From assembly GCF_001179925.1 (NCBI RefSeq), contig NZ_CVSF01000064.1:46238-110237 (forward strand): a DNA stretch of 64,000 nucleotides, given 5' to 3'. The notes below the pieces were generated by a model. That model was not told the DNA's origin. It searched no databases and saw only the letters and a program-made list of their open reading frames with translations. Below, one piece after another: positions 1 to 64,000 of the stretch (positions are counted from its first letter, which is position 1; every line of letters begins with the position of its first letter). Origin of the DNA: Candidatus Pelagibacter communis (GTDB taxonomy: Bacteria; Pseudomonadota; Alphaproteobacteria; Pelagibacterales; Pelagibacteraceae). The position numbers and the translations under genes are program-made.

Positions 1-2
1 AA

Positions 3-869
3 AAAGATAAAAAAAACTATTTAATTACTGGAAATAATTTAAATATTAATAAAATTATAACCGACCTTTTAGATTCTAAAGGAACTAAAAAAAATAAAAT
101 TTTTAGCAATAATTTCAAAATATTTTTAGACATCAATACAATTTATTTAGATAAAATAAATTCGTCTTATGATTTAAATGGTTTTTTATCCATTAATAAT
201 AATGAGATAAGTGAGCTAAATTTAGTGTCAGTTTTTTCAGACAATAAAAAAGTAAAATTTACAATAAATACTACAGATAATAATGAAAAAATTACTACTT
301 TATTTTCAGAAAAGGCTAAACCATTGGTAGATAGATATAAGTTTATAAAAGGATTTAATGAGGGATCTATTGATTTTTATTCAATAAAAAAAAATGATGT
401 TACAAAATCAACTATAAAAATTTATGATTTTAAATTAAAAGAATTACCGGCTTTAACAAAGTTATTGACTTTAGCATCATTACAAGGAATTGCAGATTTA
501 TTATCTGGTGAAGGAATAAGATTTAATGATTTTGAAATGAACTTTACTAATAAAGATAATCTTATGACAATAGATGAGATATATGCAATTGGTCCTGCAA
601 TTTCAATATTAATGGAAGGATATGTGGAAAAAAATAGTTTAATTAGTTTAAGAGGTACATTAGTACCTGCTACAACTATTAATAAAACTATCAGTTCAAT
701 TCCTATATTAGGAAGTATATTAGTTGGAGAAAAAGTAGGCGAGGGAGTTTTTGGAGTTAGTTTTAAAATAAAAGGACCTCCTAATAATTTAGAAACAACT
801 GTTAATCCAATTAAAACATTAACTCCAAGATTTATTACTAGAACGCTTGAGAAGCTTAAAAAAAATTAA
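3..869 (+). CDS. AsmA/YhdP-like protein, C-terminal part (5' end outside window)
   Basis: The frame is open from base 3 to the stop at 869, so this is the last 288 codons of a longer gene; the in-frame GTG at 225 is internal, not the start. The C-terminal 120 residues carry the pattern of the AsmA-like C-terminal domain: a GEGIRFNDFEM segment, then a repeated-strand region with LRGTLVPA, IPILGSILVG and GEGVFGVSFKIKGP. Family members are large envelope proteins with a beta-groove, thought to help move lipids to the outer membrane; that role is family knowledge. Its stop overlaps the stop of convergent tyrS by 4 bases. Confidence 0.75.
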   Translation, partial: KDKKNYLITGNNLNINKIITDLLDSKGTKKNKIFSNNFKIFLDINTIYLDKINSSYDLNGFLSINNNEISELNLVSVFSDNKKVKFTINTTDNNEKITTLFSEKAKPLVDRYKFIKGFNEGSIDFYSIKKNDVTKSTIKIYDFKLKELPALTKLLTLASLQGIADLLSGEGIRFNDFEMNFTNKDNLMTIDEIYAIGPAISILMEGYVEKNSLISLRGTLVPATTINKTISSIPILGSILVGEKVGEGVFGVSFKIKGPPNNLETTVNPIKTLTPRFITRTLEKLKKN

Positions 870-2107
870 TTAGTCAACTTAATTATTACGTGATTTTTTT
901 TACCATGTGATAATTTAATTAAATTCAGATTTTCAAAAATTTTTAACGACACTAAATAATTTTCTCTTTCAATAGGAATATCATTAATCTTTATTCCATT
1001 ATCTTTAATCGCTCTTCTGACTTCTCCTTTTGATTTTAATAATTTAGATCTAACAACTAAGTCTAAAATACTAAGACCTTCTTTTAATTCATTTTTTTTA
1101 ATTTTAATAATTGGAAGTTCAGTCTGATTGTTTATTTCTTTTTTTACAAAAATTGAAATTGATGTTTTAAAAGCTTTATTTGCTTCATTTTGACCATGAA
1201 GCATTTTTGTAGCTTCTAAAGCTAATTTTTCTTTTAAATCATTAATATTCATATTTTTCATATTTTCTATTTTAGATACCTCAAGATCTGTAAACATTTT
1301 CAAAAACTTTATAACATCTTTGTCATCTGTATTTCTCCAGAATTGATAATAATCATATGGTGACAAAAGTTTTTTATCTAACCAAATTGCTCCTTTTTCA
1401 GTCTTACCCATTTTTGTTCCAGAAGCTAACGTGATTAGAGGAGTTGTAAGACCATAAACATGTTTATTTGAATGTCTTTTAATGAGTTCAACACCATTTA
1501 CAATATTTCCCCATTGATCTGAGCCTCCAATTTGTAATAGGCAATTTTTAGTTTTGTTAAGTTCTAAAAAATCGTAAGCTTGTAATATCATATAATTAAA
1601 TTCCATGTAACTAAGAGACTGTTCTCTTTCTAATCTTAATTTAACACTTTCAAAGCTGAGCATTTTATTAATTGTAAAATGTTTTCCAATTTCTCTTAAA
1701 AAATTTATATAATTTAATTTTCCAAGCCATTTATAATTATTGACAAAAATTGGTTTTAATTTTGGATTATCTGATTTCAAAAAAATATTAAATACTCTCT
1801 GAATACTTTTTATGTTACTTTCAATTTGTTTTTCAGATAAAATTTTTCGTGTTTCTTCTTTTCCTGATGGATCACCAATCCTAGTTGTTCCGCCTCCTAA
1901 TAGAACTATAGGTCTATGACCATGTTTTTGAAGAAGTCTTAGACACATTATTTGAATTAAACTTCCGACATGTAAACTTGAAGCAGTACTATCAAATCCA
2001 ATATAGGCGTGTATTTTTTTATTATCTAGTAAATCCGATAATTCATTTTCGTTAGTGCATTGGTAAAAATAACCCCTGTCTTTAAATTCATTTAAAAATT
2101 TATTCAT
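866..2107 (-). CDS. tyrS: Tyrosyl-tRNA synthetase
   Basis: Charges tRNA-Tyr with tyrosine in the cytoplasm. I place the start at the ATG ending at 2107 (MNKFLNEF...), giving 413 residues, the usual TyrS length; an upstream in-frame extension to 2221 runs into anmK on the other strand and has no synthetase similarity. Class I signatures are visible: an HIGH-like HVGS at residues 46-49, the GSDQWGN tyrosine-site motif, and a KMSKS-like KMGKT near residue 231. An S4-type RNA-binding domain (LSILDLVVRSKLLKSKGEVRRAI) ends the protein. It is divergent from anmK with 47 bases between the starts. Confidence 0.95.
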   Translation of the reverse strand: MNKFLNEFKDRGYFYQCTNENELSDLLDNKKIHAYIGFDSTASSLHVGSLIQIMCLRLLQKHGHRPIVLLGGGTTRIGDPSGKEETRKILSEKQIESNIKSIQRVFNIFLKSDNPKLKPIFVNNYKWLGKLNYINFLREIGKHFTINKMLSFESVKLRLEREQSLSYMEFNYMILQAYDFLELNKTKNCLLQIGGSDQWGNIVNGVELIKRHSNKHVYGLTTPLITLASGTKMGKTEKGAIWLDKKLLSPYDYYQFWRNTDDKDVIKFLKMFTDLEVSKIENMKNMNINDLKEKLALEATKMLHGQNEANKAFKTSISIFVKKEINNQTELPIIKIKKNELKEGLSILDLVVRSKLLKSKGEVRRAIKDNGIKINDIPIERENYLVSLKIFENLNLIKLSHGKKNHVIIKLTN

Positions 2108-2154
2108 AAGCGTATACTTCCACAATATACAAATTTTATTAAAAAAAAATAAGA

Positions 2155-3315
2155 ATGGCAAAAATTTACACAGCTTTAGGTTTAATGAGTGGAACCTCAA
2201 TGGATGGGGTAGATGCCTCAATTATATCCTCAGTTGATGGCATCAGATTTGATGAAAAATTCAATAGATTTTACGAATATGATAAGGGTCTCTATCAAAA
2301 AATAAGCAATATCAGAGATAATATATTTACTTCAAAAGATTTAAAAAAACAAAAAAAAGAGCTGAATGCTCTTGAAAAAGAAATAACTTTGTTTCATGCT
2401 AAAGTAGTTGATGATGTTAGCCAAACCATTAATGAATCAAATATTCCTGAATTTGAAATCATAGGTTTTCACGGACAAACTATGTTTCATAGTCCTAAAG
2501 AAAAAATTTCTGTTCAGTTAGGCGATGGAAAGCTTTTATCTCAACTTACCAAAAAAATAGTGGTGTATGATTTCAGACAAAATGATTTAATTAATGGTGG
2601 TCAAGGAGCACCTTTAACTCCTGTTTTTCATGAAAGTTTAAGAAACAAAATATGTGAAAATGCTCCGGTAATATTCATTAATATTGGTGGAATTACTAAC
2701 GTAACTTGCTTTCATTCAAAAAATAAACTTGATGAATCAATGTTTGCTAGTGATATAGGACCAGGAAATTGTTTAATCGATGAATGGATGAGAAAAAATT
2801 CAAAAACAAGATATGATAAAAATGGACTTACTGCTAAATCTGGAAAAATAAATGAACTTATATTGAATCAAGCATTAGATAATTTTGAAACTAGATTTAA
2901 TAGTTCATTAGACATTAAAGATTTTGATATTTCATTTGTTAGAGGTCTTTCTTTAGAGGATGGTGCTGCAACAATTACAAATTTTACGGCTGAAATAATT
3001 TCATCGAATTTAAAAGATTTATTAAATAAAAATGAATTTGAACCTGATGATCATATACATTTAAATTTTATAATTTGTGGAGGAGGGAGAAAAAATGATT
3101 GTTTGATGAATTTTTTAACTCAATACATATCTAAAAAAATTGGTTATAAAAATTTTCAATTAATCGATGAGCATGGAATTGACGGAGATTTTATTGAGTC
3201 ACAAGCATTTGCTTTTCTTGCAATAAGGTCATTTCTTGAATTACCAATTTCTTTTCCTAAAACTACAGGATGCAATAAACCATGTACTGGCGGAATAATA
3301 GTAAGTAATTTTTAA
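2155..3315 (+). CDS. anmK: Anhydro-N-acetylmuramic acid kinase
   Basis: Phosphorylates and opens 1,6-anhydro-MurNAc released from peptidoglycan, yielding MurNAc-6-phosphate for cell-wall recycling. The 386 residues match the family length. The N-terminal LGLMSGTSMDGVDAS (residues 9-22) is the family nucleotide-binding signature; IGFHGQTMFH and INIGGITNVT, GPGNCLIDEWM and IICGGGRKND follow in the usual order of the sugar-kinase/actin-like fold. It ends in a 4-base overlap with the convergent hydrolase. No MurQ etherase lies beside it here, so the next recycling step must be encoded elsewhere or be absent. Confidence 0.93.
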   Translation: MAKIYTALGLMSGTSMDGVDASIISSVDGIRFDEKFNRFYEYDKGLYQKISNIRDNIFTSKDLKKQKKELNALEKEITLFHAKVVDDVSQTINESNIPEFEIIGFHGQTMFHSPKEKISVQLGDGKLLSQLTKKIVVYDFRQNDLINGGQGAPLTPVFHESLRNKICENAPVIFINIGGITNVTCFHSKNKLDESMFASDIGPGNCLIDEWMRKNSKTRYDKNGLTAKSGKINELILNQALDNFETRFNSSLDIKDFDISFVRGLSLEDGAATITNFTAEIISSNLKDLLNKNEFEPDDHIHLNFIICGGGRKNDCLMNFLTQYISKKIGYKNFQLIDEHGIDGDFIESQAFAFLAIRSFLELPISFPKTTGCNKPCTGGIIVSNF

Positions 3316-3968
3316 TATAAAGCTGTTTCTTTTTTAATATACTTATCCAAGTATTTTACTAACTGTTCTTCATTTTTTGAAAAAAAATGATTTCCATCAG
3401 GAACAGATTGAAATTCAACTTTGATACCTTTTTGGGAACTTAATCTCTTATTAAGGTCTGTTATATATTCCAAAGGAACTAGTTCATCTTTTTTTCCGTA
3501 AATCATCAACCCTGAAGTTGGACAAGGCGATAAAAAAGAAAAATCATAGACATTAGGCTGTGGTGATATTGCTATAAATCTATTTATCTCAGGTCTTCGC
3601 ATCAATAATTGCATTGCAATCAATGAACCAAAAGAAAAACCAGAGACCCAACATTGTGAGTTATCAAAGTTTTCTCTCTCTAACCAATCTAATGCAGCAG
3701 CAGCATCTGCTAGCTCTCCTTGACCATTGTCAAATTCACCATCACTTTTTCCAACCCCTCTAAAATTAACTCTACAAACTGAAAAATCGTTATCCATAAA
3801 AGTTTTAAATGTCTCAACGACAACTTTATTATTCATAGTTCCACCATATTGTGGATGGGGTTGTAATACTAAAGCTATTGGAGATGTATTTTTTTTGCTT
3901 TTAAAATATTTTGCTTCAAGTCTTCCTGCGGGCCCTGGTATAAAAATTTCTAAAACTTTATTGTCCAT
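3312..3968 (-). CDS. Alpha/beta hydrolase, COG2945-like
   Basis: A 218-residue single-domain alpha/beta hydrolase. The nucleophile elbow GFSFGS (serine 113), an acid in GKKDELVP near residue 168 and a histidine in DGNHFF near residue 196 form a complete catalytic triad. The N-terminal FIPGPAGRLEAKY and LQPHPQYGGTMNNKVV are typical of the COG2945 group, whose substrate is unknown. A plausible promoter on the minus strand has TTGTCA at 4021-4026 and TAATTT 17 bases downstream. Function beyond hydrolase is not assignable from sequence. Confidence 0.8.
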   Translation of the reverse strand: MDNKVLEIFIPGPAGRLEAKYFKSKKNTSPIALVLQPHPQYGGTMNNKVVVETFKTFMDNDFSVCRVNFRGVGKSDGEFDNGQGELADAAAALDWLERENFDNSQCWVSGFSFGSLIAMQLLMRRPEINRFIAISPQPNVYDFSFLSPCPTSGLMIYGKKDELVPLEYITDLNKRLSSQKGIKVEFQSVPDGNHFFSKNEEQLVKYLDKYIKKETALY

Positions 3969-4050
3969 AATTGTTATTGATTATTATTCTCAAAAAAAAA
4001 TTAGGTTTATCATAACTGCGTGACAAAATGTTAGTCTTTTTTTATTTTAG

Positions 4051-4075
4051 ATACTTGACTAATTTAGTCAGGTTT
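4051..4075 (+). promoter_or_regulatory. IscR type-1 operator upstream of iscR-suf
   Basis: The 25-base site fits the E. coli IscR type-1 consensus (ATASYYGACTRWWWYAGTCRRSTAT) at all but one of the last three bases. The core is an inverted repeat, TGACT (4056-4060) and AGTCA (4066-4070), separated by AATTT. It covers the -35 box of the iscR promoter, so binding should repress. Inference: [2Fe-2S]-IscR shuts off its own operon when clusters are sufficient. Confidence 0.85.
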
Positions 4076-4082
4076 ATATATA
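4055..4082 (+). promoter_or_regulatory. Probable sigma70 promoter of the iscR-suf operon
   Basis: TTGACT at 4055-4060 and TATATA at 4077-4082 with a 16-base spacer, 20 bases before the iscR ATG at 4103. The -35 box lies inside the IscR operator. A register of the AT-rich -10 two bases earlier is also possible. Confidence 0.65.
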
Positions 4083-4102
4083 CCCTCTAAAATAGCGGAT
4101 TT

Positions 4103-4528
4103 ATGAAACTAACATCTAAAGGCAGATATGCGGTAATGGCTTTAGCGGACTTGGCAAGATTTGACAATATCAATCCAGTTTCTCTAAGAGATATATCTTT
4201 AAGACAGGGTATTTCTTTAGATTATCTAGAACAGATTTTCTCAAAATTAAGAAAAAAAGACATAGTTCAAAGTGTCAGAGGAACTCAAGGAGGATATGTT
4301 TTAAATAAGAAAGCTAAAGAAATAAAGTTAACAAATATTTTTGATGCCGTAGATGAAAAAGTAAAGACAGTTCAGTGCAAAAAAGACTCAAAAAAAGGAT
4401 GTAACGGTAAATCTACAAAATGTTTAACTCATAATCTTTGGGATGAGCTTGAAAATCATATTAATAACTTTTTTGAAGAAAAAAGCTTAGAGGATTTAGT
4501 TAAAGACAATGTTGAAAGAAGAATTTGA
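4103..4528 (+). CDS. iscR: Rrf2-family regulator IscR
   Basis: A 141-residue Rrf2-type winged-helix repressor that senses Fe-S status through a bound [2Fe-2S] cluster. The N-terminus [18 protein letters not shown] and RGTQGGYVL wing are family hallmarks. Cluster ligands are present as C92, C100 and C107, with H110 in CLTH matching the E. coli IscR histidine ligand; the cysteine spacing is slightly longer than in E. coli (92, 98, 104). It heads the suf operon behind its own operator, which supports autoregulation. The end overlaps a possible early sufB start by 20 bases. Confidence 0.93.
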
Positions 4529-4529
4529 A

Positions 4530-5972
4530 ATGGATACTAGAGAAAAAGATATCGAAAATCTTAAAGATTATAAATATGGTTTTTCAACCGATATTGAAAA
4601 TATTAAAGCTCCAAAAGGGTTAAATGAAGAGGTTATAAAATTTATATCGAATATTAAAAAAGAACCACAATGGATGTTAGAATTTAGATTAAATGCTTTT
4701 AAAAGATTTAAATTATTAAAAGAACCAAATTGGCAAAAACCAAAATATCCAAAAATTGATTATCAAGATTTATATTATTATTCTGCACCAAAAAGTATGA
4801 AAGATAAACCTAAAAGTCTTGATGAACTTGATCCAAAACTTTTAGAAACATATAAAAAACTTGGTATTCCTTTACAAGAGCAAGCAAGATTAAATGGAAT
4901 TGCAGTAGATGCAGTATTTGACTCTGTGTCAGTAGCAACAACATTTAAAGAAGAATTAACAAAACAAGGAATTATTTTTTGCTCTATGTCTGAAGCCATA
5001 CAAAATCATCCCAATTTAGTTAAAAAACATTTAGGAACAGTAATACCTACTACAGATCATTTTTTTGCTACTTTAAACTCTGCTGTTTTTACGGACGGAT
5101 CATTTGTTTACATACCAGAAGGTGTTAGATGTCCAATGGAGCTATCTACATATTTTAGAATAAATGCATCTGAAACTGGACAGTTTGAAAGGACATTAAT
5201 TATAGCAGACAAAGGAAGTTATGTTAGTTATCTGGAAGGCTGCACAGCTCCAATGAGAGATGAGAATCAATTACATGCTGCCAATGTAGAATTAATCGCT
5301 TTAGATGATGCAGAAATAAAATATTCTACAGTTCAAAATTGGTATCCAGGAGATGAAAATGGTAAGGGTGGTATCTATAATTTTGTAACTAAAAGAGGAT
5401 TGTGTAAAGGAAAAAATTCTAAAATCTCTTGGACACAAGTAGAAACAGGTTCGGCTATAACTTGGAAATATCCAAGTTGTATTTTAAAGGGAGATAATTC
5501 AATAGGTGAATTTTATTCAATCGCAATTACAAATAATCATCAAAAAGCTGATACGGGAACAAAAATGATCCATTTAGGTAATAATACAAAAAGTAAAATA
5601 ATTTCCAAAGGTATTAGTGCCGGATTTTCAGATATGACCTATAGAGGTCTCGTTGATATTAATTCAAGAGCAAAAAATTCTAGTAACTATACACAATGTG
5701 ATTCTTTGTTAATGGGAAACAAATGTGGAGCTCACACTGTTCCTTATATTAAAAATAAAAATTTTGATTCTAATATTGCTCATGAAGCCACTACATCAAA
5801 AATAAGTGAGGAACAATTACATTATTGTCAACAAAGAGGTTTGAGCTCAGAAGAGGCTGTTGGGTTAATTGTGAATGGTTTTTGCAAAGAAGTATTACAA
5901 CAACTACCTATGGAATTTGCAGTTGAAGCTCAAAAACTTGTGGGTATTAGTCTTGAAGGGAGCGTTGGATAA
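4530..5972 (+). CDS. sufB: Fe-S cluster assembly protein SufB
   Basis: Core scaffold subunit of the SufBCD complex, on which Fe-S clusters are built. Two starts are possible: ATG 4509, overlapping iscR, or ATG 4530 just after the iscR stop. I prefer 4530 (MDTREKDIE, 480 residues) because a purine-rich GAAAGAAG lies upstream. Diagnostic SufB segments are seen: [38 protein letters not shown], the NCxxxSK-like beta-helix core, and [13 protein letters not shown] near the C-terminus. The stop overlaps the sufC start by one base (TAATG), suggesting translational coupling. Confidence 0.95.
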
Positions 5973-6706
5973 TGCTCAAGATAAGTAATTTAAATGCTAA
6001 CATTGATAATAAGACAATTTTGAAGGGGTTTTCATTAAACATAAATCCCGGAGAAGTGCATGCAATAATGGGTCCTAATGGATCAGGCAAGAGTACGTTA
6101 TCAAATATTTTATCTGGAAAAAAAGGCTATGAAGTGTCTGGTGATATTTTGTTTGAAAATAAAAATTTATTTGACTTAGAAACAGAAGAAAGAGCCCATA
6201 AAGGTATTTTTTTAGCTTTTCAATATCCATTAGAAATTCCTGGGGTAAATACAAATATTTTTCTAAAAACTTCTTTGAATGCAATAAGAAAAGCTCGAGG
6301 TGAAAAAGAGCTTGATGCTATCGAATTTTTAAAACTTGTAAAAGAAAAAGCAAAAGAGCTAAAATTTGATGAGGAAAAATTGAGCAGACAGCTGAATGTT
6401 GGTTTTTCAGGTGGTGAAAAAAAGAAAAATGAAATTTTACAAATGTCGATGTTAGCTCCCAAGTTATCAATTTTAGATGAGACAGATTCAGGTTTAGACA
6501 TTGATGCATTAAAAATTGTTGCCGATGGTGTAAACACTCTAAGAAGTAAAGACAATTCTTTTTTGATAATCACTCATTATCAAAGATTGTTAGATTATAT
6601 TAAACCAGATTTTGTTCATGTTTTAATGAATGGAAAAATAATTAAGTCAGGTGGACCTGAGCTAGCATTAGAATTAGAAAAAAAAGGATACGAAAACTTT
6701 AATTAA
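5972..6706 (+). CDS. sufC: Fe-S assembly ATPase SufC
   Basis: ABC-type ATPase that powers SufBCD; cytosolic, with no membrane partner. The 244 residues hold Walker [10 protein letters not shown], the Suf-type signature [11 protein letters not shown] in place of the transporter LSGGQ, Walker [13 protein letters not shown] and the H-loop [21 protein letters not shown] insertion and the [15 protein letters not shown] stretch are typical for SufC. The next gene starts immediately after its stop. Confidence 0.95.
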
Positions 6707-7954
6707 ATGACAGATCAAATTAAAATAGATTTTGAAAAGATAATCAAAAATTTGGAATTAACTGAGACTGAAGTAGATTTAAAAAAAAAGTCTTTGAATA
6801 AATTTATTGAAAATGGATTCCCAAACAAAAAACTGGAAAACTGGAAGTTTCTAGACATAAATCAAATTATTCAAAAAAATATTGGTGAATTAAGTTTTTT
6901 TAACGATTATTCATTATCAAATAAAGTTGATACATCAATTTTTGTAAATGGATTGGAACATAATAAAATTGTTTTTATAAACGGAAAAATTGAAAAAATT
7001 GATTTTAGTTATGAAAACAAAGATAAAATTGAGATAAAAGAAAGCTCACATTTCAAAAACGATTTAAAAAATACTAATTCTTTAATTGATTTGAATAATG
7101 CATTTACAAATAAAATTTATAAAATTTTGATTAAAAAGGGCTATTCTTTGAAAAAGCCCTTAATTGTATATCATGCAACTAACAAATACATGAATTCAAA
7201 GAATATCAATTTAAGATTAGAATTTCAATTGGAACAAAACAGCTCTCTGAGATTAATTGATTACTTTAGTCACGCCTCAGAAAAAAATTTTATAAATATC
7301 CATTATAATTTTGCATTGCAAAAAGATGCAATTTTAAAAAATTACAAAATTGATAAAACAAAAAATAAAAATTTAAAATATTCTTTTAATAATATTGATC
7401 AGGATGAAAATAGCATTTCAGAAACTTTTATTTTGTCATCTGGATCTAGTTATTTAAAGAATGAGATTAACTGTAATTTAAATGGAAAATACTCATCAGC
7501 TTTTGTGAATGGTGTTTTTTCTATTACTAACAATCATCAACATGAAATAAGAACCACAATTAATCATTTAATTGAAAATACAAAAAGTTATCAATTAATC
7601 AAAGGTGTTCTTGGAAAAGATTCTAAAGCTGTTTATCAAGGAAAAATATTCGTCGATCAAAAAGCCCAAAAAACTGATGGCTACCAATTAAGTAAAGCAA
7701 TATTGCTAGACGAGACCTCAGAATTTAATGCAAAACCTGAATTAGAAATTTATGCTGATGATGTAAAATGCTCTCACGGATCAGCATCAGGTAGTTTAAA
7801 TGAAAACTCAATATTTTATTTAATGTCCAGAGGTCTAAATTATCAACAATCTAAAGAACTTCTAATCAATGGATTTATACTTGATGTAATTGAAAAAATT
7901 ACCGACCTGGAAATAAAAAATTTAATAAAAAATATAATAGGATTAAAAGAATGA
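6707..7954 (+). CDS. sufD: Fe-S assembly protein SufD
   Basis: Partner of SufB in the scaffold complex, 415 residues. The N-terminal half is divergent and Lys/Asn-rich. The C-terminal SUF domain is clear: NNHQHEIRTTINHLIENTKSYQLIKGVL, SKAVYQGKIFVDQKAQKTDGYQ, KPELEIYADDVKCSHGSASG and SRGLNYQQSKELLINGF. The invariant SufD histidine in CSHG is kept. Starts directly after the sufC stop and overlaps sufS by 4 bases (ATGA). Confidence 0.92.
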   Translation: MTDQIKIDFEKIIKNLELTETEVDLKKKSLNKFIENGFPNKKLENWKFLDINQIIQKNIGELSFFNDYSLSNKVDTSIFVNGLEHNKIVFINGKIEKIDFSYENKDKIEIKESSHFKNDLKNTNSLIDLNNAFTNKIYKILIKKGYSLKKPLIVYHATNKYMNSKNINLRLEFQLEQNSSLRLIDYFSHASEKNFINIHYNFALQKDAILKNYKIDKTKNKNLKYSFNNIDQDENSISETFILSSGSSYLKNEINCNLNGKYSSAFVNGVFSITNNHQHEIRTTINHLIENTKSYQLIKGVLGKDSKAVYQGKIFVDQKAQKTDGYQLSKAILLDETSEFNAKPELEIYADDVKCSHGSASGSLNENSIFYLMSRGLNYQQSKELLINGFILDVIEKITDLEIKNLIKNIIGLKE

Positions 7955-9171
7955 ATATAGATAAAATTAAAAAAGAATTTCCAATTTTTGACGAAAAAAT
8001 TAAAAATAATGATCTAGTTTATTTAGATAGCGCGAATTCTTCCCAAAAACCCAAAGTTGTTTTAGATAGGATTAACGATTTTTACTCAAAGCAATTTTCA
8101 AATGTCGGAAGAAGTTTACATTATTTAGCTGTTGCAGCCACTAATTTGTATGAAAATACAAGAAGTTCAGTTCAAAAGTATATTAATGCAAAAGATAAAA
8201 ATGAGATTGTTTTTACAAAAGGAGCTACGGAAGCATTAAATTTGGTAGCAAATACACTTGGTCAGACTATTTTAGAACCAAATGATGAGGTTTTGATTAC
8301 TGAATTAGAACATCATTCAAATTATGTTCCTTGGCATTTTCTTAGAAAATCTAAAAATATAAAAATAAGGTTTGCTGAAATAAATGAAGATGGCGATATT
8401 CCAATTGAAAATATTGAAAAAGAAATAACTGATAAAACTAAAATAATAGCAATAACTCATTTATCGAATGTTACTGGATCAGTTCTACCAATCAAAGAAA
8501 TTACACAATTAGCTCACTCAAAAGGAATAGTAGTTGTGGTTGATGGTTGTCAGGGAGGGCCACATTTAAAATTAGATATGCAGGATTTAGATTGTGATTT
8601 TTATGCTATTTCGTGTCACAAAATGTATGGACCAACTGGATTAGGAGTTTTATATGGAAAAAAGAAATGGTTAGAACAACTTCCTCCATATCAAGGTGGG
8701 GGTGGAATGATTAATGAAGTAAAAAAAGATAGAATTACTTACGGTGAACTTCCAAATAAGTACGAAGCTGGAACAATGGCTACAGCACAAGTAATAGCTT
8801 TTGATCAGTCAATTAAATTCCTAGAAACTATTGGAATTGAAAATATAATCAAACATGAAAAAGAGTTAATAGAGTATGGTCAAGAAATCTTACAAAAAAA
8901 TAATTCTGTTAAACTAATTGGAAATCCAAAAGAGCGAGGAGGAGTATTATCATTTACTATTGAAGGTGTTCACCCACATGATATTGCAACTATTTTGGAT
9001 GAGACCGGTGTTGCAATTAGAGCTGGACACCACTGTTGTCAAATACTTCATGATAAACTTGGAATACCTGCGAGCGCTAGAGCGTCATTAGGAGTTTATA
9101 ATACCAAAGATGATTTAGATAAGTTGAATGAAGGAATTACCAATTGTAAAAAAATATTTGATTTAAAATGA
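7951..9171 (+). CDS. sufS: Cysteine desulfurase SufS
   Basis: PLP enzyme taking sulfur from cysteine to form a persulfide for cluster assembly, 406 residues. Visible are EIVFTKGATEALNLVA, the ELEHHSNYVPW segment, the PLP lysine in SCHKMYGPTGLGVLYG near residue 225, and the RAGHHCCQ loop with the catalytic cysteine (C362 by alignment with RAGHHCAQ; the next residue is also Cys). The short loop is the group II (SufS) form. Overlaps sufD and the SufU-like gene by 4 bases each. Confidence 0.95.
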   Translation: MNIDKIKKEFPIFDEKIKNNDLVYLDSANSSQKPKVVLDRINDFYSKQFSNVGRSLHYLAVAATNLYENTRSSVQKYINAKDKNEIVFTKGATEALNLVANTLGQTILEPNDEVLITELEHHSNYVPWHFLRKSKNIKIRFAEINEDGDIPIENIEKEITDKTKIIAITHLSNVTGSVLPIKEITQLAHSKGIVVVVDGCQGGPHLKLDMQDLDCDFYAISCHKMYGPTGLGVLYGKKKWLEQLPPYQGGGGMINEVKKDRITYGELPNKYEAGTMATAQVIAFDQSIKFLETIGIENIIKHEKELIEYGQEILQKNNSVKLIGNPKERGGVLSFTIEGVHPHDIATILDETGVAIRAGHHCCQILHDKLGIPASARASLGVYNTKDDLDKLNEGITNCKKIFDLK

Positions 9172-9632
9172 ACTTAAAAGAATTATATCAAGAGATAATT
9201 TTAGAACATGGTAAAAATCCAAGAAATTTGGGAAAGACTAAAAATTTTAATAAAGATGCTAAAGGAAATAACCCATTATGTGGCGACAATGTTCATATAT
9301 ATCTAAAATTAAATGATCAAAGAAAAGTTGAAGATATCTCATTTGAAGGCAGCGGATGTGCAATTTCTATGGCATCAGCCTCGATAATGACAGATTTAAT
9401 AAAAGGTAAAAGCGATAATGAAGCTAAAGAAATAATTGAGGATTTTTTAGGAATGATTAAAGAAAACCCAGAACTAAAATCAAGTATTCTTAAGGAAGAT
9501 GATAAAACAAAATTAATGTGTCTTTCAGGAGTTAAACAATATCCTATGAGAGTTAAGTGTGCTACCTTATCATGGCATACTTTAATTTCTGCAATGGAAA
9601 ATGATGGAAAACAAGTAAGTACGGAGGATTAA
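9168..9632 (+). CDS. sufU: SufU-like NifU-domain sulfur acceptor
   Basis: A 154-residue IscU/NifU N-terminal-type protein. Ligands match SufU: C38 and D40 in NPLCGDN, C64 in GSGCAISMASAS, and C131 in YPMRVKCATLSW, with the ~20-residue insertion between C64 and C131 typical of SufU rather than IscU. In Firmicutes, SufU is a zinc-dependent sulfur acceptor for SufS; no SufE gene is present in this operon, so it probably fills that role. Overlaps sufS by 4 bases. Confidence 0.88.
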   Translation: MNLKELYQEIILEHGKNPRNLGKTKNFNKDAKGNNPLCGDNVHIYLKLNDQRKVEDISFEGSGCAISMASASIMTDLIKGKSDNEAKEIIEDFLGMIKENPELKSSILKEDDKTKLMCLSGVKQYPMRVKCATLSWHTLISAMENDGKQVSTED

Positions 9633-9637
9633 TATTT

Positions 9638-9934
9638 ATGGAAGTGAAAGATAAGATAATTAATGAAATAAGAAAAATTTATGATCCTGAGTTACCAGTA
9701 AATATTTATGAACTTGGCTTGATTTATGATATAAAAATTTTAGGAAGAAAAGCAGAAATTAAAATGACATTGACTACACCAAATTGTCCTGTAGCTGAAA
9801 GTTTACCCAAAGAAGTAAAAGAAGGTGCGATGCAAGTAGATGAAATAGATGATGTTGATTTAAAATTAGTGTGGGACCCACCTTGGAATAAAGATATGAT
9901 GTCAGATGCAGCGAAATTGGAGTTAAATTTATAA
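9638..9934 (+). CDS. sufT: SufT-like MIP18/DUF59 protein
   Basis: A 98-residue single DUF59 (MIP18) domain protein: DPELPVNIYELGLIYDI near the N-terminus and TTPNCPVAES with the conserved cysteine C50. SufT-type proteins aid Fe-S cluster maturation or transfer under high demand; the exact step is not settled. It lies 5 bases after the SufU-like gene and overlaps the A-type carrier by one base, fixing it in the suf operon. It has only the DUF59 domain, without the extra N-terminal domain of longer SufT proteins. Confidence 0.88.
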   Translation: MEVKDKIINEIRKIYDPELPVNIYELGLIYDIKILGRKAEIKMTLTTPNCPVAESLPKEVKEGAMQVDEIDDVDLKLVWDPPWNKDMMSDAAKLELNL

Positions 9935-10272
9935 TGGAGCCTATAATTAAATTGAGCGACAATGCTGCTAACAGAATTAAAGAAATTATGTCTAATGCTG
10001 AAAAAGATGCTTTAGGTGTTAGAGTTTCAGTTAAGTCAGGAGGTTGTGCTGGCATGTCATATGTAATGGAGTATTCAAAAAAACTTAATCCCAATGACGA
10101 GATAATAGAAGATAAGGGTGTTAAAGTATTTATAGATTCTGCAGCAGTTATGTACTTGTTAGGCACTGAGATGGATTATAAAAAAGAAGAAATATCCTCA
10201 ACTTTTGTATTCAACAACCCTAACGAAACCGAGAGATGTGGTTGTGGTGAGTCTTTTAAGGTAGAAAAATAA
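9934..10272 (+). CDS. sufA: A-type Fe-S carrier (SufA/IscA/ErpA family)
   Basis: A 112-residue HesB/IscA-family carrier that accepts clusters from SufBCD and passes them to client proteins. The three cysteines are in place: C38 in SGGCAGMSY and C102, C104 in RCGCGESF. The start overlaps the stop of the preceding gene by one base. It is the last clear suf gene; whether it acts as SufA or ErpA cannot be told from one genome window. Confidence 0.9.
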   Translation: MEPIIKLSDNAANRIKEIMSNAEKDALGVRVSVKSGGCAGMSYVMEYSKKLNPNDEIIEDKGVKVFIDSAAVMYLLGTEMDYKKEEISSTFVFNNPNETERCGCGESFKVEK

Positions 10273-10300
10273 GTAGTATCCCATAAGTTGCATAGCAGTA

Positions 10301-10329
10301 TTGCATATATTGCATATCTAGTGTATAAA
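10301..10329 (+). promoter_or_regulatory. Strong promoter-like element before a small ORF; TTGCATA repeats
   Basis: TTGCAT at 10301-10306 and TATAAA at 10324-10329 with a 17-base spacer. Two more TTGCATA copies occur at 10288-10294 and 10310-10316. The -10 ends 6 bases before the ATG at 10336, so a transcript from it would start at or next to the start codon. Confidence 0.6.
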
Positions 10330-10335
10330 GCTTAT

Positions 10336-10506
10336 ATGAATAAATTTGAATTTAAAAATCTTGTTAAAGGTCTAAAGAATTCTTTGAAAGAAAAATCTTT
10401 TTTTAAAGAACTACGTAAGGAGGTAGAGACTGGTGCAAACGGCACTCAGGATTACGTTGTTAAAAAAGGCATTAACAAAGATACTATAGCTACAACTAGA
10501 CAGTAA
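10336..10506 (+). CDS. Small basic protein of unknown function (56 aa), possibly leaderless
   Basis: I do not recognise this protein. The ATG at 10336 (MNKFEFKNLVKG...) gives 56 residues; an upstream TTG at 10288 is less likely because it would put the promoter inside the gene. It is Lys-rich, with a helical first 30 residues (NLVKGLKNSLKEKSFFKELRKEVE) and a C-terminal TQDYVVKKGINKDTIATTRQ. No membrane segment or signal peptide. It follows the suf operon by 63 bases but has its own promoter-like element, and its stop touches the stop of convergent glnA. Confidence 0.6.
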   Translation: MNKFEFKNLVKGLKNSLKEKSFFKELRKEVETGANGTQDYVVKKGINKDTIATTRQ

Positions 10507-11913
10507 TTAACTACTGTAGTACATCTGAAACTCAACAGGATGAGGAGTGTGTTCAAATTTGTGAATTTCCTCAAATTTTAAAGCAATATAAGCATCTATT
10601 TGATCGTCAGTAAATACGCCACCTTGAGTTAAAAACTCTCTATCTTTGTCTAAACTTTCCATCGCTTCTCTTAAAGATCCACATACAGTTGGAATAGATT
10701 TAACTTCTTCAGCAGGTAAATCATACAAATCTTTATCGAAAGACTCGCCAGGATGAATTTTATTTTTTATTCCATCTAAGCCAGCCATTAACATTGCAGC
10801 AAAAGTTAAATAAGGATTTCCAGCTGCATCTGGGAACCTTATCTCACATCTTGCACCTTTCTTACTTAAAGTGATTGGTATACGACAAGATGCAGATCTA
10901 TTTCTGGCTGAATATGCTAAAAGAACTGGAGCTTCAAATCCAGGTATTAATCTCTTATAACTATTTGTTGTTGAATTTGCGAATGCATTAATTGCTTTCG
11001 CATGTTTTAATATACCACCAATGTAATGAAGAGCTGTTTCAGATAATCCAGCATATGCTTCACCAGAAAACACTGGTGTATCACCTTTCCATATTGATTG
11101 ATGAATGTGCATTCCAGAACCATTGTCTCCAGCAACTGGTTTAGGCATAAATGTTGCAGTTTTTCCAAAAGAATGAGTTACCATTTGTACAACATATTTA
11201 TATAATTGAACATTGTCTGCTTGATTAACTAATGTTCCAAAATACATTCCTAATTCGTGTTGACTTGGAGCAACTTCATGGTGATGTTTTTCAACTTTTA
11301 TACCAACTTCTTTTAAATTTTTTAAATATTCCCCTCTCATGTCTTGCTCACTGTCAACTGGGGGAACTGGAAAATACCCACCTTTTATTGGGGGTCTGTG
11401 TCCCATATTACCATTATCATATTCTTTTCCAGAATTATATGGGCCTTCTTTACTATCAATTTTAAAACCACATTCGTTCATATCATTTTTTATTCTTACA
11501 TCATCAAAAACAAAAAATTCGGGTTCTGGACCAAAAAATGCTTTATCTCCAATACCTGAAGCCTTTAAATATTCTTCAGCTTTTTTAGCAACACCTCTTG
11601 GATCTCGTTCATAAGGAGTTTTCTTAATTGCATCCAAAATATCGCAAAACAGGACTACGGTGTTGTGAGAAGTAAATGGATCTAAAAAATATCTCGATAG
11701 ATCAGGTTTTAAAATCATATCAGACTCGTTAATAGCTTTCCAACCAGCTATGGAAGATCCATCAAAAAATACTCCTTCATTTAACATTCCATCATCGACT
11801 GCTGTTGAGTCCATAGTTAAATGTTGTAATTTTCCTCTAGGATCAGTAAACCTTAAGTCTACAAATTCAGCTTCTTTATCTTTAATAAATTTTAAAACAT
11901 CGTTAGCACTCAT
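10507..11913 (-). CDS. glnA: Glutamine synthetase, type I
   Basis: Makes glutamine from glutamate, ammonia and ATP; the main ammonium assimilation enzyme. The 468 residues are standard for GSI. Motifs in order: [45 protein letters not shown], the Asn-loop [18 protein letters not shown], and NRSASCRIP. The adenylylation tyrosine is kept in DLYDLPAEE near residue 400, so GlnE-type control remains possible. A good ribosome site (AAAGGAGAG) precedes the start. The 139-base gap upstream holds a weak -10/-35 pair but no nitrogen-control palindrome I could identify. Confidence 0.97.
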
Positions 11914-12052
11914 AAACTCTCCTTTTTAAGCTGCGTGATGTTTACCAAAAAAAGATTGATTAATAATGCTCTTTTACTTAATAACACCTATGCAAATTTC
12001 ACATAAGTGTATAATTAAACGATATAAAAAACTAACAATTAAAAGTTGAATA

Positions 12053-12532
12053 ATGACTTTATTAGATAAAGAGCCTGTAAAAAGAGTAATGGGAAAGCTG
12101 AAAGAATTTGACGCTAAATTAGAGGTTATGGTTTTAAATTCATCAGCTAAAACAGCATCTGAAGCGGCTTCATCTTTGGGTTGTGAAGTTGGGGCAATAA
12201 TTAAAAGTCTCCTGTTTAAGACTGAAAATACTTTTACGCTATGTTTAATTTCTGGAGATAAAAAAGCATCATTAAATAAGATTAAATCAAAATTAAATAT
12301 TAAAGACGTTTCTATGGCCTCAGCTGATGAAGTTAAAAAAATTACCGGATATACTATAGGGGGAGTTTCACCAATTGGTCATTTAAGCCAAATTGCAGTT
12401 TTAATAGATAATTCATTTGAAAGATTTAATGATTTATTCGCAGCAGCAGGACATCCAAATTGTGTTTTTAAAATAAGTTTGAAAGATTTAAAAAATATAA
12501 CCAATGGTGAAATTCACGAAATAACAGAATGA
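12053..12532 (+). CDS. YbaK/ProX-type aminoacyl-tRNA deacylase
   Basis: A 159-residue YbaK/prolyl-editing domain protein, which hydrolyses mischarged aminoacyl-tRNA in trans. Family marks are EVGAIIKSLLFKTENTFTLCLISGDKKASLNKIK and TGYTIGGVSPIGHL, with the conserved lysine and the GGxxPxG loop. Several subtypes share this fold (Cys-tRNA-Pro, Ala-tRNA-Pro and others); the specificity is not readable here. A TATAAT at 12010-12015 may be its -10 box. Overlaps the next gene by 4 bases. Confidence 0.82.
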   Translation: MTLLDKEPVKRVMGKLKEFDAKLEVMVLNSSAKTASEAASSLGCEVGAIIKSLLFKTENTFTLCLISGDKKASLNKIKSKLNIKDVSMASADEVKKITGYTIGGVSPIGHLSQIAVLIDNSFERFNDLFAAAGHPNCVFKISLKDLKNITNGEIHEITE

Positions 12533-13401
12533 GACAACCTAAACTACTTGATTATATATTATTAGTAACACTTGCTTTAATTTGGGCTTCTGCCTTTTTT
12601 AATATAAAGATTGCAACATATTCTTTTGGCCCAATCACAATTGCTTTTTTAAGAGTCTTTTTTGGGGCAATTCCAGTTTTGTTATTGTGTTATTTTAAAA
12701 AGATAAAAATTGAAGCATTTTCAAAAGATTGGCATTGGTTTGCGATGATAGGGTTTATTAATTTAGTTGCTCCTTTTTTTTTAATTGCATATGGAGTTAA
12801 ATCTGTTCAGAGTAATTTAGCAGCAATTTTAATGTCAACAACCACGTTGAGTTCAACAGTTCTTGGGCATTTCTATACTAAAAATGAAAAATTTAATTTG
12901 GTTAGAACTATTGGTGTTCTAATTGGATTTTCAGGAATAGTTTATTTATTCTCAGACAATTTATTAATTAATGAAAATAATTTTTTTTCAGCTCTATTAA
13001 TACTCTTAGGAGCAACTTGTTACGTTATTGGAGGTGTTTTAACTTTAAAAATAAGTAAGAAAAAAAATGAGAACGTTACCAGTTCAATATTAATATGGGC
13101 AACAATAATTTTGATACCACTTGTAAGTTTTATTGAACAACCTTGGCAATTGACTCCAAGGTTAGACTCTACAATTTCTGTTATATATCTTGGATTGGTT
13201 TCGACGGGAATTGCTTGGCTTTTAAGATTTAGAATATTAATTAATAATGGTTTAATTTTTCAATCTCAAGTATCCTATTTAATTCCAATATTTGGAACAA
13301 TTTTAAGTTATATTTTTCTTAAAGAGTTAATCACTTTTAAAGTGTTAATTTCATTAATTGCAGTAATCATAGGAATTTATTTTGTTAAAAAAGCAAATTA
13401 A
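12529..13401 (+). CDS. EamA/DMT-family transporter
   Basis: A 290-residue inner-membrane protein with about ten hydrophobic segments in two EamA repeats. The first starts LDYILLVTLALIWASAFFNIKIA, the second LLILLGATCYVIGGVLTLKI; the closing GTILSYIFLKELITFKVLISLIAVIIGIYFVKK is typical. Family members export or import amino acids, nucleotides or other metabolites; the substrate is unknown. It overlaps the YbaK-like gene by 4 bases (ATGA) and ends 2 bases before the convergent glycosyltransferase. Confidence 0.85.
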   Translation: MRQPKLLDYILLVTLALIWASAFFNIKIATYSFGPITIAFLRVFFGAIPVLLLCYFKKIKIEAFSKDWHWFAMIGFINLVAPFFLIAYGVKSVQSNLAAILMSTTTLSSTVLGHFYTKNEKFNLVRTIGVLIGFSGIVYLFSDNLLINENNFFSALLILLGATCYVIGGVLTLKISKKKNENVTSSILIWATIILIPLVSFIEQPWQLTPRLDSTISVIYLGLVSTGIAWLLRFRILINNGLIFQSQVSYLIPIFGTILSYIFLKELITFKVLISLIAVIIGIYFVKKAN

Positions 13402-13403
13402 TT

Positions 13404-14309
13404 TTATTTTTTATCTCTAAAAAAAGAGGAACGTCCTAACATCCCATTTAAAATACCCAAAAATCTATAAAAATATTTTTCTTTATTTTCTTTTTGGAAT
13501 GTTAAAAAATAATAATTAAATTTAAAAAACGACTTAATAAATTTACCTGACATTTTCAAAACAGCTTTTGAATAGCTATAATTTTTTTTATAAAAATAGA
13601 AACTCGACCACATCCAATGCCATTCTCTTATTCTATTCGCTCTACTTTTATTTTCTAAATTTTGACCTAAAGAGCTTTGAAATCCAAGATGATCTATCTT
13701 TAAATCTTTAGAGGTATAGATATTTTCTCCTTTTTTTATTATAGATTTACATAAATCAAACTCTTCAAAAAATAAAAAAAAGTTTTTATCGAAAATTTCT
13801 TTGTTTTCAAATTTATTAAGATTCATTAACATTGAACATCCCGTAACCCACTCAACTTTTTCTAATTTTTCAATTTTTTGATTTTTAAAAGTATTAACAA
13901 ACATTTTATTTTTTTTGTTATCAAAAAAACCAGCAGGTAAAAATATTTTATCATTTAAATATTGGCAGCCAATAATCGTGAAATCTTTTGCATGTTCTAA
14001 AACTTTTGTAATATTTGAAAAAAAATTAACATCACAAGTAACATCAGGATTGAGAATTAAAGCATAATCAGTCTTTGTAGACTTTAATCCAAAATTATTT
14101 CCTTTACCATAACCCAGGTTTTCACCGGTACAATTAATATCTACATTTGGAAAATTTGATAGAATCTCATCTTTGTGCTCAAATGTGTGAGAATTTTCGA
14201 TGATTTTAATTTTCACCCTTTTATCAATTGATTTTAGACAATTAATCAACAATTGTTTTTTAGTTAAGTAAGTAACTATTATAACTGTAATATTATCTAG
14301 GCTATACAT
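13404..14309 (-). CDS. Family 2 glycosyltransferase
   Basis: A 301-residue GT-A fold transferase. The start VTVIIVTYLTKKQLLINCLKSI-like strand, NLGYGKGNNFGLK, and the metal-site region ALILNPDVTCD (DxD-like NPD) are the features of rhamnosyl-type GT2 enzymes; FLFFEEFDLCKSIIKKG carries the ED acceptor-site motif. It probably adds a sugar to a surface glycan. It lies away from the main sugar-gene region at 46-62 kb, as SAR11 glycosyltransferases often do. Convergent with the DMT transporter gene. Confidence 0.85.
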   Translation of the reverse strand: MYSLDNITVIIVTYLTKKQLLINCLKSIDKRVKIKIIENSHTFEHKDEILSNFPNVDINCTGENLGYGKGNNFGLKSTKTDYALILNPDVTCDVNFFSNITKVLEHAKDFTIIGCQYLNDKIFLPAGFFDNKKNKMFVNTFKNQKIEKLEKVEWVTGCSMLMNLNKFENKEIFDKNFFLFFEEFDLCKSIIKKGENIYTSKDLKIDHLGFQSSLGQNLENKSRANRIREWHWMWSSFYFYKKNYSYSKAVLKMSGKFIKSFFKFNYYFLTFQKENKEKYFYRFLGILNGMLGRSSFFRDKK

Positions 14310-14335
14310 TACAAATTTAAGTTATTTATTGCTTT

Positions 14336-15247
14336 TTATTTAGCAAGTTTAGATAATTCTTGTATATGAGCCGGCCTGGTTTCGCAACATCCTCCGAGAA
14401 TAGTTGCTCCAGCTTCTTTAAATTTTTTAGCAAATTCTGACATTTTTTTTGGGGTTAAATCCTTACGCACACCCAAAAATTCATTAGGATTTCCAGTTTT
14501 ACTTTTTTTATAAGCACCGGTGTAATTAGGTTTTGGATTTGTTTTTATAAAAGCATTAAGTTTAAATCCAAAAGGCACATTCAAACTTTTCAATTCGTCA
14601 ATATTTAATTCATAATTTTCTGGAGAAATACAGGATAGAATGATTCCTAAAAGTTTTTCATTTTTAGTAACATTAATGATTTCTGAAATTTTTTCGCCAC
14701 TTGGCAATCTTGTTCCTTCAGAAATATGAGCTCCTATTAAATATGGTTTATTAAACTTTTTAATACTACTAATAGCGATCTTAAATTCTTTGATACTGCT
14801 CAATACATCAAAATAAAAAAAATCTACGTAAGGATTCAAAAGCTCAGCTTGTAAACTGAAATTATCATTTATTTCTTCATCAGATCTCGGGTCAGCTTCA
14901 TAAGTTAAAAATTGCGGAGGCAGTCCACCGGCTATTAAGATATGTGGATAAAGTTTTTTTGCTTTTAATGCAATTTCACCTGCTTTTTTATTTAGGTATT
15001 CAAATTTATCTTCAATATTGTTATCTCTTAATCGTATTTTTCTTGTAGTAAAAGTAGTAGTTACAATTACTTCTGCTCCTGCCCTGATAAAATCGATATG
15101 AGTATCCAATAATAGTTTGTGATATTTTTCTTGAAGTAAAGCATTAGCACTCCATAAGGTTCCATTAGGTTCCATGCCTCTTGCAAGTAATTCTTGTCCC
15201 ATTCCTCCATCTAAAATTCTAGTTTGTTTGAAAAAATTTAAATCCAT
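14336..15247 (-). CDS. bhmT: Homocysteine S-methyltransferase (BhmT/MmuM type)
   Basis: A 303-residue enzyme transferring a methyl group to homocysteine to form methionine. The TIM-barrel start ILDGGMGQELLARG and the zinc-binding cysteines (LSCIS near residue 204 and GGCCETRP with C287, C288) are intact. Betaine or S-methylmethionine are the usual donors; I prefer a BhmT-like role because in SAR11 the gene under tandem SAM-II/SAM-V riboswitches is annotated bhmT. The ribosome site GAGG at 15252-15255 lies inside the proposed SAM-V switch, so translation should fall when SAM is high. Confidence 0.88.
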   Translation of the reverse strand: MDLNFFKQTRILDGGMGQELLARGMEPNGTLWSANALLQEKYHKLLLDTHIDFIRAGAEVIVTTTFTTRKIRLRDNNIEDKFEYLNKKAGEIALKAKKLYPHILIAGGLPPQFLTYEADPRSDEEINDNFSLQAELLNPYVDFFYFDVLSSIKEFKIAISSIKKFNKPYLIGAHISEGTRLPSGEKISEIINVTKNEKLLGIILSCISPENYELNIDELKSLNVPFGFKLNAFIKTNPKPNYTGAYKKSKTGNPNEFLGVRKDLTPKKMSEFAKKFKEAGATILGGCCETRPAHIQELSKLAK

Positions 15248-15250
15248 ATA

Positions 15251-15291
15251 TCCTCACTTTTTTAGTGCTTCTGCTTAATGCAAGGTGCACA
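15251..15291 (-). ncRNA. SAM-V riboswitch
   Basis: On the minus strand, just before the bhmT-like start, the RNA has the SAM-V core ACCUUGCAUUAA and GCACUAAA. Helix P1 pairs GUGC (15290-15287) with GCAC (15268-15265). CCUU (15285-15282) can pair with GAGG (15255-15252), the ribosome site, forming the pseudoknot arm. This predicts SAM-dependent block of translation. SAM-V downstream of SAM-II at bhmT is an arrangement described for Pelagibacter. Confidence 0.85.
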
Positions 15292-15325
15292 ATACAGTTC
15301 AAATACCTAACCGATTTATATGAAG

Positions 15326-15371
15326 ATTCCATTTTAGCTGTTATGCCCGCAATAAGGATCAAATCGGCTTA
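15326..15371 (-). ncRNA. SAM-II riboswitch
   Basis: The minus strand carries the SAM-II signature: GAUUUGAUCC, UUAUUGC, GGGC, AUAA and AGCUAAAAUGG in order. P1 pairs GCC (15368-15366) with GGGC near 15346; the 3' tail folds back as the H-type pseudoknot. A competing 7-bp helix is possible between CCGAUUU (15367-15361) and AAAUCGG (15317-15311), a likely expression switch, although no U-run follows it. Confidence 0.9.
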
Positions 15372-15375
15372 CTAA

Positions 15376-15403
15376 TTTATATTTTGTTTTTTCGATTTGT
15401 AAA
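15376..15403 (-). promoter_or_regulatory. Promoter for the riboswitch-bhmT transcript, inside the end of the upstream gene
   Basis: On the minus strand TTTACA (15403-15398) and TATAAA (15381-15376) are 16 bases apart. The -10 overlaps the TAA stop of the oxygenase gene, and the expected start near 15369 is the first base of the SAM-II aptamer. Confidence 0.65.
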
Positions 15404-16000
15404 GATTATTTTTGCGTTAAATGAAAAAGATCTTCTTTCGCCATTAATGTTAAAAGGATAAACAGTATGCATTAAATAATTTGGAAAAATTATAACATTT
15501 CCAACTATTGGTTTTACATTATGTATGCTTTTGCTTAAAAAAGCTTTTTGTCCATTAATAAAATCAATTGTACCATTTGTTAAATCTTTTTTATTCTTAA
15601 CTTTTTTGTTTGAAAAAATAAACTTAGGTATTTTTAAGTAACCTACTCCAGAAATATCTCCGTTGTGATAATGAATTGGATTGTATTCTCCTTTAAACTG
15701 TCTGACTACCCAAAAATTTAGTATCTTGATATCTTTTACATTTTTAACTTTTTCTTTAATCAAAAATTTTTTTATTATTTTTTTTAATTCTTTATCTATG
15801 TTTTTTTTTACAAAATCTCTAGAGAACAATAATTCATTTTTAATTTGACTTGCAAGTTTTGTTGAATAGTCTCTTTTCTTTGAGGTCGATTTTAGATCAA
15901 ATTCATTATTTAATTTATTTATCAACTTCTTTGAAATTTTAGTTATACCTATAGTTGGACCGAAAGGTTTTATATTTTTCACGAGTTTTAAATATACCAA
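15377..16000 (-). CDS. Putative 2OG-Fe(II) oxygenase (TIGR02466-like)
   Basis: A 207-residue protein with the features of the small 2-oxoglutarate/iron oxygenases common in marine bacteria and phages. The iron site is read from IHYHNGDISGVGYL (H110, H112) and the distal H178 in NYLMHTVYPF, followed by the 2OG-binding arginine in GERRSFSFNAKI (R189/R190). The N-terminal 90 residues are Lys-rich and helical. The substrate is unknown. The start near 16000 lies in an 18-base gap behind the upstream TauE/SafE gene, so the two are probably cotranscribed. Its last codons hold the promoter of the bhmT transcript. Confidence 0.78.
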   Translation of the reverse strand: MVYLKLVKNIKPFGPTIGITKISKKLINKLNNEFDLKSTSKKRDYSTKLASQIKNELLFSRDFVKKNIDKELKKIIKKFLIKEKVKNVKDIKILNFWVVRQFKGEYNPIHYHNGDISGVGYLKIPKFIFSNKKVKNKKDLTNGTIDFINGQKAFLSKSIHNVKPIVGNVIIFPNYLMHTVYPFNINGERRSFSFNAKIIFTNRKNKI

Positions 16001-16018
16001 TATAATTTTAATTCAACT

Positions 16019-16765
16019 TTAACTTAGAATTTTTGAACCAATTCTTATTGCCACAAAAATAACTAATCCTGAGGTAATTATTGTTAATAACTTATTAGAC
16101 AAAAATTTTAGATTTAAAAAGTTGCCTATTTGACCACCTAACAAAACTACTAAAAATAATATCCAATAATCAAAAATATCATTTAAAATATTTTGCTTGG
16201 TAAACTGACCAAAAATTCCTGAAATAGAATTTATTAGTATAAATAGTGATGCTGTGGTTGCGATCTGTTTTGGATGTCCTGCTTTCAATAAAAAAAGGAT
16301 AGGGCTTAAAAAAATCCCTCCTCCAATTCCAACAATACCAGATACTAACCCAAGTATAGATCCTATCAAAATTGAAAAAATTTTTGGTATGTCTCTCAAT
16401 TTTAAACTGTCTTCTTTATATGAATTACTATTGATGAGCAGTAATACTCCAGCAATACTTAGAACAAAAAATAAAATGATTTCAAATATCTCTTTTTCTA
16501 AACTGATTGATCCTCCTATAAAAGAAAAAGGAACAGACCCAATTAAATATGGAATTAACAATTTATGATTTAGATTTCCAGCTTTGATGTAATTTATAGA
16601 ATTTCCTGAAACAACGATAATGTTACAAAACAAAGCTATAACTGGAATAATATAATATGGAATATCCCATATGAGCAATAACGCTAAATAAGTTGACCCA
16701 CCTCCAAAACCAACACTAGAGTATAAAATAGCTGTTACAAAAAATAAAAGAGATAGTATAAACAT
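16019..16765 (-). CDS. TauE/SafE (TSUP) family transporter
   Basis: A 248-residue inner-membrane protein with seven or eight hydrophobic segments. It shows the two TSUP repeats: YSSVGFGGGSTYLALLLIW near the N-terminus and GLVSGIVGIGGGIFLSPILFLL in the middle. Family members export sulfite, sulfoacetate or other small organic anions. Export of sulfite produced from sulfonates encoded 19-30 kb away is possible but only an inference. It is divergent from moaB, with 11 bases between starts. Confidence 0.85.
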   Translation of the reverse strand: MFILSLLFFVTAILYSSVGFGGGSTYLALLLIWDIPYYIIPVIALFCNIIVVSGNSINYIKAGNLNHKLLIPYLIGSVPFSFIGGSISLEKEIFEIILFFVLSIAGVLLLINSNSYKEDSLKLRDIPKIFSILIGSILGLVSGIVGIGGGIFLSPILFLLKAGHPKQIATTASLFILINSISGIFGQFTKQNILNDIFDYWILFLVVLLGGQIGNFLNLKFLSNKLLTIITSGLVIFVAIRIGSKILS

Positions 16766-16776
16766 TTTAGAATTTT

Positions 16777-17277
16777 ATGAGAGTAAACATAGCATTATTA
16801 ACTGTTACAGACACTAGAACTTTTGAAAATGATAAATCTGGTTCAATTTTAAAAGAAAAAATAAGTGAAGCAAATCATAATTTAATTGATAGAAAAATTT
16901 GTAAAGATAATAAAAATGATATTATATCAATATTGGATGAGTGGACAAATCATAATGAAATTGATGTGATCATTACAACTGGAGGAACAGGTTTGACTGG
17001 TAGAGACATTACTCCAGAGGCTTTAAAGGAAATTGCAGACAAAGAAATACCTGGTTTTGGAGAAATGTTTAGATACGTGAGTATTAAATCTGTTGGCACA
17101 TCTGCTATTCAATCAAGAGCGTGCGCAGTTTTAGCTAAAGGCAAATATATATTTGCTCTTCCAGGATCATCTGGTGGAGTAACAGATGCTTGGGAAGAAA
17201 TATTGAAATATCAGTTAGATGTAAATCATAAACCTTGTAATTTTGTTGAGTTAATATCTAGATTAAAAGAAAAATAA
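16777..17277 (+). CDS. moaB: Molybdopterin adenylyltransferase-type protein MoaB/MogA
   Basis: A 166-residue MoCF-domain protein for molybdenum cofactor synthesis (adenylation of molybdopterin before metal insertion). The signature IITTGGTGLTGRDITPEAL and the closing FALPGSSGGVTDAWEEIL are intact, as is the N-terminal ALLTVTDTRTFENDKSG. Sits upstream of the molybdenum-enzyme genes at 18.3-25.7 kb, although on its own likely transcript. MoaB and MogA are hard to tell apart by sequence alone. Confidence 0.9.
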   Translation: MRVNIALLTVTDTRTFENDKSGSILKEKISEANHNLIDRKICKDNKNDIISILDEWTNHNEIDVIITTGGTGLTGRDITPEALKEIADKEIPGFGEMFRYVSIKSVGTSAIQSRACAVLAKGKYIFALPGSSGGVTDAWEEILKYQLDVNHKPCNFVELISRLKEK

Positions 17278-17282
17278 TCAAA

Positions 17283-17999
17283 ATGTTTTTAATAAAATTT
17301 TTGCAAAAAAAAATTATTAGATTTTTAAATAGTGAGAAATTATTAAAAATTTTTTTTTATTATCATAAATTTTTCAATAACAAAGGTTTAAAGGATATTG
17401 GTTTTGATTTCACCTCTAAAAAAGATAGAAAATTTATAGTACAAGATATAATAAACAAACAAAAATTCAAAAAATATCTTGAAATAGGATGTTTTGATAA
17501 TGAATTATTTGATGAAATAAAAATTGAAAACAAAACAGGAGTTGACCCAGTTTCTGGTGGAACTATCAGACTTACAAGTGATCAATTTTTTAAAAATAAT
17601 AAAGAATTTTTTGATTGTGTTTTTATTGATGGTTTACACACTTATAATCAAGTTAAAAAAGATATTAAAAATTCTTTAGACTTTTTAAATGATAATGGAA
17701 TTATTTTGTTACACGATTGTTTGCCTAATAATTTTTATGAACAGGCAACTCCAAGGTGTCAATGGACTTGGAATGGCGATGTATGGAAAGCAATTGTTGA
17801 ATGTAGAACTGATAAACATTTAGATGTTTATACATGTTATGCAGATTTTGGGATTGGTGTAATACTAAAAAGACCCAATAAGAATTTATTAAATTATCAT
17901 ATCTCTGACTTTTCAAAATTGAAATTTGATGAGTATCACAAAGATCCTTATCATTTAATGAATATTATTGAATATGATGAATTAAAAAAAATTTTGTAG
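17283..17999 (+). CDS. Class I SAM-dependent methyltransferase
   Basis: A 238-residue protein with a Rossmann methyltransferase core. Motif I is read as KYLEIGCFDNE (residues 61-71), the acidic end of strand 2 as GVDPVSGG, motif IV as FDCVFIDGLHTYNQV and the following strand as NGIILLHDCLPNN. The FIDGLHTY pattern belongs to the Methyltransf_24 group, found with sugar and small-molecule methylation. Basic, Phe-rich N-terminus of about 35 residues. Substrate unknown. Five bases after moaB, probably cotranscribed, though a link to molybdenum is not evident. Confidence 0.78.
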   Translation: MFLIKFLQKKIIRFLNSEKLLKIFFYYHKFFNNKGLKDIGFDFTSKKDRKFIVQDIINKQKFKKYLEIGCFDNELFDEIKIENKTGVDPVSGGTIRLTSDQFFKNNKEFFDCVFIDGLHTYNQVKKDIKNSLDFLNDNGIILLHDCLPNNFYEQATPRCQWTWNGDVWKAIVECRTDKHLDVYTCYADFGIGVILKRPNKNLLNYHISDFSKLKFDEYHKDPYHLMNIIEYDELKKIL

Positions 18000-18000
18000 T

Positions 18001-18246
18001 TTATTTTTGATATTTTTCTTTCCATTCGGAGTAAGGCATACCATATACATGTTTTCTTGCTTCTAGGTCAGTAATTTGAACACCTTTCTTTTCCGCTTCT
18101 TCTCTATACCATTTTGATAAACAGTTTCTACAAAAGCCAGCTAGATTCATTAAATCAATATTCTGAACATCTTTCCTATCTCTAAGATGCTGAATTAACC
18201 TATCAAATGCAGCAGATTGTAATTCTTTTTTTGTTTTATCATCCAT
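18001..18246 (-). CDS. DUF1244 family protein
   Basis: An 81-residue protein matching DUF1244: AFDRLIQHLRDRKDVQNIDLMNLAGFCRNCLSKWY and HVYGMPYSEWKEKYQ. The FCRNCL cysteine pair (around residues 43-46) is conserved and looks like a metal or redox site, but no function is established. Divergent from the CoxG-like gene, with 24 bases between starts; its stop meets the stop of the methyltransferase gene. Confidence 0.88.
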   Translation of the reverse strand: MDDKTKKELQSAAFDRLIQHLRDRKDVQNIDLMNLAGFCRNCLSKWYREEAEKKGVQITDLEARKHVYGMPYSEWKEKYQK

Positions 18247-18270
18247 AAAATTTTTATATATAAATATAGT

Positions 18271-18849
18271 ATGAAACTTTCAGGATCCTATCAAATTAAA
18301 TTATCTAAACAAAAAGTTTGGGAAGCCTTAAATGATCCAGATATTTTAAAACAGGCAATTCCTGGGTGTGAGGAATTTACAAAAAACTCTGAAACAGAAT
18401 TTACCGCTACAGCAACAAACAAGATTGGACCATTTAATGCAAGTTTTACTGGAGATATTGAACTTTCAGATCTCAATCCGCCAAATAGTTATAAAATTAC
18501 TGGCTCAGGAAACTCACCAGTTGGTTTTGCATCAGGTGAAGCAAAAGTAAAATTAGAAGATTTTAATAACGGCACCAAGCTTATTTATGAAGTTGAGGCT
18601 AATGTAGGTGGAAAAATTGCACAAGTTGGATCTAGACTAATAGATATGACAGCAAAGAAAATGGCAGATATTTTTTTTGGAAAATTTTCAGAATTAATTT
18701 CAAATGACGACAGTTCATCTAGTGAACAGATATCTGAGAATAAAATTGATCAAACAACTGAAGCTCAACCTAAAAAACAAAATCAAAAAATTTTAATCTA
18801 CGCTGGTGTTGCGGCAATCTTAGCAATTTTGGTTTATTCATTTATTTAA
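18271..18849 (+). CDS. coxG: CoxG-like SRPBCC protein with C-terminal membrane anchor
   Basis: A 192-residue protein. Residues 1-140 form an SRPBCC/START-like domain of the CO dehydrogenase subunit G type (MKLSGSYQIKLSKQKVWEALNDPDILKQAIPGCEEF; GGKIAQVGSRLIDMTAKKMADIFF). A Ser/Gln-rich linker and one hydrophobic helix (ILIYAGVAAILAILVYSFI) end it, facing the membrane. In Oligotropha-type systems CoxG helps hold CO dehydrogenase at the cytoplasmic membrane. It lies just upstream of coxSLM-like genes, separated by 127 bases with a palindrome. Confidence 0.85.
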   Translation: MKLSGSYQIKLSKQKVWEALNDPDILKQAIPGCEEFTKNSETEFTATATNKIGPFNASFTGDIELSDLNPPNSYKITGSGNSPVGFASGEAKVKLEDFNNGTKLIYEVEANVGGKIAQVGSRLIDMTAKKMADIFFGKFSELISNDDSSSSEQISENKIDQTTEAQPKKQNQKILIYAGVAAILAILVYSFI

Positions 18850-18883
18850 AAACATAGAAAATACAGAGAAATTAAAATCTTTA

Positions 18884-18902
18884 TTTCTACTTGAAGTAGA
18901 AA
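18884..18902 (+). promoter_or_regulatory. Perfect 8-bp inverted repeat upstream of coxS-like gene
   Basis: TTTCTACT (18884-18891), spacer TGA, AGTAGAAA (18895-18902). No T-run follows, so an operator is more likely than a terminator. A weak promoter (TTGCTT 18920-18925, TGTACT 18943-18948) lies just downstream. Role is inferred only. Confidence 0.4.
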
Positions 18903-18976
18903 TGTTACAAAATTAGTAATTGCTTATCAAAATAACTTGTGGTGTACTTAATGTCTATTCAGGAAGGAGACACTTG

Positions 18977-19438
18977 ATGACAAAAGTAACACTAGAAGTA
19001 AATGGTAAAAAGGTCAGCAAAGAGGTTCCAGACCATACACTTTTATCAGTTTTTTTAAGAGATAATTTAAATTTAACAGGCACACACGTTGGCTGCGATA
19101 CTAGCCAGTGTGGAGCATGCGTTGTACATGTTAATGGTAAATCAATAAAAAGTTGTTCTACATTAGCAACAGATGTTGAAGGATCTAAAGTAACAACCAT
19201 TGAAGGCCTAGCTAAAAATGGAAAACTTCATCCAATGCAAGCAGCATTCAAAAAAACTCATGGATTACAATGTGGATATTGTACACCAGGCATGGTCATG
19301 AGTGCAGTTGATCTTTTACAGACAAAGAAAAATCCGAGTGATCAAGAAATTAGAGAATGGTTAGAGGGTAATATCTGTAGATGTACAGGTTACCAAAACA
19401 TAGTCGCTGCAGTTAAAGAAGCTGCAACAAAAATGTAA
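18977..19438 (+). CDS. coxS: Small [2Fe-2S] subunit of a CoxSLM-type molybdenum hydroxylase
   Basis: A 153-residue two-cluster ferredoxin subunit that moves electrons from the molybdenum site to FAD. I start it at ATG 18977 ([12 protein letters not shown]), which has a strong ribosome site GGAAGGAG at 18962-18969; the longer frame from 18920 lacks this. The plant-type cluster site is [16 protein letters not shown]...SC, and the second site [11 protein letters not shown]...[13 protein letters not shown]. First gene of a tight coxS-coxL-coxM order. Confidence 0.92.
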
Positions 19439-19462
19439 ACAATACAGAAGGAGAATAAAAAA

Positions 19463-21841
19463 ATGGCAAGTTTAGTTGGATCAAGAGTTGAAAGAAAAGA
19501 AGATACAAGATTTTTACAAGGAAAAGGAAGATATACAGCAGACATAAATATAGCAAACCAAACATATGCCGTGTTTGTAAGATCTCCGCATGCAAGGGCA
19601 AAAATTAAGAGCGTAGATACTTCAAAAGCATTAAAGTCATCAGGTGTTGTTGGAGTTCTAACAGGTAAAGAAATAGCTGAAGATAAAATTGGTGGTTTAA
19701 TTGCTGGTTGGGCAATCAGAAGTGAAGATGGTTCTGAGATGAAAGTTCCAGCTAACCCTCCATTGGCGAAAGATATAGCTAACTTTGTAGGCGAACCTGT
19801 AGCAGTTGTTTTTGCAGAAACTTTAGATGAAGCAAAAGAAGGTGCGGAAAAAGTAAAAGTTGATTACAAAGTTTTAAAAGCTGTAGTAGACCCAGCTGAA
19901 GCAATGAAGAGTGATGCTATTCATGATGGTGTAGATAAAAATCTTTGTTACGACTGGTTGCTTGGTGATAGAAAAGCTGTTGATGAGGCTTTTGCTAAAG
20001 CTGATAAAATTATTAAAGTTGATTTAATCAATAATAGATTAGTTCCTAATGCAATGGAGCCTAGAGCATGTGTGGTAGACTATAATACAGCTTCGGAAGA
20101 AATCACTTTATATACAACAAGTCAAAACCCTCACCTATCAAGATTAGTTATGTCAGCGTTCGGAGGTGTTGCACCAGAAAACAAATTAAGAGTTGTTGCT
20201 CCAGATGTGGGTGGTGGATTTGGATCTAAAATTAATGTTTACAATGAAGAAATAGTTTGTAGTTGGGCTTCAAAAAAAATTGAAAGACCAATTAAATGGG
20301 TTGCGGAGAGAACAGAATCTTTCTTAACGGATACTCATGGAAGAGATCATGTTACTCATGCAGAACTTGCTGTAACTAATGATGGTAAGTTTTTAGGTTT
20401 CAAAAATGAAACAATTGCAAATTTAGGAGCCTACGCAAGAGTATTTGGAACAGTTACTCCAACATATTTATTCGGGCCTTGCGCAACAGGTGTTTACGTA
20501 ATTCCTGCTGCATATTCTAATGTTAAAGCTGTGTATACTAACACAGCACCAGTTGATGCTTATAGAGGAGCTGGAAGACCAGAAGCAACTTATACAATTG
20601 AAAGATTAGTTGAAAAAGCTGCATTGGAATTAGGTATGGATAAAACTGAAATAAGAATGAAAAATTTTCCAACTCAGTTTCCATTTAAACAAACATTAGT
20701 TCATACAGTTGATTCTGGTGACTACGTTGCTGGACTAGAAAAAGCAAAACAAATGGCAGATTATTCTGGCTTTGAAGCTAGAAGAAAACAATCTGAAGCA
20801 AATGGAAAATTAAGAGGAATAGGTGTTTCATCTTATTTTGAAGCTTGTGGTATTGCACCATCAGCTGCTGTAATGTCTTTAGGATGCGGAGTTGGTCTTT
20901 GGGAATCTGCTGAGGTAAGATTTAATCCAACAGGTCAAATTTCAGTATTCACTGGAGCACATAGTCACGGACAAAGTCACGATACCACTTTTGCACAAAT
21001 AGCTGCAGATGAGTTGGGTGTGCCAATGGAAAATATTGATGTAGTTCATGGTGATACTGATAAAGGAACATTTGGGATGGGTACTTACGGTTCCAGATCA
21101 TTAACTGTTGGTGGTATTGCAATCGTTAATGCTTGTAAGAAGATTGTTGCTAAAGGCAAAAGAGTTGCAGCTAAAATGCTTGAAGTTAATGAAGATGAAA
21201 TTGAATTCAAGGATGGAGAGTTTGTAGCTCTAAAATCTAATAAGAAAAAAACAATTGGTGAGGTTGCTTTTGCTTGTTATTTACCAGGTCAAAGAGATGA
21301 AATGAAATCACCAATTCCAGAAGGTGATGAACCAGGTTTAATTGAGTCTTCATTTTTTGATCCTGCAAACTTCTCATTTCCAGCAGGTTCACATATTTGT
21401 GAAGTAGAAATTGATCCTGATACTGGAAATGTAAAAGTTGAAAAATATACTGCAGTTGATGATTTTGGAAGAATTGTAAACCCAATGATTGTTGAAGGAC
21501 AAGTTCATGGGGGGATTGCCCAAGGTATAGGTCAAGCTTTACACGAAAATACTCAGTATGATGAAACAGGTCAGTTAATGACAGCTTCATATATGGATTA
21601 TACAATGCCAAGAGCAGATAATTTTCCAGAGTTTAATTTAGGTTTCACTTGTACTCATGCAACATCTAACCCACTTGGAGTTAAAGGTTGTGGAGAAGCA
21701 GGTGCTATCGCTTCACCACCAACAGTGATGAATGCAGTAATAGATGCATTAGGTGGTCAAGAAATTTCAATGCCAGCTACAGCTGAGAAAGTTTGGAAGG
21801 CTTGTAAAACAATGAAAAAATCTAACGCTAAAGCAGCATAG
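19463..21841 (+). CDS. coxL: Form II CoxL-like large subunit of a molybdenum hydroxylase
   Basis: The 792-residue molybdopterin-binding catalytic subunit of the xanthine oxidase family. The catalytic glutamate is in GVKGCGEAGA (E745), and GGGFGSK, GAHSHGQSH and the MCD-binding Gln/Gly loops are present. The decisive loop is AYRGAGR (residues 366-372), the form II (BMS clade) sequence. Proven aerobic CO dehydrogenases have AYRCSFR with an active-site cysteine, so CO oxidation should not be assumed; an aldehyde or N-heterocycle substrate is as likely. Has a good ribosome site (AAGGAG). Confidence 0.9.
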   Translation: MASLVGSRVERKEDTRFLQGKGRYTADINIANQTYAVFVRSPHARAKIKSVDTSKALKSSGVVGVLTGKEIAEDKIGGLIAGWAIRSEDGSEMKVPANPPLAKDIANFVGEPVAVVFAETLDEAKEGAEKVKVDYKVLKAVVDPAEAMKSDAIHDGVDKNLCYDWLLGDRKAVDEAFAKADKIIKVDLINNRLVPNAMEPRACVVDYNTASEEITLYTTSQNPHLSRLVMSAFGGVAPENKLRVVAPDVGGGFGSKINVYNEEIVCSWASKKIERPIKWVAERTESFLTDTHGRDHVTHAELAVTNDGKFLGFKNETIANLGAYARVFGTVTPTYLFGPCATGVYVIPAAYSNVKAVYTNTAPVDAYRGAGRPEATYTIERLVEKAALELGMDKTEIRMKNFPTQFPFKQTLVHTVDSGDYVAGLEKAKQMADYSGFEARRKQSEANGKLRGIGVSSYFEACGIAPSAAVMSLGCGVGLWESAEVRFNPTGQISVFTGAHSHGQSHDTTFAQIAADELGVPMENIDVVHGDTDKGTFGMGTYGSRSLTVGGIAIVNACKKIVAKGKRVAAKMLEVNEDEIEFKDGEFVALKSNKKKTIGEVAFACYLPGQRDEMKSPIPEGDEPGLIESSFFDPANFSFPAGSHICEVEIDPDTGNVKVEKYTAVDDFGRIVNPMIVEGQVHGGIAQGIGQALHENTQYDETGQLMTASYMDYTMPRADNFPEFNLGFTCTHATSNPLGVKGCGEAGAIASPPTVMNAVIDALGGQEISMPATAEKVWKACKTMKKSNAKAA

Positions 21842-21850
21842 GAGGAACAC

Positions 21851-22636
21851 ATGAAATCATTTAATTATCACGCACCAAAAGATGTTAAAGATGCTACTAA
21901 ACTAGCTTCCTCTAGTTCAGCTTTTTTAGCTGGAGGAATGACAACTATTCCTTCAATGAAGTTAGGATTAGCAAGTTACAAAGATGTTATTGATATCAAA
22001 AATATTAAAAAACTATCAGGCATCAAAGTTAGTGGAAAAACTGTAACTATAGGTGCGACTACAAAACATGCAGAGGTTGCAGCATCTAAAGATGTTAAAA
22101 AGGCTATTCCGGCTTTAGCAAAATTAGCTGGTAATATTGGTGATGCTCAAGTTAGGAACAGAGGAACTATTGGTGGATCTATTTCGAACAATGATCCTTC
22201 AGCTTGTTATCCTTCAGCTTGTATGGCGCTGAACGCAGTTATTCATACAAGTAAAAGAAAGATAGATGCAGATAAGTTTTTTACAGGAATGTTTGAAACA
22301 GCATTAAAAAGTGGAGAACTTGTAGAGGCTGTAGAGTTTGAAATCCCAGAAAAGGCAGACTATCAAAAACATCCAAATCCTGCATCTAGATATGCGATTA
22401 TCGGTGTTTTTTTAGCGAAACATAAAAAAGATGTAAATGTTGCTGTAACAGGTGCAAAATCTTGTGTTTATATTGATAAAGATTTGTCAAAAAAATTAAG
22501 CTCTAACTTTTCAGTATCTGCAATTGAAGGCATGGAAGTAAAATCTTCAGGAATGAATTCGGATATGCATGCTTCTGCAGAGTACAGAGCTAATTTAGTT
22601 TCACTTTACACAAAAAAAGCTGTTGAAGCTTGTTAG
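21851..22636 (+). CDS. coxM: Medium FAD-binding subunit of the CoxSLM-type enzyme
   Basis: A 261-residue FAD subunit that takes electrons from the small subunit. FAD contacts are seen in AGGMTTIPSMKLGLA and in GDAQVRNRGTIGGSISNNDPSACYP (canonical TIGGS and NNDP). The C-terminal CO_deh_flav_C domain has lost much of its usual length relative to ~290-residue relatives. Preceded by a clear AGGAGG-like site (TAGGAGGAAC) 5 bases from the coxL stop. Gene order S-L-M differs from the M-S-L order of many CO dehydrogenase operons. Confidence 0.9.
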   Translation: MKSFNYHAPKDVKDATKLASSSSAFLAGGMTTIPSMKLGLASYKDVIDIKNIKKLSGIKVSGKTVTIGATTKHAEVAASKDVKKAIPALAKLAGNIGDAQVRNRGTIGGSISNNDPSACYPSACMALNAVIHTSKRKIDADKFFTGMFETALKSGELVEAVEFEIPEKADYQKHPNPASRYAIIGVFLAKHKKDVNVAVTGAKSCVYIDKDLSKKLSSNFSVSAIEGMEVKSSGMNSDMHASAEYRANLVSLYTKKAVEAC

Positions 22637-22657
22637 TTAAGTTTTATATTTTATCAA

Positions 22658-22987
22658 ATGAAAAACTCATTTGATGAAAAAATCTTAGAAGAAGCTCACG
22701 ATTGGGTAGTAGCCAATCAGAAAGTCGTCCTAGCGACTGTAATCCAAACCTGGGGATCCTCTCCAAGACAAGTTGGTAGTAGAATGATTGTAAATGAAAA
22801 GGGTGACTTTTCTGGTTCTGTTTCAGGTGGATGTGTAGAGTCAGCAGTTGTAAGAGAATGTATTGGTTTAATTAAAGAAAATAAACCATATAAAAAAATA
22901 GAGTTTAAAGTTTCAAATGAGAGTGCTTGGGAAGTTGGACTTGCTTGTGGTGGCGAAATAGCTGTCTATTTAGAACAAGTTAATTAA
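22658..22987 (+). CDS. XdhC/CoxI family protein, N-terminal domain only
   Basis: A 109-residue stand-alone XdhC/CoxI N-terminal domain: VLATVIQTWGSSPRQVGSRMIVNEKGDFSGSVSGGCVESAVV is the family signature. XdhC-type proteins receive, finish and insert the molybdenum cofactor into xanthine dehydrogenase-family enzymes. Here the protein stops after this domain and the Rossmann part is a separate gene that overlaps it by one base, so the two probably work as a pair. Confidence 0.88.
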   Translation: MKNSFDEKILEEAHDWVVANQKVVLATVIQTWGSSPRQVGSRMIVNEKGDFSGSVSGGCVESAVVRECIGLIKENKPYKKIEFKVSNESAWEVGLACGGEIAVYLEQVN

Positions 22988-23667
22988 TGAAATTACAAAC
23001 ATTAAAATCTATTATTGAAAAAAAGAAAAATAAATCTGAATTTGCAATAATTACAAATCTTACTACGGGAGAAAGTGAGATTTTTGAGAAAGATAAACCA
23101 TTAAGTAAAGAAATGGAGACTTACACAAATCAAATAAACAAATTATTTAAATCAAAAAAAAATGGGATTATTGAAAATACAGAAATATTTGTTGAAACAT
23201 ATGTACTACCTATAAAAGTTATTGTAGTTGGAGCAGTTCATATAGCTCAATATTTAGTAGACTTTGCAAGGAGCTTAAATTTTGAAATTTCTATAATAGA
23301 TCCAAGAGGATATTTTGCATCGGAACAGAGATTTCCTGATATGAAAATAATCAATAAATGGCCAGATGAAGCTTTTAAAGAAATTGAAACTAACGAGAAT
23401 ACTGCATTAATTGCTTTAACACATGATCCAAAAATTGACGATCCAGCATTACAACATGCGTTAAAAAAAAATTTTTATTACATAGGTGCTCTTGGAAGTA
23501 AAAAAACTCATGAAAATAGATGTCAAAGATTAAAAGAGGCTGGATTTGATAATGATCAAATTGATTCAATCCATGGTCCAATTGGAATTAAATTAGGTGG
23601 TAGATCTGCGCCTGAAATAGCTTTATCAATAATTGCTCAATTAGTTTCAGAAACATATAAAAAGTGA
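22987..23667 (+). CDS. XdhC family protein, C-terminal Rossmann domain
   Basis: A 226-residue protein. Residues 1-70 are Lys-rich and not recognised. The rest is the XdhC Rossmann domain: VIVVGAVHIAQYLVDFARSLNFEISIIDPRGYFASEQRFP, then ALIALTHDPKIDDPALQHAL, and IGALGSKKTHENRCQRLKEAGF with GIKLGGRSAPEIALSI. Partner of the short CoxI domain upstream (one-base overlap) in loading cofactor into the cox-like enzyme. Overlaps the cytidylyltransferase-like gene by 4 bases. Confidence 0.88.
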   Translation: MKLQTLKSIIEKKKNKSEFAIITNLTTGESEIFEKDKPLSKEMETYTNQINKLFKSKKNGIIENTEIFVETYVLPIKVIVVGAVHIAQYLVDFARSLNFEISIIDPRGYFASEQRFPDMKIINKWPDEAFKEIETNENTALIALTHDPKIDDPALQHALKKNFYYIGALGSKKTHENRCQRLKEAGFDNDQIDSIHGPIGIKLGGRSAPEIALSIIAQLVSETYKK

Positions 23668-24239
23668 TTAAGGCGATTTTATTAGCAGCCGGTCAATCAA
23701 AGCGATTAAAATCTGAAAATAAATTAATCAAATTATATAAAAGAAAACATTTAATAAATCATTCACTACAAGCATTACACAAAAGTAAAGTGAATAAAGT
23801 TATAATAGTTCTTGGTCATCAAAAGAATAAGGTAAAAAAAATAGTTAAAAAAAATAAAAAAAATATTTTTATTTATAATAAAGGTTTTAAAAAAGGTATG
23901 GCTTCCTCAATTAAAAAGGGTTTAAAAAAAGTAAATAAAACTGATAAAGGTTTTATTGTTGTTCAATCTGATATGCCATTTATAAAATCATCAGATTTAA
24001 ATAAAATCTGTAGATCAATTAAATCTCAAAAATTCTTAGTTCATGCTCTTATATATAAAAAAAAAATAGGGAACCCGATCGGTTTTGATATATCAATTGT
24101 AAAAAAGTTTAAGAGAATGCAAGGAGATGTTGGAGCAAAATTTATGGTTAAAAGATTAAAAGATCAAACTAAATTTATTAATGTAAATAGTCTGAGGTCT
24201 TTTAAAGATTTTGATAAAGAATCAGACTTTAGAACTTAA
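23664..24239 (+). CDS. mocA: MocA-like nucleotidyltransferase (molybdenum cofactor cytidylyltransferase type)
   Basis: A 191-residue GT-A fold nucleotidyltransferase starting with GTG at 23664, overlapping the XdhC-type stop (GTGA). LLAAGQSKRL is the nucleotide loop, and VVQSDMPFI holds the metal aspartate; GNPIGFD follows. MocA joins CMP to molybdopterin, giving the cytosine dinucleotide cofactor that CoxL/aldehyde oxidase enzymes need, which fits its place directly after the cox-like and XdhC genes. Unusually Lys-rich (runs of KKVKKIVKKNKK). Its end overlaps convergent msrQ by 18 bases. Confidence 0.82.
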   Translation: MIKAILLAAGQSKRLKSENKLIKLYKRKHLINHSLQALHKSKVNKVIIVLGHQKNKVKKIVKKNKKNIFIYNKGFKKGMASSIKKGLKKVNKTDKGFIVVQSDMPFIKSSDLNKICRSIKSQKFLVHALIYKKKIGNPIGFDISIVKKFKRMQGDVGAKFMVKRLKDQTKFINVNSLRSFKDFDKESDFRT

Positions 24240-24803
24240 TCTGCTAAAGTTGATTCTCAAAAGTAAAAGAATTATTAAGATAATCAAAAAAATCAATGGT
24301 TTAAAAAAAATAGTTTTAGATAACCAAATAAAATGCAATACACCAAAAATTGAGATTACATAGATGAGTCTATGCAATTTTTTCCAATTTTGTTTCAGAA
24401 GTCTTGCTATTTTATCTGATGAAGTGATTGCTAGAGGTATCAATAAAAGCCAAGCAGAAAAACCAACAAATACAAATTTCTTTTTTAATACATCATTAAT
24501 CAATGGTTTGAAATCAAATCTATAATCAAGACCAACATAACTTAACATATGAATTGAAGCATAAAAAAAAGCAAATAATCCAAGCATTCTTCTAAATTTT
24601 ATCCACTCGAAAGATTTTGTAATTTTTCTGAGAGGAGTCATAGACAAAGTTAAAAGAATAAAGATCAAGGTCCATTCTCCAAAATGGTTAATAATTCTAT
24701 CAACTGGTTCTGGACCCAGTTGATTATATAATATTTGATAGGTAATTATATAAATTGGCCAAAGTGATAATACAAAAACAGCAGGCTTGAAATATTTTTT
24801 CAA
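24222..24803 (-). CDS. msrQ: Heme-binding membrane subunit MsrQ
   Basis: A 193-residue inner-membrane b-type cytochrome that passes electrons to periplasmic MsrP. About six hydrophobic segments; histidines for heme are seen in FFYASIHMLSYVGLDY and LHRLIYVISIFGVLHFIWLSK. GEWTLIFILLTLSMTPLR is the family start region. It sits 6 bases after the msrP stop, the common msrPQ order. Confidence 0.9.
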   Translation of the reverse strand: MKKYFKPAVFVLSLWPIYIITYQILYNQLGPEPVDRIINHFGEWTLIFILLTLSMTPLRKITKSFEWIKFRRMLGLFAFFYASIHMLSYVGLDYRFDFKPLINDVLKKKFVFVGFSAWLLLIPLAITSSDKIARLLKQNWKKLHRLIYVISIFGVLHFIWLSKTIFFKPLIFLIILIILLLLRINFSRLSSKV

Positions 24804-24809
24804 TTTATT

Positions 24810-25712
24810 CTAGTAATTTTTTTTTAAGTCCATACCACTGTAAAGATGTGCAACTTCATCTCCATAGCCATTGAACATTAATGTTTTAATTCTTGGGGCT
24901 AAAATACTCTCTCCAATTACTCTCTCAGTTGCTTGAGACCATCTTGGATGATCAACCTCAGGATTTACATTTGAATAAAAACCATATTCCCTTGGTGAAG
25001 CATTTTTCCATGCAGTATTAGGCATATTCTTAGTAAGTTTTATTTTTACAATCGCTTTTGCGCTTTTAAATCCATACTTCCACGGAATAAATATTCTTAG
25101 AGGTGCTCCATTTTGATTTGGTAGAGGCTTACCATATAAACCTGTCACTACTGTTGTCAGTGGGTGCATCGCCTCATCAATTCTAAGACCTTCTATATAA
25201 GGCCAGTTTAAAACAGGATATCTTTGACCTACCATCTCTTCTGGATTGTAAACTGTCTCGAATTCAACAAACTTGGCACTCGGTTTTATCTGAACTTTTT
25301 TAAGTAATTTATTCAATGAAAAACCTAACCATGGAATTACCATTGACCAACCTTCAACACATCTTAGTTTTAAAATTCTCTCCTCAGATTTAATGGCCAA
25401 AATTTCTTCAATTGGGAGTTCTAATGATTTCTCTACTTCTCCTTCAATTTTTATACTCCAAGGCCTTGTATTAAAATTTTTTGCTCTTCTGTGAGGATCT
25501 CCTTTGCCAGTACCAAATTCATAATAATTATTATATGTTGTAACATCTTTATAACTTGTGAGTTCATTTGAATTACTAGCATTACTACTAATTAGAGGAA
25601 ATGAGCTAAAAGTAAGCGTGCCTAATCCAAAACTTAAAGATTTAATAAAAGATCTCCTTTTTAAGTAAATTTTTTCTGGGGTCACTTCAGAATATTTAAA
25701 TTTTTTCATCAA
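24810..25712 (-). CDS. msrP: Protein-methionine-sulfoxide reductase catalytic subunit MsrP
   Basis: A 300-residue periplasmic molybdopterin enzyme that repairs oxidised methionine in envelope proteins. A twin-arginine type leader is present (KRRSFIKSLSFGLGTLTFSSFPLISSNAS). The molybdenum ligand cysteine is C118 in LRCVEGWSMVIPWLGF, the strict MsrP motif; YPVLNWPYIEGLRIDEAMHPLT and NGAPLRIFIPWKYGFKSAKAIV follow. A second Met directly after the first could be the start. It needs the cofactor made with moaB-type enzymes, so it shares the local molybdenum theme. Confidence 0.94.
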   Translation of the reverse strand: MMKKFKYSEVTPEKIYLKRRSFIKSLSFGLGTLTFSSFPLISSNASNSNELTSYKDVTTYNNYYEFGTGKGDPHRRAKNFNTRPWSIKIEGEVEKSLELPIEEILAIKSEERILKLRCVEGWSMVIPWLGFSLNKLLKKVQIKPSAKFVEFETVYNPEEMVGQRYPVLNWPYIEGLRIDEAMHPLTTVVTGLYGKPLPNQNGAPLRIFIPWKYGFKSAKAIVKIKLTKNMPNTAWKNASPREYGFYSNVNPEVDHPRWSQATERVIGESILAPRIKTLMFNGYGDEVAHLYSGMDLKKNY

Positions 25713-25813
25713 AATGAAATTTATACTAAATGAAATATTAAAAAATAGATATTTGCAATTGATACCTATATTGCGACAGTTTGATTAAGCCAATATATAA
25801 GAAAATGAAAAAG

Positions 25814-25843
25814 TTTAACTTCCAGTAAAAACTGGAAGTTAAA
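25814..25843 (-). terminator. Rho-independent terminator of the GYD gene
   Basis: A perfect 13-bp inverted repeat, TTTAACTTCCAGT (25814-25826) and ACTGGAAGTTAAA (25831-25843), with a 4-base loop. On the minus strand it follows the GYD stop by 7 bases and is followed by CTTTTTC. It separates the GYD gene from msrP, also on the minus strand. Confidence 0.85.
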
Positions 25844-25850
25844 ATAAGTT

Positions 25851-26168
25851 TTATTGACCTGGAGCTTTATAACCAATTTTACTAGCCTTTGTAGTAGCTT
25901 TTGTGAAATCGATTGCCTCTAGCATTGTTAAATTCTTAACTGCTCCTGAGGCTTCTACTACTAATTTTATGGCAGCAAAATCATCAAAGCTAGGTACTTC
26001 TGAAACTACTATAAAGTCATAAGAACCTCTTACTATGTCCATACTATGCATAGTGCCACCCATTGCTTTAGTAAGTTGTTCTACGACAGCTTTTCTATCA
26101 CTCGCAGGATCTTTAAGAAATCCTTGGAAAGCTTTATCTGTATAGTTTCCCATAATATATGCTTTCAT
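25851..26168 (-). CDS. GYD domain protein
   Basis: A 105-residue protein of the GYD family (ferredoxin-like alpha/beta fold): KAYIMGNYTDKAFQGFLKDPASDRKAVVEQL, then GGTMHSMDIVRGSYDFIVVSEVPSFDDFAAIKLVV. The GYD tripeptide itself reads GSYD here. Function unknown; relatives form oligomers. It is a single gene with its own terminator and lies divergent to the aldehyde dehydrogenase, with 102 bases between starts. Confidence 0.85.
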   Translation of the reverse strand: MKAYIMGNYTDKAFQGFLKDPASDRKAVVEQLTKAMGGTMHSMDIVRGSYDFIVVSEVPSFDDFAAIKLVVEASGAVKNLTMLEAIDFTKATTKASKIGYKAPGQ

Positions 26169-26270
26169 AATTACCCCTTTTTTTTTTATTTATTCTACTA
26201 GTGATACATAAATGTTGATATGTTTTATTTGCATGGTAGACACAACCACAAGTAATGCTAAATTACCAAT

Positions 26271-27713
26271 ATGTACGAAAAATTTGGACAATTCATAAAC
26301 GGTAAGTGGCAACAATCCTCAGATAAAGGTACTTATGAAGTCATAAATCCTGCAAATGAAGAAATTTTAGGACATGCTTCTAAAGCAACTTCTCAAGATG
26401 TAGATGAAGCTTTGCAATCAGCCTCTAGAGGATTAGAAGTTTGGAAAAAAACTCCACCTTGGCAGAGGTCATATATTATAAGAAAAATTGCTGATAAAAT
26501 GAGAGAGAAACAAGATGTGTTAGCAAAATGGATGACACTTGAAGTTGGAAAACCTTTAGCAGAAGCAAAAGGGGAAATAAATGGAGCAGCAGACATTTTT
26601 GAATGGAACGCTGAGGAGACCAAAAGAATTTATGGCCAGACTGTAGAAAGTAGATTTGAGGATACTAGAGTTCATGTTTACTACCAACCGGTTGGAGTAG
26701 TTGCAGCATTATCTCCATGGAATTTTCCAGCAGTTTTATCTGCAAGAAAAATTTCTACAGCATTAGCAGCAGCTTGTTCTGTAATTATAAAACCTGATGT
26801 AATAACTCCGGGCGTTGTAATGGAAATGGTAGACATATGTAGAGAATGTGGAGTGCCTCCTGGCGTAGTCAATCTTCTATCTGGAGATCCTCCAAGTATT
26901 GCCCAACAACTTATTGCATCTGATATTGTAAAAAAAATTTCGATAACAGGTTCATCTAGAGTTGGAAAATTAATTTTAAAACAAGCAGCTGATAAAGTTC
27001 AAAGAGTAACTATGGAGTTAAGTGGTCATTCACCTTTTATAGTTTTTGATGATGCTGATATAAAAAAAGCCACTGATATGGCAATAGCTGCAAAATTCAG
27101 AAATAATGGACAAGTATGCATATCTCCAAATAGATTTTATATTCAAGAAAGTAAAAAGGAAGAGTTTGTAAGTTTATTTGTTGAAAAAACCAAGAAACTT
27201 AAGATAGGAGATGGAATGGACCCATCTGTACAACTTGGTCCATTAACTACAAAAAAAAGATTGAATGAAGTTGAGGAATTAGTTGAGACTACAAAAAAAG
27301 AAGGTGCAAAGGTACTTTTAGGAGGAAAAAGACCAAAAGGATTTAATAAAGGTTTTTATTACGAACCAACAATATTTGATGATGTAAAAGATGATTTTAC
27401 TATAATGAAAGTAGAACCATTTGGTCCATTAGTGCCAATGTTATCGTTTAAAACTTTTGATGAAGTAATAGAAAGAGCAAATAATCATGAACTTGGACTT
27501 TCAAGTTATATTTGTACAAACTCAATGGATAAAGCTCATAAAGCCTCTGAATTAATGGAAACAGGAACAGTTGCAGTAAATACTCCTTTAGTTGCAATTG
27601 CAGAAGCTCCTTTTGGAGGGATTAAGCAGGCGGGTTATGGAAGAGAGGGTGGATCAATGGCCATCAAAGATTATTTGAATGTTAAATACACTCACCTAGG
27701 CTTAAAAGGATAA
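26271..27713 (+). CDS. NAD(P)-dependent aldehyde dehydrogenase (GabD-like)
   Basis: A 480-residue aldehyde dehydrogenase superfamily enzyme. The catalytic cysteine is C283 in NNGQVCISPNRF and the general base E249 in MELSGHSPF (the usual GG is SG here). SPWNFPAVLSARKISTALAAACSVIIKPD is the cofactor site, with Asp replacing the usual Ala/Glu after the lysine. Succinate-semialdehyde or related omega-semialdehyde oxidation is the closest type, but substrate is not certain. A TTGCAT at 26229 could be its -35 box. Likely cotranscribed with ccdA, 11 bases downstream. Confidence 0.85.
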   Translation: MYEKFGQFINGKWQQSSDKGTYEVINPANEEILGHASKATSQDVDEALQSASRGLEVWKKTPPWQRSYIIRKIADKMREKQDVLAKWMTLEVGKPLAEAKGEINGAADIFEWNAEETKRIYGQTVESRFEDTRVHVYYQPVGVVAALSPWNFPAVLSARKISTALAAACSVIIKPDVITPGVVMEMVDICRECGVPPGVVNLLSGDPPSIAQQLIASDIVKKISITGSSRVGKLILKQAADKVQRVTMELSGHSPFIVFDDADIKKATDMAIAAKFRNNGQVCISPNRFYIQESKKEEFVSLFVEKTKKLKIGDGMDPSVQLGPLTTKKRLNEVEELVETTKKEGAKVLLGGKRPKGFNKGFYYEPTIFDDVKDDFTIMKVEPFGPLVPMLSFKTFDEVIERANNHELGLSSYICTNSMDKAHKASELMETGTVAVNTPLVAIAEAPFGGIKQAGYGREGGSMAIKDYLNVKYTHLGLKG

Positions 27714-27724
27714 ATTTAAAGTTA

Positions 27725-28432
27725 ATGATTGAGTTAGTTATTGCGTTAGGAGCAGGTTTAATAAGTTTTTTATCTCCATGTGTATTACCTTTAATACCAG
27801 GATATATTTCATATATTTCAGGAAGTTCTTTAAATGAAATAATTGAAAAAAAAAATATAAATTTAATTCCAATAATTTTGTTTACTATTGGATTTTCAAT
27901 AGTCTTTATAATTTTTGGTGCTGCATCAACTTTTTTAGGTCAAATGTTACTACAAAATTCAAATGAATTTAGAGTAGTTGCTGGATTAGTGATAATTATT
28001 TTTTCTTTACACATAATTGGTATCGTAAATATAAAATTTTTAAATTATGAAAAAAGAATTAATACAAATATAAAATCCAACTTTTTAAGTCCAATTGCCA
28101 TAGGTATGGCTTTTGCATTTGGATGGACCCCTTGTATTGGTCCAATTTTAGGATCAATTTTGGTTTTAGCAGCAACAGAGGAAAGTTTAAGTAAGGGTAT
28201 ATTGTTATTATCTTTCTATTCTATAGGATTAGCTATACCATTTATTTTATCTGGATATTTAATCCAAAAGTTTTTAATTTTTTCAAAAAATTTTAGAAAA
28301 AATATAAATTTAGTATCAAAAACAGGTGGAATTATCTTGTTAATAACTGGAGTTTTAATAATAACTAATCAATTACAAATATTAGGGTATTATTTACAGG
28401 ATATTTTTCCTTTTTTAGAGAATATTGGATAA
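27725..28432 (+). CDS. ccdA: Cytochrome c biogenesis protein CcdA
   Basis: A 235-residue inner-membrane thiol:disulfide carrier that passes reducing power from cytoplasmic thioredoxin to the periplasm, for cytochrome c maturation. Six hydrophobic segments; the two redox cysteines are in GLISFLSPCVLPLIPGYISYISG and AFGWTPCIGPILGSIL, the inverted-repeat pattern of the family. No thioredoxin-like partner lies next to it. Confidence 0.92.
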   Translation: MIELVIALGAGLISFLSPCVLPLIPGYISYISGSSLNEIIEKKNINLIPIILFTIGFSIVFIIFGAASTFLGQMLLQNSNEFRVVAGLVIIIFSLHIIGIVNIKFLNYEKRINTNIKSNFLSPIAIGMAFAFGWTPCIGPILGSILVLAATEESLSKGILLLSFYSIGLAIPFILSGYLIQKFLIFSKNFRKNINLVSKTGGIILLITGVLIITNQLQILGYYLQDIFPFLENIG

Positions 28433-28438
28433 TTAATT

Positions 28439-29020
28439 ATGAAAATTTATCAAATAGATTCAAGTGCTAGAAAAGAAGGATCAACCTCAAGAGCTTTAGC
28501 AAAAAAATTGTTAAATAAAATAAAAAAACCTGAGGATGAGGTAATTTATAGAGATCTTAATGATGAGATGGTTTTTGTAACTGGATTAACAGAATCAGGA
28601 ATGAATATTGAGGAAAAGGATCAAAATGAAAATCATAAAAAAATGTTTGAACTTTCGAATCAATTAGTAAGAGAGCTTAAAGAGAGTGATGTAATTATCA
28701 TTTCAGCACCAATATATAATTACGGTCCTCCAGCCACTCTTAAAGCATGGTCTGACCTTGCGGCTAGAGTTGGAGAAACTTTTAAATTTAAACCTAATGG
28801 AAGAAGAGAAGGTTTGTTAAAAAATAAAAAAGCTTATCTTGTGATTACTTCTGGAGGCACAAAATTAAACAGTAAGGAGGATTTTTTAACTCCTTGGTTA
28901 AAATTTATACTCAATTTTTTTGGCATTGAAGAAGTCATAGTAATTAGTGCTGACCAAATGGCACTAGATTACGATAAATCAATTAGAGAAGCAGAAAAAC
29001 AAATTGATAAAGTTATTTAA
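28439..29020 (+). CDS. azoR: FMN-dependent NADH-azoreductase-like flavodoxin-fold protein
   Basis: A 193-residue NAD(P)H:quinone/azo oxidoreductase. The FMN phosphate loop is DSSARKEGSTSRALAKKL (residues 7-24), and the flavin ring contact region is SAPIYNYGPPATLKAWSDLAARVGETF; KKAYLVITSGG and the C-terminal FGIEEVIVISADQ complete the fold. Likely roles are quinone or electrophile detoxification. It lies 6 bases after ccdA; the end overlaps the convergent dioxygenase by 8 bases. Confidence 0.85.
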   Translation: MKIYQIDSSARKEGSTSRALAKKLLNKIKKPEDEVIYRDLNDEMVFVTGLTESGMNIEEKDQNENHKKMFELSNQLVRELKESDVIIISAPIYNYGPPATLKAWSDLAARVGETFKFKPNGRREGLLKNKKAYLVITSGGTKLNSKEDFLTPWLKFILNFFGIEEVIVISADQMALDYDKSIREAEKQIDKVI

Positions 29021-30116
29021 TATTAAATTTTCTTTTTAAATGTTTTAATCTACCTTCGGTACTATCATAATCAATATAACAGCCCTGTAAAAATCTCTCA
29101 CCTTCATTGGCATCATAGGAAGTTCTTCCATGAAGTAAACGATGGTTATCCATCATTAATAAATCACCAGGCATTAATTTAAATTCTATTCTGTATTTTT
29201 TTGAATTATAAAGCTCTGAAATCTTATTTCTTGCCTCATAGTATAAATCTAATTTTTCTTTATCCATTAAGGGGACAAAGTCTAATCTTGGACTAAATCT
29301 CACTTGTTTAAAGTTTCCATTGTCATCTAACTTAATCATTTCAGACCAATCTTCTAAAACTATACTTTGATCAATAAATTGAAATCTTACTTTTATTTGT
29401 GTTAAAATTTTATAATAATTTGGATAATCATTTTTGAGTTTTTCAGTAACAGTATAACCATCTACTAAAGTTGAATAACCACCACTTACTTGATTTTCTA
29501 TGCAGTGTAATATTTGAATGCAAGGAACAGGATTTCTGTAGGGGTTATCGGTATGAGGTGCTAATGGCAGAGAAGTGTAAGCTAAGTCATTTGGGTTAGG
29601 CTTTGATTTAACATTAAAAAATTCTCCAAAGTTTGTTCTTCGAACACTTCCAATAGAATTTGCAAAATTGATTATAAAATTATTTTTTGTTGGAACCTTT
29701 TTAAATATAACAAAACCATATTTATAAAAATTTACTAAAGCATTATACATTTCTTGTTGTTCATAAAAATTTTCTTTAAATTCAAAATTGTTTAAACTTT
29801 TTAAGGACGAGTCCCATTCAATTTTATCAATGAATTTAATCTCATTAAAATTTGAAAATTCTTTCAAAATATTCTGAATTGTTAACTTTGTAAAAGCCCC
29901 ATCATTAAATGTTATTTCCAGATAATCATTTGACAAATTCAATTTATTAATTCTTATTTTTTCTTTGATTTTTGTTGGGTCAAACAACCTTTGTTGTGTC
30001 TTTTTATCCAAATATTTTTCACCATTAACTCTTTCCCTTAACCAAAATGGGTGTATCTCCTTTTTTTTTGATCCATTATTTAAATAAACTTTATTTTGGA
30101 TTAGCTCTATTTTCAT
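29013..30116 (-). CDS. Gamma-butyrobetaine hydroxylase-like 2OG dioxygenase
   Basis: A 367-residue enzyme in the TauD/BBOX group. The N-terminal 90 residues form the small DUF971/GBBH-N domain (HPFWLRERV...FDPTKI) but the usual zinc cysteines are not seen. The iron triad is H188, D190 (LAPHTDNPYRNPVP) and H329 (NHRLLHGRTSYD), with the 2OG arginine in GERFLQGCYIDYD. Gamma-butyrobetaine or trimethyllysine-type quaternary amines are the likely substrates, fitting the methylated-amine diet known for SAR11. Single-gene unit, divergent from hisN. Confidence 0.82.
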   Translation of the reverse strand: MKIELIQNKVYLNNGSKKKEIHPFWLRERVNGEKYLDKKTQQRLFDPTKIKEKIRINKLNLSNDYLEITFNDGAFTKLTIQNILKEFSNFNEIKFIDKIEWDSSLKSLNNFEFKENFYEQQEMYNALVNFYKYGFVIFKKVPTKNNFIINFANSIGSVRRTNFGEFFNVKSKPNPNDLAYTSLPLAPHTDNPYRNPVPCIQILHCIENQVSGGYSTLVDGYTVTEKLKNDYPNYYKILTQIKVRFQFIDQSIVLEDWSEMIKLDDNGNFKQVRFSPRLDFVPLMDKEKLDLYYEARNKISELYNSKKYRIEFKLMPGDLLMMDNHRLLHGRTSYDANEGERFLQGCYIDYDSTEGRLKHLKRKFNIK

Positions 30117-30183
30117 AAATATAAACTAAGGATTATTTAAAATTTAACTTTAATCAATAGAAATTAAATAGTAAGAGATCATT

Positions 30184-30990
30184 GTGAATAATTTTAATAG
30201 AAAAAGATACGCTATTTATGCTCAATTTTTAAATAAATTAGCTTCAGATTTGACTAAGTTATATTACTTAAAATTAAATAAACCTTTTAAGGTATCAAAT
30301 AAACTAAAAGGAAAAGGCTATGATCCTGTAACAACGGCAGATAAAGCCTTTGAAAAATTTATTAGATCCAAGATTAAAAAAAGATTTCCAAAACACCAAA
30401 TTATTGGTGAGGAATACGGTTTAAAGGTAAATAAAAGTGATTTTACTTGGGTAATAGATCCTATTGATGGAACTAGATCTTTTGTAATTGGTAATCCAAC
30501 TTGGAGTAATTTAATTTCTTTAAATTTTAAAGGATTGCCTATTTTAGGTTTAGCAAATTTTCCTGCCCTTAAAAAATACTACTTAAACACCTCTGAAAAA
30601 ACAGCCTATGTGTTTGAAAATAGAAAAAAGAGAAAACTTATAGTTAATAAAAAAGCTAAATATAATAACGTAAAAGTTTCAGCTGCTTTTCATGGCTCAT
30701 TATCATTAACTAAGCAAAAAAAAATTCCAAAAATTTTAAAATTAATGCAATTTCCTTGCACTGATGCTTTGAGTTATTCTCATCTCGCTGAAGGTAAATT
30801 AGATATAGTCATTCAGACATCAAATAAAATATGGGATATTCATCCATTAATCCCAATAATTGAAGCTGCTGGAGGAATTATTTCAACTTGGGATAATAAG
30901 AGTCCAGTTAAAGCTGGGAATATATTGGTATCTTCTAATAAAACTTTGCATAATAAATTTATTAAATTATTAAAACCAGTCGTTAAGTAG
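30184..30990 (+). CDS. hisN: Inositol monophosphatase family; probable histidinol-phosphatase HisN
   Basis: A 268-residue Mg-dependent phosphatase starting with GTG at 30184. Metal ligands are E76/E77 in IIGEEYG, and D92 and D95 in WVIDPIDGTRSFVIGNPTWSNLI; IWDIHPLIPIIEAAGG carries the last aspartate. The TRSF and GNPTW sequence fits the histidinol-phosphatase branch used by Alphaproteobacteria, though inositol or fructose-bisphosphate phosphatase activity cannot be excluded. No other histidine gene is beside it. Overlaps the convergent SMR-like gene by 8 bases. Confidence 0.82.
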   Translation: MNNFNRKRYAIYAQFLNKLASDLTKLYYLKLNKPFKVSNKLKGKGYDPVTTADKAFEKFIRSKIKKRFPKHQIIGEEYGLKVNKSDFTWVIDPIDGTRSFVIGNPTWSNLISLNFKGLPILGLANFPALKKYYLNTSEKTAYVFENRKKRKLIVNKKAKYNNVKVSAAFHGSLSLTKQKKIPKILKLMQFPCTDALSYSHLAEGKLDIVIQTSNKIWDIHPLIPIIEAAGGIISTWDNKSPVKAGNILVSSNKTLHNKFIKLLKPVVK

Positions 30991-31318
30991 TTTTACCAAT
31001 AAGATTTACAATTAAAACACCTGCAATAATTAAAATAAGTCCTATGACAGTGAAAAGATCTGGTGTTTGATTAAATTTGTATATTCCAACAATTGTTGTA
31101 GCTATTATACATAAACCTGCAAAAGATGCGTAAGTTATACCAACAGGAATAGTTTTCATAACAATTGATAATGTAAACATACAACCAACTATTGTTATCG
31201 CTGTTAACAAGCTCGGTATTAGTAGTGTAAAACCATTCGCACCTTTGGCAAATCCATTTGCAGCGGTACCTAAAATAACCGCAAGTATAAGAACAATGTA
31301 TGCAATTATATTACTCAC
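30983..31318 (-). CDS. SMR-family membrane protein lacking the key glutamate
   Basis: A 111-residue protein with the four-helix layout of small multidrug resistance transporters: IAYIVLILAVILGTAANGFAKGANGF, then GITYASFAGLCIIATTIVGIY, and a closing LIIAGVLIVNLIGK. Aligned with EmrE, the essential helix-1 Glu14 becomes Val in LAVILGT, and the helix-3 Trp63 becomes Phe in YASFAG. Proton-coupled drug export as in EmrE is therefore unlikely; another substrate or a structural role is possible. First in a run of small minus-strand membrane genes. Confidence 0.75.
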   Translation of the reverse strand: MSNIIAYIVLILAVILGTAANGFAKGANGFTLLIPSLLTAITIVGCMFTLSIVMKTIPVGITYASFAGLCIIATTIVGIYKFNQTPDLFTVIGLILIIAGVLIVNLIGKTT

Positions 31319-31334
31319 TAATTTAAGAATATTC

Positions 31335-31556
31335 TTATTCGGTAATTTTATCCACCAATTTCTTTATTGGTGGACCAAGAACAAGTGCAGCAATTATTGC
31401 TATAGGTAAACTTACAGACCATGCTTTAAAAAATCTATTGATATATTCGTTATCCATTCCTGTGTTTATATAAGTAATTATAAGTGTCATTAGCAAACTC
31501 ATGCCAAAACCCATAATCAAAATAAATATGAAATCAAAATATTTTTTTGGAAACAT
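31335..31556 (-). CDS. DUF2798 family small membrane protein
   Basis: A 73-residue inner-membrane protein with two hydrophobic helices: FDFIFILIMGFGMSLLMTLIITYIN and AWSVSLPIAIIAALVLGPPIKKLVDKI. The FxxxWxxSLPIAIPxALVxxPxIKKLV type ending is the DUF2798 pattern. Function unknown. Overlaps the SnoaL-like gene by one base (start ATG after its TAA), so the two are translated together. Confidence 0.82.
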   Translation of the reverse strand: MFPKKYFDFIFILIMGFGMSLLMTLIITYINTGMDNEYINRFFKAWSVSLPIAIIAALVLGPPIKKLVDKITE

Positions 31557-31879
31557 TATTTAGACATTGGAGTAGCACCGGTTTCTAAGCTAGTAATCTT
31601 TCCATCTTTATATCTATAAACTGCCATTACAGCTTCCACATTTCCATCTTTGAAAGTTACTATAGAATGATGTACACCAACTTCATCATTCTCATAAACA
31701 ATGCGAGCTTTATCTTGATTTATATCACCACTCATTGCCCATTTGATTACATCAGCTTTTCCAAGAGAATTTCCAGATTTATGCATTGTGAACTTAAAAT
31801 CATCATGCAAAAGTTCATTCATAGTTTTTTCGTCTTTATTATCTATTGCATCTGTATATTTTTTTAATATCGACATCAT
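31556..31879 (-). CDS. SnoaL/NTF2-like protein
   Basis: A 107-residue NTF2-fold protein: LKKYTDAIDNKDEKTMNELLHDDFKFTMHKSG, GKADVIKWAMSGD, and a strand run IVYENDEVGVHHSIVTFKDGNVEAVMAVYRYKDGKITSLETG. The fold is used for small-molecule isomerases and for binding domains; no catalytic pair stands out. Middle of the small minus-strand gene run. Confidence 0.8.
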   Translation of the reverse strand: MMSILKKYTDAIDNKDEKTMNELLHDDFKFTMHKSGNSLGKADVIKWAMSGDINQDKARIVYENDEVGVHHSIVTFKDGNVEAVMAVYRYKDGKITSLETGATPMSK

Positions 31880-31892
31880 TTACCTCTTTTAA

Positions 31893-32309
31893 TTAAATAT
31901 AAATTTTATCAGCTAGACCGTAACATAACACAGCACTTAAAATAGTTAGAGCTAACGGCGCATATATCCCTTCATCAGAAGTTTTGTCTGTATGACCAAG
32001 CTTATTAATTTTTGTATTATAAAAACCAACTATAAAAGCTGATAAGTTCTGTAAGAATATAAGATTAAAGAATCCCCAAGTTGCTTCTAAACCATTAGGT
32101 CTTATAAAACCAACATAGATAGCCATAACTACAGAGCCAAAAAATATTGATCCAAAAAATCTAACCATCCCTGCGCCAGTGTCATCAATACCATACTGAT
32201 CTAAGAAAGATTTTGTTTGAAAAACACATCTAAATCCATAGTAAGCAAATCCTATAAAATGAATTATAAAAACTGCTAAATAAAATATTCCATTAAATTT
32301 TTCTATCAT
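31893..32309 (-). CDS. Unrecognised four-helix membrane protein
   Basis: I do not recognise this 138-residue protein. Four hydrophobic helices are visible: FYLAVFIIHFIGFAYYGF, MVRFFGSIFFGSVVMAIYVGF, FFNLIFLQNLSAFIVGFY and YAPLALTILSAVLCYGLA. Loops are short and mostly hydrophilic, one holding KLGHTDKTSDEG. It lies 13 bases from the SnoaL-like gene and 20 from the secreted protein gene, in one direction, so the group is probably one transcript. Confidence 0.7.
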   Translation of the reverse strand: MIEKFNGIFYLAVFIIHFIGFAYYGFRCVFQTKSFLDQYGIDDTGAGMVRFFGSIFFGSVVMAIYVGFIRPNGLEATWGFFNLIFLQNLSAFIVGFYNTKINKLGHTDKTSDEGIYAPLALTILSAVLCYGLADKIYI

Positions 32310-32329
32310 GACGTCTCCTATCTTATTTT

Positions 32330-32704
32330 TTAATATAAAGTTTGAACTACTTTTTTAACTCTTTCAGCTCCATTAGGGATTGAATTAGCTATAAATGAAT
32401 GACAATCTTCAGTTTTTGCTTTGTCGTACTTAGAACCATAATATTTATCTACAGCTTTGTTTACGCCCTCATCCCACTCTTTTTCTGAAATACCAACTTC
32501 AAGCGCATAAGACTTCATTACTTTTACTGATGCCATTGATTTTTCTTTCATACTGTATTCAAACTCTTCACCTGAAGGTAAAAAATAATTTGCCATATAA
32601 ATACCACTGCATTCCCAAGCTTTTGATTTATCATCGTTACTCATCCCTGCATGAGCAAGATTAAAGATTAAGAAAGAAAAAATTATTAAAATATACTTTT
32701 TCAT
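32330..32704 (-). CDS. Small secreted protein of unknown function
   Basis: A 124-residue protein with a clear signal peptide (KKYILIIFSFLIFNLAHA, cleavage after AHA). The mature part is about 106 residues, helical, with two cysteines (in WECSG and EDCHS) that could form one disulfide in the periplasm. No family recognised. It is the first gene of the small minus-strand run and follows the cysK terminator. Confidence 0.75.
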   Translation of the reverse strand: MKKYILIIFSFLIFNLAHAGMSNDDKSKAWECSGIYMANYFLPSGEEFEYSMKEKSMASVKVMKSYALEVGISEKEWDEGVNKAVDKYYGSKYDKAKTEDCHSFIANSIPNGAERVKKVVQTLY

Positions 32705-32737
32705 ATAACCTCAACGATAATTAATATTATTATAAAA

Positions 32738-32757
32738 ATGTAACTGTTTTGTTACAT
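32738..32757 (-). terminator. Terminator downstream of cysK
   Basis: Minus-strand stem ATGTAAC/GTTACAT (7 bp) with a 6-base loop, followed by TTTTTATAA. A second stem, TGGCTGGT (32757-32764) with ACCAGCCA (32778-32785), spans the cysK stop codon just upstream of it. Confidence 0.75.
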
Positions 32758-32772
32758 GGCTGGTATGCGTTA

Positions 32773-33774
32773 TTATAACCAGCCAGGTATAGGTAGGTTT
32801 TTTTCCTTTAAAAATGTTTTATTAAACATCTTTGAGTTGTATTTATCTGATTTATCACAAAGGATTGTTACGATTGTTTTACCTGGACCAAGTTCTTTTC
32901 CAAGTCTAATTGCCCCTGCAATATTAACTCCACAACTTGTTCCTAAACTCAAACCTTCATTTTGAATTAAGTCATAAAGAACAGGTAAAGACTCTTGATC
33001 ACTTATTGAAAAAGCTCCATCAATTTTAGCCTCTGCAAAATTTTTAGTGATTCTACTTGATCCAATACCTTCCGTGATCGATCCACCTTCTGCTTTTAAC
33101 TCTCCATTAACTATATGATTATATAGAGCTGAGCCAGTTGGATCTGACAGAAAAATTTTGATATCTTTATTTTTCTCTTTTAAGAATTTACTTACACCAC
33201 CTATAGTTCCACCAGTTCCTGATGCGCAAACAAATCCATCAACTTTACCATCTGTTTGTTCCCATATCTCAGGACCAGTAGTTTCATAATGTCCTTTAGC
33301 ATTAGCAGTATTATCAAATTGATTGGCCCAAACTACACCATTGTTATTTGTACTTTTTAGTTCATCAGCAAGTCTACCTGCAACCTTAACGTAATTACCA
33401 TTATCTTTATATGGTTTGGGTGGAACTAATCTTAAATCTGCACCAATATTTCTTAAAGTGTCTTTCTTTTCCTGTGTTTGATTGTCATTCATTACAATTA
33501 TTGTTTTATAACCTAATGAGTTTCCAAGGAGACATAATCCTATTCCAGTATTTCCTGCAGTTCCTTCGACTACAATCCCACCTTCAGATATTAGTTTCTT
33601 TTCCTGTGCGTCTTTAATTAAAGCTAGTGCAGCTCTATCTTTTACTGAGCCACCTGGATTTAGATATTCAGCTTTACCATAAATGTTACACCCAGTAATT
33701 TCTGATGCTGCTTTTAGTTTTATTAAAGGGGTATTTCCAATTGAGTCGATAAAATTATTTTTTGTATTTTTCAT
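32773..33774 (-). CDS. cysK: Cysteine synthase (O-acetylserine sulfhydrylase)
   Basis: A 333-residue PLP enzyme that makes cysteine from O-acetylserine and sulfide. The PLP lysine is K45 in NPGGSVKDRAAL; EGTAGNTGIGLCLLGNSLG is the substrate loop and GTGGTIGGVSKFLK the phosphate-binding loop. LSLGTSCGVNIAGAIRLG and VTILCDKSDKYNSKMF close the domain. It follows cysE with a one-base overlap, a pair that would supply both substrate and product steps. Confidence 0.92.
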   Translation of the reverse strand: MKNTKNNFIDSIGNTPLIKLKAASEITGCNIYGKAEYLNPGGSVKDRAALALIKDAQEKKLISEGGIVVEGTAGNTGIGLCLLGNSLGYKTIIVMNDNQTQEKKDTLRNIGADLRLVPPKPYKDNGNYVKVAGRLADELKSTNNNGVVWANQFDNTANAKGHYETTGPEIWEQTDGKVDGFVCASGTGGTIGGVSKFLKEKNKDIKIFLSDPTGSALYNHIVNGELKAEGGSITEGIGSSRITKNFAEAKIDGAFSISDQESLPVLYDLIQNEGLSLGTSCGVNIAGAIRLGKELGPGKTIVTILCDKSDKYNSKMFNKTFLKEKNLPIPGWL

Positions 33775-34343
33775 TATTCTTTATCTTCATCTGTAACAGC
33801 ATAAGGTTTAAATCCTTTTGTAGCATCACCGACTCTTCTAGCGGGAATACCAGCCATAACTGATTTTTCTGGCACATTTTTTGTTACAACTGAGTTTGAT
33901 CCAATTAATGAATTTTTCCCAATTATAATTGGTCCTAATATTTGAGCTCCAGAACCAACAACTACATTATCTTCCAAAGTCGGGTGTCTTTTCATATTTC
34001 TTTGATCATTTGAATTAATGCTAGGAGCAATTCCTCCCAATGTAACATTATGATAAATTGTAACATTATTTCCAATCTCAGACGTTTCACCGATAACAAC
34101 TCCCATACCATGGTCAATGAATAAATTTTTTCCTATTTTTGCTCTCGGGTGAATTTCTATTCCTGTTAAAAATCTTGAAAATTGTGAAATGATTCTTGCA
34201 ACTAAATCAAATTTTGCGATAGCAAAAAAATTTGCAATCTTATAAAAAAAAATGGCCTTAACACCTGGATAAGTTAAGATTAAACTTAACTTGGATTTTG
34301 CCGCAGGGTCTCGGTCAATTATAGATTGTAAAAAATCATTCAT
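33774..34343 (-). CDS. cysE: Serine O-acetyltransferase, short EpsC type
   Basis: A 189-residue acetyltransferase making O-acetylserine from serine and acetyl-CoA. The left-handed beta-helix is seen in GIEIHPRAKIGKNLFIDHGMGVVIGETSEIGNNVTIYHNVTLGG and GAQILGPIIIGKNSLIGSNSVVTKNV. It is shorter than the ~270-residue E. coli CysE because the N-terminal helical domain is reduced, as in the EpsC group. One-base overlap with cysK. Confidence 0.9.
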   Translation of the reverse strand: MNDFLQSIIDRDPAAKSKLSLILTYPGVKAIFFYKIANFFAIAKFDLVARIISQFSRFLTGIEIHPRAKIGKNLFIDHGMGVVIGETSEIGNNVTIYHNVTLGGIAPSINSNDQRNMKRHPTLEDNVVVGSGAQILGPIIIGKNSLIGSNSVVTKNVPEKSVMAGIPARRVGDATKGFKPYAVTDEDKE

Positions 34344-34425
34344 TTTTTTTGAATTTTCTAACAGTTGATAAAAAAAAGTATATACTCTATATAGTATCCA
34401 TATAGGTAATTTAAAGAGGGTTAAA

Positions 34426-34836
34426 ATGTATAAAAATACAAACTGTTTCCACTTAGCTATTCCATGTGGAGATTTAGAAACAGCAAAGAAATTTTATAGT
34501 GAGACACTTGGCTGTCGATTAGATAATTCTGCTCAAGAGTGGGCAGACGTTGATTTTTGGGGAAATGAATTAACACTTCATGCAAGTGAGCATAAACTAG
34601 ATAACGAAAGACATGATGTTGATATGGGAAATGTTTCTGTTCCTCATTTTGGAGTTCATTTATCAAGAAAAGATTTTGATGCTCTTAAAAGGAGATTAAA
34701 GGATAAAGGTGCTAAATATTATGACGAGCCTTACTTAAGATTTAAAGGCACAAAGTATGAGCAAGAAACTTTTTTTGTTAAAGATCCTAACGAAAATATT
34801 TTAGAAATTAAGACATTAACTGCTAACGCAGAATAG
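34426..34836 (+). CDS. VOC-superfamily (glyoxalase-like) protein
   Basis: A 136-residue single-module VOC protein: FHLAIPCGDLETAKKFYSETLGCRLDN, HFGVHLSRKDFDALKRRLKDKGAKY and FFVKDPNENILEIK. The likely metal ligands (H near residue 6, E in NILEIK) are present; the middle His in FGVHL may be the third. Substrate unknown. Ribosome site AAAGAGGG. Twelve bases upstream of the LysE-family exporter gene, so probably cotranscribed. Confidence 0.82.
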   Translation: MYKNTNCFHLAIPCGDLETAKKFYSETLGCRLDNSAQEWADVDFWGNELTLHASEHKLDNERHDVDMGNVSVPHFGVHLSRKDFDALKRRLKDKGAKYYDEPYLRFKGTKYEQETFFVKDPNENILEIKTLTANAE

Positions 34837-34848
34837 TTAAAGTTTTGG

Positions 34849-35457
34849 ATGGAATACCTAGTAGTAGGTTTCTTTACTGGGCTTAGTCTAATTTTAGCAA
34901 TTGGAGCACAAAACGTCTTTGTAATAGAGCAGGGATTAAAAAAACAACACATCTTTCTTGTTTGTCTTGTTTGTTCAATATCAGATTTAATCTTAATATT
35001 TTTAGGAATATTTCTTTTTCATTATTTTATTCAATACTTTAATCCAACAATTGAGTTATTATTTAACATTCTTTTAATAATTTTCTTGATTCACTTTATT
35101 TATACAAAAATTAAGTCTTTTAATTTAAAAGTTAATTTTAATAATGAGGTTCCAGATATTTCAAAAATTAATATCTTTTTAAAAACTCTTGGCTTTACAT
35201 ATCTAAATCCACATGTTTATTCAGATACTGTATTTTTCTTGGGCAATTTTTCAAAAAACTTTATTATAAATCAAAAGATATTATTTGGGGTAGGGGCATC
35301 CATTGCATCTTTTGTTTTCTTTTTTGTCATTGGTTATTTATCTAAATATTTGTCTCAATATGCTCAGAGCGAAAAAGTTTGGAAAATTATAAATATATTC
35401 ATTATTAGTTTTATGAGTTTACTTACAATATTTGTTATTTTGGAAACGATTAATTAG
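34849..35457 (+). CDS. LysE/ArgO-family amino-acid exporter
   Basis: A 202-residue inner-membrane protein with six hydrophobic segments. The family start GFFTGLSLILAIGAQNVFVIEQGLKKQH and the TYLNPHVYSDTVFFLGNFS segment fit LysE/ArgO, exporters of lysine, arginine and analogues. Its end overlaps the convergent HpsN-like gene by 8 bases. Confidence 0.85.
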   Translation: MEYLVVGFFTGLSLILAIGAQNVFVIEQGLKKQHIFLVCLVCSISDLILIFLGIFLFHYFIQYFNPTIELLFNILLIIFLIHFIYTKIKSFNLKVNFNNEVPDISKINIFLKTLGFTYLNPHVYSDTVFFLGNFSKNFIINQKILFGVGASIASFVFFFVIGYLSKYLSQYAQSEKVWKIINIFIISFMSLLTIFVILETIN

Positions 35458-36736
35458 AGTATCCGTATTTTCTTAATCTAACATCACCAGTTCTTGCATG
35501 TGCTTCCATGCCTTCATATCTAGATATTCTAGCTGCAGCAGCACCGACAAGTTCTGTAGATTCTTTAGTCATTCTTTGGAAACTCAAAGTTTTAATAAAC
35601 TTACCTACAAATAAACCCCCAGTATATCTTCCAGCACCTTTGGTAGGTAGAATATGATTTGTTCCTGAGCACTTATCTCCATATGCTACTGTTGTCTCTT
35701 CACCTACAAATAAAGATCCATAATTAGTTAATTTTTCGTGGAACCATTTTAAATTTTCTGTTTGAACTTCTAGATGTTCAGGAGCGTACTCATCACTGAT
35801 TTTAACCATTTCTTCATCGGTATCGCAAAGAATTACTTCACCATAATCTTTCCATGCAGCATCGGCATTTTTTCTTGGTACCTCAGGAAGTTCTGCAATT
35901 AATTCTGGAACTCTTTTCATTACTTTTTCTGCAAGTTCTTTACTAGTTGTATATAGCCAACAAGGTGAATTGTATCCATGTTCAGCCTGACCCACTAAAT
36001 CAACTGCAACAATTTCTGGATCTGCTTTTGCATCTGCGATAATTCCAATTTCTGTTGGACCGGCAAATAAATCTATACCAACTTTACCGTACAAAATTCT
36101 TTTAGCTTCAGCTACAAACTGGTTTCCAGGTCCAACTATAATATCTGCTGGTGGGTTTTTAAATAATCCATTAGTCATTGCCGCAATAGCGGGAACACCA
36201 CCTAAATTTAAAATTATATCTGCACCACATAGATCAGCTGTATAAACAATAGTAGGGTGGGCTCCAATACCTTCTTTCGGCGGACTGCAGGCTATGATAT
36301 TTTTTACTCCCGCAACTTTAGCGGTAGTAACACTCATTACTGCTGATGCAATGTGAGCATATCTACCACCAGGTATATAGCAACCGGCTGTATTTACCGG
36401 AACTAATTTTTGACCTGCATAAAGACCATCTGAAAGCTCTACTTCAAAGTCTTGACCATAATTTTTTAATTGTGCTTCAGCAAATTTTCTAACTCTATCA
36501 AATGAAAATTGAATATCATCTTTAGTTTTTTGATCTAAATTTTTTTTAATTTGTTCAATTTTTTCCTTTGAAACAACAATCTCACCATCATATTTGTCAA
36601 ACTTTTTTGTCAAGTCGATGCAGCCTTTTTCTTTAGTTGTTTCAAGGTCTTTTAATAATTCCTGCACTATACCTGTGGTTTTATGGTCATCAGTTGATGA
36701 AGTTTTTGGAGATTTTTTTAAATATTTTATTGCCAT
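35450..36736 (-). CDS. hpsN: HisD-family dehydrogenase, probably sulfopropanediol 3-dehydrogenase (HpsN)
   Basis: A 428-residue histidinol-dehydrogenase-fold enzyme. Segments such as GQKLVPVNTAGCYIPGGRYAHIASA, CSPPKEGIGAHPTIVY, LFAGPTEIGIIADAKADPEI and VGQAEHGYNSPCW resemble HpsN, which oxidises R-dihydroxypropanesulfonate to R-sulfolactate, more than true HisD. Catalytic PEHLEVQ and the late EGMEAHA metal histidine are kept. The neighbours, a phosphotransacetylase and a ComC/Ldh-type dehydrogenase, fit sulfonate breakdown, and no histidine genes flank it. True HisD remains the main alternative. Confidence 0.8.
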   Translation of the reverse strand: MAIKYLKKSPKTSSTDDHKTTGIVQELLKDLETTKEKGCIDLTKKFDKYDGEIVVSKEKIEQIKKNLDQKTKDDIQFSFDRVRKFAEAQLKNYGQDFEVELSDGLYAGQKLVPVNTAGCYIPGGRYAHIASAVMSVTTAKVAGVKNIIACSPPKEGIGAHPTIVYTADLCGADIILNLGGVPAIAAMTNGLFKNPPADIIVGPGNQFVAEAKRILYGKVGIDLFAGPTEIGIIADAKADPEIVAVDLVGQAEHGYNSPCWLYTTSKELAEKVMKRVPELIAELPEVPRKNADAAWKDYGEVILCDTDEEMVKISDEYAPEHLEVQTENLKWFHEKLTNYGSLFVGEETTVAYGDKCSGTNHILPTKGAGRYTGGLFVGKFIKTLSFQRMTKESTELVGAAAARISRYEGMEAHARTGDVRLRKYGYSN

Positions 36737-36831
36737 TAATTATTTTCTTTTGATTAGTTGCCGATGTATTTAAAGTATAAGATAGATATTTTCAATGAAG
36801 AATTAAAATAAATCAAATTAATTGTTCAGAA

Positions 36832-37743
36832 TCAGTCTAAAGCAACAACAGCTGCTGCTATAGAAGCCAATCTAGCAGTCGCTTCATCTGAACGACTTGT
36901 TATAACCACAGGCACTTTTCCTCCTACCACTACTCCTGCTGCACATGCTCCACAAAAGTAAATTAACATTTTAACTAACCCATTTCCTGTTTCTACACTT
37001 GGAACAAGCAAAACATCAGCTAATCCAGCAACATCATTTTTAATTCCTTTAATTGCTGCCGATTTTTTTGATATACTATTATCAAATGCAAGAGGACCAA
37101 AAACATCTGCATCTAAATTTTCTTTTTTTGCAAGTTTAGTTAACTCCTCTGCATCTTTAGAACTTGGGACACTATCTAAAACTTCCTCAGTAGCTGATAA
37201 AATTGCGATTTTAGGTCTTTCAATTCCAATTCTTCTTGAAAAATTAATTACATTTTTAAGTATGTGCATTTTTGTTTTTACATTAGGCAAGACATTTAAT
37301 GCACCATCAGTAATAATCAGAGGTTTATCCTCTTTTTCTAAAGTCATATGCCAAATATGACTTAATCTAGTTTTTCCTAATAAATTATATTCTCTTTTAA
37401 GAACCTCTTTCATTAATATATCAGTATGTATGTGACCTTTAACAATAATTCTAATTTTTCCCTCACTTGCAAGTTTTGCTGCAATTGCAGCTGTATTGTT
37501 TTCTATAGGTTCATTTATTATTTCATATTGAGAAATATCCCATTTTAAATTTTCAGCACATTTCATGATTTCTTTTTCATCACCTATAAAAACAGGTTCA
37601 ATTAAATTTTCATTTACTGCATCTTGGACTGACAACATTGGCAAAGGTTTTCCCGCGTTGACTATACCTGCTTTTACTCCTTTTTTTTTATGAGCATAAT
37701 TAAGTAAGTTGTTAGGACAAACTATTTCTTTATTTGAAAGCAT
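36832..37743 (-). CDS. pta: Phosphate acetyl/butyryltransferase family (short Pta)
   Basis: A 303-residue enzyme of the PTA/PTB family, swapping phosphate and CoA on an acyl group. Recognisable are VKAGIVNAGKPLPMLSVQDAV, IIVKGHIHTDILMKEVL, TDGALNVLPNVKTKMHILKN and LLVPSVETGNGLVKMLIYFCGACAAGVVVGGKVPVVITSRSD. It lacks the long N-terminal domains of E. coli Pta. In sulfonate pathways this activity turns acetyl phosphate from Xsc into acetyl-CoA; its place beside HpsN- and ComC-like genes supports that. Confidence 0.85.
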   Translation of the reverse strand: MLSNKEIVCPNNLLNYAHKKKGVKAGIVNAGKPLPMLSVQDAVNENLIEPVFIGDEKEIMKCAENLKWDISQYEIINEPIENNTAAIAAKLASEGKIRIIVKGHIHTDILMKEVLKREYNLLGKTRLSHIWHMTLEKEDKPLIITDGALNVLPNVKTKMHILKNVINFSRRIGIERPKIAILSATEEVLDSVPSSKDAEELTKLAKKENLDADVFGPLAFDNSISKKSAAIKGIKNDVAGLADVLLVPSVETGNGLVKMLIYFCGACAAGVVVGGKVPVVITSRSDEATARLASIAAAVVALD

Positions 37744-37808
37744 TTTAAATAGATATAATCTTTTAATAAAAGAACAATAAATATAATTAAATTTTGTTTA
37801 TTATTTGA

Positions 37809-38813
37809 TTATTTTAGCAATAATTCTATATCTTTTTTAATAATATTAGGCACATTAATCTCTTTCTTCGAATTTTCTTTAAATCTCATAAATTTATTTT
37901 GACCCGGATATAAAATTTCTTTTACACCTTTGATTTTTGGTAATTTTTTTATAGTTCTTATATTTTCTTTAATTCTTTGATTAAAATTTTTTTGAAAAAT
38001 ATTCGCTTTAAAAGTAATAAAAAGATGACCAATATTCTGTGGACCGGTAAAATCATCAAAAGGATCTTTAACTTTTCCAGCGTGGTTTCCACCAGTCAAT
38101 ACACCACTTAAAATATCTACCATCCACGCAAGTCCAGATCCTCTATAACCTGCTATTGGCAATTGAACACCTTCTAAAGCCTTTTTTGCATTTGTAGTTT
38201 GGTTTCCAAATTTATCAAGTGCTACTCCTTCGGGGATTTTTTGATTGTTACGAGCAGCAACTCTAATTTTTCCTCTATTAATCATAGATATCGATGTGTC
38301 TAAAATGAAAGGAATATTAGATCCCGTTGGAGTTCCAAAACAAATTGGATTAGTTCCGAACAAACTTTTCAAAGATCCATGAGGTGCTACAGCTGGGGGT
38401 GCATTTGTATATATCATTGTGATAAGATTTTTTTTTACAGCTTGTTCAGCATAATAACCAGATAAACCATAGTGTCCGCTATTTTTTATAGCAACTAATC
38501 CAACACCAGTTTTTTTTGCATTCTTTATTGCAACTTTAATTCCAATATCTGCTGCAACGAAACCGATACTGTCATTAGCATTAATATGAGATATTGATTG
38601 AGAAATTTTTTTAATCTTTATTTTTGGCTTAGGATTTATAACTTTTTTAGATATACGGTCACAATACATTTTAAGCCTAGATAAACCATGACCATAAGCG
38701 CCAACAAGCTCTGCATTAATCAAAGCATTTGAGGAAATAATTGCATGATTATCTTTAAGACCATGTTTTTTAAAAATCTTAATTAATAAAGTTTTAAGTT
38801 TTTTTACTTTCAT
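37809..38813 (-). CDS. comC: Ldh2/MDH2-family dehydrogenase (possible sulfolactate dehydrogenase ComC)
   Basis: A 334-residue NAD(P)-dependent oxidoreductase of the malate/L-sulfolactate dehydrogenase family. GVGLVAIKNSGHYGLSGYYAEQA carries the catalytic His, APHGSLKSLFGTNPICFGTPTG the cofactor loop, and GYRGSGLAWMVDILSGVLTGG the C-terminal core. ComC, (R)-sulfolactate dehydrogenase, belongs to this family, and the HpsN-like enzyme next door would make its substrate. Malate, ureidoglycolate or other hydroxyacid use is possible. No substrate residue is diagnostic by eye. Confidence 0.72.
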   Translation of the reverse strand: MKVKKLKTLLIKIFKKHGLKDNHAIISSNALINAELVGAYGHGLSRLKMYCDRISKKVINPKPKIKIKKISQSISHINANDSIGFVAADIGIKVAIKNAKKTGVGLVAIKNSGHYGLSGYYAEQAVKKNLITMIYTNAPPAVAPHGSLKSLFGTNPICFGTPTGSNIPFILDTSISMINRGKIRVAARNNQKIPEGVALDKFGNQTTNAKKALEGVQLPIAGYRGSGLAWMVDILSGVLTGGNHAGKVKDPFDDFTGPQNIGHLFITFKANIFQKNFNQRIKENIRTIKKLPKIKGVKEILYPGQNKFMRFKENSKKEINVPNIIKKDIELLLK

Positions 38814-38869
38814 ATTATAAGGAATATCTCTATATCATGTTTTAAAAATAACAATAATGATTACAAAAA

Positions 38870-38885
38870 TTCAATATATATTGAA
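38870..38885. promoter_or_regulatory. Perfect 16-bp palindrome in a divergent promoter region
   Basis: TTCAATATATATTGAA reads the same on both strands. It lies 56 bases upstream of the ComC-like start (minus) and 12 bases before the epimerase ATG (plus), a typical place for a dimeric regulator. No family can be assigned. Confidence 0.4.
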
Positions 38886-38897
38886 GCAATTTAACTG

Positions 38898-39776
38898 ATG
38901 GGTAATAAAAAAAGTATCTTAATCACAGGTGGTGCGGGTTTTGTTGGATCTAATTTAATAAAAACATTATTAAAGAAAACAAAATTTAATATTATTAGTT
39001 TAGATAATTACTCTGCTGGTTCTAAAAAAAATCATATTTTTGATAAAAGAGTAAAATATTTAAAAGGAGAAACAAAGTATATCAAGACTTTGATCAAACA
39101 ACCTAAAAAGATTCACTCTGTTTTTCATTTTGGTGAATTTGCAAGAATTTATCAAAGCTTTATCAACATGAGTCAATGTTTAGACTCAAATACTATTGGA
39201 ACAAATTCAGTTTTTAATTTTTGTTTAGAAAATAAAATTAAACTGATTTATTCCGCAACTTCTGCTTCATTGGGAAATGATGGAAAGGATAAAAATTTAT
39301 CACCTTATGCATTTACCAAGGCAAAAAATTTAGAATTATTAGAAAATCTTAAAAAGTGGTTCAATTTTAAATATGAAGTAATCTATTTCTATAATGTTTA
39401 TGGACCTGGACAAATTTCTAAAGGAAAAATGGCTACTGTGATTGGCATTTTTGAAGAAGCTTATAAAATGAACAAACCATTACCAATTGTTTTACCTGGA
39501 ACACAATCTAGAAGATTTACTCATATAGATGATACAATAGAAGTATGTTTGCTGGCATGGAAAAGAAATTTATCTAGACACTATTCTATCTCACATAAGC
39601 AAAGTTTTTCAATTTTAGATGTTGCAAAGATGTTTGGATCAAAAATAAAATTTTTAAAAAAACGTCCTGGGGAAAGATATTCATCTGCTCTTACTAACAT
39701 GAATTTATCTAACAAAGTCCATAAACACTTTGGAAAAAAGAAACTAAAAGATTATATCAAAAATATAATTTCTTAA
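38898..39776 (+). CDS. NAD-dependent sugar epimerase/dehydratase (GalE-like SDR)
   Basis: A 292-residue extended short-chain dehydrogenase. The NAD site is ILITGGAGFVGSNL (residues 7-20) and the catalytic pair is in LSPYAFTKAKNLE (YxxxK), with NVYGPGQ in the substrate part. The usual Ser/Thr of the triad is in YSATSAS. It is likely a UDP-sugar 4-epimerase, but the exact sugar is unknown. It sits alone on the plus strand between two minus-strand groups (the HpsN/Pta/ComC set and TauABC), and its end is 12 bases from the convergent tauC-like gene. Confidence 0.78.
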   Translation: MGNKKSILITGGAGFVGSNLIKTLLKKTKFNIISLDNYSAGSKKNHIFDKRVKYLKGETKYIKTLIKQPKKIHSVFHFGEFARIYQSFINMSQCLDSNTIGTNSVFNFCLENKIKLIYSATSASLGNDGKDKNLSPYAFTKAKNLELLENLKKWFNFKYEVIYFYNVYGPGQISKGKMATVIGIFEEAYKMNKPLPIVLPGTQSRRFTHIDDTIEVCLLAWKRNLSRHYSISHKQSFSILDVAKMFGSKIKFLKKRPGERYSSALTNMNLSNKVHKHFGKKKLKDYIKNIIS

Positions 39777-39788
39777 TAAAATTCTTAA

Positions 39789-41714
39789 TTAACCTTTTCC
39801 TCGCCATGGAATCGTTTTATCAATAATTTTTCTTAAAGTTATGTCAAATAATAACCCAAGCATACCCATTATGAATATTGTTATCCAAATAACCTCATAT
39901 TGAAAATATTTCTTAGCCACATTTTCTACAAAGCCGATACCTGTAGTTCCAGCTAAAAATTCTGCTGCAACTAGAGTTCCCCAACACATACCTACAGCAA
40001 CTCTTATGCCTGTTAAAATTTCAGGTAAAGAATTTGGAAAAATTACGTATCTTAATATTTGTTTTTTTGATGCCCCTAATGAGTGAGCTGCATGAATTTT
40101 TGACAACTGAGTACCTGAAGCACCAGCTCTTGCAGAAATTATCATTATTGATAAAGAAACCATAAATAATAAAAACACTTTACCGGTGTTATCAATTCCT
40201 AGAACAGAAATTATGAGTGGCGCCCAAGCTAAAGGCGGAACTGGTCTATATAGTTCAATTAAAGGATCAAAAAAGCCCTTAGCAAATCTGTTTAAACCCA
40301 TAAATAATCCCAATGGAACTCCAATTATAATTCCAAAAACTAATCCTAAAAATACCCTTAAAAAAGAGTCCCATATATGACCATAAGGCACTGGTACTTT
40401 AAATAGTTTGAAGTCACCTGTTACAACTTTAAGCACGTAACCCTTAAAGTTTTGTTTCACTACTCCTTCTTTAGTATGAACTGGATATTCGCCAGGAAGA
40501 ATATCAGCTATCCAATCTGGCAGAATAAAACCTATCCATGTACTTATATCGACCATCTTAATCCATAAAAGTGGAATGTCTTTGTAACCTACGCTTGGTT
40601 TTGACATTAATACAAATTTGTTAAAAGTATCAGATGGTTTAGGAAGCCATCTACCTGAACCTTGTTCTGAACAACTTGGACCGCTAGCAACAATTGTACC
40701 AGCTGGAAACAGAAAGATATCAATAAGTCTCAAGCCGCCTTGAGCATCTAGTTGAGCGTTATCAAATTTGATAATAGCATTCTGCATTTTATCTAATACA
40801 TTTGGTGGATAAATACTTGCAAACTCTATTCTCCTTGCAATTTTAACGATGTTCTTAGCATAAGTAGATGCTATTTCTTCAGTTTCACTTAAATCGTTTC
40901 TGTAGATTTTAATTTTATCTTTAATTTCTTTAATTTTATTTTTGAATTCTGGATTATGGTTTCTTAGTTTGAAAAATTCCTCACTTATCAAATTTAATTC
41001 TTGAGCTGCAGCATGAAATTTTAAGCCCCTGTCTGTAGCAGGCACAAGAGGTACTTCTAATGTATTTTCAATACTTCCTGAACCTGCATCAATTTTTGTG
41101 ATACCCCAACCACCTTCTTCATTTACAGCCTTAAGTCTTTCATTAAGTTCTTGCTCTGTTTCAAATGGATAATCAGGTTTTTGAAAATTTTCTGTTAAAA
41201 GATTAATTCTACCAGTTATATCCTCAATTTTTTCTCTAGTTTCATTTTCAAGTAAATCCTCATTTGTTAATAAGGGAATTAATTGATTTGTTTTATTTAT
41301 AAAACCTAAAAGAATTGTTTTTTCCTCATTATTAAGTTCTTTAGAATTTTTTATTTCATTTGATAACCCTTCTAAGTTCTTATTTTCTTTTTTAATTTGA
41401 GAAGTACTTTTAAACTCTCTTTCTTCTATAGGAAATTGATATTTTAATCCTAACAAGGAGTCATTCACTTTTCCTACTTGGCAAAGCTCATTTGCAGATT
41501 TTGGATAAAAACCTTTTGCGATATCCCATGAATAGTACAGCCAAATTAAAAGAAGAAAACTACTTCCAACAACTACCCAGTGTGTTCCACCTAATGCTCT
41601 TTCAGGATTTCCAAAAACTGCATCAATTTTTTCAGTTTTAATTAGACGTCTGCCGTAAAGGATACAGCCAATGACAGCAAAAAATATTAAAAAAGTTACT
41701 ATTTGTGTTAACAT
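39789..41714 (-). CDS. tauC: TauC-like ABC permease with a ~390-residue extra N-terminal region
   Basis: A 641-residue protein. The last ~210 residues are a normal nitrate/taurine-type permease: HIWDSFLRVFLGLVFGIIIGVPLGLFMGL, and the EAA loop AAHSLGASKKQILRYVIFPNSLPEILTGIRVA. Before it come two membrane helices (MLTQIVTFLIFFAVIGCILYG and GTHWVVVGSSFLLLIWLYYS) and then a long Lys/Glu-rich helical region (about residues 90-320) predicted to lie outside the membrane. Normal TauC is about 275 residues. It starts directly after tauB and is transcribed with it. Confidence 0.88.
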   Translation of the reverse strand: MLTQIVTFLIFFAVIGCILYGRRLIKTEKIDAVFGNPERALGGTHWVVVGSSFLLLIWLYYSWDIAKGFYPKSANELCQVGKVNDSLLGLKYQFPIEEREFKSTSQIKKENKNLEGLSNEIKNSKELNNEEKTILLGFINKTNQLIPLLTNEDLLENETREKIEDITGRINLLTENFQKPDYPFETEQELNERLKAVNEEGGWGITKIDAGSGSIENTLEVPLVPATDRGLKFHAAAQELNLISEEFFKLRNHNPEFKNKIKEIKDKIKIYRNDLSETEEIASTYAKNIVKIARRIEFASIYPPNVLDKMQNAIIKFDNAQLDAQGGLRLIDIFLFPAGTIVASGPSCSEQGSGRWLPKPSDTFNKFVLMSKPSVGYKDIPLLWIKMVDISTWIGFILPDWIADILPGEYPVHTKEGVVKQNFKGYVLKVVTGDFKLFKVPVPYGHIWDSFLRVFLGLVFGIIIGVPLGLFMGLNRFAKGFFDPLIELYRPVPPLAWAPLIISVLGIDNTGKVFLLFMVSLSIMIISARAGASGTQLSKIHAAHSLGASKKQILRYVIFPNSLPEILTGIRVAVGMCWGTLVAAEFLAGTTGIGFVENVAKKYFQYEVIWITIFIMGMLGLLFDITLRKIIDKTIPWRGKG

Positions 41715-42512
41715 TTAATTTTCTTTCCCCATAATTTCTTCTTCCATATTCCAAATCATTTCTAAAATTTCCTCTCGCTTTGCAGAAAAATCTTTATCTT
41801 TTTTAATTTCTCTTAAATCCTGTTTTAGACCCATTGATGCAAATGGAAGATTGTATTCTTTATGTATACGTCCTGGTCGAGGAGCCATTACATATAGTCT
41901 TTCACCAAGTAATAACGCTTCTTCAACTGAGTGAGTGATTAATATAATTGTTTTTCCAGTTTCTTTCCAAATTTTTAAAACTAAGGACTGCATCTTCTCT
42001 CTTGTTAAAGCATCAAGAGCTCCCAAAGGCTCATCCATAAGAATTAAATCTGGATCATTAATTAAACACCTTGCAAGAGCAACTCTTTGCTGCATTCCTC
42101 CAGATAATTGATATGTAGGCGTATTACCAAACCCCTTTAGACCAACAATTTCTAACCACTCATCAACTTTTTTTTGAGTTTCAATTGGATCTTTTTTTTT
42201 CATTCTTAATCCAAAGTTGACATTTTCAGCTACAGTTAACCATTCAAATAAAGCTCCTTGTTGAAAAACCATTCCTCTTTCAACTCCAGGACCATCTATT
42301 TCTTTATCATTTAATGTAATACTTCCTGAAGTTGGTCTGATAAAACCTGCAGTGATGTTTAATAAAGTTGTTTTTCCACAACCAGATGGACCGAGGACTG
42401 TAAGAAGTTCACCTTTTTTTAACGTAAAATTTAAATCTTTCAAAGCGTGAACTGTTTCTCCTTTAGGAGTTTTAAAAATCATATTTAGATTTTGAGAAAC
42501 TAAATCACTCAT
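41715..42512 (-). CDS. tauB: Taurine/sulfonate-type ABC transporter ATPase
   Basis: A 265-residue transporter ATPase. Walker A GPSGCGKTT, signature LSGGMQQRVALARCL, Walker B LILMDEPLGALD and the H-loop ITHSVEEA are intact. GVERGMVFQQGALFEWLTVAENVNFGLRM matches the TauB/SsuB group. The C-terminal 40 residues after the core are Lys/Glu-rich. The gene abuts tauC and follows tauA after a terminator-like hairpin, so it is likely made at a lower level than the binding protein. Confidence 0.9.
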   Translation of the reverse strand: MSDLVSQNLNMIFKTPKGETVHALKDLNFTLKKGELLTVLGPSGCGKTTLLNITAGFIRPTSGSITLNDKEIDGPGVERGMVFQQGALFEWLTVAENVNFGLRMKKKDPIETQKKVDEWLEIVGLKGFGNTPTYQLSGGMQQRVALARCLINDPDLILMDEPLGALDALTREKMQSLVLKIWKETGKTIILITHSVEEALLLGERLYVMAPRPGRIHKEYNLPFASMGLKQDLREIKKDKDFSAKREEILEMIWNMEEEIMGKEN

Positions 42513-42545
42513 AAAAAGCTTTATATTAGAATTTTTAATAAAAAA

Positions 42546-42577
42546 ATAGGCACCAATCTATGAAAATTGGCGCCTAT
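42546..42577 (-). terminator. Attenuating terminator between tauA and tauB
   Basis: On the minus strand ATAGGCGCCAAT and ATTGGTGCCTAT form a 12-bp stem (one G-U pair) with an 8-base loop, followed directly by a run of seven T. It lies 23 bases after the tauA stop and 33 bases before the tauB start. Confidence 0.85.
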
Positions 42578-42600
42578 CTAAATTTTTACCTACCTTTAAA

Positions 42601-43542
42601 TTATAAAGGTAAGAAACTTGTATCTACGTTTCCTCTTGGTGTTCCCATTCCTTTTAAGAATGCATCAAGATTTCCACTCTCCATAGATTGTTTTGTTTCT
42701 TCTGGAGTTAAGAATTTGAAACCATCTAAAGTTTCTTTCATATCAGCAACTTTCATTTCTGAAGCTTTTGACATAGAATTCATATCGCTTTTACCAGCTC
42801 TATATCTTGCATTAGCTTCATGAGTTACTTCGATAAAAGTTCTTAGCATTCCAGGATTTTCCTTCATGAACTTTGTAGTTACAGAAGTAATATCTATCCC
42901 TAAAATACCAGCGTCTCTAGCTTCTTGAACTGTAAGTAATCTAGATCCAACCGCAGTTGCAGCTTTAATAGAATTACCACCAAATAAACATGCCATTACA
43001 ACATCACCACTTACTAAAGCAGCAGCTCCTTCCTCAGGATCCATTTGAATAATATCCATTTTTTTTCTGTCAGCTCCAACAACTTTCATACTTTCATCAA
43101 AAACATACTCAGCCATCGTTCCTAGTGGAACAGCAACTTTTTTACCTTCTAATTCAGTAGCGTTTGCTTTTGTGATTCCAGAAGCATTAGAAGTAACACA
43201 AGTAGTTCCTCCCATTCCGTATTCCATAGCAATGTCTACTAATTTAATAGGCGCTTTAGATTTTACAGCGTTAATGAAAGGTACTAAACCTTGAGAGTAA
43301 GAGATATCAATATCTCCTGCTAACATAGCATCGGTCATTGCTCCACCATTTGTGAAGTTAGTCCATTTAACAGGAACTCCCAAAGCTTTCGCAAAATTTT
43401 TCTTTTGCATGTCTTCCAAGTTTGGACTTGGCCATTCTAGAAAGTAAGCAACTCTCACTTCATTAGCAGCTGAATTAGCAACTGAAATGTTTAAATTAAG
43501 AGCTACAAAACATCCTAAAAGAAAACTAATTATTTTTTTCAT
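42601..43542 (-). CDS. tauA: Taurine/sulfonate-type ABC substrate-binding protein
   Basis: A 313-residue periplasmic binding protein with a Sec signal (KKIISFLLGCFVALNLNISVANSA). The TauA/SsuA fold is seen in VRVAYFLEWPSPNL, TNGGAMTDAMLAGDIDISYSQGLVPFINAVKSKAPIKLVDIAM and GKKVAVPLGTMAEYVFDESM. Substrate is inferred to be taurine because an omega-aminotransferase and alanine dehydrogenase are divergent just upstream. First gene of the TauABC set, with its own downstream terminator. Confidence 0.88.
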   Translation of the reverse strand: MKKIISFLLGCFVALNLNISVANSAANEVRVAYFLEWPSPNLEDMQKKNFAKALGVPVKWTNFTNGGAMTDAMLAGDIDISYSQGLVPFINAVKSKAPIKLVDIAMEYGMGGTTCVTSNASGITKANATELEGKKVAVPLGTMAEYVFDESMKVVGADRKKMDIIQMDPEEGAAALVSGDVVMACLFGGNSIKAATAVGSRLLTVQEARDAGILGIDITSVTTKFMKENPGMLRTFIEVTHEANARYRAGKSDMNSMSKASEMKVADMKETLDGFKFLTPEETKQSMESGNLDAFLKGMGTPRGNVDTSFLPL

Positions 43543-43626
43543 TTTATCCTCTTAGTTGATTTATAATTCATTGAGTAAAAATTAAATTCATTAAGAAGTA
43601 AAACAAAAAAGTGTCTAATTTGAATA

Positions 43627-43639
43627 CAACTTTGAGTTG
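43627..43639. promoter_or_regulatory. Short inverted repeat in the divergent tauA / aminotransferase region
   Basis: CAACT and AGTTG with a 3-base spacer, in the 177-base region that holds the promoters of both transcripts. A possible operator; the arms are short and chance is not excluded. The rest of the region is AT-rich without another clear signal. Confidence 0.25.
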
Positions 43640-43719
43640 CGTCAATTATTTTGGTGGTTAATTATACCTATTTAGTCTAAAGAATTTAAAAATTAACAAT
43701 TTAAAATTTAAAAAAAAAT

Positions 43720-45066
43720 ATGAGCTCAGAAAAAAGAACATCAGTGCCCAATTCATTAAACGAACATTGGATGCCATTTACATCTAATAAAGATTTTAAG
43801 GAAAATCCAAGATTAATAGTAGAGGCAAAAGGAGTTTATTTAAAAAATCACCAAGGAAAAACACAGATAGATGCGAGCTCTGGATTATTCTGTAACCCTT
43901 TAGGTCATGGACGAAAAGAAATTATTGAAGCGATTAGCAATCAATTAAAAACTTTGGATTATTGTCAACCCTTTCAACAAGGGTTTGGTGGATCTTTTGA
44001 GTTGGCAACAAAAATTGCTAAACACACGCCAGGTAACTTAAATAGAATTTTTTATACAATTTGTGGTTCAACAGCAGTTGAGACTGCAATTAAAATATGT
44101 ATAGCTTATCATCGAGCAAGAGGTGATAGTCAAAGATTCAGATTTGTAGGACGTGAAAGAGGCTATCATGGAATGAATATTGGAGCTACTTCAGTAGGAG
44201 GAATGGTAAATAATGTAAAAACATTTGCAAGTGTTTTGATGCCTGGTGTTGTTCATATGAGACATACACATTTACCTGAACATAAATTTGTAAGCGGACA
44301 ACCTGAAACAGGAGTAGAGCTTGCAGAAGATTTAGAAAGAATTTGTATGAATTTTGGAGCAGAAAATATCGCTGCTTGTATTGTTGAACCAGTTGCCGGT
44401 TCTACAGGAACACTAGTTCCACCAAAAGGATACTTACAAAGATTAAGAGAAATTTGTGACAAACATGGAATTCTATTAATTTTTGATGAAGTAATAACTG
44501 GCTGGGGGAGAATGGGATCTCCATTTGGTTCACAAGAGTTTGGAGTTACTCCAGATATAATGACCATGGCAAAAGCTACTACTAATGGAATAAGTCCACT
44601 AGGTGTTGTTGCTTGCAAAGAGGAAATTTATGATGCTCTTATGGATAATGCACCAAAGGGAACTATCGAATTGTTTCATGGTTATACTTATTCAGGAATA
44701 CCAATTTCGGTGGCAGCGGGATTGGCTGTTCAAGATATTTTTGAGAAAGATGATATTTTTAATAGAGCAAAAGAATTAGCACCTTATTTTCAAAAAGGAT
44801 TATTTTCACTTAAAGATATTGATGTGGTTGAAAATATAAGAGGTTATGGAATGATGGGTGGTATAGATATAAAGATGGATAAAAAACCAGGAGCAGCAGG
44901 TTTTACTTGTTTTAAACATTGTTACGAGGCTGGTGTAAATTTTAAAGCTACTGGTGATTGTTTAATTATTGCTCCAATGTTCATTTGTGAAAAAAAACAT
45001 ATAGATGAAATTATAGAAAAACTAAGAACTGGAATAACTAACTACGCAAAAAGTAAAAAGAATTAG
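43720..45066 (+). CDS. tpa: Omega-amino acid:pyruvate aminotransferase (possible taurine-pyruvate aminotransferase)
   Basis: A 448-residue class III PLP aminotransferase. The start NEHWMPFTSNKDFKENPRLIVEAKGVYL, GSTAVETAIKICIAYHRARGD, IVEPVAGSTGTLVPPKGYLQ and IFDEVITGWGRMGSPFG are family marks; the PLP lysine is K285 in MAKATTNGISPLG. Beta-alanine and taurine enzymes share these motifs. Taurine is preferred because TauABC is divergent next door and the gene leads directly into alanine dehydrogenase, which would recycle the alanine formed. Product would be sulfoacetaldehyde. Confidence 0.8.
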   Translation: MSSEKRTSVPNSLNEHWMPFTSNKDFKENPRLIVEAKGVYLKNHQGKTQIDASSGLFCNPLGHGRKEIIEAISNQLKTLDYCQPFQQGFGGSFELATKIAKHTPGNLNRIFYTICGSTAVETAIKICIAYHRARGDSQRFRFVGRERGYHGMNIGATSVGGMVNNVKTFASVLMPGVVHMRHTHLPEHKFVSGQPETGVELAEDLERICMNFGAENIAACIVEPVAGSTGTLVPPKGYLQRLREICDKHGILLIFDEVITGWGRMGSPFGSQEFGVTPDIMTMAKATTNGISPLGVVACKEEIYDALMDNAPKGTIELFHGYTYSGIPISVAAGLAVQDIFEKDDIFNRAKELAPYFQKGLFSLKDIDVVENIRGYGMMGGIDIKMDKKPGAAGFTCFKHCYEAGVNFKATGDCLIIAPMFICEKKHIDEIIEKLRTGITNYAKSKKN

Positions 45067-45075
45067 ATATCATAA

Positions 45076-46188
45076 ATGATAGTCGGCGTTCCGAAGGAAA
45101 TAAAGCCACAAGAGAATCGAATTGGTTTAACACCTGAGAGTGTAAAAACTCTTGTGTCAGAGGGCCATGATGTATTAGTTGAAAATAATGGTGGTTTTGA
45201 AGCAGGCTTTGAAAATGATCAATATATTAAAGCTGGAGCAAAAATAGTAAACACAGCTTCAGATATTTTTAACGATTCAGAAATAATTGTAAAAGTTAAA
45301 GAGCCTCAAAAAGTTGAGGTTGATATGATAAGAGAAAATCAAGTTATTTATACCTATCTTCATTTAGCGGCTGCAAAAGAACTTACTGCAGGTTTGATTA
45401 AATCAAAAAGCATTAACATTGCCTATGAAACTGTTACTGATGACAATGGTAGACTTCCATTACTTGCACCTATGAGTGCTGTAGCTGGCCGTATGTCGGT
45501 TCAAGCGGGTGCACATTGTTTAGAAAAAAATCAAAAAGGTAGAGGTGTATTGTTAGGAGGAGCACCGGGGGGTGAACCAGCAAATGTATTAATTCTTGGT
45601 GGTGGAGTAGTAGGAGAGAATGCAGCAATAATAGCTACTGGAATGAAAGCGAAGGTTCATATTGTAGATAAATCTGAGGCAAGATTAAAACAGTTAGTTG
45701 AAATATTTGGAGACAAAATTATTCCAGAGCAGAGTGATAAAATTGATTTAAAAAAATTAGTTTCTGAATCAGATTTATTAGTAGGTGGGGTTTTAATACC
45801 AGGTGCGGAAGCACCAAAATTAATAACAAAAGATATGTTGAAATTAATGAAAAGAGGATCAGTAATTGTCGATGTAGCCATCGATCAAGGAGGATGTGTT
45901 GAAACAAGTAAACCAACTACTCACGGTAATCCAACATATATAGTTGATGATGTAGTACATTATTGTGTGGCTAATATGCCCGGGGGAGTTCCGAGGACTT
46001 CTACTTTTGCATTAAATCAAGCAACTCTTCCTTATTTAGTCAAACTTGCTAACAAAGGTTATCAAAAAGCTTTAAAAGAAGATAAAAATTTTTTAGCAGG
46101 ACTAAATGTTTGCAAGGGGCAAGTGACTTATAAAGCAGTTGCAGATGTATTTGGTTATGAATATCAAAAAGCCGAAGATGTTATTTGA
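45076..46188 (+). CDS. ald: Alanine dehydrogenase
   Basis: A 370-residue enzyme interconverting alanine and pyruvate with NAD. MIVGVPKEIKPQENRIGLTPESV is the family N-terminus, PLLAPMSAVAGRMSVQAGAHCLE the substrate loop, VLILGGGVVGENAAIIATGMKA the NAD site, and ANMPGGVPRTSTFALNQATLPY the closing motif. Nine bases after the aminotransferase, where it would regenerate pyruvate and release ammonium. Ends in an 8-base overlap with the convergent glycosyltransferase. Confidence 0.94.
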   Translation: MIVGVPKEIKPQENRIGLTPESVKTLVSEGHDVLVENNGGFEAGFENDQYIKAGAKIVNTASDIFNDSEIIVKVKEPQKVEVDMIRENQVIYTYLHLAAAKELTAGLIKSKSINIAYETVTDDNGRLPLLAPMSAVAGRMSVQAGAHCLEKNQKGRGVLLGGAPGGEPANVLILGGGVVGENAAIIATGMKAKVHIVDKSEARLKQLVEIFGDKIIPEQSDKIDLKKLVSESDLLVGGVLIPGAEAPKLITKDMLKLMKRGSVIVDVAIDQGGCVETSKPTTHGNPTYIVDDVVHYCVANMPGGVPRTSTFALNQATLPYLVKLANKGYQKALKEDKNFLAGLNVCKGQVTYKAVADVFGYEYQKAEDVI

Positions 46189-47302
46189 GATTATTAAGAG
46201 TTTTAAAATATTCTTGATTAGATTTAGTTTGTGTAAAGTTTTTTAGATGTTTATGTCTAATTTTTGGGTTTAGTTTTAAATTTTTATTCAAAAAAATCAA
46301 AATTTTGTTTTTAAGTTCATAGCTTGAACCTGGTTTGAAAGTTAAACCTAATTTACCATACTTAATTACTTCAAAGTTTCCTCCAGGAGATTTACTACAA
46401 ATTGGAAAAACATTATAATTAATAGATTGAACTAATGCATTTGGCAAACCTTCAAACCAAGATGCATTTATAAACAAATTTGCATTTTTAAAAATTTTAT
46501 CTCTATCTTTATTATAGCCCTTAAAAATAACCTTTTTATCTAGTCTTTTTGATTTGATAAATCTTTTAATATTATCTTTTTCGATGCCATCACCGTAAAT
46601 TTCAAATGTAAAATTAAATTTGTCTTTTATTTCTGAGAGTGCTTCAACAATAGTAATTACGCCTTTTTCTTTAGACAATCTACCAACATAGATTATCTTT
46701 TTAAGACAATTAATCTTATTTCTTAACCTATTTCCTTTATTTATTTTAGAAATAGATGGTGGATAAATATATTTTATATTCTTAATATTAAAATTATTTA
46801 TTATAAAGTTTTTTTCGAACTTTGAGTTAGTAATGATAAGGTCGGCAAATCTATAGAAATATTTAGCTAGAAAAAAAACTAATTTATTTTTTAAAAATCT
46901 AAAAAAATTATTGTATATATTCAATTCTGATAAAGAACTTCTTTCAGTTAAAATTATCTTTACTTTTGAGAGATTGATGCAAGAAATTAAAGAAATCAAA
47001 TTTGCATAATGAATATTTGAAATTAAAATAGTTTGTAAGTATTCTTTGTTGATTTCATCTTTAATTAAATTCCTTAAAGAAAATATCGAAAACAAAGCTC
47101 TTTTTGATTTCATTTCATAAACATCACACCCAATTTTTTTTAAATATTTTTTGTATGAATTTTTACCAATTGATATTAATAGAACTGAAAAATTTTGATC
47201 AACTAAAAATTTCGATAATCTAGTGATTGACTCAGAAGCTCCACCTAATTTGAATACTGGCAGAAAAAAAATTATTCTTTTTTTTTTAAAATTTGATTTC
47301 AT
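46181..47302 (-). CDS. Family 4 glycosyltransferase
   Basis: A 373-residue GT-B fold transferase. The N-terminal FFLPVFKLGGASESITRLSKFL and the C-terminal sugar-nucleotide region IIYVGRLSKEKGVITIVEAL...GDGIEKDNIKRFI...KVIFKGYNKDRDKIFKNANLFINASWFEGLPNALVQSI (E-x7-E type) are characteristic of GT4. Probably adds a sugar to a surface polysaccharide, with the neighbouring nucleotide-sugar enzymes supplying donors. One base separates it from the downstream dehydrogenase gene start region. Confidence 0.85.
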   Translation of the reverse strand: MKSNFKKKRIIFFLPVFKLGGASESITRLSKFLVDQNFSVLLISIGKNSYKKYLKKIGCDVYEMKSKRALFSIFSLRNLIKDEINKEYLQTILISNIHYANLISLISCINLSKVKIILTERSSLSELNIYNNFFRFLKNKLVFFLAKYFYRFADLIITNSKFEKNFIINNFNIKNIKYIYPPSISKINKGNRLRNKINCLKKIIYVGRLSKEKGVITIVEALSEIKDKFNFTFEIYGDGIEKDNIKRFIKSKRLDKKVIFKGYNKDRDKIFKNANLFINASWFEGLPNALVQSINYNVFPICSKSPGGNFEVIKYGKLGLTFKPGSSYELKNKILIFLNKNLKLNPKIRHKHLKNFTQTKSNQEYFKTLNNLK

Positions 47303-47303
47303 T

Positions 47304-48515
47304 TTAGATTAAAGATAAAGGATCAATAATCATTTTCTTATTTCTTTTTGCAAATTTAATTGATTTAAATATTTCTTTATGTTTAACTAAAATAATAAAT
47401 ATCTCTGAATTACTTATATTTTTAAAATTTTTATATATATTATTTTTTTTAGCAAAACTATTCTCGATTATTGGATCATAAGCCTTAATATTTTTAATAA
47501 TTTTTTTTAATTTTTTATGGATATTAATTGCAAGTGAATTTCTTGAGTCAGGTACATTAGGTTTATATGTTAATCCTAAAATAACAATTTTTTTCTTTTT
47601 AAAATTTTTTAATTTTTTTAGTTCAAAAATTATTTTTTTAAAAATAAATTTCTCCATGAAATTATTTGTTTTCCTTGCCGCAAGAGTAATTTTAGTCTCA
47701 AATTTTAATTTTTTGGCGTAGTGACTTAAATAATAAGGGTCAACAGGTAAACAATGTCCGCCCACTAAACCAGGTTTAAAATTCAAAAAATTCCATTTTG
47801 TACTTGCGAGTCGTAATACCTCATTAAAATCAATTTTCGCTTTTTCGCACAAAATCATGATTTCATTCATTAATCCTATGTTTAGGTCCCTTTGAGTATT
47901 TTCAATTAATTTAGATAACTCTGCTTCATTTACTTTTTTTGTAAAAACTATTTTTTTTGAAACAGATTTGTAAACTTTCTTAACACATGAAATAATCTTA
48001 TTACCTGCATCAATAGATACAACTTTAGAGATATTTTTTATATTATTTGTCTTATCACCTGGATTAATTCTCTCTGAACTATAACCTATAAAAAAGTTAG
48101 TCTTTCTATTATTTTTTTTTAAGATATTTTTACATACATCTAGTGTTGTTCCCGGATAAACTGTAGACTCCAAAATGATAATATCACCACTTTTAATGTA
48201 TTTTGAAATCAATTTGAAAGCTGACTTAACATGATCTAAATCGGGAAGTTTATTTTTTTTAATTGGCGTTGGGACTGTAACAATATAAAAATTTGAGTTT
48301 TTTATTTCATTATGACTTGATGTAATTAAAGATCCTTTATTAAGTTTAAGGTCTTTTTTTTTGAATTCTCTATTTCTATCCAAATACTTCTTTAGTTCAC
48401 TAACTCTACTTTTGTCTATATCGTAACCTGTAATTTTAAACTTTTTTTTTAAAGCTACAAATAAGGGTAGGCCAACATAACCAAGACCAATTATGCATGG
48501 ATAAACTTTTTTCAT
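47304..48515 (-). CDS. Nucleotide-sugar 6-dehydrogenase (TviB/WbpO type)
   Basis: A 403-residue UDP-sugar dehydrogenase making a uronic acid. The N-terminal CIIGLGYVGLPLFVALKKKFKITGYDID is the NAD site; the catalytic cysteine is in FKPGLVGGHCLPVDPYYLSHYAKKL, and LGLTYKPNVPDSRNSLAINI ends the core. The SxxNPGDK-like GYSSERINPGDKTN fits the UDP-GlcNAc/GalNAc branch (TviB, WbpO) rather than UDP-glucose. Works with the adjacent GT4 gene and probably the epimerase at 49.7 kb. Confidence 0.87.
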   Translation of the reverse strand: MKKVYPCIIGLGYVGLPLFVALKKKFKITGYDIDKSRVSELKKYLDRNREFKKKDLKLNKGSLITSSHNEIKNSNFYIVTVPTPIKKNKLPDLDHVKSAFKLISKYIKSGDIIILESTVYPGTTLDVCKNILKKNNRKTNFFIGYSSERINPGDKTNNIKNISKVVSIDAGNKIISCVKKVYKSVSKKIVFTKKVNEAELSKLIENTQRDLNIGLMNEIMILCEKAKIDFNEVLRLASTKWNFLNFKPGLVGGHCLPVDPYYLSHYAKKLKFETKITLAARKTNNFMEKFIFKKIIFELKKLKNFKKKKIVILGLTYKPNVPDSRNSLAINIHKKLKKIIKNIKAYDPIIENSFAKKNNIYKNFKNISNSEIFIILVKHKEIFKSIKFAKRNKKMIIDPLSLI

Positions 48516-48572
48516 TAATTAAACTTTATTTTATTATATGAAACTATAATATTATCAATTAAGATTTTTTTA

Positions 48573-49730
48573 ATGAACAAAATATTATATTGGTCGCCAT
48601 TTACTTCGAAAGTTGCCACAGTTAAATCAGTAATTAATTCAGTTGATGCAGTTAACAGATATCTTAAAGAAAAGTATAAAGCTATGATAATTGATGCAGT
48701 TGATGAATGGAAGGATTATAAAGAAGAGTTAAATAGAAAAAATATAGAAATTATACATCTAAATAAAAACTCCATTTTTCACTCTTTCAAAAAAGATGGT
48801 TTTATTAGAAGCAGGCTTGCATATTTGTATATTTTTTTTAAATCTCTTTTGCCTCTTCACAATCAACTGAAGGTATATAAACCTAAATATCTAGTAATTC
48901 ATCTAATAACTTCTTTGCCATTAATATTATTTATTTTTCAAGATTACGAAACAAAATTAATACTCAGAGTTTCAGGTCTTCCAAAGATGACATTTATTCG
49001 TAAGATAATTTGGAAGTTGAGTAGCAACAAAATTCATAAGATAACATGTCCAACTCAAGATACCTATAAAGATTTATCTAGATTTTCTTATTTGAAAGAC
49101 AAATTAATCATTTTGAAAGATCCAATAATTAAAAGTAGAGATATTCAAAAAGCAAAAAAAAAACATGTAAATATTAGTGAAGATGTTGAAAAGATTTTAT
49201 CAAATAATGATTTTTTTTTGTCCATTGGAAGATTTACTAAACAAAAAAATTTTATTTTTTACCTTAAATGCATTCCAGAGATTTTAAAAATTAATAAAAA
49301 TTTATATTTTTTATTTATTGGTCAGGGAGAAGATAAAAAAATCTTTTTTGAAACTGCAAAAAAGTTAAATATTTTAAATAAAATATTTGTTATTCAAAAT
49401 ACCGATAATGTTCATTATTTTATGAAAAAGTCGAAGTGTTTAGTTTTAACTTCTTTATGGGAAGACCCTGGTTTTGTTTTAGTAGAAGCAGGCTATAACA
49501 ATTGTCAAGTGATTTCTAGTAATTGTCCTAATGGTCCTAGTGAAATAATAAGTAATGATGGAGGATATTTATTTAGATCTAATAATCGTCAAAGTCTTAT
49601 AAATACAATCGAGTCTTTTTTGAAAGACTCAGAAAAAAATAAGATTTCAAAGAAAATAATACTAAAAAAAAGAATAAAAAATTTTACTATTTTTCATCAT
49701 AGTTTGGTTTTGAAAGAAATTCTAAATTAA
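48573..49730 (+). CDS. Glycosyltransferase family 4-like protein
   Basis: A 385-residue GT-B fold protein. Clear marks are in the C-terminal half: FFLSIGRFTKQKNFIFYLKCIPEIL, YFLFIGQGEDKKIFFETAKKL, and CLVLTSLWEDPGFVLVEAGYNNCQVISSNCPNGPSEII (E-x7-E pattern, PNGPSEI loop). Likely an antigen-type polysaccharide glycosyltransferase. Divergent from the nucleotide-sugar dehydrogenase, with 57 bases between starts, and convergent with the epimerase (4-base overlap). Confidence 0.82.
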   Translation: MNKILYWSPFTSKVATVKSVINSVDAVNRYLKEKYKAMIIDAVDEWKDYKEELNRKNIEIIHLNKNSIFHSFKKDGFIRSRLAYLYIFFKSLLPLHNQLKVYKPKYLVIHLITSLPLILFIFQDYETKLILRVSGLPKMTFIRKIIWKLSSNKIHKITCPTQDTYKDLSRFSYLKDKLIILKDPIIKSRDIQKAKKKHVNISEDVEKILSNNDFFLSIGRFTKQKNFIFYLKCIPEILKINKNLYFLFIGQGEDKKIFFETAKKLNILNKIFVIQNTDNVHYFMKKSKCLVLTSLWEDPGFVLVEAGYNNCQVISSNCPNGPSEIISNDGGYLFRSNNRQSLINTIESFLKDSEKNKISKKIILKKRIKNFTIFHHSLVLKEILN

Positions 49731-50734
49731 TTTTTTTTATAATAATTTTTATACCATTTAACAAATTTATTTATTCCCTCTTTATAATTAGTTTTTGGAT
49801 TATACCCTGTAATTGATTTTAAAAGATCAATATTTGACAATGTTCTTTTAACGTCACCTTTTTGTAAAGGTTTAAAATTTTTATTTGCTTTTTTACTTAA
49901 TCTTATTTCGATTTCTTTTAAAAAATCTAATAAAAGAATTTTTTTCTTGTTCCCAATATTTAAGATTCGAAAAGGAGCTACATTTGACAAGCTGTCATAT
50001 TTATATTTACCAAATTGTTTTTTATTTGGAATTTTGTTTAGTAATAAATAGATCCCTTTAACAACATCATCAATGTACGTAAAATCTCTGAACATCTTTC
50101 CTTTGTTGTAAACATCTATAGACTTTCCATTTATTATTCCTTTTGTAAATTTAAATAAAGCCATGTCTGGTCTCCCCCAAGGTCCATATACTGTGAAAAA
50201 TCTTAACATCGTAATTGGAATTTTCCATATATTTGAGTACGAGTGAGCCATACTTTCATTTGCTTTTTTTGTTGCAGCATAAATACTTAATTGACTTTCA
50301 GTTTTATCAATCTCTTTAAAAGGAAGTTTTTTGTTTCCACCATACACAGATGAACTAGAAGCCATAATTAAATGTTTTACTTTAATTTTGTGTGCAGCTT
50401 CAATTACATTAAATGTTCCATCAATATTGGAACTTAAATATACTCTTGGTTCGTGAATACTATATCTTACTCCAGCTTGCGCTGCTAAATGAACTACAAT
50501 TTTTGGTCTAAATTTTTTAAATATGTTTTTAATTTTTCTGTCATTTTGAAGATTTATTTTGGTAAATGAAAATTTTTTATATTTAGTCAGAATATTCAAT
50601 CTTGCTTTCTTTAATTTTACATCATAATAGCTATTCATTGAGTCTATCCCATGGACTTGATGGCCTTTTTCTAAAAGAAGCTTAGAAAAGTGAAATCCTA
50701 TAAATCCAGAGGAACCTGTGACTAGTATTTTCAT
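49727..50734 (-). CDS. UDP-glucuronate 4-epimerase-like SDR
   Basis: A 335-residue extended SDR. ILVTGSSGFIGFHFSKLLLEKGHQVHGIDSMNSYYDVKLKKARL is the GAE-type N-terminus; ASSSSVYGG, IYAATKKANE (YxxxK) and RFFTVYGPWGRPDMALFKFTK are diagnostic of the UDP-glucuronate 4-epimerase/CapI group. Product would be UDP-galacturonate or a related uronic acid. Probably works with the dehydrogenase at 47.3 kb. Convergent overlap of 4 bases with the GT4-like gene. Confidence 0.86.
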   Translation of the reverse strand: MKILVTGSSGFIGFHFSKLLLEKGHQVHGIDSMNSYYDVKLKKARLNILTKYKKFSFTKINLQNDRKIKNIFKKFRPKIVVHLAAQAGVRYSIHEPRVYLSSNIDGTFNVIEAAHKIKVKHLIMASSSSVYGGNKKLPFKEIDKTESQLSIYAATKKANESMAHSYSNIWKIPITMLRFFTVYGPWGRPDMALFKFTKGIINGKSIDVYNKGKMFRDFTYIDDVVKGIYLLLNKIPNKKQFGKYKYDSLSNVAPFRILNIGNKKKILLLDFLKEIEIRLSKKANKNFKPLQKGDVKRTLSNIDLLKSITGYNPKTNYKEGINKFVKWYKNYYKKN

Positions 50735-50801
50735 AGAGTAATTTGTTTATTAATTTATATTTAGAATATATATTGGTTTAAAATTATCAAACAACTTTAA
50801 A

Positions 50802-51860
50802 ATGATTTTAATCACTGGATCTACTGGATTAATTGGATTTGATGCCAGCTTGTTTTATTTAAATAAAAAAAAAACAGTTATAGGTATTGATAATGATTTA
50901 AGAAGTTATTTTTTTGGAAAAAAGGGTAGTAATAAATGGAAAGAACTAATTCTTAAAAAAAATAAGAAATACAATCATTTCTCTATAGATATAAGAAATA
51001 AAAGAAGGATTTTCAAAATTTTTAGTAAATATGGAAAAAGAATAGAAACAGTTATTCACACCGCCGCTCAACCTTCTCACGATTGGGCTGCTAAAGAGCC
51101 ATTTACTGATTTTGAAGTGAATGCCAATGGAACATTAAATCTTTTAGAAGCATTAAGAATTTTTTGTCCCGAAGCTTCTTTTATTTTTACTTCTACTAAT
51201 AAAGTTTATGGAGATAGGCCTAACTATCTCCCATTGAAAGAAAAAAAATTAAGATTTGAAATAGATAAAAAACATCAATTTTATAAAAAAGGCATAGATG
51301 AAAGTATGTCATTAGATCAAACTACTCATTCAATTTTTGGAGCATCTAAGACTGGAGCAGATTTACTTGTGCAAGAGTATGGAAGATATTTTAATCTAAA
51401 AACTGTAACTTTTAGAGGTGGCTGCTTGACTGGAGAAAATCATTCTGGTGCTGAACTTCATGGTTTTTTATCTTTTTTGGTTAAATCAATTATTTCGGGA
51501 AAAAAATATTCAGTATTTGGTTATAAAGGAAAGCAAGTTCGTGACAATATTCACAGTATTGATGTTGTTAACGCTTTTGATCATTTTATTAAAAAACCTT
51601 TGAGAGGAGGTAAGGTTTACAATTTAGGGGGTGGTAGAGAAAACAGTTGTTCAATTCTTGAAGCGATAAAAATGATTGAAAAAATAAGTGGTAAAAAAAG
51701 TAGATATAAAATCTTAAATAAAAATAGAGTTGGAGATCATATTTGGTGGATTTCTAATAATTCTAAATTTAAAAAAGATTTTCCTAAATGGAAGATAAAA
51801 GTTAACTTAAAAAAATCTCTTGAAAAAATGATAGCTCATGAAATAAAAAATCTTGGATGA
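50802..51860 (+). CDS. CDP-tyvelose/paratose 2-epimerase-like SDR
   Basis: A 352-residue extended SDR. MILITGSTGLIGFDASLFYLNKKKTVIGIDNDLRSYFFG resembles CDP-paratose 2-epimerase, as do HTAAQPSHDWAAKEPFTDFEVNANGTLNLLEA, FTSTNKVYGDRPNYLPL and GCLTGENHSGAELHGFLSFL. The usual tyrosine of YxxxK is read as SIFGASKTGAD, where the tyrosine is replaced by Phe, consistent with the 2-epimerase branch. Its last 4 bases overlap the start of the dehydrogenase gene (ATGA), a linkage without an obvious pathway reason. Confidence 0.8.
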   Translation: MILITGSTGLIGFDASLFYLNKKKTVIGIDNDLRSYFFGKKGSNKWKELILKKNKKYNHFSIDIRNKRRIFKIFSKYGKRIETVIHTAAQPSHDWAAKEPFTDFEVNANGTLNLLEALRIFCPEASFIFTSTNKVYGDRPNYLPLKEKKLRFEIDKKHQFYKKGIDESMSLDQTTHSIFGASKTGADLLVQEYGRYFNLKTVTFRGGCLTGENHSGAELHGFLSFLVKSIISGKKYSVFGYKGKQVRDNIHSIDVVNAFDHFIKKPLRGGKVYNLGGGRENSCSILEAIKMIEKISGKKSRYKILNKNRVGDHIWWISNNSKFKKDFPKWKIKVNLKKSLEKMIAHEIKNLG

Positions 51861-54301
51861 TTAAAACTTTACCAAAATCTGTAAAAACAATTGTTATAGG
51901 CGGTGGTGTGGTTGGATGTTCTGTAGCATATCATTTAGCTAAATTTGGTTGGAAAGATACAATTCTTTTAGAAAGAGATCAGCTTACCTCAGGTACAACA
52001 TGGCATGCAGCAGGACTTGTAAGCCAATTAGGACCATCCGCATCAATTACTAAAATAAGAAAATATACTTTAGACTTATACAAAGAACTTGAAAAAAAAG
52101 TTGATCATTCTGCAGGATTGAGATTAAACGGTGCACTTTCAATTGCAGAAACTAAAGGAAGATGGCAAGAGTTACAAAGACAAGCAACAACTGCGCAGCT
52201 TTATGATGTAGATGTAAGAATTTTAAATAAAGATCAAATAAAAAAAGATTATCCAATTGTAAACACCGATAATGTTATAGGTGGAATTTTAATGCCAGGT
52301 GATGGAGCAGCTGACCCATCAGGTGTAACTCATATGTTAGCGAAAGCTGCAAGAATGGAAGGGGCAAAAATTTTTGAAAAATCACCTGTTGAAGAAATTT
52401 TTATTAAGAATGGCAAAATTTCAGGTGTTAAAGTTAATGGTCAAATAATTCATTGTGAGTATATCGTTCTAGCATCTGGGATGTGGTCAAGACAAATTGG
52501 AGAAAAAACTGGTGTAAGTATTCCTCTTTATCCCGCTGAACATTTTTACATTATTACTGAGCCGATAGAAAATCTCTCAAAAACTTTACCAGTTATAAGG
52601 GACTTTGATAATAGAACTTATATTAAAGAAGATGCTGGTAAAATATTAGTGGGTATTTTTGAAGGAAATTCAATTCCTGCTTGGGATAAAACAAATAAAG
52701 TTCCAGAGGATTTTTCTTTTGGTGAATTTCAAGAAAATTTTGAACATTTTGAACCTTATTTAACATCTGCAATAAAAAGATTTCCAGTTTTAGAAACTGC
52801 TGGAATAAGAAAATTTTTCTCAGGACCAGAATCTTTTACTCCAGATACAAATACATTATTAGGTGAAGTTCCAGAGGTTAAAAACTTTTTTGTATGTTGT
52901 GGATTAAACAGTATTGGTATTGGGAGTGGAGGAGGTGTTGGCAAAGTTACAGCTGAATGGATGATGACCGGTCACATTAATGAGGATATTTTTAATTATG
53001 ACATAAAAAGATTTCAAAAATTTCACTCAGAATTAGGTTTTATCAAAAAAAGAATTACAGAGTCTTTAGGTGATTTATATGGAATGCATTGGCCTTTTAA
53101 ACAACACAAGACTTCCCGAAATATTAAAACACTCCCGTATCATGATAATTTAAAAAGCTTTGGAGCATGTTTTGGTGTTTCAGGAGGATATGAAAGACCT
53201 ATGTGGTTTGCCTTAGATGGAGAAAAAGCTGAATATGAATATAGTTACAATTATCAGTCTTGGTATCCTTCTGCAGAATATGAAACTAATAATACTATAA
53301 AAAATGTTGGTTTATTTGATTTAACGCCTTTTTCTAAGTTTGAGATTAAATCTGATAAAGCTCATCAAGAATTACAGAGAATTTGTACTGCAAATATTAA
53401 AAATGAGATTGGCAAATGTACATATACTCATATGTTAAATAGTGATGGTGGAATTGAGACTGATTTAACGATTGTTTGTTTAGATCAAAATTATTTCAGA
53501 ATAATAAGTTCAGCGGCTACAAGGGAAAGAGATAAATTTCATATAAACAAACATCTTTCTAAAGGAATAGAATTAAAGGATGTAACTGATTATTATTGTG
53601 TATTTGGGCTATTTGGACCAAAGAGCAGAGATTTAATTAAAACAATTTCAAAAGATAATTTTGATAATAATAATTTTCAATTTGGTACTGCAAAATATAT
53701 TACCGTAGATGAGATAAGAATTTGGGCTCAAAGGTTATCTTATGTCGGTGAATTAGGATATGAGTTATACGTAAAAATTAGCAATGCAAAAAAAATATAT
53801 GAATTATTGATTGAAAAAGGCAAAGATTTTAATCTTTCAAATTGTGGTATGCATGCAATGGATATTATGAGAATGGAAAGTGGTTTTTTACATTGGGGTC
53901 ACGATATTTCACCTGAGGAAAATCAATATGAAGCTGGTTTATCTTTCACTATAAGTAATAAAAAAAATATAGATTTTATAGGAAAACAAGCTTTAGAAAA
54001 AATTAAAAAAGATAAGATTAAACGTAGATTTGCAATGTTTACTTTAAAAGAAAGTAAACCAGGTGAACCATTATTACTCCATGATGAACCTATTTATTTA
54101 GACGATAAAATTATAGGTAGATCAACCTCAGGTAATTATTCATTTAATTTTAAGAAAAATTTGACTTTTGGATATATTAATAATGACTTTTCTAATCAGG
54201 AACTAAAAAAAAAGAATTTATTTATTGAGGTGGAAAAAAAGAAATATCCTATCAATATTGAAGAAAATTCCTTAAAACGAACAAATTATAAAAATTTGTA
54301 A
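51857..54301 (+). CDS. Dimethylglycine/sarcosine dehydrogenase-like protein (FAD + GcvT)
   Basis: An 814-residue two-part enzyme. Residues 1-380 form a DAO-type FAD domain (VIGGGVVGCSVAYHLAKFG), with H50 in GTTWHAAGLV at the covalent-flavin position of DMGDH/SARDH. Residues ~430-800 form a GcvT-like folate domain (GLFDLTPFSKFEI, MLNSDGGIETDLTI, GELGYELYV, GFLHWGHDISPEENQYEAGL). It would demethylate dimethylglycine or sarcosine, products of glycine betaine use, and pass the one-carbon unit to folate. This agrees with the betaine diet of SAR11. Starts inside the epimerase stop. Confidence 0.85.
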   Translation: MIKTLPKSVKTIVIGGGVVGCSVAYHLAKFGWKDTILLERDQLTSGTTWHAAGLVSQLGPSASITKIRKYTLDLYKELEKKVDHSAGLRLNGALSIAETKGRWQELQRQATTAQLYDVDVRILNKDQIKKDYPIVNTDNVIGGILMPGDGAADPSGVTHMLAKAARMEGAKIFEKSPVEEIFIKNGKISGVKVNGQIIHCEYIVLASGMWSRQIGEKTGVSIPLYPAEHFYIITEPIENLSKTLPVIRDFDNRTYIKEDAGKILVGIFEGNSIPAWDKTNKVPEDFSFGEFQENFEHFEPYLTSAIKRFPVLETAGIRKFFSGPESFTPDTNTLLGEVPEVKNFFVCCGLNSIGIGSGGGVGKVTAEWMMTGHINEDIFNYDIKRFQKFHSELGFIKKRITESLGDLYGMHWPFKQHKTSRNIKTLPYHDNLKSFGACFGVSGGYERPMWFALDGEKAEYEYSYNYQSWYPSAEYETNNTIKNVGLFDLTPFSKFEIKSDKAHQELQRICTANIKNEIGKCTYTHMLNSDGGIETDLTIVCLDQNYFRIISSAATRERDKFHINKHLSKGIELKDVTDYYCVFGLFGPKSRDLIKTISKDNFDNNNFQFGTAKYITVDEIRIWAQRLSYVGELGYELYVKISNAKKIYELLIEKGKDFNLSNCGMHAMDIMRMESGFLHWGHDISPEENQYEAGLSFTISNKKNIDFIGKQALEKIKKDKIKRRFAMFTLKESKPGEPLLLHDEPIYLDDKIIGRSTSGNYSFNFKKNLTFGYINNDFSNQELKKKNLFIEVEKKKYPINIEENSLKRTNYKNL

Positions 54302-55153
54302 TTAAGTTCTTTTTCTTAAAAAAAGTACAAATATAACTGAAGTTGCCATCATGATTAAAGCATAAGCTGCAGTTGGTACCATGTAAGTCATGTTTTGGCC
54401 AAACAATTGTGTTCCAACAAAAACTGCTAAAGTTCCATTTTGTAATCCGCACTCTAAAGAAATACATCTTTGTTGAGCAATGCCTGATGCAAAAAATTTA
54501 GCTACGTAGTATCCTATTATCATCATAGAAATATTTAGAATCAAAGATACAGATCCAGCTGTAGTCATGAACATTATAATGCTATCCCATTCCTCAATAT
54601 AGATGGCAATAAAAACTAGGCAAAATAATCCAATAGATATTTTTTCGATATATTTCATGTTATTTTCAATAAAATTATTAAAAAATTTTCTAATAATCAT
54701 TCCAATTATTACAGGGATCGTCACAACAAAAAACATTTTTAACGATATTCCAAGCATTGAAACTTCTTTTTCAACATAAGTAATATCAAATAAATCAATT
54801 GATAAAAAAACAATATAAGGAACTGATATAATACTTATTAAACTAGTAAATGCAGTAAGAGATATAGATAGCGCAACATCACCATCAACAAATTTAGTAA
54901 GTACATTTGAAGTTACCCCACCAGGTGCAGCTGCAATCAACATTACCCCTAATGCCAACTCTACAGGAGTTTTTAAAATAATTATTAACACATAACCTAT
55001 AATTGGAAGAACAACTAATTGACAAATTAAACCAACAAAAAATTCTTTTGGATGCTGAAAAACTCTTGTGAAATCTTTTACTGTTAATGAAGCACCAAGC
55101 CCTAACATTATAAGAGCTAGCGCAAATGGCGCTATTGTTGTTACTATACCCAT
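54302..55153 (-). CDS. BASS-family sodium-coupled transporter
   Basis: A 283-residue inner-membrane protein with about nine helices. LALIMLGLGASLTVKDFTRVFQHPKEFFVGL and MLIAAAPGGVTSNVLTKFVDGDVALSISLTAFTSLIS carry the bile acid:sodium symporter (PF01758) core, with the two crossed helices. Marine members import organic acids such as pyruvate or pantothenate; the substrate is unknown. Convergent with the DMGDH-like gene, stop to stop with no gap. Confidence 0.87.
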   Translation of the reverse strand: MGIVTTIAPFALALIMLGLGASLTVKDFTRVFQHPKEFFVGLICQLVVLPIIGYVLIIILKTPVELALGVMLIAAAPGGVTSNVLTKFVDGDVALSISLTAFTSLISIISVPYIVFLSIDLFDITYVEKEVSMLGISLKMFFVVTIPVIIGMIIRKFFNNFIENNMKYIEKISIGLFCLVFIAIYIEEWDSIIMFMTTAGSVSLILNISMMIIGYYVAKFFASGIAQQRCISLECGLQNGTLAVFVGTQLFGQNMTYMVPTAAYALIMMATSVIFVLFLRKRT

Positions 55154-55193
55154 GACCCCTCTGTGTAATACTCTAGGACAATTTATTAGAGAT

Positions 55194-56171
55194 TTAAGAA
55201 ATTACAAGAAGATTTAAAACTTTACGAATAAATTTGGCTTTAAATTTAAAAATTTCTGTTTGATAAGGTAAAATCTTTCTAAAATTCATGGTTGATAACA
55301 TGTATTGTTTTTTACTATTCATTTTAATTAAATCTTCATTAACTAAATATTTACATTTTCTAATAATTGTTGCTCGAGGAATTTGAGTCATATCAGAAAT
55401 CGACATAGCGCTTATACCAGCATCTGAGCCCATGTTATCTATAAGAATATTATTAGTCCTAAAATAATCTAACGCAGGTTGGTCAACAGGAGTATCTAAT
55501 TGTTTCGTAACATTCAAAACCTGATTCATGCAAATAGTTCCCCAAATATGAAAAGTAGTTAAATCTTTAAAAAATTTATGATATCCAATCACCAACGGGA
55601 TTTGCATTCTATAAAACCATCTCCAACATAATGTAAATTTTTTTCTTATTACAGTTTCAATAAACTTTTGATCTAATTTTTTTGAAAAATTATGGTCTTT
55701 ATTTAAAAGTTTAGATACTAAATAAATGTATTTTGACGAGAATTTAATTTGATTTTCAGGCTTAACAAAAGAAAATGCTTTTCTGTCAATTACAATTTTT
55801 TTTTTAGTACGTGTTATTACCCCTTCTTTTTCAAGCTCTAAAACTTTTCTTCTAACAGTTTCTTTTGGTAAATCTAATTTTTCACAGAGTTCAGTAATAC
55901 TAAATCTTTCAATTTGCAGATATGATTTTGAATAATATTCATCATAATTATATTGAATGTTCATTTGATCGAAAAATTGAAGAGTTTTTTCAACTAAAGA
56001 AATTATTATTAAGTACTTATAATGATCATTAAATGAGGAATAGACACTATTCATCCAATTCCATTGGTGAAATATCCATTCTTTACTAAGATCAGAATAA
56101 TTAGACATGATACTCTCATAGACCTGATCGTCGGTGAGTGTTTTTGTAAAGTCTATTTCTTGTAAATTCAT
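55194..56171 (-). CDS. Putative transcription regulator with two winged-helix units
   Basis: I place the start at ATG 56171 (MNLQEIDFTK, 325 residues); a TTG at 56219 would lie in the promoter. Two HTH units are clear: FSITELCEKLDLPKETVRRKVLELEKEGVITR (about residues 90-121) and ISAMSISDMTQIPRATIIRKCKYLVNEDLIK (about 255-285). Each is preceded by a similar aromatic helix (WIFHQWNWMNSVYSSF; WRWFYRMQIPLVIGY), suggesting an internal duplication. No known family recognised; it probably binds DNA as a single-chain pseudo-dimer. Upstream of the BASS gene, 40 bases, so they may share a transcript. Confidence 0.65.
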   Translation of the reverse strand: MNLQEIDFTKTLTDDQVYESIMSNYSDLSKEWIFHQWNWMNSVYSSFNDHYKYLIIISLVEKTLQFFDQMNIQYNYDEYYSKSYLQIERFSITELCEKLDLPKETVRRKVLELEKEGVITRTKKKIVIDRKAFSFVKPENQIKFSSKYIYLVSKLLNKDHNFSKKLDQKFIETVIRKKFTLCWRWFYRMQIPLVIGYHKFFKDLTTFHIWGTICMNQVLNVTKQLDTPVDQPALDYFRTNNILIDNMGSDAGISAMSISDMTQIPRATIIRKCKYLVNEDLIKMNSKKQYMLSTMNFRKILPYQTEIFKFKAKFIRKVLNLLVIS

Positions 56172-56186
56172 AATTTCAAAAATCTG

Positions 56187-56215
56187 AGTAGAAACCCATT
56201 TTGGACAGTTGTCAA
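56187..56215 (-). promoter_or_regulatory. Promoter of the two-HTH regulator gene
   Basis: Minus-strand TTGACA (56215-56210) and TCTACT (56192-56187) with a 17-base spacer, 15 bases before the ATG at 56171. A perfect -35 box supports the shorter start of the protein. Confidence 0.55.
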
Positions 56216-56282
56216 TCAATTAGTGACCCAGTTTGAACTTGCCTAATTTGAGTACAATAAATTTATATGTTTAAATGTCCTC

Positions 56283-56513
56283 ATGAATGAAAAAGGCTTT
56301 GATGCAGATATTACTTTTAATGAGACCCCAAGTTTTAAAGTAACTGAAGAAAAGCCTTTAAAATCCGAGAATAACAGAGCTAAAAAAGTTGATATCAATG
56401 TTCTTAAAGCTAGAGCTCAAGAAATCCAAGATAAAGAAAATAGAAAAAATATTTTTATTTTTGTTTTCTTTTTAGCAATTCTTGGAGTGGTTGGAATTTA
56501 TCTCTCCATATAA
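56283..56513 (+). CDS. Small C-tail membrane protein (76 aa), unknown
   Basis: A 76-residue protein: a hydrophilic, charged N-terminal part of about 55 residues with VDINVLKARAQEIQDKENRK, then one membrane helix (NIFIFVFFLAILGVVGIYLSI) at the very end. Shares its layout and the INVLxxRxxxxQxKExRKxxIF pattern with the next gene. Function unknown. Divergent from the regulator gene. Confidence 0.68.
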   Translation: MNEKGFDADITFNETPSFKVTEEKPLKSENNRAKKVDINVLKARAQEIQDKENRKNIFIFVFFLAILGVVGIYLSI

Positions 56514-56553
56514 ATAATTTGTAAATATTAAGTTTTGATGATTATATAACTCT

Positions 56554-56772
56554 ATGAAAAATTCGTTTTCATCTTTAAAAGACAAAATTATTCAAAAATA
56601 TACAGAGAGATATACATCTATCGATGAAAATTTAGAAAGTGCTAAATCTACAAATATTAATGTTTTACTAAATAGAGTTAAACTAGATCAAAAAAAAGAG
56701 AGTAGAAAAAAACTTATATTTACTGCCGCAACATCATTAGGTGTTGTTTTATTTGGTGTTTTAATATTTTAA
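56554..56772 (+). CDS. Small C-tail membrane protein (72 aa), paralogue of the preceding gene
   Basis: A 72-residue protein with a charged N-terminal part (SSLKDKIIQKYTERYTS), STNINVLLNRVKLDQKKESRKKLIF, and a C-terminal membrane helix (TAATSLGVVLFGVLIF). It aligns with the upstream 76-residue protein around the INVL...RK-IF segment. Function unknown; the positive residues before the helix suggest the N-terminus stays in the cytoplasm. Followed 15 bases later by the tRNA promoter. Confidence 0.68.
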   Translation: MKNSFSSLKDKIIQKYTERYTSIDENLESAKSTNINVLLNRVKLDQKKESRKKLIFTAATSLGVVLFGVLIF

Positions 56773-56787
56773 AATACTTCTTCATAT

Positions 56788-56815
56788 TTGCATCATTATT
56801 TAAAAGTAGTATAAA
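56788..56815 (+). promoter_or_regulatory. Promoter of tRNA-Met
   Basis: TTGCAT (56788-56793) and TATAAA (56810-56815), spacer 16, with the tRNA 5' end 15 bases downstream of the -10. The TTGCAT/TATAAA pair repeats that seen at 10301-10329. Confidence 0.65.
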
Positions 56816-56830
56816 CCGATAGGCTAATTT

Positions 56831-56907
56831 GGCGGGGTAGCTCAGTTGGTTAGAGCGCGGGACTCATAAGCCCGAGGTCAGTGGTTCGATCCCACTTCCC
56901 GCTACCA
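56831..56907 (+). tRNA. tRNA-Met (CAU), elongator type
   Basis: Full cloverleaf of 77 bases including an encoded CCA (56905-56907). Acceptor GGCGGGG pairs with TCCCGCT, D-stem GCTC/GAGC, anticodon loop CTCATAA with anticodon CAT, T-loop TTCGATC with stem AGTGG/CCACT. Initiator features are missing (D-arm is of the TTGGTTAGAGC type). Pair 31-39 reads A-G, a mismatch at the foot of the anticodon stem. tRNA-Ile2 (lysidine) is a possible alternative. Confidence 0.95.
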
Positions 56908-56919
56908 TTTTAACGCTAA

Positions 56920-57537
56920 TTAAAAATATATTCTATTTTTATCAATTCTATCATAGATTTTTTTAATACCCTCTGAATATTTTGAGTATCTAATTTTATT
57001 TAATGGTAATTGCTCTAACTCCAATGGAATATTAAACTTATTTAATATTTTCACTTCTAAAACAGAAAAATTTTCTAAATATCTAAAATTTTCATTATTC
57101 GTGTCTTTAAAATTAATATTAATATCAAATGTAATTCTATAATCTTTTTTTTTAAAATAATATCTATTGTAATTTACTTTAAGTACAGGGTAACAAATTC
57201 CATAAGTTGAGTCATAATATCCGTTTTTTTTATAATTATTTAAATCATTAAAGTTAATTTTCTTTGTAATTTTGAATTTACCCTCTTGACTATTTATTTT
57301 TTTTTCTAAATTTAAATTTTTATTTTTATCCTCGTAAAATCTTACTCTTATTTTTTTTCTTGGTGTTGAACCCTCTTCAGAATCGTGAAACATTCTTAAA
57401 TTTTTATCATCAAAATAAATACTTGTAATATCTCTATTTTTGAATTCTTGTTCAAAATCAGACTTTTCTATGAAAGATAAAATTTTAATTTTATCTTCAT
57501 TATTAACAATATATTTATCCTCTAATCTGAAACTCAT
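56920..57537 (-). CDS. VTC-domain protein (polyphosphate polymerase-like)
   Basis: A 205-residue stand-alone VTC domain. Basic tunnel residues of the polyphosphate polymerase fold are present: R64 and R66 (KKIRVRFYE), K79/K80 (LNLEKK), the KFKITKK stretch, R125 (VNYNRYYF), R134 and D138 (YRITFDI) and E161 (SVLEVK). In yeast Vtc4 such residues bind ATP and growing polyphosphate. No membrane helices, so it acts from the cytoplasm. Last gene of a three-gene run with CotH-like and DUF4956 genes; polymer type is not proven. Confidence 0.85.
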   Translation of the reverse strand: MSFRLEDKYIVNNEDKIKILSFIEKSDFEQEFKNRDITSIYFDDKNLRMFHDSEEGSTPRKKIRVRFYEDKNKNLNLEKKINSQEGKFKITKKINFNDLNNYKKNGYYDSTYGICYPVLKVNYNRYYFKKKDYRITFDININFKDTNNENFRYLENFSVLEVKILNKFNIPLELEQLPLNKIRYSKYSEGIKKIYDRIDKNRIYF

Positions 57538-57539
57538 TT

Positions 57540-59855
57540 CTAAATTGATTTGTTAATAATTATTTTTGAATATTTATCTTTTTTTAAAAATTCAAAAAAA
57601 TTTGAACATTTGATATTATTTGAAAAAATATATCCACCCCAAAATTCTTGTTTTTTCTTATAAGAAGATAAACAATTAGTAATATCTTTCATCTCAGCAT
57701 TATCTATAAAAACTTTTGAACTATCTTTTGAGGCAATTCCAATATTTGAATTAGAGATATTAATTTTTTCAACTTTTAACATACTTTTTTCACCAGTTGA
57801 AATAGCCTTATCACTACACTGAACAAGGAGTGCATTTTGTATCTTATAATTTCCATATGAAAAATCTAAACAATCGTTACCACTGTTTTTAATTTCAACA
57901 TCTTTAAAACTAATTTCTGAAAAATCCGCATCAACCCCATCATATTTTGAGTTTTTTATTTTAAGTTCTTCCACACTTCCAATTGTATTAATAAAATTAA
58001 CTGAATCTTCACATTCCATATTTTCTATATTTAATTTTAGATTATGAATTTTTGAATTTAAAAAGGTTAAACAACCAGTTAAACCATATTCATCAGACCT
58101 AGTAAAATTTGATATTTCGTTTTTTTCATCCTTTATTTGATCCCTTGAAAAAAAAATTTTCCAATTTTTTAAGCTAGAGTCAAAAAAAACAATTTTTTCC
58201 TGACCGGAGTTTTTTATATGAATTTCTTTTTTATTTTCAAAAAATTCAATATTTGTTTTTTTATTATAAAAAATTTTAATTTCATCATTTATAATTTTGG
58301 TATCGAAGTTATTTTTTCTAATCTTATCAACATTTTGATAGTAGAAATTTTTTGAGGAAGAACCCAATAAATTTTGCCCCAGGTAAACAAAATGAGTTTG
58401 ATTATAGGATAAATTTTGTCTTAATAATTCACTGATATCCTTAGTATTTGTATTGAAGTCTCTACAATTTACCTTATTAAATTCACAAGTTATAAATTTT
58501 TGGAAATCGTCAGAATAATAGACAAAATTTCTTTTTAATGACTTATTGTAAGAATTAACTTTACTATTAATCACTTCTTTCTCCTCAACAGCAGAAATCT
58601 TATATAATTGATCTTCATCTAAAGAGTTCAAATATGACAAATTAGATTTTATTTTTTCAATTACTAAATATAATTCCTCTTTATCTATAAAAACTCCCAT
58701 TTTTCTTAATTCCAATTGTAAAAATTCTAAGTTTATTTCAGATATAGCCTTAAATGCTTGACTAGCACCTTTTTTTCCTGAGGGTAAAAATTTATCTTTT
58801 TCGGTTATATTTCTTTTTGATAGTTTATTTTTTTTTTTATCTAATATATTTCCCATACCATCATAATAAATTGGTAGAAACTTTCTGGAAAAAGGGTCAA
58901 AATAAAATATTCTATCATCATACTCTATGCCATGACTTGCATAAAGCGAATACATAAGTGCATCATAAACTTCCACTCTTTCGAAATAATCTTTGTTCAA
59001 AATTTGCGATAATGTTGAGAAATCTTTTATGTCTCTCTCTAATTTTACATGAACTCTATTGAGATCGTTTAATAATGAAGTTGCATATTCAGCTATAATT
59101 CTATTTTTTTCATTTTTTAAGACAAGCTTGGAATTTGAAACTCCATAAAGCGAAAAGTGTTTTGCCTCTACAGGATCAAGTCGATAAAATCTTTCATCAA
59201 CTTCCAACATAAAACTTTCGCGTAAATTATTTCGTTCAAGCATTTCTTTTGCTCTTTTTTCTTGAAAAATAACATTAAATTTTTGGTCATTATAAAATAG
59301 ATCGGTTTTAAAAGTTGTAGGTGTTAAGAAACCAACATTTTTTAATAAAATTGTGGTAAATATTTCATTATTTCCATTTCTAGTCTCTGGTTTTAACAAA
59401 AGAAAACGAGTAATTCCTTTTATATTTCCTTCTTTGAGGTTGATGTTCAAGCTTGGCATATTTCCAATTCTATGATCTTCAAAATTTCCGTGTGGTCTAA
59501 TACTAGCCTCTAGTGTACATTCAATTTTATTTGTTTTTATTTTAATAAAACCTTTTTGTCTTTCAGAGATATTATAAAATTTAATGCCTTCTGATGATGC
59601 AAGTTTATTCTTCTCACTTTGTATATGTGCTTCTAATCTGTTTGTCTTCCATTTTCTTTTATTTTTAAAGTAAACTTCAAAGCTTAAATCAGAAAAATTT
59701 TGATTTTCAATGTAATCTAATTCTTCATAATTCAATTTACTACATTGGTTTGTTTTTTTTTTATTTTTAAAAACTTCATAGTTTAAATTCTCTTTAAAGC
59801 TGGAAAAGAAAACTATCGTTACAAGTAAAATTAATCCTAAAATTTTTGAAAACAT
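57540..59855 (-). CDS. CotH-like secreted kinase fused to a beta-helix-like region
   Basis: A 771-residue exported protein with an N-terminal anchor or signal (KILGLILLVTIVFFSSF). Residues ~100-420 match the CotH kinase fold: SIRPHGNFEDHR, RFLLLKPETRNGNNEIFTTILLKNVG, FQEKRAKEM, and the metal/catalytic aspartates in YDDRIFYFDP (D313/D314) and YYDGMGN (D332). Residues ~560-760 show repeating short strands (LKNSKYDGVDADFSEISFKDVEIKNSGNDCL) like a parallel beta-helix. CotH of Bacillus phosphorylates spore-coat proteins; the target here is unknown. Two bases from both neighbours. Confidence 0.78.
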   Translation of the reverse strand: MFSKILGLILLVTIVFFSSFKENLNYEVFKNKKKTNQCSKLNYEELDYIENQNFSDLSFEVYFKNKRKWKTNRLEAHIQSEKNKLASSEGIKFYNISERQKGFIKIKTNKIECTLEASIRPHGNFEDHRIGNMPSLNINLKEGNIKGITRFLLLKPETRNGNNEIFTTILLKNVGFLTPTTFKTDLFYNDQKFNVIFQEKRAKEMLERNNLRESFMLEVDERFYRLDPVEAKHFSLYGVSNSKLVLKNEKNRIIAEYATSLLNDLNRVHVKLERDIKDFSTLSQILNKDYFERVEVYDALMYSLYASHGIEYDDRIFYFDPFSRKFLPIYYDGMGNILDKKKNKLSKRNITEKDKFLPSGKKGASQAFKAISEINLEFLQLELRKMGVFIDKEELYLVIEKIKSNLSYLNSLDEDQLYKISAVEEKEVINSKVNSYNKSLKRNFVYYSDDFQKFITCEFNKVNCRDFNTNTKDISELLRQNLSYNQTHFVYLGQNLLGSSSKNFYYQNVDKIRKNNFDTKIINDEIKIFYNKKTNIEFFENKKEIHIKNSGQEKIVFFDSSLKNWKIFFSRDQIKDEKNEISNFTRSDEYGLTGCLTFLNSKIHNLKLNIENMECEDSVNFINTIGSVEELKIKNSKYDGVDADFSEISFKDVEIKNSGNDCLDFSYGNYKIQNALLVQCSDKAISTGEKSMLKVEKINISNSNIGIASKDSSKVFIDNAEMKDITNCLSSYKKKQEFWGGYIFSNNIKCSNFFEFLKKDKYSKIIINKSI

Positions 59856-59857
59856 AT

Positions 59858-60502
59858 TTAAGATTGAAGGTCAGATCTGATATTATTTATATTTTCAATA
59901 TTTGATAATTCATTTTTGAATTGAATTAATTCATTTCTATTTTTAAAAACTAATCGATAATTATATGCGTTATTTTTTTTATCATTAAAAGAACTTATTA
60001 GCCCTTTATGCTCACTTAAGATCTTTAAATCTTTTGAAGCTTCTATTTCTAATGAATAGGATATATTTCCATCGCCAAAAGAATATTGAAATAAGCTTAA
60101 GTTAAGGTATTTTTTTAAAAAAGCATCCAATATCTTAATACCAAGTAAAACAAAGACTATCATGAAAAATAAATTTTGACATAAACCAATACTAACACCT
60201 GCAGTTACTCCAAGAGTTACTAGAGCAAAAAACATCACTAATTCAAAAGGACTTTTTACAGGATTTCTAAATCTTACTATCGAAAGAGCTCCTATCATTC
60301 CCAAAGATAATGCTATGTCATCTTTTATGATAGTGCTAATTACCAAAGAAATTATTGGTAATAACAGGTAGGAACCAAGATGATGATACGTATTAGCCCA
60401 TCTTTGTCCACAAATTATAAGCACATACCTAAGTGTAAAACCTGCAAAAATTAAAAAAAGGCATTTATATAAGTATCGATTATAATCAATAAACTCGAAC
60501 AT
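59858..60502 (-). CDS. DUF4956 membrane protein
   Basis: A 214-residue protein with four or five helices in the first 130 residues and a soluble C-terminal alpha/beta part. The family signature is IALSLGMIGALSIVRFRNPVKSPFELVMFFALVTLGVTAGVS. No function is established; genes of this family recur beside VTC and CotH genes, which suggests a shared envelope process. First gene of the triad on the minus strand, 2 bases before the CotH-like gene; the 31-base gap to the RmlD-like gene upstream could allow one transcript. Confidence 0.85.
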   Translation of the reverse strand: MFEFIDYNRYLYKCLFLIFAGFTLRYVLIICGQRWANTYHHLGSYLLLPIISLVISTIIKDDIALSLGMIGALSIVRFRNPVKSPFELVMFFALVTLGVTAGVSIGLCQNLFFMIVFVLLGIKILDAFLKKYLNLSLFQYSFGDGNISYSLEIEASKDLKILSEHKGLISSFNDKKNNAYNYRLVFKNRNELIQFKNELSNIENINNIRSDLQS

Positions 60503-60533
60503 AGTTAATGTTATATATAAAGATTTGTTAGAT

Positions 60534-61238
60534 TTAAATTAATTTCTTTAGTTTATTTATATTCATATCTTGTCTTAAGGGGAGTTTTGATAAATTTTTA
60601 GCTTTAATTTTTTTTACGTCAAGTTTTTTTGATTTTGCAAATTTATAAACAGACTGTGGTTTTCCACCTATATTTAATATCCCTCTCTTATTAATTATTT
60701 TTGGTAAAATTTTCACTAAATCTTCGTGATACATGTAATTTGCAATTAAATTATTATAAGCCTTTTTAAACATGAATGGTTTTTCTGTCATATTTATTCT
60801 TAATATTAGAGAATTATTGTACATTGAGACAGCACATTCTCCACCTAACTTTGAAAGACCATAATTGTTAAATGGTTTAACAGGATCGGTTTCTTTATAA
60901 TTTCCGCGCAATCCCTCATAAACATAGCTTGTAGAAAAATATACAATTTTAATTTTATATTTCTTACAAACTTTTACTAAATTAGCTGTGCCAATAATAT
61001 TTAGGTCAATACTTTTGCTAATATTAGTCTCATGAATATTCATTGGCCTAGACAAACCTGCAGTATGTAAAATTATAGAAGGTTTTATTTTTTTTATAAT
61101 TTTAATAATTGAGTTTTCACTTAAAATATTACATTCTTTTTTCGACGCAAAATAAAGATTCAATTTATAATTTTTATCCTTTAAAACCTTCGCAAACCTT
61201 CCACTGCCACCAGTTACAAGAATTTTATTTTTATTCAT
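60534..61238 (-). CDS. RmlD-like sugar-nucleotide reductase/epimerase (short)
   Basis: A 234-residue SDR, shorter than the ~290 of RmlD. ILVTGGSGRFAKVLKD is the cofactor loop; IILHTAGLSRPMNIHETN, YFSTSYVYEGLRGNYKETDPVKPFNNYGLSKLGGECAV (YxxxK) and RINMTEKPF follow. The C-terminal substrate part is reduced. In this position it may finish the dTDP sugar made by the two following genes. Substrate unknown. 15 bases from rmlA. Confidence 0.75.
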   Translation of the reverse strand: MNKNKILVTGGSGRFAKVLKDKNYKLNLYFASKKECNILSENSIIKIIKKIKPSIILHTAGLSRPMNIHETNISKSIDLNIIGTANLVKVCKKYKIKIVYFSTSYVYEGLRGNYKETDPVKPFNNYGLSKLGGECAVSMYNNSLILRINMTEKPFMFKKAYNNLIANYMYHEDLVKILPKIINKRGILNIGGKPQSVYKFAKSKKLDVKKIKAKNLSKLPLRQDMNINKLKKLI

Positions 61239-61253
61239 TCAGATTTTATCAAT

Positions 61254-62129
61254 TTATGATTTGTTGATTAGTTTTTTTAAGTATTTTGAATAATCACAAT
61301 TACCATAGAAATTAATCGCTTTTTTAATGTGTTTTTTATTTATCCATTTTGAGTTAAAAGCTATTTCTTCTAAACAAGCGATCTTAAAACCTTGTCTATT
61401 CTCTATTGCTGAAACGAAAGCAGAAGTTTTGTAAAAATCTTCAATTGAACCGGTGTCAAGCCATGCACCACCTCTTCCAATTAAATCAGCAGTTAATTGT
61501 TTTTTTGATTTATAACGATTTAAAAGATCTACAATTTCAACTTCACCTCTTTTTGAGGGTTTTAAGTTTTTTGCAAATTTTATTACTTGATTATCAAAAA
61601 AGTATAAACCAGTAATTGCTAGGTCAGATATATATCTTTTAGGTTTTTCTTTTATAGAAATAATTTTATTTTGTTTATTAATTTTAGCTACTCCAAATAG
61701 TTCTGGTTTTGGAACTTTGTGCAAAACAACTCTTGCACCTTTTTTAAGTCTTGTATTTTCTAGAAGTTTTTTTGTAAGATTTTGGCCATAAAAAAAATTA
61801 TCTCCAAGTATCATTGCAACATTCTCTTTTCCTATAAATGTTTCACCAATCACAAATGCATCAGGTAAACCTCTCGGTTTATCTTGTTCTAAATAATTAA
61901 TTTTGATACCTAAGTTATTTCCGTTAGGTATAATTTTCTTATATTGATTAAGTTGCCCTTTATTTACAATGATTAGTATATCTTTAATATTCGCTAACAT
62001 TAAAATTGATAAGGGATAAAAAATTAATGGTTTATCATAAATTGGAAGAAGTTGTTTGTTGACAGCTTTAGTAATTGGACTCATTCGTGTTCCTTTGCCA
62101 CCAGCTAATATAATTCCCTTTTTGATCAT
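61254..62129 (-). CDS. rmlA: Glucose-1-phosphate thymidylyltransferase
   Basis: A 291-residue nucleotidyltransferase making dTDP-glucose. The activation loop is GIILAGGKGTRMSPITKAVNKQLLPIYDKPLI; QDKPRGLPDAFVIGETF and the metal GDNFFYG complete the site. RGGAWLDTGSIEDFYKTSAFV is typical of RmlA. Overlaps rmlB by 4 bases. Confidence 0.93.
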   Translation of the reverse strand: MIKKGIILAGGKGTRMSPITKAVNKQLLPIYDKPLIFYPLSILMLANIKDILIIVNKGQLNQYKKIIPNGNNLGIKINYLEQDKPRGLPDAFVIGETFIGKENVAMILGDNFFYGQNLTKKLLENTRLKKGARVVLHKVPKPELFGVAKINKQNKIISIKEKPKRYISDLAITGLYFFDNQVIKFAKNLKPSKRGEVEIVDLLNRYKSKKQLTADLIGRGGAWLDTGSIEDFYKTSAFVSAIENRQGFKIACLEEIAFNSKWINKKHIKKAINFYGNCDYSKYLKKLINKS

Positions 62130-63139
62130 AGTTTACCCAATCGTTTAACAATATCTTTTTTAGATAGTGATTTATAATAATTTCTGTTTTTAAAATACCA
62201 ATCAAATGTTAATTTAATACCTTGTCTAAAATTTGTTCTGGGTTTCCATCCAATTTTTTTCTTAATTTTATTACTGTTTAAAGCATACCTAACATCGTGA
62301 CCTGGACGGTCTTTTACAAATAAAATTTTAACTTTTTTTCCAATTTTACAAACTGATTTTGAAACATTAATTAGTTCTTTTGAAACTTGAATGTTATTTA
62401 AATTTTTATTAGACCCAATGTTATAAAATTCTCCTATTTTACCTTTGATAAAAACCTTTAGTAAAGCCTCACAATGATCTTTGACATATATCCATTCTCT
62501 AGAGTTGGTGCCTTTCCCATAAATTGGAAGAGGTTTATTATTTAATATGTTGTAAATTAGTTTAGGTATTAATTTTTCTGGGTGTTGTTTGGGACCATAG
62601 TTATTTGAGCAATTTGTAATCATAGCTGGAATTTTATAGGTTCTTACGTAAGAACTAACCAAATGGTCTGAAGAAGCTTTACTTGCAGCGTATGGAGAAC
62701 TAGGTTGATAAGGATAATTTTCAGAAGATCTGCCAGATAAAATGTCTCCATAAACTTCATCTGTAGAAATATGAATTAGTTTTGATTTATGACTTTTTAC
62801 ATATTCTTTAAAACATTCTAGTAAATTATAAACTCCAACAATATTACTTTGAATAAAATTTTCAGGGTTATCTATGGATCTATCAACATGAGTTTCAGCC
62901 GCAAGATTAAAAATTGCTACTGGCTTATATTTAAATAAAATTTCTTTAATTTTTTTATCTTTGATGTCACATTTTAAAAATTTATAATATTTTGATTTTT
63001 TGTGTTCTTGGACGTTATAAAAATTAGATGAGTAAGTTACTTTATCAATATTAATAACGTAATAATTTTTTCTAATTAACAGGTCAATTAAGTTACTACC
63101 TATAAAGCCCAGTCCTCCTGTAACAATAATTTTTTTCAT
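62126..63139 (-). CDS. rmlB: dTDP-glucose 4,6-dehydratase
   Basis: A 337-residue extended SDR converting dTDP-glucose to dTDP-4-keto-6-deoxyglucose. VTGGLGFIGSNLIDLLIRK is the NAD loop; AAETHVDRSIDNP, HISTDEVYGD (catalytic DE), PYAASKASSDHLV (YxxxK) and NNYGPKQHPEKLIPK are the strict RmlB marks. With rmlA and the RmlD-like gene it forms a minus-strand operon; no RmlC epimerase gene is present, so L-rhamnose is not assured. Lies 7 bases downstream of apt. Confidence 0.94.
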   Translation of the reverse strand: MKKIIVTGGLGFIGSNLIDLLIRKNYYVINIDKVTYSSNFYNVQEHKKSKYYKFLKCDIKDKKIKEILFKYKPVAIFNLAAETHVDRSIDNPENFIQSNIVGVYNLLECFKEYVKSHKSKLIHISTDEVYGDILSGRSSENYPYQPSSPYAASKASSDHLVSSYVRTYKIPAMITNCSNNYGPKQHPEKLIPKLIYNILNNKPLPIYGKGTNSREWIYVKDHCEALLKVFIKGKIGEFYNIGSNKNLNNIQVSKELINVSKSVCKIGKKVKILFVKDRPGHDVRYALNSNKIKKKIGWKPRTNFRQGIKLTFDWYFKNRNYYKSLSKKDIVKRLGKL

Positions 63140-63146
63140 CTAAATT

Positions 63147-63674
63147 TTAATGACCCGGAAATTCAATTAAATTTTCAACGTTATAACCTTTTTTTACTAA
63201 ATTGTCTGATCCATTTAAGTCAAAAAGATTAATTACAAATATAAAACAGGCTACTTTACCACCAGAAATTTCAACTAATTTTGCTGCAGCTTCAGCAGTA
63301 CCACCAGTAGCAATTAAATCATCAATTATTAAGATATTATCATTTTTTTCAATTGAATCTTTATGAACTTCTATGGTAGCAGTTCCATACTCCAACTCAA
63401 AATCAACAGAGTGGACTTCTGCAGGTAATTTATTTTTTTTTCTTAGCATCACAAAAGGTTTTTTTAATAAGTATGAAACAGCTGAAGCAAATACAAAGCC
63501 CCTTGATTCTATTGCAGCAATTTTATTAAATTTAAATTTTTTTGATTTTTTTACAATTTGGTCAATTGTTTCAGAAAATGCATTTTCATCCTTTATTAGT
63601 GTTGTGATATCTCTAAATAATATACCTTTTTTTGGATAATCTTGAATTGATCTAATAAAATCTTTTAAATTCAT
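63147..63674 (-). CDS. apt: Adenine phosphoribosyltransferase
   Basis: A 175-residue purine salvage enzyme making AMP from adenine and PRPP. The PRPP motif is ILIIDDLIATGGTAEAA, with FRDITTLI and FVFASAVSYLL near the N-terminus and RKKNKLPAEVHS in the flexible loop. Divergent from mtnP, whose reaction releases adenine, so the two act in sequence. Only 41 bases separate the two starts. Confidence 0.94.
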   Translation of the reverse strand: MNLKDFIRSIQDYPKKGILFRDITTLIKDENAFSETIDQIVKKSKKFKFNKIAAIESRGFVFASAVSYLLKKPFVMLRKKNKLPAEVHSVDFELEYGTATIEVHKDSIEKNDNILIIDDLIATGGTAEAAAKLVEISGGKVACFIFVINLFDLNGSDNLVKKGYNVENLIEFPGH

Positions 63675-63715
63675 AATACTTATTTATAAAACAATAAATA
63701 AATTAAATTTTGAAC

Positions 63716-64000
63716 ATGACAATAAATAAATTAGCAATCATAGGTGGAAGTGGACTTTATGATGTTGAGGAATTCAAAAATCGAGAATTATTAGACTTAA
63801 ATACACCATGGGGAAAACCCTCAGATAAAATATTAAAAACCAACTATAAAAATAAAGAAGTTTATTTTCTGCCTAGACACGGAAGAGGTCATTGTATTTC
63901 ACCATCAAAAATAAATTTTAGGGCAAATATTGATGCACTCAAACAGTTAGGGGTAACAGATATAGTTTCAGTATCTGCTGTTGGTTCTTTAAAAGAAGAT
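63716..64000 (+). CDS. mtnP: S-methyl-5'-thioadenosine phosphorylase, N-terminal part (runs off window)
   Basis: The ATG at 63716 opens a frame of 95 codons to the window end without a stop. NKLAIIGGSGLYDVEEF, the phosphate-site PRHGRGHCISPSKINFRANIDALKQLG and VSAVGSLKED are diagnostic of the MTA phosphorylase branch of the PNP family (GRGH with the ISPSKINYRAN sequence). It cleaves methylthioadenosine from SAM use to adenine and methylthioribose-1-phosphate; adenine then goes to the divergent apt product. Confidence 0.9.
   Translation, partial: MTINKLAIIGGSGLYDVEEFKNRELLDLNTPWGKPSDKILKTNYKNKEVYFLPRHGRGHCISPSKINFRANIDALKQLGVTDIVSVSAVGSLKED

Follow-up and report, generated by a model that had tools for sequence, protein, structure and literature searches.

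What might a cell accomplish with a polyphosphate-polymerase-like domain, an exported-looking protein that carries a kinase fold, and a membrane protein, all encoded side by side? This question is raised by a locus of Candidatus Pelagibacter communis that lies within the window, the 64,000-nucleotide stretch of DNA that was analysed as a whole. The arrangement of VTC, CotH-fold/beta-helix and DUF4956 genes, in which the original prediction had seen a candidate undescribed envelope system, was confirmed as an observation and in part borne out in its interpretation; the locus comprises the following features:

56831..56907, plus strand: tRNA-Met(CAT) gene (ARAGORN; Rfam tRNA, 62.6 bits)
56920..57537, minus strand: VTC domain protein (PF09359), 205 aa, predicted cytosolic polyphosphate polymerase
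57540..59855, minus strand: CotH-fold and beta-helix protein, 771 aa, predicted to be exported
57543..58316, minus strand: right-handed parallel beta-helix of that protein (residues 514-771), with an Asp/Lys ladder
58614..59702, minus strand: CotH-kinase-fold domain of that protein (residues 52-414), lacking the catalytic Asp
59858..60502, minus strand: DUF4956 protein, 214 aa, likely in the membrane and predicted to be a conduit
60534..61238, minus strand: RmlD-like NAD-dependent sugar reductase (PF04321, E 5.5e-26)
61254..62129, minus strand: RmlA-like glucose-1-phosphate thymidylyltransferase (TIGR01207, 358.7 bits, slightly below the cut-off of 360.65 bits)
62126..63139, minus strand: RmlB dTDP-glucose 4,6-dehydratase (TIGR01181, 409 bits, above the cut-off of 365.1 bits)

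The RmlD-like gene lies 31 nt upstream of the DUF4956 gene on the same strand. Scans for promoters and terminators returned nothing beyond chance level.

The DUF4956, CotH-fold/beta-helix and VTC genes, neighbours in SAR11 and in other ocean plankton alike, are one co-inherited unit. All three are present in 69 of 79 loci, in the same order in 64, and the pairwise distances of the genes correlate at 0.81-0.89 (64 rows), a level equalled by none of 500 permutations. The middle gene occurs in all 40 loci that were fetched around a relative's VTC match (7 of which repeat earlier loci), and DUF4956 was detected in 31 of them. VTC and DUF4956 are each found in 6 of 249 genomes, with 5 common to both (p 5e-9), and in the identical 3 of 14 control genomes. 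In two control genomes, those of Methanosarcina acetivorans and Corynebacterium glutamicum, CotH-type genes were detected as well as the other two families. These counts bear out both the tight gene set that was originally proposed and the co-occurrence of its families across genomes. Two long reading frames in G377 and G451 (472 and 500 aa), considered as candidate DUF4956-VTC fusions, look like upstream frame extensions and carry no DUF4956 match.

In the window, the VTC gene ends 12 nt from the tRNA-Met(CAT) gene, and a tRNA gene occurs within 200 bp of the set in 17 of 61 loci. This frequent placement at tRNA genes points to the set being a travelling cassette. Tycheposons, cargo islands bordered by tRNA genes in Prochlorococcus and others (PMC10872708, as reported second-hand and in part), share with it the tRNA border and, at some loci, partial tRNA copies, one lying across the set (L077) and another adjoining it (L080). 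They differ in that no partial copy was found in the window or at most other loci of the set, and in that one 3.8-kb stretch holds the set alone, with no other cargo. Carriage by phages or plasmids is unsupported, as no match was found in viral contigs, phages or plasmids at the sensitivity used.

The VTC domain has the triphosphate-tunnel fold, found in proteins that catalyse diverse reactions. The 205-aa protein matches PF09359 with an E value of 6.8e-20 (72.1 bits, against a curated cut-off of 23), and its residues R64, R66 and E161 align with R264, R266 and E426 of Vtc4, changes of which were used to inactivate that enzyme according to the available part of PMC9911596. All three are kept in 73 of 73 VTC rows, such that the tunnel residues first described as intact are indeed conserved and show no loss in close relatives. 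Because these residues are kept, we infer that the window protein has polyphosphate polymerase activity. The eukaryotic VTC complex thus has the same type of catalytic domain and the same three residues; in that complex, as far as the same portion of the source describes, the chain made by yeast Vtc4 goes into a membrane channel (PMC9911596). In contrast to the eukaryotic complex, the window protein consists of the VTC domain only (one Pfam match), lacking SPX and membrane parts, and none of the 73 rows contains a hydrophobic 15-mer. Synthesis and membrane parts would here be two neighbouring proteins, with DUF4956 as the membrane partner and a likely exported CotH-fold/beta-helix protein in addition. 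Among 399 genomes from the genus, many of which are incomplete, 64 have VTC and 142 have PPK1; 18 of the 64 have both (p 0.20, the 18 being a manual count from genome lists), and an earlier sample of 37 genomes gave a VTC-PPK1 overlap of 0 of 8 (p 0.15). VTC and PPK1 occur independently, and therefore no replacement of PPK1 by VTC is visible.

DUF4956 is almost undescribed. The window protein matches PF16316 at 32.6 bits (curated cut-off 30.6), as do 47 of 47 aligned members at E 0.1. For a possible kinship of the family with MgtC, 1 of the 47 members matches PF02308, weakly (E 0.04). In the structural model, five helices are followed by a C-terminal ACT/ferredoxin-like domain, in keeping with the membrane protein that had been predicted. 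Within an RFRxPV(K/R) loop, R77, R79 and P81 are invariant, and by the positive-inside rule this loop is read as cytosolic. The pairing with VTC and this reading of the loop together suggest that DUF4956 could act as a conduit; among the structural matches listed for the membrane part, none is a channel.

The 771-aa protein has no Pfam match, and 0 of 25 members of its family match the PF08757 profile at E 0.1. Its AF2 model (pLDDT 90.7) is predicted by structure comparison to hold a CotH fold in the N-terminal half, residues 52-414, and a beta-helix in residues 514-771. Sequence-profile support for kinship with CotH is uneven: in hhalign the probability is 97 when the 21 CotH proteins compared include the bridging proteins L119 and L123 (genes also listed as L145 and L144), and 16 when 8 ordinary CotH proteins are used. 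What ties the protein to CotH is therefore its structure, together with the bridging proteins, whose sequences match PF08757 as well as the profile of the window's family. Like the CotH kinases (PF08757; B. cereus 5jda and B. subtilis CotH), the window protein has the fold, the metal Asp (D332, the counterpart of B. subtilis D251, kept in 75 of 75 rows) and a Glu aligned with E199; unlike them, it has a fused beta-helix and lacks the Pfam match, the catalytic Asp and the KKS-type Lys, the last being missing throughout its clade. The counterpart of B. subtilis D228 is position 310, occupied in 75 rows by L (58), M (8), F (5), I (2) or Q (2). All 10 ordinary CotH rows have the catalytic Asp, and it is found in none of the 12 family members and 5 intermediates aligned, the 75 close-relative rows or the 122 wider-relative rows. 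Such uniform absence rules against an ordinary CotH protein kinase. Of the exported CotH-kinase-like protein originally proposed, the exported appearance stands (a hydrophobic N-terminal stretch occurs in 63 of 75 rows) and a CotH-type kinase is unlikely, the catalytic Asp being absent in close relatives.

Other features of the protein are well conserved. It carries 10 conserved Cys, of which C457 and C464 go missing jointly (both present in 69 rows, neither in 5, mixed in 1), and at every Asp or Lys position of the beta-helix ladder the residue is retained in 120 to 122 of the 122 wider-relative rows. These relatives, from Magnetococcales, Planctomycetota, KSB1 and others, are mostly unnamed or filed as "CotH kinase family"; one from Methanosarcina is named GH28-related. 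They share with the window protein the two domains, the His/Arg/Asp set and the beta-helix motifs, whereas their median length is 875 aa, and the KxS Lys that all 122 possess is lost here. The modelled beta-helix fold is also that of polysaccharide enzymes (GH28, AlgE/AlgG, lyases), and the solved look-alikes found by structure comparison mostly act on polysaccharides, namely uronates and similar glycans.

As read from sequence, a predicted membrane pathway for a phosphate polymer is the best reading of the set. We tentatively propose, at somewhat less than an even chance, that the set makes phosphate chains and passes them through the membrane to the cell surface. VTC would build polyphosphate within the cell from the phosphate of ATP, DUF4956 would thread the chain across the inner membrane, and outside, the likely exported CotH-fold/beta-helix protein would bind the chain as it emerges and either fix it to a surface glycan or pass it on to one. 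Capture or transfer is suggested by the signs of export, the conserved Cys, the loss of the kinase Asp, the Asp/Lys ladder and the polysaccharide-acting look-alikes. Several points count against this reading: proteins with the tunnel fold of VTC catalyse diverse reactions; VTC does not visibly stand in for PPK1; the CotH fold is a kinase fold, here without its Asp; no channel-like match was listed for the membrane part of DUF4956; and PMC7250820, which deals with the periplasmic phosphate buffer, denies in its available portion periplasmic polyphosphate synthesis by bacteria. Two VTC/DUF4956 loci adjoin a PHO4 phosphate transporter gene, one of them with a phytase-like gene as well, and this neighbourhood is weak support for a phosphate role, with PHO4 in only 2 of the 6 loci of that family (neighbours partly scanned for L140, L151 and L152, and unscanned for L153).

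Alternatively, the CotH-fold/beta-helix protein might tailor a surface polysaccharide, binding an acidic glycan and phosphorylating or trimming it, with polyphosphate as the donor only. This possibility, doubtful in our estimation, is favoured by the beta-helix look-alikes, by the rmlB, rmlA-like and rmlD-like genes that lead into the set in the window on the same strand, and by an export/chain-length-like pair near the set in Prochlorococcus MIT 9201 (identified by eye only). It also draws on Gram-positive relatives beside Pel loci, where an accessory set of cotH, polyphosphate polymerase and DUF4956 has already been described, according to the part of PMC7112168 available. The same three kinds of gene, as families or folds, are adjacent in the window, and the three-gene kind is therefore known; what distinguishes the window is a CotH-fold protein outside PF08757, without the catalytic Asp and with a beta-helix. 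No Pel genes or DUF4832 occur among the 9 proteins scanned at 54302-63674. Against tailoring, no glycan-gene neighbour is fixed across the 79 loci: the commonest neighbour cluster, by eye of sugar-nucleotide dehydratase/epimerase type from the start of its sequence, lies within 8 ORFs in 35 of the 79, a raw count without a background rate.

It is improbable that VTC, rather than being a polymerase, works for a DUF4956-based transporter by hydrolysing or sensing a polyphosphorylated ligand. The ACT-like domain could serve such a transporter in regulation and tunnel enzymes have varied activities, but VTC retains every one of the residues whose change was used to inactivate Vtc4, and the exported partner is left without explanation. 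A periplasmic polyphosphate store that buffers phosphate for cells in phosphate-poor water has a slimmer chance still. SAR11 and Prochlorococcus, both of which include carriers of the set, have a large buffer of phosphate that is extracellular or periplasmic, but VTC is too infrequent in the genus for a general trait, and the buffer is described as labile phosphate, with periplasmic polyphosphate denied, in the portions available of PMC4525184 and PMC7250820. Finally, phosphorylation of surface proteins by a CotH-type kinase, for which VTC and DUF4956 would supply or sense phosphate, retains the fold, the metal Asp and a second triad in genome G097 whose ordinary CotH has the catalytic Asp, but with that Asp and the KKS-type Lys absent here, and D228Q inactivating B. 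subtilis CotH (PMC7821199, in the part available), the original proposal is very unlikely as written.

If the export reading is true, a bacterial VTC-type machine would couple polyphosphate synthesis with export, and a large family mostly filed as "CotH kinase" would likely be without CotH-type kinase activity. Some of the ocean's most abundant cells would be exchanging a phosphate-polymer unit, ready for use, between phyla in waters whose phosphate supply can restrict growth, and phosphate holding outside the cytoplasm could be probed by comparing carriers with non-carriers. A bolder version, which we consider a long shot, is that the smallest ocean cells, among SAR11, SAR116, Prochlorococcus and marine actinobacteria, owe a polyphosphate coat or reserve outside the cell to a self-contained 3.8-kb cassette that moves between tRNA genes, by way of a split VTC exporter and a repurposed kinase fold on a beta-helix. 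Were this so, it would amount to a prokaryotic polyphosphate-secretion machine of a kind absent from the papers found, and would offer a genetic handle on the extracytoplasmic phosphate of dominant ocean bacteria.

The three-gene set lies on the minus strand of the window, and the 2-nt gaps between neighbours confirm the original prediction of three genes two bases apart:

60502-59858, minus strand, DUF4956 gene, first of the set in transcription order
59855-57540, minus strand, middle gene (771-aa product), second of the set
57537-56920, minus strand, VTC domain protein gene, last of the set
56831-56907, tRNA-Met(CAT), its end 12 nt from the VTC gene

Upstream of the DUF4956 gene, on the same strand, are found in order apt, rmlB, an rmlA-like gene and an rmlD-like gene, with successive intergenic gaps from apt to DUF4956 of 7, -4, 15 and 31 nt. 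Because the gaps from apt through the set are small and the strand is shared, it is possible that the apt/rml genes and the set are carried on one transcript. Promoter and terminator scans performed no better than chance level. The source assembly spans 1.01 Mb and is 86% complete. A 341-aa protein of uncertain family, bearing a winged-helix region, is encoded near the set (window 55194-56219, minus strand), and a SAM-V riboswitch occurs at window 15254-15317 (minus strand, 72.2 bits).

Among 61 related genomes, the middle gene was detected in 7, VTC in 8 and DUF4956 in 7, and the proposed association of the three genes was borne out, as each pair co-occurs beyond chance (Fisher p of 1.8e-8, 1.8e-8 and 8.7e-7). 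Two genomes are exceptions: G020, in which VTC and DUF4956 reside on different contigs and the middle gene was not found, and G034, in which the middle-gene match begins at the contig start and DUF4956 is missing. Scanning the genome contigs gave 92 confirmed places; the best 80 were kept and represent 79 distinct loci. All three genes are present in 69 of these 79, with the order DUF4956-middle-VTC in 64; nine of the ten loci with an incomplete set are truncated by a contig end, and L095 alone among the 79 has no detectable VTC gene despite room for it. When the search was instead started from VTC matches, the middle gene was present in 40 of 40 loci fetched (7 of them repeats of earlier loci), accompanied by DUF4956 in 31, and five extra loci, picked as known carriers, contain all three genes. 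Pairwise distances of the set proteins correlate at 0.81-0.89 (64 rows), as shared descent alone would also produce. Across 249 genomes of the phylum, VTC and DUF4956 were each detected in 6, with 5 in common and one VTC match below the cut-off; CotH was detected in 18, 2 of which carry the VTC/DUF4956 pair. The middle and VTC genes occupy opposite strands in L183 and L195, as does VTC in L040. Genome G097 has two sets (L143 and L144), one with an ordinary CotH bearing the catalytic Asp plus lamin-tail domains, the other of the beta-helix type.

In the VTC protein of the window, a PF09359 match, R64, R66 and E161 align with R264, R266 and E426 of yeast Vtc4 (185-residue offset, counted by hand along the alignment). 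Since direct alignments to Vtc4 are weak (E 0.062 and 0.009), this placement rests also on the Pfam match. Joint alteration of the three yeast residues is described as impairing Vtc4 catalysis (PMC9911596). Among 73 VTC rows (the window protein and the 72 of 75 loci matches that reach 180 aa), R4, E6, K8, R64, R66, K80, K89, R125, D138, E161, K163 and K186 are invariant; the basic tunnel residues earlier predicted to be intact are thus retained in all 73. The middle protein exhibits a hydrophobic 15-mer within its first 60 residues in 63 of 75 rows, and none was found anywhere in the VTC rows (0/73). All ten Cys of the window middle protein are conserved (63/74 to 74/74 rows, depending on position), and C457 and C464 disappear jointly. 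Together, the N-terminal hydrophobic stretch, the conserved Cys and this paired loss suggest, from sequence, a disulphide-bonded protein residing outside the cytoplasm.

A tRNA lies within 200 bp of the set in 17 of the 61 loci having at least 300 bp on each side (18 of 79 were left out), and in 16 of 51 after removal of relatives >70% identical, against a background of 1.2% elsewhere in these loci (binomial 1e-18). The adjoining tRNAs are of Met, Val, Arg, Ser and Thr types, in both orientations. A second sample of 31 loci, which has no long stretches of near-identical DNA in common with the earlier one (14 of 45 were dropped as repeats or for a contig end too close), gave a lower rate of 4/31 (Leu, Gly, Met, Ser; p 6e-4). 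In L077, the set is the sole content of a 3.8-kb interval (spacing 3776 bp) between:

5949-6025, whole tRNA-Met
9745-9801, 57-nt partial tRNA-Met copy, same orientation as the whole tRNA

L080 carries a partial tRNA-Met copy of 46 nt that overlaps the VTC gene at the gene's end. Neither in the window nor at most other loci was a partial copy detected; five partial matches farther from the set occur in L045 and L158. Those in L158 (3886-7738, genome G028) are copies of tRNA-Thr at a distance of 3-4 kb from the set; those in L045 (6446-7749, Prochlorococcus MIT 9201) are tRNA-Ala copies, both as in island borders. Tycheposons, as described in PMC10872708, offer a comparison for a tRNA-bordered set.

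The records of the 79 loci carry the names Pelagibacteraceae, SAR116, Prochlorococcus (3, including strain MIT 9201), Candidatus Actinomarina, an acidimicrobial, a Flavobacteriales bin, Anderseniella, Hyphomicrobiales and unnamed alphaproteobacteria. In a quick tree of the middle protein, the rows nearest that of the window are Pelagibacteraceae, which lends weak support to a SAR11 source, given that the gene moves; two Prochlorococcus single-cell or bin rows nest among Pelagibacteraceae and other alphaproteobacterial rows (SH-aLRT 97, 98, 95), a result limited by long branches and bin errors, and the third occupies a deep position on a long branch. Horizontal transfer of the set is likely.

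Tentatively, we predict that the set makes polyphosphate, exports it and captures or transfers it at the surface. Tailoring of a glycan is a close second, though less likely. In its favour, rml genes adjoin the set in the window, Pel loci of Gram-positives are described as holding the gene set (PMC7112168), and a C. perfringens NELoc-2 glycosyltransferase is near VTC and CotH genes (PMC2879425). Counting instead for a phosphate role, two VTC/DUF4956 loci, of six in that family, adjoin a phosphate transporter (neighbours scanned in part). These are L139 (G143) and L141 (G159), each with DUF4956 and VTC, no CotH match and an adjacent PHO4 transporter, followed in L141 by a phytase-like gene. A general phosphate-buffer role is disfavoured because, within the genus, just 64 of 399 genomes (16%) carry VTC and because the buffer is described as labile phosphate, with periplasmic polyphosphate expressly denied (PMC7250820, PMC4525184). 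In the literature searched, seen in part and mostly outside subscription journals, DUF4956 is named in three papers and no biochemical function for the bacterial set was found; a term search of the accessible text of a SAR11-relative paper on phosphate islands (PMC10734472) returned none of VTC, CotH or DUF4956.

Yeast Vtc4 is described as making polyphosphate in the cytosol and feeding it into a channel (PMC9911596), whereas here synthase and membrane part are encoded by separate neighbouring genes, with export likely for a third protein. Under the polyphosphate reading, VTC would synthesise the polymer, which would then be exported and captured at, or transferred to, the cell surface.
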